From positions 1 through 23,301 of the forward strand of contig JAAVVG010000056.1 in assembly GCA_012976225.1 (NCBI GenBank): a DNA stretch of 23,301 nt, in the 5' to 3' direction. A program made the translations under genes and the position numbers. The notes below the pieces were generated by a model, which did no database searches, was not told the origin of the DNA, and saw nothing but the letters and a program-made list of their open reading frames with translations. This stretch comes from Golubevia sp. BC0850 (lineage: Eukaryota > Basidiomycota > Exobasidiomycetes > Golubeviales > Golubeviaceae). Below are positions 1-23,301 of this stretch, piece after piece (position 1 is the stretch's first letter; each line of letters opens with the position of its first letter).

Positions 1-24
1 GGGGTCGCATCCACCCGTCCACCG
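1..24 (+). repeat. Left member of an inverted pair at the window ends
   Basis: The first bases read GGGGTCGCATCCACC. The reverse complement of the last bases reads GGGGTCGC, then 8 extra bases (AATTTCGC), then ATCCACC. Without a gap, 24 positions align as 9 matches, an 8-base poorly matched block and 7 matches. The similarity fades beyond that. No target-site duplication can be judged because the window stops here. Confidence 0.4.
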
Positions 25-590
25 AGATGACTTCAGTCTGAGATCTGGGTTAGTTTTCTCGTGCTGTGAGCCATGTTTTAGGCTAAACAGATTCCGTTTC
101 CAAAGTCTGGAAAATTGTGTTTGTGGTCGTCGCCCAAATCGAGACCGCGAACCTCGTAGAGTTCACAAGGGGAAAAAAGAGGGAGGGGAGGAAGGGATAG
201 ATGTTGGCGCATTAGCGAAAGGCGCATCTCTAGCTGAAGCTATAGCAGAAGCATCTCTTTTCTGTTGAGAGGAAAAGTGAAGATGATCGGTGTGCGACGT
301 GAAGGCCCAATCGTAGTGAGGTGAAGGGAAGTTGCGAGATTGGTTTGTGTACAGTACTTCACTGTTTTCACAGCTAGCTTTCCCGTCGCTGGATTCAAGC
401 AACGTGTCTTATCTTTCCTCGTCATCAACAAAGCAGGAATGCTCTGAAGACTGCTCGTTACAAGCATCCTACAGAAAACTGGTGGTTCACGGAATTTACC
501 AATTTTTCAACGGTAAAACCCGTGCCAGTCCCCGTCCAGAGAGAGAGGATTTGATATGGCCATTCAGATCCAAAGCCTTCCAAAACTTTC

Positions 591-649
591 AGATCTGGAC
601 CTTGTCCCAATCTCGCTCTCAAAAGAAAGAACGAAGAATGGTCCTTTGA
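591..649 (+). repeat. Imperfect direct repeat, copy 1
   Basis: This stretch contains CCTTGTCCCAATCTCGCTCT followed by a purine-rich block ending GAAGAATGGTCCTTTGA. A related stretch at 944-1001 has the same order of words. I estimate roughly 80% identity by eye over about 58 bases, with small indels. It does not coincide with a gene and looks like a local duplication or two copies of an unknown short dispersed repeat. Confidence 0.55.
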
Positions 650-943
650 ACCCTTTCAGTCCAGCTGAAAGAGCTCCTTTGCTTTTTTTTCGCTGTTTCC
701 AAGACAGCTACTAGCGTTTCCACTGATTTCATGAAGTGTGTTTAATTATCAAGTCTCGCCGAATAAAAGAGCACAATGTCTCAAATCACAGCTCGAAAAC
801 GATCATCAGGGTTAGACACCTCATCGAAACAGGCCATGGCAGATAAGAACGAAATCTTACCCCCATAGAGGCGACTATGTGATGCTCAAGCGGAGGCGAG
901 ATAACGATAGGGCCCCTTTGAATCCCGAGCCCTTCAGAGCTAC

Positions 944-1001
944 AAGATTCGAGCCTTGTCCCAACCTAGCTCTCAAAGAAGAGAGTGAAGAATGGTCTTT
1001 G
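944..1001 (+). repeat. Imperfect direct repeat, copy 2
   Basis: Second copy of the 591-649 repeat. It contains CCTTGTCCCAACCTAGCTCT and ends GAAGAATGGTCTTTGA. The two copies lie 353 bases apart in the same orientation. Confidence 0.55.
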
Positions 1002-1604
1002 ACATTCCCTCGACGAGAGAAGTCGAGAAGAGGTTGTTTGAAGTATAGAGTAGGGGAGAAGAGAGGTGCAAGCGGAGGTGAGAAGGAGTGGCGAAGTTGG
1101 AAGAAGGAGAGAGAGTGATGAGAAAGGGGAGAAAGAAGTTTTATTTTACTGCGATTGTGCGCTCCTCTCAAGGGAAGCGACGACTCGAAAAGGAAAAGAA
1201 AAAGTGTAAGCCGGATCAGCTTGGTGTGAAAAGAAAAAAAAATCAGCCCGGCCTGAAGGTGAGACAGGGGGAGGACGCGTTGACGAGAGACTCCACGCTG
1301 GCATCCACGCATCCAGCACGATAAGGTCCAGTCCGAGATTTCTTCTCTCTTTTCCATTTTCCGGCCTATCCAAGTCTCTCTAGACTTCGGTTCCAGAATC
1401 GGAAACACCGGAGTCAGAATGGTATCAGCGGCTGGCGGGAAGAAAGCTATAAGAACAAGGGGTGGTGGGTGAGGCGACGTGATTGATTCTGGTTTGTTTT
1501 GCAAAACTTTCAACTCAAGCAGGTCCATGAGTCAAGAACTGCCAATTACCTGGATTGTCCAGGAAAGAAATAGAAGAGGGAAGATTTCAAAAGTACTGTG
1601 TCAT

Positions 1605-1871
1605 TCCGTCCGTACTATAGTCTCTCGCACTCCGGGATCAATCAGCGATGATGAGGCCTCTGAATTCTGCCTCGCAGCCATGACTGGAGCTTTCGGCTTC
1701 TACTCTTCAACAGGCAGCGATCAAAGCCCCGAGCCCCTTCAGTCAACTTCAAAAGCGGGAAAAGGACAATCACTCGTCATTCTGGGAGGAAGCTCAGGAG
1801 TAGGGCAACACGCCATTCAATTGGCTAGATTCAGAGAATTTGGAAAGATCTTCACTTCTTCAAACTCAAAA
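1605..1871 (+). pseudogene. Fragment of a medium-chain dehydrogenase/reductase (quinone or enoyl reductase type)
   Basis: A frame of about 90 codons matches the middle of zinc-independent medium-chain reductases. It has the segment GSISDDEAS, then an AAMTGAFGFYSSTG helix, then the cofactor-binding signature LVILGGSSGVGQHAIQLA, whose glycine-rich GGSSGVGQ turn binds the NAD(P) pyrophosphate. Both sides are missing. Upstream of about 1605 nothing resembles the GroES-like N-terminal domain. After about 1871 the frame reads into low-quality sequence and stops at 1997 without the rest of the Rossmann fold. Intact family members are about 340-370 residues, so roughly a quarter remains. The best reading is a relic or partial duplication of a host gene. 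A cryptic multi-exon gene is less likely because no matching exons are visible nearby. Confidence 0.7.
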
Positions 1872-2060
1872 GCATCAGGAATACCTTCAAAAGATCAGGC
1901 TGCGGAAAACAAAACGAAACACTGGTTCATGAGGTCCGAAAGGGAAAGGTCCCTAGGAAGTTTTTCAAATAGGAAAAAATTTAACAAAATCTATTAAAAA
2001 TACAAGTGCTCTTCAAATCAAATGATAAAGCAGGTTAGAAAAGTCAAATCTACAGCTTCT

Positions 2061-4713
2061 TTAGAAAGCCATATTATTCCTAACCTCATCACCCTTAGCT
2101 TTCCCACCAGCATGATACCTCCCTCCTTTAGCCGCATTCGATTTCTTTCCATGATGCTTAGCAGCTTTTTTCTCTACTCTGAGTTTCTCAGCTGCAACTC
2201 TTTGAGCGACCAATCTTGGATCTCCATCTGCCAAAGCTTTCATTGCAGCTCCCTTTGAAGGAATCCCAGAAGTTTTGGCCTTTGCTTTGATAGAACGTTT
2301 AGATTTTGGTTTCTTGGAAATGGGAAGAGTTTTTGCTGTTCCTTCCGCTTGTTCTGATTCTTCTTGATCTTCATCTTCATCTTCGGATTCTTCTTCTTCC
2401 GAATCTTCGGATTCTTCTTCCTCCACAGTTTCCGTTGGTTGGCCTTCCCCTTCTGGTTTCTTGATGTTCGTTGAGAGTACGCTTTCCAGAAACTAGTGGT
2501 CGAAAAGTGGGAAGCAGATGAGAGTAGAGGAGAGAGATTAGCCTCCGCCCTCTCTCGCAATCTTGAGACTTCAAGGTCCAAGATCCAACAGGAGTCCATC
2601 GCTTCGACGTGTCCCATCTGTCAGACTATGACTCACCCTATCCTCTTCCTTCTCCCTCTTACTAGCTCCAGCCCAACCAGAAGCCCTGGCTTCAACGTCC
2701 AATTCCAAAATCTCTCCTAAACTTCCATCGTCGACATCTTCCTCTTTCTCTCCTTCCTCTTTCTCTCCTTCCACTTTCTCTTCTCCATCTTTTCCAAGAT
2801 CTGCAATTCCATCGGTTAATCCATCGACTCCATCTCTTTCTTTCTTCTCCAACGCTTTCTTCTTCTCCTTTCTGATTTTCAAAACCTTGTCTCTGACTTG
2901 CATTACTTCTTTGAAGGAAGGAGACTCTTTAGAATGGAATCTAAACCGTTTTCGGAAGAATCTTTGAATGCATTCAACGTCTCGATCGAAGAAGCTGGGG
3001 GGCGGGAGGAGACAAGTCAGATTTTCTTGCATCAAATGGGTTGAAATATAGGTTTGAATCACTCACTATTCAGCGTTTTCATGTTGAACGCTAACCATTT
3101 GAGGGAAATCAATCAAAATAGGTTTAATAGTAGTACCATCTTGAAAATGAATTTCTTCCTTTGCTTTTTCTTTTGCTTCTCTTCTCTCTTCGTAATCTTC
3201 CTCATCCTCATCTTCATTTTCACTTTCTTCTGAATCTTCATCTTCATCTTCATCCTCTTCCTCATCTTGAGTTTTTTCAGTTTCAATCTTAACAATCCTC
3301 TGAAAACCATTTCCATTTTCAACTTTTTCCCCCTCCTTTTCCATAAATCCACCTCTTCTTCTATCATCAGCTTGACCTCTCAAATCGAATCCACCATCAA
3401 CACTTCCACCAGTTCCTTTCTTTTCCATTTCTCTCAATTGTAAGATTTGATTCCCATCTCTTTTCCTAGATCTAGATTCCATTTCTAAATCTCTTTCTGC
3501 AACTCCATTTCCATACTCTCCATCTTCTTCTTCTTCTTCTAGAAATGACTCTTTGACCAAGAGATTGAATTCATTGAAATCTCCATGGATTAGACCCGCT
3601 CTTGCTAGTTTGACTATTAACTTCATTAGAGCATCGTAGAGTTTTGGGATTTGATCTAGAGGAAGGGAAACGATTTGTCGTAGAGGATAGGCTGGAATTA
3701 ACGACATCACTATTGAATGTCTGGAATGAGAAATTGGAGTTGGGACTGGGAAGGAGTTTTGATGGAGTAGCTACAAGGGGAAAGGGAAAAGAAGGGGATG
3801 ATCAGTCAAATGTCTTTTTACCAGATCAAAGCCTTGCGTCTCACGAGGACTTGATATTCGTAGCTTTTCGAAAAAGAAAGAGATCAAAAGAAGAATTCGA
3901 AGGAGAGAAAAAGAGGGGGGGACTTACCTGCATAAACTTGAATTCCTTTTCAGCTCCCAATTTACTGAGATACATCCAACTTGCAGACCGTCTGTTGCCT
4001 AGATAATCACGTTTTTCCTTGATTTTTCGAAAGGAGATACGACCCAGACGATGGATTTTTAGGATCTGTTGTACGTCAGAGGGAGAAGAACAGAGGTAGA
4101 TATCTGGAGAGAGGTCGAGGAAAGTTCGAGTTAGAGCAGCGTAATACAAGACGACTCCAGATCAGGAGTCTGGATCTTCAGTAAAGCGGGAGAAGTTGGA
4201 AGAGTAGACAGGAATCGAAGAGAGAAGATTCTTGAGAACCTTGCAGTTGTACCCTACTTTGCCGCATTCATACCCACTTGCCAATTCCCAGGCCTCACCT
4301 GTCCCTTCTACGTTTGAAGTAGATCTAAGCAATCACTATCAGCTTGATGTTCCTACTGCAAGACCCGACTGCTCTAAATTCTGTTTGGACTCACCACTCT
4401 CTTTTCCAACTCCCACTCGATGTCCAACTTTGCCAACAGATTGATCCTCTCTGAATTTCCTGACAGCCAAGAAATCGTAACCACCATAAGTCAACCTGTA
4501 ACCATCGTATTTCGCATTTTGAACTCTAGCGATCAAGTTTCTTTTGGCCAATTGAGCGATCAATTTGTTGATTCCAGAATGAGCCAAATGAGAAAGTTGA
4601 GCTATTAAACCGGTTGGTACGATTTCATGATTCTTTGATCCAATCTCTACAGATCTTAACACTTTAAACTCTTCTACTGTCAAATACCTTAAATCGGTTG
4701 CGTCTAATTTCAT
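2061..4713 (-). CDS. RIO2: Serine/threonine-protein kinase RIO2
   Basis: Atypical kinase/ATPase that binds pre-40S ribosomes and is needed for late cytoplasmic 18S rRNA maturation. Exons on the minus strand: 4713-4395, 4103-3928, 3770-3067, 2994-2637, 2492-2061; 662 residues. The start gives the conserved N-terminus MKLDATDLRYLTVEEFKVL. Residues 1-80 form the RIO2 winged helix. The ATP loop GVGKESD is at 101-107, the ATP-binding lysine is probably K122 (ILKIHRLG), the catalytic loop HGDFNEFN has D229, and the metal-binding IDFPQ has D387. These two aspartates are normally about 17 residues apart. Here 158 residues separate them because of an acidic Glu/Asp/Lys-rich insertion. YFFDRDVECIQRFF follows, and the tail is acidic then Lys-rich, as in family members. 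Intron sizes are 291, 157, 72 and 144 nt. It is divergent from the RAX1-like gene. Identity is very sure; the exon 5 acceptor is the weakest junction. Confidence 0.93.
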
Positions 4714-5062
4714 ATTTCTTGGTCGTCGTTGAGAGCAAGAGAAGATTCTCCAGTTGACTTTTTCTGCGGTTCCTTTCCCTAGCGACCGCGGTCGCGGGGA
4801 TTTGGTGGTGTTTCTCGCGGGCCAAACAATCGTCAACTCCTATTCCCTTATTCTTTTTAACAATCCTTTTCAAGCTCCACTCTTTGATTTCTAACAACTG
4901 AACAACTCCGAACCCTGGGCTTGCTCAGTCTCAAGTCCCGATCCGATCCAGCGAGAGAGACGAGAGAGTTACAGCTACAGTTGGCCAGTTGCCCCTCTCT
5001 TCAACCTCTACAACTAAACTACTCAACCTTCAACTCCTCTAATCTCCAAACTTCCAAGGATC
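4714..5062. promoter_or_regulatory. Divergent promoter region between RIO2 and the RAX1-like gene
   Basis: The 349 bases separate two start codons that point away from each other, so both promoters must lie here or overlap it. The most distinct feature is a perfect GC-rich palindrome at 4782-4795. No clear TATA box was seen near either start. Confidence 0.6.
4782..4795. promoter_or_regulatory. 14-bp perfect palindrome GCGACCGCGGTCGC
   Basis: GCGACCGCGGTCGC is identical to its reverse complement and stands out from A/T-rich surroundings. It lies 69 bp upstream of the RIO2 start and about 270 bp upstream of the RAX1-like start. Its half-site GGTCGC also occurs at both window ends and near 9956. 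A dimeric regulator site is inferred, not shown. Confidence 0.4.
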
Positions 5063-7438
5063 ATGTCAGAGAAACAAGCAACTTACGCACAAGCTGCTTC
5101 TTCATCTCGACCAATCTCACTTCAAAACCCAAACACAAGAAAGAGATTACCTACTTTGGCTGAAACTTTAGCTAGAAGGACCGCTCCTCCTGTAGACCTA
5201 TATTGTTTCTATCTTTTCTTACAGGTTAGTAATCCAAAAAGCATGGAAATATCTCTCTGATGTGTGCTTGGACTTTGGAACGAAGAGACGCTGGAGAGAG
5301 AGGTAGGGAGGCAAGTTAAATCGGATGAGGATGGTCAGCGCTTGGGAACCTGAGGACTCACTCTTGGACTCTTGAAGTGGCAATTCAAAACCTACTTTTG
5401 TCAGTGATGACCTGAAAAGTCAGAAGAAAACTATGGGGTAGAGGGTATTCAGGAGAGATGGCAAGGATTTGTTAGTTCCCTGCCACTATCCAAACATCTC
5501 TTCGAGAGTTCCGTTCTGCCCACGTCTTCTTCGTCTGGATACGAGAGATCGAAGATTTCGAATCCCTGTGAGGAGAGCTCTAAGGGACCGTCAGAGGGGC
5601 AGAGGCTGATGAGTCGGAGACGATTTGAGAGGCTCTACAACCAAGCATCTGTTTCCTCAGGAGCAACCTGCAGTCTCTTCGGCTCAGGGGAACAGAGTGT
5701 TTTTCATGATTGTATAACTAAGGGTTAGGCCGAGTCTTGGGAAAGAGGGGGGGGGGACTAGTCGTTCAGATAGAAGGAGGACGCTGGGCTGGGAGAGAGT
5801 CACTCGAACCCCCCCCCCCTTCTTCTCTCTCTCTCTTTTCGCATTCTTCTTCCTTCCATCCCAAACACCTAGAAGCACCAAGGAGAATTCGAACTCAGGG
5901 TTCCGCGATTCCTATCTTTTCTCTCCGTCCTCCCGTCTGACAATCTACCCCTTCCTCTCCTCTCTTCTTTTTTCCCACAGCGCGAAGGATCTGAAGATTC
6001 CCTAGATTTCTGGTTAGATGTTCAACAACATGAAAATCTATGTCGTGCTTATTTCAAAGACTTGAGAAAATCAGGTAGATCAGTTCAAGAAGATTGGCCA
6101 GCCTTTTATCAAATCTCAAGAGAAAGAGGTTCGATTTATAACCGAATGAATGGAATCGGAGAAGATGGTATTGAACAAAATTACCCCAATCCAATGTCAG
6201 GAATAAATGAAGGAGGTTTCAATGAAAAGAATTCAGAGACTCAACAAGTTGAACGTTCGAATTCAACAACCGGACCAAGATTTCCAGGAGATCCAGATTT
6301 CCCTCTTCAAAACCCCCCAAGAAGTTCTGAAACCTCAATGTCTCGTACAGAAAGAAGAAATTTACTCTCAAAGAGAGCTTCAAAAGCTCCAACTGTCATT
6401 TCTAGAAATGCTGCCATTAGTAGGATCGATCTCATCGCTTCTGCTGAAAGAATCTTTGCTAGATATTTACTTCCTGGAAGTGAAAAGGAAATTTACTTAC
6501 CTAGTAGTTTAAGGATTTTGAATTTCCCGGTTAATAGTAATGGTTTACCTGATGCTGAAGATGAGGAACAACAGAGAGCTTTGGCTGGGATTCCTGATAT
6601 GTTTCATAATCAGAAAGAGTGAGTTAAAAGTACATGAAACCAAGTTTGAGACCGCTGTTTTCAAGGGATGAAAGAGATTTGCTCTTCTCTGAAGGCTTTG
6701 CTTCGAGTTCGAAGTCTTTCGGAAGTCGAGAAGGTGTGAAGAAAACTGACCGATTCACTGTGTTCTTCTTCCCCCACCCCTTTCCCCTGTTCTTCCCTCT
6801 TTCTTTCACTCTCAGATACGTTTTCAGAACCATGGAATCAGATGTCTTCCCTCGTTTCTTGAGAGCAAAAGCCTTTGGAAATTTGACTCCGATCTCAGCT
6901 TTGGTCAGACTATCTTTGGGTTTATTGGCTCTTTGGGCTGCGTTGGCAACTGGATTTGCTTTCATCTTCTTGGATAATCCTAGAGAGAAGAGACTTTGGG
7001 TGAGTAGCCTGAGCAGATTGGAGGGTAAAAGAAACAGGAGGAGTCGGGCGAGAGATAAATGGGTGGGACCTCTATGGAAGAGAAATCACCTCGAGTTCAG
7101 ATCACAGAGATCTCCCTTCTTCTTATCATCATTTTCTAGTACCAGTAGAGACACCCCATTGACCCACTTCATCTCTGCTCCCTTCATCATCTCTTCAACA
7201 GGTAATCCTTCCCTTCTCAATCGCCTTCCTCCTTCTATTCTCTCATCAATATCATCTAGATCCATTCTTAATCCTCCTCAAACAATCAGAAACTACTCCA
7301 TTCCACTTAATCAAGATCAGAGAGAAATACGTTCTGAAACTTCTTAGACAGAGGAGTTTGGGGGTTTTGGCAATGACGGTACTTTTGACTGCGGCGCTTA
7401 CTGCGTTGTTCGTCTTTGTTCCTGGACATAGGCTTTAG
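5063..7438 (+). CDS. RAX1: Rax1-like RGS-domain membrane protein
   Basis: In budding yeast Rax1 marks bud sites together with Rax2. Relatives in filamentous fungi are RGS-type regulators with C-terminal membrane helices. Exons are 5063-5224, 5981-6618, 6816-6999 and 7202-7438, giving 406 residues. The start MSEKQATYAQ is the first in-frame ATG after the divergent promoter. The RGS core begins PPVDLYCFYLFLQ|REGSEDSLDFW across intron 1 and resumes at RIDLIASAERIFARYLLPGS and YVFRTMESDVFPRFLRAKAF. An unstructured stretch of about 100 residues splits it. Three hydrophobic segments follow: around LGLLALWAALATGFAFIF, WVILPFSIAFLLLF and LAMTVLLTAALTALFVFVPG. The loop QSETTPFHLIKIREKYV and the C-terminus FVPGHRL are typical of the family. 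Intron 1 is 756 nt, far longer than any other in the window; the other introns are 197 and 202 nt. Identity is firm; yeast-like function is inferred. Confidence 0.88.
5225..5980 (+). other. Long first intron of the RAX1-like gene
   Basis: The donor GTTAGT follows a CAG codon, and the acceptor TTTCCCACAG precedes the next RGS codons. The 756-nt length contrasts with typical 70-150 nt introns here. It has no credible internal exon, because the RGS sequence is contiguous across it. It holds the G10/C11 inverted repeat at 5747-5819 and pyrimidine-rich tracts near the acceptor. Confidence 0.75.
5747..5819. repeat. G10 ... C11 inverted homopolymer pair
   Basis: Ten G (5747-5756) and eleven C (5809-5819) flank about 52 bases. 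The arms extend with A/G-rich sequence (GAAAGA) before the G run and C/T-rich sequence after the C run, so the transcript could form a long GC stem inside the intron. Confidence 0.7.
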
Positions 7439-8160
7439 ATTGAAGAGATGATGAAATGGTCGAGAGTCTCTGCAGGATTTTCATTGGTCATCAACAAGAT
7501 CTCTCTCTCATATCAAGAAATCTTTTAGTCTTCACTTTCCTCTTTATTCCAATTGGTTTCTTATCTGCTTTTCTCTTCTTTCCTTCAAGTCACCTTTCTA
7601 TTTAATCACTTTCGTTCAAGACCCCCAGCTCCCTCGGCTTCTAGATTTTAGACTTCCTATTCTTCTCCTCTCTTGTTTTCACTCCTTCACTTCGCTAGTT
7701 CTACCGTGCTCACTTCCTTCACTCAACTCCTTTTCTGTTTCCGTTTAATACCCCTTGATCTCAATTCAGCTTTTCTAAAGCGAATCGATAACACTTCACA
7801 CACCGTCATTACTCCAATTGAATCTGATTCCTACGCTAACTCTGTGGTCGACTGAAATCCTTTCCTTTCTTCACACTGAGCAAGGAATCACAATCGATAT
7901 CAAGTTGAGCAGCTGAAAAAAAAAACGATTCTGTTTCCAAATTACCGCAGCTTGTATCTTCGCCTGGTCTGTGTCTTCAATTTGGAGGTCTCTCGAACGA
8001 ACCACTTTTCCCTTCTTTCCCGAATCATCCCTCTGGCTGCAACTGGTATAATGATCTCGAAAGAAACTGTATGAGGGAACCGCGAGGGGGAAAACAAAAC
8101 CTTGTTTGTCAGCGGAGAGTTGATGGCATGCAGTACATTCATTCATCCCTTTACTCACCT
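7439..8160. other. Downstream region of the RAX1-like gene, no gene seen
   Basis: C/T-rich sequence follows the RAX1-like stop codon and probably holds its 3' UTR and terminator. The short frames on both strands here have no recognisable domain. A GTGAGT-like donor on the minus strand near 8155-8160 lies just past the stop of the F-box relic, but I cannot tie it to an exon. Confidence 0.45.
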
Positions 8161-9772
8161 TTAAACGTCTCTTCCCCAGTCCAGTTCTACGAGGAAGAGC
8201 TCCAAACCCTTTCTCAGACAGCTTTTTCTGAGATCCTCTCTAGCGTCCACCCACTTTACTTCTTTGACTTCCATGAAGCAGATTTCGCCTCTAGCACCGA
8301 CAGGAAATCTAAGGGTAGAAACTGTTTTTAAAGTAGTACCTTCGTCTGGTTAGAAGTTAAAAATGCTAGTTACGGTCCACAGAAAACCGGCTTCTTAGAC
8401 TCTAGGAGTCTGTGTAGACTGTTAAAGAAGTAATCGCCTTCAGACAAAGTCCTGACGTTGATCATAAATTCGAGGAGACTAAGGGCTCCTACATCTCTGT
8501 CCAGATCTATACATGTAACTTCTAAAAACTTGAGATTTTTGAAAGCTGAATCAAGGCTCTCAATGTTCTTTGAGATAGAATAGGAAATCCACAGTGACTC
8601 AGAGAATCTAGAGAGAGGTATTCTAAATCTTTAGTCAACGAGAGAAGCGTTTGGACTGAAGGTGATCCCTTTTCTGATTATGGATCTTTGGTAGTGTGGA
8701 TAAGAAGGTGTAATCTGAGCTTGATGAGACTTGAATGACACTTCTTGAGACCTTCTGAGTGGTTCTTAGTAAATCTAACATCTTCCATGTCTAGTGAACC
8801 GAAAAGATCTGCTTGGACGAGAAAAGGAAGATTGACAATGATCCAAATGATGTTCTTGAAACTTAAAGTTGGAGGCTCTTGGTCTTGTCTAATGAGTTCA
8901 ATTGACTTTAATGAGGAGGATGCTCAACCAAGTAAAGGCATTGGCCATCCCTGGAGACTATTCCTAGAGCAAAAAGAGAAATTACTTCTGAGACCTATGA
9001 CTGAAATCTTCTTGACATTTGGACAAGAATCTAGAATCTTCGAACGAGCTAGAGAACAGAGGTCTCCGAAGGTTTGAACTGAACCGAGCCCTTTTTCTGT
9101 ATCAGGGTTTGATTCCTTATTAAGAAGAGGGAATAGGATTTTGGCTATTCTCTCACTTTCTTTTGCTGCCTCCTCCTTCGCATGCCATCGCCCAAATCGG
9201 AGGTCCACCAGTTGGTCCTAGACATTGACGAAATCTCTCAACTTCTTCTCTTGAAGCGTAAGGTTCCATTCTCTTTCTAGAGAAGTCGACGAAGACTAGA
9301 CTGTGGACCAGTTCTCCGAGCGTTGGGTCCCCTTTCAAGAGATGCAGAAAAGAAGGTAGATCCCTTGTTTCTAGTCTTTTTTGAAGGAAAGGAATCCAGA
9401 GATCTTTGGATCTCTTTGAAATCAAGAGCAGAGTTCTCAAAGTAGACTGGCAGAGTCTATAGGAAAGACGGTGATTGAGTGGGGTTCGAAGGGGAAAAGA
9501 TTATGGTCAGCGATGGAGAGAGCAAGTAGAGTTTCTTGAAAATTAAAAGGCTACATCCTTTCAAAAGTTGATCTACATCTATCACTTGTCAGAAGGTGTG
9601 AAGCTGTGAAGACTCACTCTCTTCCTTCCGCTTCATTTCCTTCTTCACCAGGAATTCTTGTGGCCGTAAAACCAAGCTTCAAAGGTTGAGCACGTGCCCA
9701 AGAGTAGAATTGCTCGGCGAGTGCGCTTGTTACTGGATGAGGTAGAGAGTGGATGTGATGTTGACCGGAAAT
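8161..9772 (-). pseudogene. Decayed F-box / leucine-rich-repeat-type protein gene
   Basis: The minus strand reads like a fungal F-box family protein broken into several frames. The best piece (about 9456-9175) gives LCQSTLRTLLLISKRSKDLW, then IPFLQKRLETRDLPSFLHLL and DPTLGELVHSLVFVDF, which resembles the region after the F-box. The reading shifts by one base in a GA-rich stretch near 9170-9180. It continues as KESERIAKILFPLL and ARSKILDSCPNVKKISVIGL, meets stops near 8926 and 8681, and shifts again near 8525 into FLEVTCIDLDRDVGALSLLEF. It may end with ICFMEVKEVKWVDAREDLRK and a stop at 8161. An upstream exon-like stretch (9772-9618) joins in frame through a GTGAGT donor and a TATAG acceptor (161-nt intron). 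No start codon or true F-box core was found. At least three disruptions argue for a dead gene. Confidence 0.6.
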
Positions 9773-9780
9773 CTATATGA

Positions 9781-10250
9781 GATGTTCATGACTTTGAGGA
9801 TGGTGGCGGGAAGAGAGAACGAAGAACTAACTGCATGAGTTCTTTTGATGCTCACACGTTATGCCGTCTGACCTCCTTGCATCAGCTTTCCAGATCAACA
9901 CTTCGAACATGTATGTATTTCTCGTAAACCGCTTTCAAGCTCACTTCTCACTGGGGTCGCGCGGGTTGCCCAGTCCGCGATTGAGGGCTACAGAATTGAA
10001 GCGACGGGTCGACCTTCGAACATTGAACAAGAGGTTTGACCTGGGAATGAGTTCACTTCAGTACTTCATCAGGGCTTGGACATTACCAGAATGAAAGAAA
10101 TACCAGGTTTCACAAAGTTGTCTCGACTCATTCAGACTTATGAGGGTGACAGTCTACCTCAATCGCGTCCCCCTGTTCAAGTGAAGGCAAGGCGTAACCT
10201 CAGATTGTCTGGCCTGATTATGAAACGGAGGTTACTTCCCTCCTGAGATC
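9781..10250. other. Upstream region of the repeat-protein gene
   Basis: No gene is supported. A 77-codon plus-strand frame at 9861-10094 matches nothing I know. A GGGGTCGC word near 9954 repeats the octamer found at both window ends. The region presumably holds upstream control sequences of the secreted repeat protein. Confidence 0.4.
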
Positions 10251-10265
10251 CCCTTTTAAAAAAAC

Positions 10266-10271
10266 TATAAA
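10266..10271 (+). promoter_or_regulatory. TATA box of the repeat-protein gene
   Basis: TATAAA lies 137 bases before the ATG. It is followed by a long C/T-rich tract (about 10300-10350), an arrangement typical of strongly expressed fungal genes. It is the clearest TATA box attached to a complete gene in this window. Confidence 0.7.
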
Positions 10272-10407
10272 GGGATCCAATTTCTACCTGGCCTTTCTAA
10301 ATTTCCTCACCCTCTCCTTTCTTCTTCTTCCTCACTTCAAATTTGTAGCTGGTCTACCTTCATTCTATTTTTCAATACCTCTTTTTCAGTCCATCAACTT
10401 ATTCAAA

Positions 10408-11286
10408 ATGCAATACTCCAAAACCCTCCTACTTTCTGCTGTTGGTTTGGCCGGACTGGTTTCCGCTGCCCCTGAGAAAAACTTCAACACTGTCAACGTT
10501 GTGAGTAAGAAGGTAGCTTCTTCTCTTTCCTTTTCTCCGCTAACACACATCTCCTACCTTTCCATCTCCTGTCAGGCCGATCTCGAGAAGTACTTCTCAA
10601 ACATCGATCCAAGTGTCATGCTCAAGCGCTCTCAGCCTGAGCAAGCCGACTTTGTCGATGTCAACAGCAAGAGGTCTCATCAAGATCTACTCGATCTAGA
10701 TGTAAACCTCGCAAAGCTCCTTAACTTAAACATCGACGTCAGTAAGAGAAGTAGTGGTTTGAATCTCGATTTAAATTTGGCCAAGATTCTCGGTTTAGAT
10801 GTTGATCTCACCAACAAAGGATTGAAGGTAGATGGCAAACTTGGAAAGTCAAGCCTCAACTTGGGTGTTAAAGCTAAGAGGGACCTCGATTTAGACGTGC
10901 AATTAGGAAAGCTTCTTAACCTTGACCTCAACGCTAAAAGAAGTCAGTCTTCTCATCAAGATCTTCTCGATTTAGATGTCCAGCTAGGAAGGCTTCTCAA
11001 CTTAGACGCTAACCTCAAGAGGTCTTTGTCGTTGGATTTGGATATCGGAAGGTTGTTGGGATTAAATGCTCAGCTCAACCAGAAAGGTTTAGATGTCAAC
11101 GGAAAGTTGGGAAAGTCAAAGATCAACCTAGACGTCAAAGCTAAAAGAGATTTGGAACTTGATTTAAACTTGGCTAAGCTACTTAATCTCGATCTTAACA
11201 TCAAGAGGAGTGAACCTACTAACGAAGATCTTTTCGAATTGGGAGCTAACCTCGGGAAGATCTTGAACTTGGACGTTAGAGTTTAA
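10408..11286 (+). CDS. Secreted Kex2-processed repeat protein (cysteine-free amphipathic peptides)
   Basis: Predicted secreted precursor of several peptides. The signal peptide MQYSKTLLLSAVGLAGLVSA ends in a VSA|AP cleavage site. Exons are 10408-10500 and 10576-11286 (267 residues); the 75-nt intron has GTGAGT, a CTAAC branch site and GTCAG. After it the protein is cut up by eight Lys-Arg pairs, the Kex2 (Golgi furin-like) signal, into nine peptides of about 15-44 residues. Three peptide types recur as A-B-C, A-B-C, A: A contains DLLDLDVQLGRLLNLD, B contains GLKVDGKLGKS, and C contains DLDLDVQLGKLLNLDL. Alternating Leu/Asp suggests amphipathic strands or helices. The spliced product has no cysteine. 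The layout recalls Ustilago Rep1 repellents, which coat aerial hyphae, but I see no clear sequence match. Cyclic-peptide precursors are less likely because tyrosine-bearing core peptides and UstY-like neighbours are absent. Role inferred: cell-surface or secreted peptide. Confidence 0.85.
   Translation: MQYSKTLLLSAVGLAGLVSAAPEKNFNTVNVVSKKVASSLSFSPLTHISYLSISCQADLEKYFSNIDPSVMLKRSQPEQADFVDVNSKRSHQDLLDLDVNLAKLLNLNIDVSKRSSGLNLDLNLAKILGLDVDLTNKGLKVDGKLGKSSLNLGVKAKRDLDLDVQLGKLLNLDLNAKRSQSSHQDLLDLDVQLGRLLNLDANLKRSLSLDLDIGRLLGLNAQLNQKGLDVNGKLGKSKINLDVKAKRDLELDLNLAKLLNLDLNIKRSEPTNEDLFELGANLGKILNLDVRV
10675..10941 (+). repeat. Coding tandem repeat unit 1 (peptides A-B-C)
   Basis: This is an 89-codon unit starting at SHQDLLDLD and ending at NLDLNAKR. 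It contains peptides of 25, 44 and 20 residues, each closed by Lys-Arg. Confidence 0.85.
10942..11208 (+). repeat. Coding tandem repeat unit 2 (peptides A'-B'-C')
   Basis: This is a second 89-codon unit, from SQSSHQDLLDLD to NLDLNIKR, with peptides of 27, 42 and 20 residues. The unit length equals unit 1 although two inner peptides differ by two residues in opposite directions. A further partial A-type peptide (11209-11283) ends the protein. Confidence 0.85.
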
Positions 11287-11287
11287 G

Positions 11288-11385
11288 GTGAGTTGATCTT
11301 CGGTCTTGTCGACGATGCCTGACGTCTTCATCGCTAGTATTTTCGAAGTTCTGACCCATCTCTCAATCTCTTTCTTCTCCCACAG
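11288..11385 (+). other. Probable 3' UTR intron of the repeat-protein gene
   Basis: A GTGAGT donor starts one base after the TAA stop. CTGAC near 11351 could be the branch site, and TTCTCCCACAG ends the 98-nt intron. The exon end AAG|GTGAGT is close to consensus. Spliced transcripts would have an exon junction right after the stop codon. Confidence 0.6.
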
Positions 11386-11672
11386 CCTTTCCTTCCACTC
11401 CTCTTCTCGATGTTTCCTATATAAGCCTGAACTTATTGAACAATTGTCACCTATTATGTCACCTCTTGTCACCCATTTGTAGTAGAGCCGTCATCTTTCG
11501 CTTGAATGAATTTGTTGCTTTTGAATCAATGTTTGATCCTCTTCGTTCAGATTCTTGGGCTACGAGAGCGGATTTGAACAAATCAGACAATAGCCAGTAC
11601 AAGTGATGGACTCTAAAGCAAGGCAAAAGAACTGTTTCTTTCTAGTGAAAATCGATACAAAGAGAGATCACA

Positions 11673-13360
11673 TCACTCGTCGCTCTTTTCGATTGGACTC
11701 TCTTTTCTGGAAGCCCATCCCATCCAGCTCTGTCGGATAGACGGATTGAGGCGAGAAGAGCAAGAGACAAAGGGTCTGATCAGCGAGATAACTCTCGGAG
11801 AAGTTTTTAAAAGACATCTCCTTTCAGCGCGCGCCGAACTCACCTCGTCATATAGAGCACTTGTGACTCCAAGCTGTTGCAGAGCTGCCCAAATGACGGC
11901 AGCAGACATTCCACTCCCGCAAGTCGCTGTCACAGCAGGTTCAGCAGCAGACGAAGCTTGCCTTAGCTTGTCGAGGGCTTCCATTCCTCCCACAGAATCC
12001 GAGATCGCCCTCCAAAGCTCTGTCTGATCTTTCAAGACAGTGTAGCTTTCTCCGTTCAGTCTTGGGTCTTTGGATTCAATCTGCTTGACTAGCGACGAGA
12101 ATGGTAGGGAAAGAGAGTTGGGAATGTGACCAGATGGCATTCCGGGTCGTGGTTCAGGAGCAGTTCCATCGAACCTGTTGGAAGTGAAAGAATGCGTTGA
12201 GTCAGTTTCCTGTAGTTTCTAGAAACAGGGAGCAACAGTACGCGTACAGTCATTCCAATCGCACCTTCCTTTAGGTCTTGCATCGAGCACTGTCTGACCT
12301 CTTGGTCCCATTCCTACGTTCGCTCTCATTTCTTCCCAAGAACGAATCAGGCCATCGCCTAGAGAAGGAGGTTGATATTCGGCAGCCTGAGCAAAGATGG
12401 AAATGGGGAACAGCTTGATCAACAAGAGCTCGACAGGACGATGTTGTGCTGTGAGCTCACCTCGACTCTCGAAGTAGAAGGACCTTCTTCAGTAGGAAGA
12501 CCAGCGTCGATCCAAGCAGGTAAGCCACCATTCAAGATTGATACGTGAGGGTGACCGAAGGCTAGAAAAGTGAAGGCTGTTCGAGGAGAGGAGAACAGAC
12601 TGATAAGGTGAAGCGGAGGACGTCAGAAGTCATACAAGGGGGATGAATAAAGAGACCCCGCTATATCAAACTTACCCAAGACTATCCTGCATGAGTTGAA
12701 GCCAAGAAACCGAGAAGATGGAAGCGAGGGAAGAGGGTCAGAGGGAACAGATAAGGAAAGCTCTCGAGCTAGAGCGTGACAAATATATCGAAGTAACGAG
12801 TCGTCACTTACATAGACTACAACATGAGTGTCTCTACTGATTCCATAGGACCCTGCTCAGGATTTTTTTTGCCGAGAAGGGCAGCATCAGCTCACCAGAA
12901 CAGCTCTTGGTCTGCCTTCCCGCAAAGCCTTTCTTTCTCTACAGCCTTCCAGAGGTTCTTCGCTTCACTCTTCTCCCTAGGGATCCCACAGGGAATAGGA
13001 CTCACCAGCAGCTTTGGCAAATACCTCTCCAGTAGGAGCCATGTGAGGAAGATTCCTTACTTCATCTCCTTTGGTTGCGACCTCATCTACATTCCAAAAC
13101 AAGCTTCCTTTGATCCTACGTTTCTCATGCTCCTCCTTCCCGACCCTGGACTTTGCGTCATTCGGCATAAACCAGGAAGCATCTAGTACCCTCGGAACTC
13201 GACATGAACCGGATAGAAGGCTATTAAGAGCTGAAGCTTCTATCAGGAGTGGAGGAGAAGTTGAAGAAGATTGGGAAGAACTCATGATGGATCTCGATGC
13301 TTTGAGGATTGAAGGTGTTGGAGTTGAGGCTCTTTTTAAACAATTCTGGTTGCCTAACAT
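11673..13360 (-). CDS. TUM1: 3-mercaptopyruvate/thiosulfate sulfurtransferase (two rhodanese domains)
   Basis: Moves sulfane sulfur from 3-mercaptopyruvate to acceptors through a cysteine persulfide. Yeast Tum1 feeds sulfur to tRNA thiolation via Uba4/Urm1. Exons on the minus strand: 13360-13006, 12852-12812, 12686-12676, 12599-12461, 12386-12265, 12174-11844, 11729-11673; 351 residues. The non-catalytic N-terminal rhodanese domain carries RVLDASWFMPND, DTHVVVYDSLGLFSSPR and ILNGGLPAWIDAGLP. The catalytic domain carries VLDARPKGRFDG, GHIPNSLSLPF and the loop TCGSGMSAAVIW with the active cysteine at about residue 308. The CGSG loop points to mercaptopyruvate rather than thiosulfate (CRKG) preference. 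It ends SWMGWASRKESPIEKS, as in the family. A second ATG (13285) would remove 25 basic residues that resemble a mitochondrial presequence, so two start sites could give two locations (inference). Exon 3 is only 11 nt. Convergent with the repeat-protein gene. Confidence 0.93.
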
Positions 13361-13567
13361 GTTTCTCAGTTGAGGACTTTTGAGGTTATCAAGCCCGTAG
13401 AATTCGGCTTCGCTGGTGGTTTTCGGTGGAGATTAGAAAGATCGCATTAAAGCCATCTCAAGCCATAAAAGAAAGACTTTCTTGCTCGTTTCTTCTTTTT
13501 CCATCATCGATAGTCGCATAATCCGTATATTCATTCCTCAACAGAGAAACCAAATCGAAGCATAGAC
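13361..13567. promoter_or_regulatory. Shared divergent promoter, sulfurtransferase and Ecm4-type transferase
   Basis: Only 207 bases separate the two start codons (or 282 from the inner sulfurtransferase ATG). Both products handle sulfur or thiol chemistry, so coupled control is plausible. No single element is convincing; a CATAAAAG stretch at about 13465 is the best TATA-like word. Confidence 0.55.
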
Positions 13568-14917
13568 ATGGCAACTCACAAAGTCTCGCAACAAGCTTCG
13601 GAAGATGGATCCTTCAAAAGGCAAGATGCTCAATTTCGTAACTTCATATCAAAGGATGGACCTCATCAACCCGAGAAAGGAAGGTCAGTATCGGTATAGA
13701 GGAAGGAAACAGACTTCAAACTTGGATGAGAAGGTTCTTGTTCTTGTCCTTGTCTCGTCCTTGTCTCGTCCTCACCCCTCCATTCAACTCAAGTATCTTC
13801 TCGGAGACATCCAGCTAACCTCTCCCATTAATCTCTGATATTTTTCTGCTCAGATACATCGTCTACGCTGGTTTGATCTGCCCTTGGGCCTCCAGAGTTC
13901 TTCACATCAGGTCTTTCAAACATCTGGAATCGATTCTCGACGTCGCTATCGTCGATTGGGAATTGACTCCTCAAGGCTGGACTTTCAACAGAAGAACCAA
14001 AGAAGCGACCGGAGATCCTCTGTTCAACTCGGATTTAATCAGAGAGATTTATCATAAAGACGACCCAACTTATGACAAACGCTACACCATCCCGGTTCTC
14101 TTCGACAAGAAGTTGAACAAGATCGTCTCCAATGAGAGCTCAGAGATCATCAGGATGCTGAACGAAGAGTTCGACCATCTCTTACCAGAAGGAGATAGTG
14201 CCAGAGGGGTCACCTTCTATCCCAAAGAGCTTAGAGAGGAGATAGATCGCATCAACGGTGAGTGGCTTACATTCACCCATCTTGAGCTTGACTTTAGCTA
14301 ATCGCCTTCTTCTTTGTCTTGCAATCCTCTAGAAATCACCTACCATGGATTGAATAACGGAGTGTACAAGACAGGTTTCGCCTCCTCTCAGGAAGTCTAC
14401 GAGGAAGAGTGTCAAAAGGTCTTCAAAACTCTGGATTTTCTAGAGAACTACCTGAATGAGAAACCTAGAGATTTCTTGATCAAAGGCTCCAAATCTCTCA
14501 CTGAAAGTGACGTCAGATTGTATGTCACTCTAATCCGATTCGGTGAGTTTGGCTCTCAAGTCGAAATGGGGTTGCTCACTCTCTTGAGTCTTACTAATCA
14601 ACCTCACATGAATTCTCGCAGATGCTGCCTATGTCACAATGTTCAGGTGCAATTTGACTTCAATCAGACATGGCTATCCAAATCTTCACAAATGGTTAAG
14701 GCGCATGTATTGGGATTACGAAGAATTTTCAAAGTGGTCAAACTTCGAGCACATCAAGAAGTGAGTTTCGCTTTCCTATTCACTCTTTCAAACTTGATCT
14801 CTTTTGCTGATGGTAAATCTTCTTACTACTGAACTTTACAGGGGCTACTCTCAAGCAAGTGGTGCTCCCACGGTTCCTTTGGGGCCTATCCCTGATATTC
14901 TAAAGAAAGACGCTTGA
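13568..14917 (+). CDS. ECM4: Glutathionyl-hydroquinone reductase (Ecm4 / Xi-class glutathione transferase)
   Basis: Reduces glutathionyl-hydroquinones, using glutathione and an active cysteine. Exons are 13568-13683, 13854-14257, 14333-14542, 14622-14760 and 14842-14917; 314 residues against about 320-370 in relatives. The thioredoxin-fold half has YAGLICPWASRVLHIRSFK with the catalytic cysteine at about 48 in the Xi-class CPWA motif, then DKRYTIPVLFDKK and SNESSEIIRMLNEEF (glutathione site). The helical C-terminal half has EITYHGLNNGVYKTGFA, ESDVRLYVTLIRFDAAYV and the Xi hallmark RHGYPNLHKWLRRMYWD. Introns are 170, 75, 79 and 81 nt. The first residues after the start, FRNFISKDG, fit the usual entry to the domain. 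Divergent from the sulfurtransferase; convergent with the transporter. Confidence 0.93.
13748..13769 (+). repeat. Short tandem repeat in intron 1 of the Ecm4-type gene
   Basis: The 11-base unit CCTTGTCTCGT occurs twice in a row and is preceded by related TTGTTCTTGT. It lies wholly inside the 170-nt intron. Confidence 0.6.
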
Positions 14918-15308
14918 AGCCTTTCCATCTCTCTCGCTTCTGACTGTAAACTTACGTGCCAAAGCTGCAATCCTACTTCTTGATCGATCCAGGTGCTCAA
15001 GTGAGGGGTAAAGACATTTGCGTATTGAAGAAAACAAGAGTGTCGACAGACGATCACTGGGGAAGACCAGATGAAGACTTCCTCTCGCTCTTTCGCTCTT
15101 CAACTTCGTTCAGATCAAACCTGATGCCAAATTCCACACTGCAGAATGAGACGTCTCGCTCACAACACTTGGGAATGAGAGAACAGGTTCTATTGCTGAG
15201 AGAGAAATTGCTAGAGATCAGAGGGATATAAACAAACAAGGACAGATAGAATGACGAAACTGATTGACAAGTGGGTCTGAAAGATCGAGAAAATTAAATT
15301 CTCGAAGA
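14918..15308. other. Convergent intergenic region
   Basis: This is the space between the stop codons of two genes that face each other. It should hold both 3' UTRs and terminators. Short frames exist on both strands, but none has a recognisable domain. Confidence 0.5.
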
Positions 15309-17812
15309 TTAAGCTCCTTTCTCGCCTTTCTCCTTTTCTCGGTTCGCCATGGTTGTCGCTCTTCTTCCGTCTCGCTGTGTTCTCTCGTGAGACAAACTCT
15401 GAGCGAACGGAGATTTCGCTCTGATCTCTGGTCCCTTGAAGTAGACAACGTAGAGCGGAGCTACGACGAGAAGAGCTAGGAAGCCGAGTAAAGTGGAAGC
15501 CCAGTTGACGGACATCGGTCCTAGATTCTTGTAGAGTGGCGTTGAGTAGAGAGCAGCAATTCCAGCGAGGAAATCTCGAGCGAGAGCGTTTCCTCCAGTT
15601 CTGTAGGTAGAAAGTAGGAATGAAGGGAAGGAGAGAAAAGGAAAGAGTCATTCACTCATTCAAACCACTATGACTTGGAAAAAAGAGAGCAAACTCACGC
15701 GCTAGCCGCATATTCTCCATAAGCAGCCACTGAAAGAAGGTGGAGAGTGACAAGAAAGAGTCGTCATACGAGAAGGTCAGTAAGATGCAGCGGTGGCAAG
15801 AGTCAATCTTTACTTTTCGCAACTCACCCATGTAGTCGATCGTAGCGAAGCTGGTTGAAGAAGAAAAGTGATTGGAGAAGGTCAGGGACAAGACGCACAT
15901 TATTTGAGAACGAATTTAGACTCGGAAAAGCTTCTTTCGTACTCACTAGATGGCGTAATTGGCGATCGCAATCCATGTCGCAAAGAACATAGGAGCGATC
16001 CAATGAGTCTGTGGCGCACCAATACTACTCCAGGCGAATCCAAATAGTCCTGAGATTAGGAAGAGGAACGGAAGATGAGCAAGAGAGCAAGCGGTGGAGC
16101 TCATGGCGGGGGTCCTTCGACTCTCGCTTCGGCTTGTCTAGTTCACTTACCTAGAGGTTCCAGAGGACATAAGAAGAGAAGCCACCAGAGACGAGCTTCG
16201 GGAGATACTGCCTCTGGCCCCTTCCTCGCTCTGATCTTCTTGAACTTCAAGATCGGATAGATGAAAGAAGCATAAGCTAGGAAGTAGCCCAGAACGATAG
16301 AGCAGAAAGCCAATCCAGTTGCGATCGTTCCGAAATCCCATAAAGCGAAGACTGGATTGAACCCCTCGAGGAAAGTGAAAATGAGAGCGTCTGGAAATGA
16401 GAAGGAGGAAGAGGTCAGAACTCAAGATCAGGTGTAAATGAGATCCCTCGACTTTTAACCTTACCTGAGAACCCGGATAGAAGCGACAAGAACAAGACAA
16501 TAGGCTCCTTGACGAACATGATGAAAGGTCTAGCCCAGGTGACACCGATTTCATGCATCGAGAATCTGTTCTCTTTCAATTCGTTAGGTCCGTAGATATT
16601 GGTTTCTCCAGCTGCTCTTCTTCTTTTGGCTACCCTGTCCAAGATGATTGTACTACGAGTTTCAGGGACCAAGAAGATGTGGGCTATGAGAGAGAAAGGA
16701 AGAAACGAGGCGAAGAAGAGGTCACAGATCAGGGGGTCAGCTTTCTCTCAGATTTCTCTCCCGCTCTTCTTCCACTTACCAATCTGAACCACTCCACCAA
16801 AAATCAACTGAATCCAAAAGATCCATTGTAGAGAAAGGTAACGTTGAATGAAAGCTCCGACAATTGGACCTACTGTCGTTCCGCCCACAGATGAAAGAAC
16901 TACGAAAGCCAAAGGGAATTGTTGATCATCTGGCTCCCACATATCTGCGACCATTCCAAGTGTGACTGATCCTCCTGCAGAACTAAGACCTCCGAGGAAA
17001 CGACAGACTACGATAGTGGCGTAGTTGGGAGCAAGAGCACATGGAATTTGCCAGATATTGACTAGAAGTTGAGAAAGTTGAAGAGTAGGCCACCTTCCAA
17101 GCTCTTCTGACCAAGGAGCCCAAAGTTCAGAACCGAAAGCGTAAGCCACTAGATAAGTCATTTGAGGAACTCTGGCAGCTGAAGAAGGGAGGAGGAGAAA
17201 GGTGTCAGTCGAGAGCAGAAGAAGACTGCATGCGTAATGACTCTCACCTTGTTCTGAGACGTTGTACTGTTCTGCGATCTTAGTGACTGCATTGGGATAG
17301 ACTGAAGTGTTGAAGTTGAGAGAAACTTGAACTGCAAAGATGACTGAAAGGATGGTCCACTTCTTCCAAGTCTTCAGTTGGGAAAGATTAATCAGGGGTG
17401 TGAGCTTCATCTCCTTCAAACGCATCCTTCTACTTTCCACTATTCGAAGTTAAACTATAGAGTTCCATACCTCCAATCATCAGTTCCGGTTCCCAGCTAC
17501 GAAGTCTGAACTTACAGGATATGAGAAGCCCAGCTCCTCCCAAGCATCATCCTCCCTCAGTTGAATCTTGCCATCTTTCCTTTCCGATTTCCTGTCTTCC
17601 AAAGGAATCAAATCACCGTTCACATCATGTGTTTCAGTTGCAGTCGGTTCTTCTGGAGGACCTGGGATTCCTCCTTTCTTTTCATCATCTGGTGGAGGTG
17701 CTTCTGAGGAGCTCCCCTCTTTGGTGTTCTTCGGATTTGAATTGGAGCTGATAGATTGGGTATCAGAGCTTGTGGGAGATTGGTTCCTCTCAGCTGGATA
17801 GGACCCCGACAT
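15309..17812 (-). CDS. MFS transporter, drug/H+ antiporter (DHA1) type
   Basis: Plasma-membrane proton antiporter family that exports drugs, polyamines or other small molecules; the substrate is unknown. Exons on the minus strand: 17812-17516, 17371-17248, 17178-16780, 16683-16465, 16390-16151, 16049-15947, 15850-15828, 15729-15699, 15600-15309; 575 residues. About 97 Ser/Pro/Glu-rich cytosolic residues precede helix 1, entered by GFSYP|TWKKWTILSVIF across intron 1. The loop after helix 2 reads APWSEELGRWP, where relatives usually have GRRP. Helices 4-6 include GGLSSAGGSVTLGMVADMW and SSVGGTTVGPIVGAFIQ. The central loop carries LVPETRSTIILDRVAKRRR. The second half has FTFLEGFNPVFALWDFGTI and ATGGNALARDFLAG, and ends in a hydrophilic Lys/Glu tail. 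Exons 7 and 8 are only 23 and 31 nt. Family certain; exact subclass less so. Confidence 0.9.
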
Positions 17813-18252
17813 CCTGGGTAATTGATGCTTGATGTGTTTGAAGAAAAGAGAGGGGGGTGGGGGAGTGGAAGAAGTTAAGATACGTCCCTTCCCCTTTTGA
17901 AGGAAGGTCGTGGCCACGATCGGATCACACGATTTGATTTAGGGCAGTAATTGATGACGTTCTTTGTGATGATTGCGGTTGGGAGTTCACTAGGGTCCAC
18001 AGCTAAAACTTGCCTTCTCCACCTGCGGTACGCTCCGAAAAGCCGCCTCTCGCCATCTCCATCTCCATCCTCTTTTTAGAGCATTTCGGACCTTGCTTCC
18101 CAATCCACTTGTTTTCTTGGCTTTCGCCCTTGGCAACTGTACTTCAGAAATCAGAATATCAGATCTCAGAATGGTGAGAGAAGTTGACCGCAGTACAGTA
18201 CATAAATCGAGCCAATGTTCATTCTTGATGAAATGTACACTTCCTCTTCTAA
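17813..18252 (-). promoter_or_regulatory. Spacer between TGS1 and the transporter
   Basis: These 440 bases lie after the TGS1 stop and before the transporter start, both on the minus strand. They should contain the TGS1 terminator and the transporter promoter. No convincing TATA box or gene was found. A 103-codon minus frame at 18301-17990 runs out of the end of TGS1 in another frame and looks like chance. Confidence 0.45.
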
Positions 18253-19894
18253 TCACCAACCTTTCCCTTCTTCCCACTTTGCCAATTCCCCAAAATAACA
18301 AACGATAGCTTTAAGCTTATGACCCATCCATTGTTCTTCTACCACAATATCCGTTTCTTCCTCTTCCCCTCCAATAACCTCCTTCCCGTCCTCCATCGAC
18401 CCAAGCTTTGCAACTTCCTCCAAATCTGTATTCCTAGGAAGATAAAATGCCACATTACAATCTTGAGCTAAAATCTCCTTTTCCGTTCTGACTTCCCCTG
18501 CTTGTCCTTGTTCTCGAGACTTCAACCTCTCTTCAACAATTTTCCATGTAGTCGTAATCTGTTGTGACAACTCAAACATTCCTTGACCTGATATTGGAGC
18601 TAGAGCTGAAAGTGGATACAAATCAGTGTAAGGATGAAGGGTTTGAATCGAAGAAGAAGTGGTGGAAGTTTGAAGGATTGCAGTTGGAGTTTCTGAGATT
18701 GGAACCGCAGTGGCTGAGTTGGAGTCTTGAGAGACAGTTGTTGGATCTAGAGGTTTTAGAGATGATGGGTCGAGGTAGGTGACTCCACCCCATGGAGGAG
18801 ACTGAGTAGAAGTGGATATGGGAGACGAGAAGGGGTCGAAAGTCAGCTTAAGGGTTGCAGAGCAACAGCGTTGCAGATTTTATCTCCAGATGCCAAGAAT
18901 TCAATTCAACACACCAAAAAGACGCTGCAAACGAAAGAAAGAGATCATCAAGATGTTAGCATAGCTACGCCTTTCTTCTCAACTCGACCTTCTTGAACAT
19001 CACTCACGCATCAATTTTAGCTTTCTCCATCCCTCCCCACTTTCCATCGTCCGTTCCATTGACTTTCAATTCGTCTTCAGATAGTTCGATGGCCTTCTCC
19101 TTTCCCTTCCTAGATCCACCATTCGATTGATTCTTGACAGAATTCCAATGTGAAGAATGAGCTTCTGCGAATTCTACAAAGTCTCCTACTATGAAAGTGA
19201 TTCTATCTGCTACACCATAAATAGCAGCTTAGGGAATCCATCATCGAAGAGGAGAAAAGGCGATAGGTATCAGTCAGGCGAGGCGAAGAAAAGAAAGAAG
19301 AGACTTAGGCTGAAAAAAGCCACTCACCATTATGTTGAGCCATCTTAACTTTCACTGGATCAATATCGATAGCTATGACTAAGATTTTCGGAAAGAAAAG
19401 AATGAAGGAGGAAGTCAATGAGAGAGATGAAAGAAAGTCTACGCAACCGTCTTCAGAAAAGACTCAATCGAAAAAAAGACTAACCTCTCTCACAAGTCAT
19501 AGCAAATTGAATAGCGTTGCCACCAGCTCCACAGAAACCATCTAAAATGATGTCTGATCTACATCTCTCAGCTATTCTGGCAGCCATTGCCTCCGGAGTG
19601 ACTGAATACCAAGATTGTTCGTCTAGTAAGATTCCATCTGAGAAATGAGAGAATAAGGCGTGTCGAGACCACCAATCTGAAGAGAGTAGAAAGAAACTTT
19701 AGATCACAGATCTCGAAAATGAGGGAGTGAGGGAGGGAGGTAAAGGACGGGGGGGAAAAGAACCTACATTTTTGAAGATTTTCAGGCAATTGATTTTTGG
19801 AGGTTACAGCTTTTTCTCTCCACCATTTGTCTGAGGCTGGATAGTCTTGAGAGATTTTGGGCTGGCTTTGAGTACGCTTTCGTTTCTTTCCCAT
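18253..19894 (-). CDS. TGS1: Trimethylguanosine synthase (cap hypermethylase)
   Basis: Uses S-adenosylmethionine to convert the m7G cap of snRNAs, snoRNAs and telomerase RNA to the 2,2,7-trimethyl form in the nucleus/nucleolus. Exons on the minus strand: 19894-19768, 19676-19485, 19378-19328, 19227-19008, 18925-18916, 18801-18253; 382 residues. The short Lys/Arg-rich start MGKKRKRTQSQPK could be a nuclear signal. The fold then gives YWWSRHALFSHFSDGILLD, SWYSVTPEAMAARIAERC, motif I LDGFCGAGGNAIQFA, IAIDIDPVKVKMAQHNA and ADRITFIVGDFVEF. After a linker of about 40 hydrophilic residues comes the catalytic VFLSPPWGGVTYL, whose tryptophan stacks on the methylguanine in known structures. The end has VAFYLPRNTDLEEVA and GHKLKAIVCYFGEL. 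A 55-residue Ser/Thr-rich insert follows SPPWGG. Exon 5 is only 10 nt. Identity is firm. Confidence 0.93.
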
Positions 19895-20889
19895 TTTTTG
19901 GATGATTGCTAGAAAAAGACGTCGTCTTCGAGGAGGAAGGATCGCGGTGTTTAGGTCAAGGTCAGTCTAGAATGAGATACAGTGCTACTATTAACCCCCT
20001 GAACTGAACATCTTCCTTTTTATCAACTTTGAGATCCTTTCAACCAATCAAGATCAACATTCAAATAGAATACAGATTCAAGTCTTTCAACTTTAGTCAA
20101 TTCAAGATAGGTGGATCGCAGGAACGTTGAAGAACAAAGCAAAGGAGTGGGAAGTTGTACAGAACAACAACACGCAGATCCTCAATTCTACACAGGAAAC
20201 CGCTTCTATCCTCTACTTTCCAATTGAATCGATTCTTTTAGCTCTAACAGTAAAGGTGAGTTAGTACTAACTTTCGTTGTAGTTGAGGAGAGAAGGGAGC
20301 ATCAAGGTGGAGATTAGCTGTTAGCAGCAAGCAAGGTCTAGCTTACTCCGACCCGACTTCTGGTAAGAGAGCGTAGCAGAAGCTGCATCTGCTCAGATTG
20401 AGGTTGCTCTGAGACAGACCTAGTGAAGTTAAACAGGAGGAGAGAAGTGGGAATGGTAGAGAGAATCCTTGCCTTTATGAGGAACCCCTCTGGCCAGTTG
20501 CAACCTCCTATCAACTATGAATCTCCTCCCTCAATTCCAATGGATACCTCTAAATCATGCCGTTCAATCTACGGAACTCCAATTCAAGCTGTTTCTCAAA
20601 GGTCTTGTGCCCTAGCCAATTGCATGGAATCTTGAACCCGTCCAACACAGCCTCTGTCTCTCTCTCTCTTTCCATTAATACTCATTCTCCTTTCATCTCC
20701 TTTCTATTTTCTTTCTTCTTCAAACTCATGATGGTCAACTTACGTAACAAGGTAGTTCTAGCACCTCAAGATTCAACTCCAACTCCAAGTCTCTTAATCT
20801 CAACTAGAGAATCATCGACTCAACCTTATCCATTCAACCCTAGATCAAACAGTCAAGACAATTATCCTTCTTTCTTGCCACATTCACCA
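19895..20889. promoter_or_regulatory. Divergent intergenic region between TGS1 and HYM1
   Basis: Nearly 1 kb separates the two starts. No extra gene is supported. It contains a perfect 14-bp palindrome (20259-20272), a C/T-rich tract with a TC run near 20655-20670, and an open frame (from 20557) in the HYM1 reading frame that lacks family similarity. HYM1 probably has a long 5' UTR, perhaps with an intron. Confidence 0.5.
20259..20272. promoter_or_regulatory. 14-bp perfect palindrome AGTTAGTACTAACT
   Basis: AGTTAGTACTAACT equals its own reverse complement and lies between the divergent TGS1 and HYM1 genes. It includes TACTAAC, the strongest branch-point word, and overlaps a GTGAGT donor word at 20256, so it could be a regulator site or part of splicing signals. 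Confidence 0.35.
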
Positions 20890-22531
20890 ATGAATTTCAT
20901 CTTCAAGTCCAAACAAAGGACGCCTGCTGAATTGATTAAACATTTGAGAGAAGCGATTCATAGATTAGATGCTGGTGGAAGTGGTGGGAGTGGGGCTAAT
21001 AGTGAGGGGAAGAGAAAGGTGAGTCCCACTTATGGATAGAATTCAAATTCCGTATTGATTCAGACTTTCATGTTCAGGAAAGAGAGGCGGATACGATGAG
21101 AGTTCAGAGAAGCGGATGAAGGACTGACCCCCTCTTCTTATCTCCCTATCACTTTCTTCAGGCTTCAGAAGACGTTTCAAAGTCTCTATTTCAAATGAAG
21201 ATTATTCTTTATGGTGATGGAGAGGCTGAACCATTACCAGATCAAGTAGCTCAATTAGCTCAAGAGGTTTATAACAATGATGTTCTACAATTGTTGGTGT
21301 TGAACATTTGGAGGTTTGAGTTTGAGGTGAGTAGGAAAGGAAACGAAAGAACTTGAACCTTTGAATCCTTCTTTTCAAAGGTGTTGGAAGGTTTGGAGTT
21401 AAGGATCAGCTAGGGTTGGTGATGCTGATAGTGTGAATCTCTCTTTTTCCCAATTCAGGCAAAGAAAGACGTTTCGCAAATCTTCAACAATCTCCTTCGT
21501 CGACAAATTGGATCTCGTTGGCCTACAGTTGAATATTTGAGCACTAAGCAGGACGTGATTTTCAATGCTCTTAAAGGGTTAGTATAACCTCTCTCTCCCT
21601 TTCTTTCCTCTCCCGCCCCCACTTCTCTCTTCTCTCTAACCCTCTTCTTTCATCTCATAATTTACCCAGATACGAGAATCCAGATGTGGCATTGAACACC
21701 GGAATGATTCTACGTGAAATGTTAAGGCATGAAGCTTTAGCCAAGATCCTACTTTACTCAGATCGTTTCTACACTTTTCCAGATTACATTGAGAAAACCA
21801 CTTTTGGGATCTCTTGTGATGCTTTTGCCAATCTGAAGGAGACCCTTACTAAACACAAGGCTATGGTTGCTGAGTATTTGGAGAGCAATTATGATAAGGT
21901 GAGTTCTCTTCTTTGAAAGTGACAACCTTTCTCTCTTCTCGGCATGGCTTGTTCTTTACGTCCGCGTTTACTGACGACATTGATATGATTCGTTTTACTT
22001 TTCATCATAGTTCTTCACAATGTACACCGCTCTACTTCTATCTCCGAATTATGTCACTAAAAGACAATCCCTCAAACTTCTTGGAGAAATCTTACTTGAT
22101 AGGACTAACTTCAACGTTATGACTCGTTATATTTCAAGTGAAGATAATCTCAAGATGATGATGAACTTATTAAGAGATAAGAGTAAGAACATTCAGTTTG
22201 AAGCATTCCACGTTTTCAAGGTGAGTCTTTCATTTACAAATCTTCCCTTTTCTTTTTGATCTTCCCTTAGTCTGCAAATCTTTCTCGGCCCTTTGGATCC
22301 TCATTGACTCACCACCAATCTTCGTCTTCGTTCCTTCAGGTCTTCGTCGCAAACCCAAAGAAACCACCAGTCATCGAAAACATCCTTCGTCGTAATCGCG
22401 AACGTCTAGTAGCTTTCCTAACAAATTTCCATAATGATAAAGACGATGAACAATTCGTTGATGAGAAACAATACGTTCTTCAGATTATTGAAAGTACAAG
22501 TGCTGCTGCTCCTAGAGCTGCTGCAGCTTGA
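20890..22531 (+). CDS. HYM1: Hym1 / MO25 (CAB39) scaffold protein
   Basis: Armadillo-like scaffold that activates a GCK/STE20-type kinase. In fungi it works in the RAM/morphogenesis network controlling polarity and cell separation. Exons are 20890-21018, 21162-21326, 21459-21577, 21670-21898, 22011-22220 and 22340-22531; 347 residues (human MO25 341). The start was chosen because [15 protein letters not shown] matches the conserved N-terminus. The frame is open upstream, and an ATG pair at 20728/20731 would add 53-54 low-complexity residues with no family support. Helical repeats carry [73 protein letters not shown] and [25 protein letters not shown]-like residues (QYVLQIIE) and a short Ala-rich tail end it. 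Introns are 92-143 nt. Identity is very sure. Confidence 0.94.
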
Positions 22532-23100
22532 TCTCTACTTTCTTCTTTCAATCTTAATTTCTTGTCAAATCTTCGTTTCCAATTACTATCAATACTACCT
22601 TCTAACGACTCAACTTAATTCAACCCACCTTTTTTCTCTCCGAAGAATAACAACCTTTTTTTAATGAAACTTTCACTTCAATCCCAAAACTTCAACACAT
22701 CGCATTGTACCATGACCGCACGAAAATCCCTTAGAACCGTTTACTTTAACGAATCCTCTTTTCAGAGTGGGACCAAATCCGCTCTTTTCTCCCGATCAAA
22801 TCAACTTCAAGTTTCGATGGAGTTCCGAATCATCATCAAATACTTCAACTCACTAAGATAGAGTCATACCAAACTTCTACTTTCTATCTTTGACTCTCTT
22901 CTCTCAAGTGTAGAACCCCCTTCTTCCTTCTTTTTCTCTTCCGTTTCTTTGGTGGTGTTTCTTTCCTTCTTTCTACCCAAATACTCTCTCTATTTCTTCT
23001 TTTCAGCTTTCTTTCCCCCTTTTCGTAGTCTTCGTCTCTTTTCTTCCTCGTTTTCTGCAGATCAAATGTTCTCTCTTTTCTCGATTCCCAATCCTATAAC
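22532..23100. other. HYM1 3' flank, no gene seen
   Basis: The sequence is strongly C/T-rich on the plus strand. It likely contains the HYM1 3' UTR and terminator and, to the right, the promoter of the next gene. A 65-codon frame at 22664-22861 has no recognisable similarity. Confidence 0.45.
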
Positions 23101-23101
23101 C

Positions 23102-23110
23102 TTTTATAAA
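23102..23110 (+). promoter_or_regulatory. Possible TATA box near the right end
   Basis: TTTTATAAA lies about 60 bases before an ATG whose frame stays open to the window end. It sits after a long C/T-rich tract. Confidence 0.4.
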
Positions 23111-23167
23111 GTAGAGAGATCTGGAAGGTGTGATCTGTGGCTAACAATTCCGTTTCACTTCAGTACC

Positions 23168-23301
23168 ATGCTCTTCGAGATGGACTCAGAGTACATACTT
23201 TCTCTCCAAACGAGAAATCAAATCGAAATGGAGTTGAAAACTTCCGAAAAGGCAAAGTCGCGGATTCAGGTTCTCGCGGTGGATGCGAAATTGCGACCCC
23301 T
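23168..23301 (+). CDS. Possible 5' end of an unknown gene, cut by the window
   Basis: An ATG (preceded by CAGTACC) opens a frame that runs 44 codons and leaves the window without a stop. It begins MLFEMDSEYILSLQTRNQIE and is rich in charged and helical residues. No family is recognised. The TATA-like box about 60 bases upstream supports it, but the frame is short and could be chance. The last 24 bases of this frame also form the right member of the inverted end pair. Confidence 0.3.
   Translation, partial: MLFEMDSEYILSLQTRNQIEMELKTSEKAKSRIQVLAVDAKLRP
23277..23300 (-). repeat. Right member of the inverted pair at the window ends
   Basis: Read on the minus strand this gives GGGGTCGCAATTTCGCATCC followed by ACCG. 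It matches window positions 1-15 completely if its 8 inner bases (AATTTCGC) are treated as an insertion containing a small TCGCA duplication. One extra base (T, 23301) lies outside. Confidence 0.4.

What the first reader, a model, noticed from the sequence alone, without database searches (positions are those of the whole stretch)
10408..11286. Undescribed-looking Kex2-processed repeat protein with an A-B-C / A-B-C / A peptide grammar
The secreted precursor has eight Lys-Arg sites releasing nine Leu/Asp-rich, cysteine-free peptides of three recurring kinds. Two successive units are each exactly 89 codons although inner peptides differ by plus and minus two residues, so unit length seems kept. 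The alternating hydrophobic/acidic pattern could self-assemble on the hyphal surface, as Rep1 repellents do. I recognise no family match.
Basis: partly seen in the sequence, partly recalled or inferred. Interest (0 to 1): 0.8.

Follow-up and report, generated by a model that had tools for sequence, protein, structure and literature searches.

The report
Fungal precursor of amphipathic secreted peptides
A fungal gene encodes a secreted protein built to be cut into seven similar short peptides with one water-repelling and one water-loving face, which probably coat the cell surface; it belongs to a known broad class of peptide precursors, but its sequence matched nothing in the libraries available here.

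Summary
The observation largely holds. Window 10408-11286 encodes a secreted precursor (267 aa after removing a probable 75-nt intron) with eight Lys-Arg sites (shuffled mean 1.1, maximum 6) and the order A-B-C/A-B-C/A, both units 89 codons. Corrections: seven, not nine, fragments are of the three kinds; 'cysteine-free' depends on the intron; equal unit length is one comparison and weak. More telling, A, B and C are one module: seven cores fit hphphph-[AG][KR][LI]-hphphph at 94 of 98 scored places (shuffled 64 +/- 3), while a helix template does no better than shuffles. 156 of 168 residue differences between copies keep hydrophobic/polar class; dN 0.24-0.28, dS 1.3-2.5. Selection seems to keep a physical pattern, not an exact ligand. 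The genome has a kexin. It fits KEX2-processed repeat proteins, a known class. Best reading: amphipathic beta-hairpin peptides that assemble at the cell surface, like Ustilago Rep1 repellents; homology to Rep1 was untestable. AlphaFold models were too poor to help and lean helical. No fungal proteome could be searched.

The parts
10266..10272 (+). TATA-like box TATAAAG, about 140 bases before the ATG
   Evidence: read directly; no expression data
10408..10467 (+). signal peptide, residues 1-20 (cut predicted at VSA/A)
   Evidence: by inspection of the translation: n-region Lys, hydrophobic core, small residues at -3/-1; no signal-peptide program available
10501..10575 (+). probable intron, 75 nt, in frame and without stop; alternative donor at 10513
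   Evidence: GTGAGT donor, CTAAC branch, pyrimidine-rich stretch, CAG acceptor; no RNA evidence
10468..10629 (+). pro segment up to the first KR (interrupted by the intron)
10630..10674 (+). 13-mer (+KR), an A-like head without the core
   Evidence: alignment to A2 z 3.4, A3 z 3.0, B2 z 2.4, A1 z 1.5 against 300 shuffles each
10675..10749 (+). peptide A1, 23 aa + KR, net charge -3
10750..10881 (+). peptide B1, 42 aa + KR, core plus basic extension, net +2
10882..10941 (+). peptide C1, 18 aa + KR, core alone, net -3
10942..11022 (+). peptide A2, 25 aa + KR, net -3
11023..11148 (+). peptide B2, 40 aa + KR, net +2
11149..11208 (+). peptide C2, 18 aa + KR, net -3
11209..11286 (+). peptide A3, 25 aa, net -3, and stop codon

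Best explanation
This is a KEX2-processed repeat protein (KEP). The precursor enters the secretory pathway by its signal peptide; the kexin encoded on contig C5 of the same genome cuts after eight Lys-Arg pairs, and a carboxypeptidase (KEX1, assumed) trims the basic ends. This yields seven peptides of 18-42 aa (and a 13-mer). Each of the seven holds a 17-residue core of near-strict alternation, hphphph-[A/G][K/R][L/I]-hphphph, which as a beta hairpin with a three-residue turn would put the Leu/Val/Ile side chains of both strands on one face and the polar ones (mostly Asp and Asn) on the other. A adds a polar head, C is the bare core, B adds a second, basic and Gly-rich segment. The peptides most likely assemble as beta sheets at the cell wall or at an air/water or hydrophobic interface, doing the work of repellents. 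Shown from sequence: sites, repeats, pattern, conservation of the pattern, kexin gene. Inferred: cleavage, hairpin shape, assembly, surface role.
For: KR enrichment and placement; the kexin exon matches the S. cerevisiae Kex2 structure 1OT5 at E 2.1e-119, and the next ORF downstream on that locus holds a hydrophobic stretch like a membrane anchor, by inspection. Binary template 94 of 98 places against shuffled 64.1 +/- 2.9, highest of 5000 shuffled sets 74; the four misses are all Ala. Helix heptad template 92 of 119 against shuffled 89.7 +/- 2.7, reached by 482 of 2000. Hydrophobic moment at 170 degrees 0.298 against 0.226 +/- 0.019, reached by 0 of 500 shuffles; at 100 degrees 0.229 against a shuffled mean of 0.238. 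156 of 168 residue differences between cores keep class, 38% expected for random differing pairs. Unit 1 against unit 2: dN 0.24-0.28, dS 1.28-2.52 (the YN00 method returned nothing). The seven peptides are 32-83% identical in pairs, whereas KEP repeats are described as identical or nearly identical (PMC6339444 abstract). Rep1 precedent: Kex2-released amphipathic imperfect repeats form surface-active amyloid-like fibrils (PMC4617103, passages).
Against: Both AlphaFold runs gave low-confidence models with helices and no strands (mean pLDDT 53.9 with 3 aligned rows, 40.3 alone). The binary template was written after seeing the alignment, and the seven copies are homologous, so they are not seven independent tests. 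The genome also carries hydrophobin matches. No expression or peptide data.
Confidence: 0.5

Rival explanations
1. The peptides are diffusible signals or host-interaction peptides (as proposed for many KEPs) that act on a receptor or on other organisms, with no assembly.
For: KEP peptides characterised so far act mostly as mating factors, virulence factors or mutualism modulators, and knockouts of six C. cinerea KEPs had no apparent axenic phenotype (PMC9769878 discussion).
Against: Copies differ at many places while mainly the hydrophobic/polar class is kept; no Ste13 signature, 0 of 8 KR sites is followed by XA or XP; no Trp, Tyr or Cys in the seven peptides.
Confidence: 0.22
2. Membrane-active peptides, in the manner of the Ece1 polyprotein of Candida: one kind (most likely B, net +2) acts on membranes and the others are carriers.
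For: Ece1 is also a Kex2-cut precursor of eight peptides of which only some are repeated (PMC7329392 passage); B differs in charge from A and C.
Against: Five of seven peptides are acidic (-3); helical amphipathicity is not above shuffles; B is only weakly basic.
Confidence: 0.1
3. The protein is not cut: a Leu/Asp-rich repeat protein works whole as a wall or solenoid protein, KR pairs being loop residues.
For: Secreted fungal repeat proteins that work whole exist (recalled); the two units are of equal length (89 codons).
Against: 8 of 11 Arg lie in KR pairs, all at module borders, including borders where the flanking tails differ in length; a kexin is present.
Confidence: 0.1
4. Ustiloxin-type (dikaritin) precursor: the cores are cyclised by UstYa-type enzymes.
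For: Same precursor layout: signal peptide plus KR-bounded repeats.
Against: No UstYa (PF11807) match in the genome, though that search rang in no control genome and is weak evidence; no Tyr or Trp in the seven peptides; Pfam hits among 17 scanned window ORFs are RIO2, GST, MFS and cap methyltransferase types.
Confidence: 0.02

Closest known systems
KEX2-processed repeat proteins (KEPs; PMC6339444, PMC7329392, PMC9769878)
   Same: Signal peptide, similar peptides bounded by KR, kexin present.
   Different: Repeats are 32-83% identical in pairs, not near-identical as the class is described, and come in three lengths; in the survey PMC6339444, 2 of 1193 KEPs had three motif types and 77 had two.
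Rep1 repellent precursor of Ustilago maydis
   Same: Imperfect amphipathic repeats between Kex2 sites, released as peptides of tens of residues.
   Different: Rep1: 652 aa, 12 repeats of 34-55 aa, ten products of 35-53 aa and one of 228 aa (PMC4617103); here 267 aa and peptides of 18-42 aa with a two-strand binary core. Sequence comparison was not possible.
Hum3 and Rsp1 of U. maydis
   Same: Amphipathic (Hum3, 31-36 aa) or hydrophilic (Rsp1, 18 or 21 aa) imperfect repeats with putative Kex2 motifs (PMC4617103).
   Different: Hum3 has a hydrophobin domain after the repeats, absent here; Rsp1 repeats are hydrophilic.
Ece1 of Candida albicans
   Same: One precursor cut by kexin into eight peptides of more than one kind (PMC7329392 passage).
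   Different: Here the seven main peptides share one core and five of them are acidic.

Membership tests
KEP (criteria of PMC9769878, seen as a passage) | at least 2 cleavage sites, under 800 aa, one fragment at least 70% identical to two others | tested here: met
   267 aa, 8 sites; C1 to A2 15 of 18 and C1 to C2 13 of 18 identical, by my global alignment without KR, not by their BLAST script
KEP (all three definitions) | signal peptide by SignalP | tested here: inconclusive
   typical signal peptide by inspection; SignalP not available
KEP (pipeline of PMC6339444) | at least 4 fragments after cutting and at least 3 of one motif, covering at least 15% of the protein | tested here: inconclusive
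   8 KR sites; seven times an 18-residue motif is 126 of 267 residues (47%); the FIMO step was not run (criteria)
KEP (criteria of PMC7329392) | at least 3 repeats of 8-100 aa between Kex2 sites | tested here: inconclusive
   lengths fit (18-42 aa); their 40-residue seed scoring was not run (criteria)
KEP | kexin in the genome | tested here: met
   G000 contig C5 near 266.5 kb, P_proprotein E 2.3e-16; kexin 1OT5 E 2.1e-119
KEP | peptides actually released | not testable with these tools
   needs mass spectrometry
Rep1-type repellents | amphipathic imperfect repeats between Kex2 sites | tested here: met
Rep1-type repellents | sequence homology to Rep1 | not testable with these tools
   no Rep1 sequence was at hand and no fungal protein collection is offered
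Rep1-type repellents | surface-active amyloid-like fibrils on hyphae | not testable with these tools
   pattern only; AlphaFold uninformative
Ascomycete alpha-pheromone type | Ste13 dipeptides XA/XP after KR | tested here: not met
   0 of 8 sites
Ustiloxin-type dikaritins | UstYa (DUF3328) gene near by | tested here: inconclusive
   no match in the genome at E 0.001, but the search rang in none of 14 control genomes
Hydrophobins | eight conserved Cys | tested here: not met
   no Cys in the spliced protein; no PF01185 hit for it

The most novel reading that the evidence does not exclude
One gene fixes the make-up of a three-part surface film: acidic amphipathic hairpins with a polar head (A), bare (C), and with a basic extension (B) are released in a set ratio of 3:2:2 and co-assemble through opposite charges into a designed-looking beta-sheet coat of a kind not known to me among repellents or hydrophobins.
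Probability: 0.15. Interest if true: 0.7.

Novelty: new member of a known kind. Interest (0 to 1): 0.38.

Why it matters
The functions of most KEPs are unknown (PMC9769878 abstract). Here the sequence itself narrows the choice: seven diverged copies keep a binary hydrophobic/polar code rather than exact residues, which points to assembly rather than receptor binding and can be tested with three short synthetic peptides. If right, repellent-like peptides exist beside hydrophobins in another fungus and offer a simple natural amphipathic-hairpin surfactant.

Tried and rejected
Paralogues in the own genome: none for the 236-aa mature part or for a 47-aa piece at E up to 10, apart from the gene itself (single-protein queries only). 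Relatives in viral contigs and GTDB genomes: 19 and 129 pattern hits, none confirmed by tblastn; both are the wrong place for a fungal gene, so this says little. Naming the fungus: the 5.8S rRNA search found nothing and a text search on genome size found nothing; left undetermined. Structure: both AlphaFold models were too poor for a fold search, so none was run. Unit length of 89 codons as a constraint: rejected as too weak (one comparison). Codon use as a sign of high expression: Leu codons are mixed and nothing was concluded. One search failed on a script error and was rerun. In one search the row for B2 began one codon late, at a TTG shown as M; that alignment was used for display only. 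Sub-threshold Pfam hits DUF3581 and DUF4321 were taken as chance.

Reading: PMC6339444, abstract, results and pipeline section; PMC7329392, abstract, detection section and passages; PMC9769878, abstract, discussion and passages; PMC4617103, passages. The Rep1-1 fibril paper PMC2666566 is not held, so what is said of it comes from PMC4617103. PMC5923269, PMC8528282 and the candidalysin papers were seen only as search listings. Seven paper searches were made; none looked for the peptide sequence itself.

Full report
What is there. The frame 10408-11286 on the + strand encodes a protein with a signal peptide (by inspection) and eight Lys-Arg pairs. A stretch 10501-10575 has the marks of a fungal intron (GTGAGT, CTAAC, CAG) and is 75 nt, in frame and free of stops, so the ORF reads straight through it. 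With it removed the protein is 267 aa with no Cys and no Trp. A second donor at 10513 would add four residues.

Fragments. Cutting after each KR gives the signal/pro segment, a 13-mer, then A1 (23 aa without KR), B1 (42), C1 (18), A2 (25), B2 (40), C2 (18), A3 (25). Units A1-C1 and A2-C2 are both 89 codons. The part after the signal peptide holds 8 KR pairs; 20,000 shuffles gave a mean of 1.1 and at most 6. Each of the 21 pairs among the seven peptides scores above at least 298 of 300 shuffles; the 13-mer resembles the polar head of A2 and A3 (1 of 300 shuffles reach it, each), less so B2 (10 of 300) and A1 (26 of 300).

One module, three dresses. A, B and C share a 17-residue core. I wrote the template hphphph-xxx-hphphph after seeing the alignment and scored its best placement in each peptide and in 5000 shuffles of each. 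The seven peptides score 13 or 14 of 14, 94 of 98 in total; shuffled sets average 64.1 (sd 2.9, maximum 74). A heptad helix template does no better than shuffles (92 of 119; shuffled 89.7, 482 of 2000 reach it). The hydrophobic moment at 170 degrees, from residue 64 on, exceeds all 500 shuffles; at 100 degrees it lies below their mean. In the middle of the core stand A/G, K/R, L/I in all seven copies. With those three as a turn, columns 9 and 13, 7 and 15, 5 and 17, 3 and 19 face each other; these columns are LIVFM in 52 of 56 cells and Ala in the other four. This pairing is inference.

Selection. Between unit 1 and unit 2, identity at codon positions 1, 2, 3 is 0.70, 0.85, 0.43 over 258 bases; dN is 0.28 and dS 2.5 (NG86), or 0.24 and 1.3 (LWL85); YN00 returned nothing. 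The duplication looks old and the protein is held. Among 168 differing cells in pairwise comparison of the seven cores (18 columns less the first), 156 stay within LIVFMA or within the rest, against 38% for random differing residues; the pairs are not independent. What is kept is the pattern. C1 is closer to A2 (15 of 18) than to C2 (13 of 18), so neighbouring modules may have exchanged sequence.

Processing. The genome (25.77 Mb, 64 contigs) gave one P-domain match, from two candidates scored; the 407-aa open stretch at that locus aligns to kexin 1OT5 at E 2.1e-119, and the following ORF has a hydrophobic stretch fit for a membrane anchor (by inspection). KEX1 was not searched for. No UstYa match was found, but that search rang in no control genome either.

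Surroundings. Of the 27 other window ORFs of at least 120 aa, 17 were scanned against Pfam and six had hits: RIO2 (two ORFs), a glutathione S-transferase (two ORFs, the second just under its cut-off), an MFS transporter and an RNA cap methyltransferase. Nothing suggests a cluster. The genome has hydrophobin matches (9, mostly exons, the ninth in an 883-aa frame and doubtful), which fits a mycelial basidiomycete and means that repellent-like peptides would not be its only surface-active proteins.

What is known. KEPs are widespread: 1193 in 226 species in one survey (PMC6339444), 7878 in 1345 of 1461 strains in another (PMC7329392 abstract). Coprinopsis KEP peptides have been seen by mass spectrometry and knockouts of six KEPs had no apparent phenotype (PMC9769878 abstract and discussion). 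Rep1 peptides, ten of 35-53 aa and one of 228, form surface-active amyloid-like fibrils (PMC4617103 passages). The present gene fits the KEP criteria as far as they could be run here, and on sequence grounds works most like Rep1; membership among repellents is open.

Weak points. AlphaFold models (pLDDT 53.9 and 40.3) are helical where they have any shape. A recalled AGGRESCAN scale gives means near or below zero. No fungal collection could be searched, so the lack of matches cannot be read as 'new'. The fungus is unnamed and expression unknown.

Verdict. A real gene of a known class with a clean and testable pattern.

Noticed in passing
G000 contig C6: 82176-82542 (-) with 178458-178824 (+), and 477303-477653 (-) with 528300-528650 (+); loci L004-L009: Hydrophobin matches lie as two inverted pairs on one contig; the copies of a pair are 94% (814 bases) and 99.5% (1110 bases) identical in opposite orientation. 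Could be recent inverted duplication, gene conversion or assembly.
   Followed up: partly
window 3066-4839 (-), 13819-14832 (+), 16748-17449 (-), 18253-18879 (-): Neighbouring ORFs with Pfam hits are housekeeping types: RIO2 kinase, glutathione S-transferase, MFS transporter, RNA cap methyltransferase.
   Followed up: no
window 10501-10575: The probable intron is a multiple of three and open in frame; if retained it would add 25 aa with a KK pair and the only Cys.
   Followed up: no
window 10882-10941 and 10942-11022: C1 is closer to its neighbour A2 than to C2 (15 and 13 of 18 identical), a possible sign of exchange between adjacent modules.
   Followed up: partly
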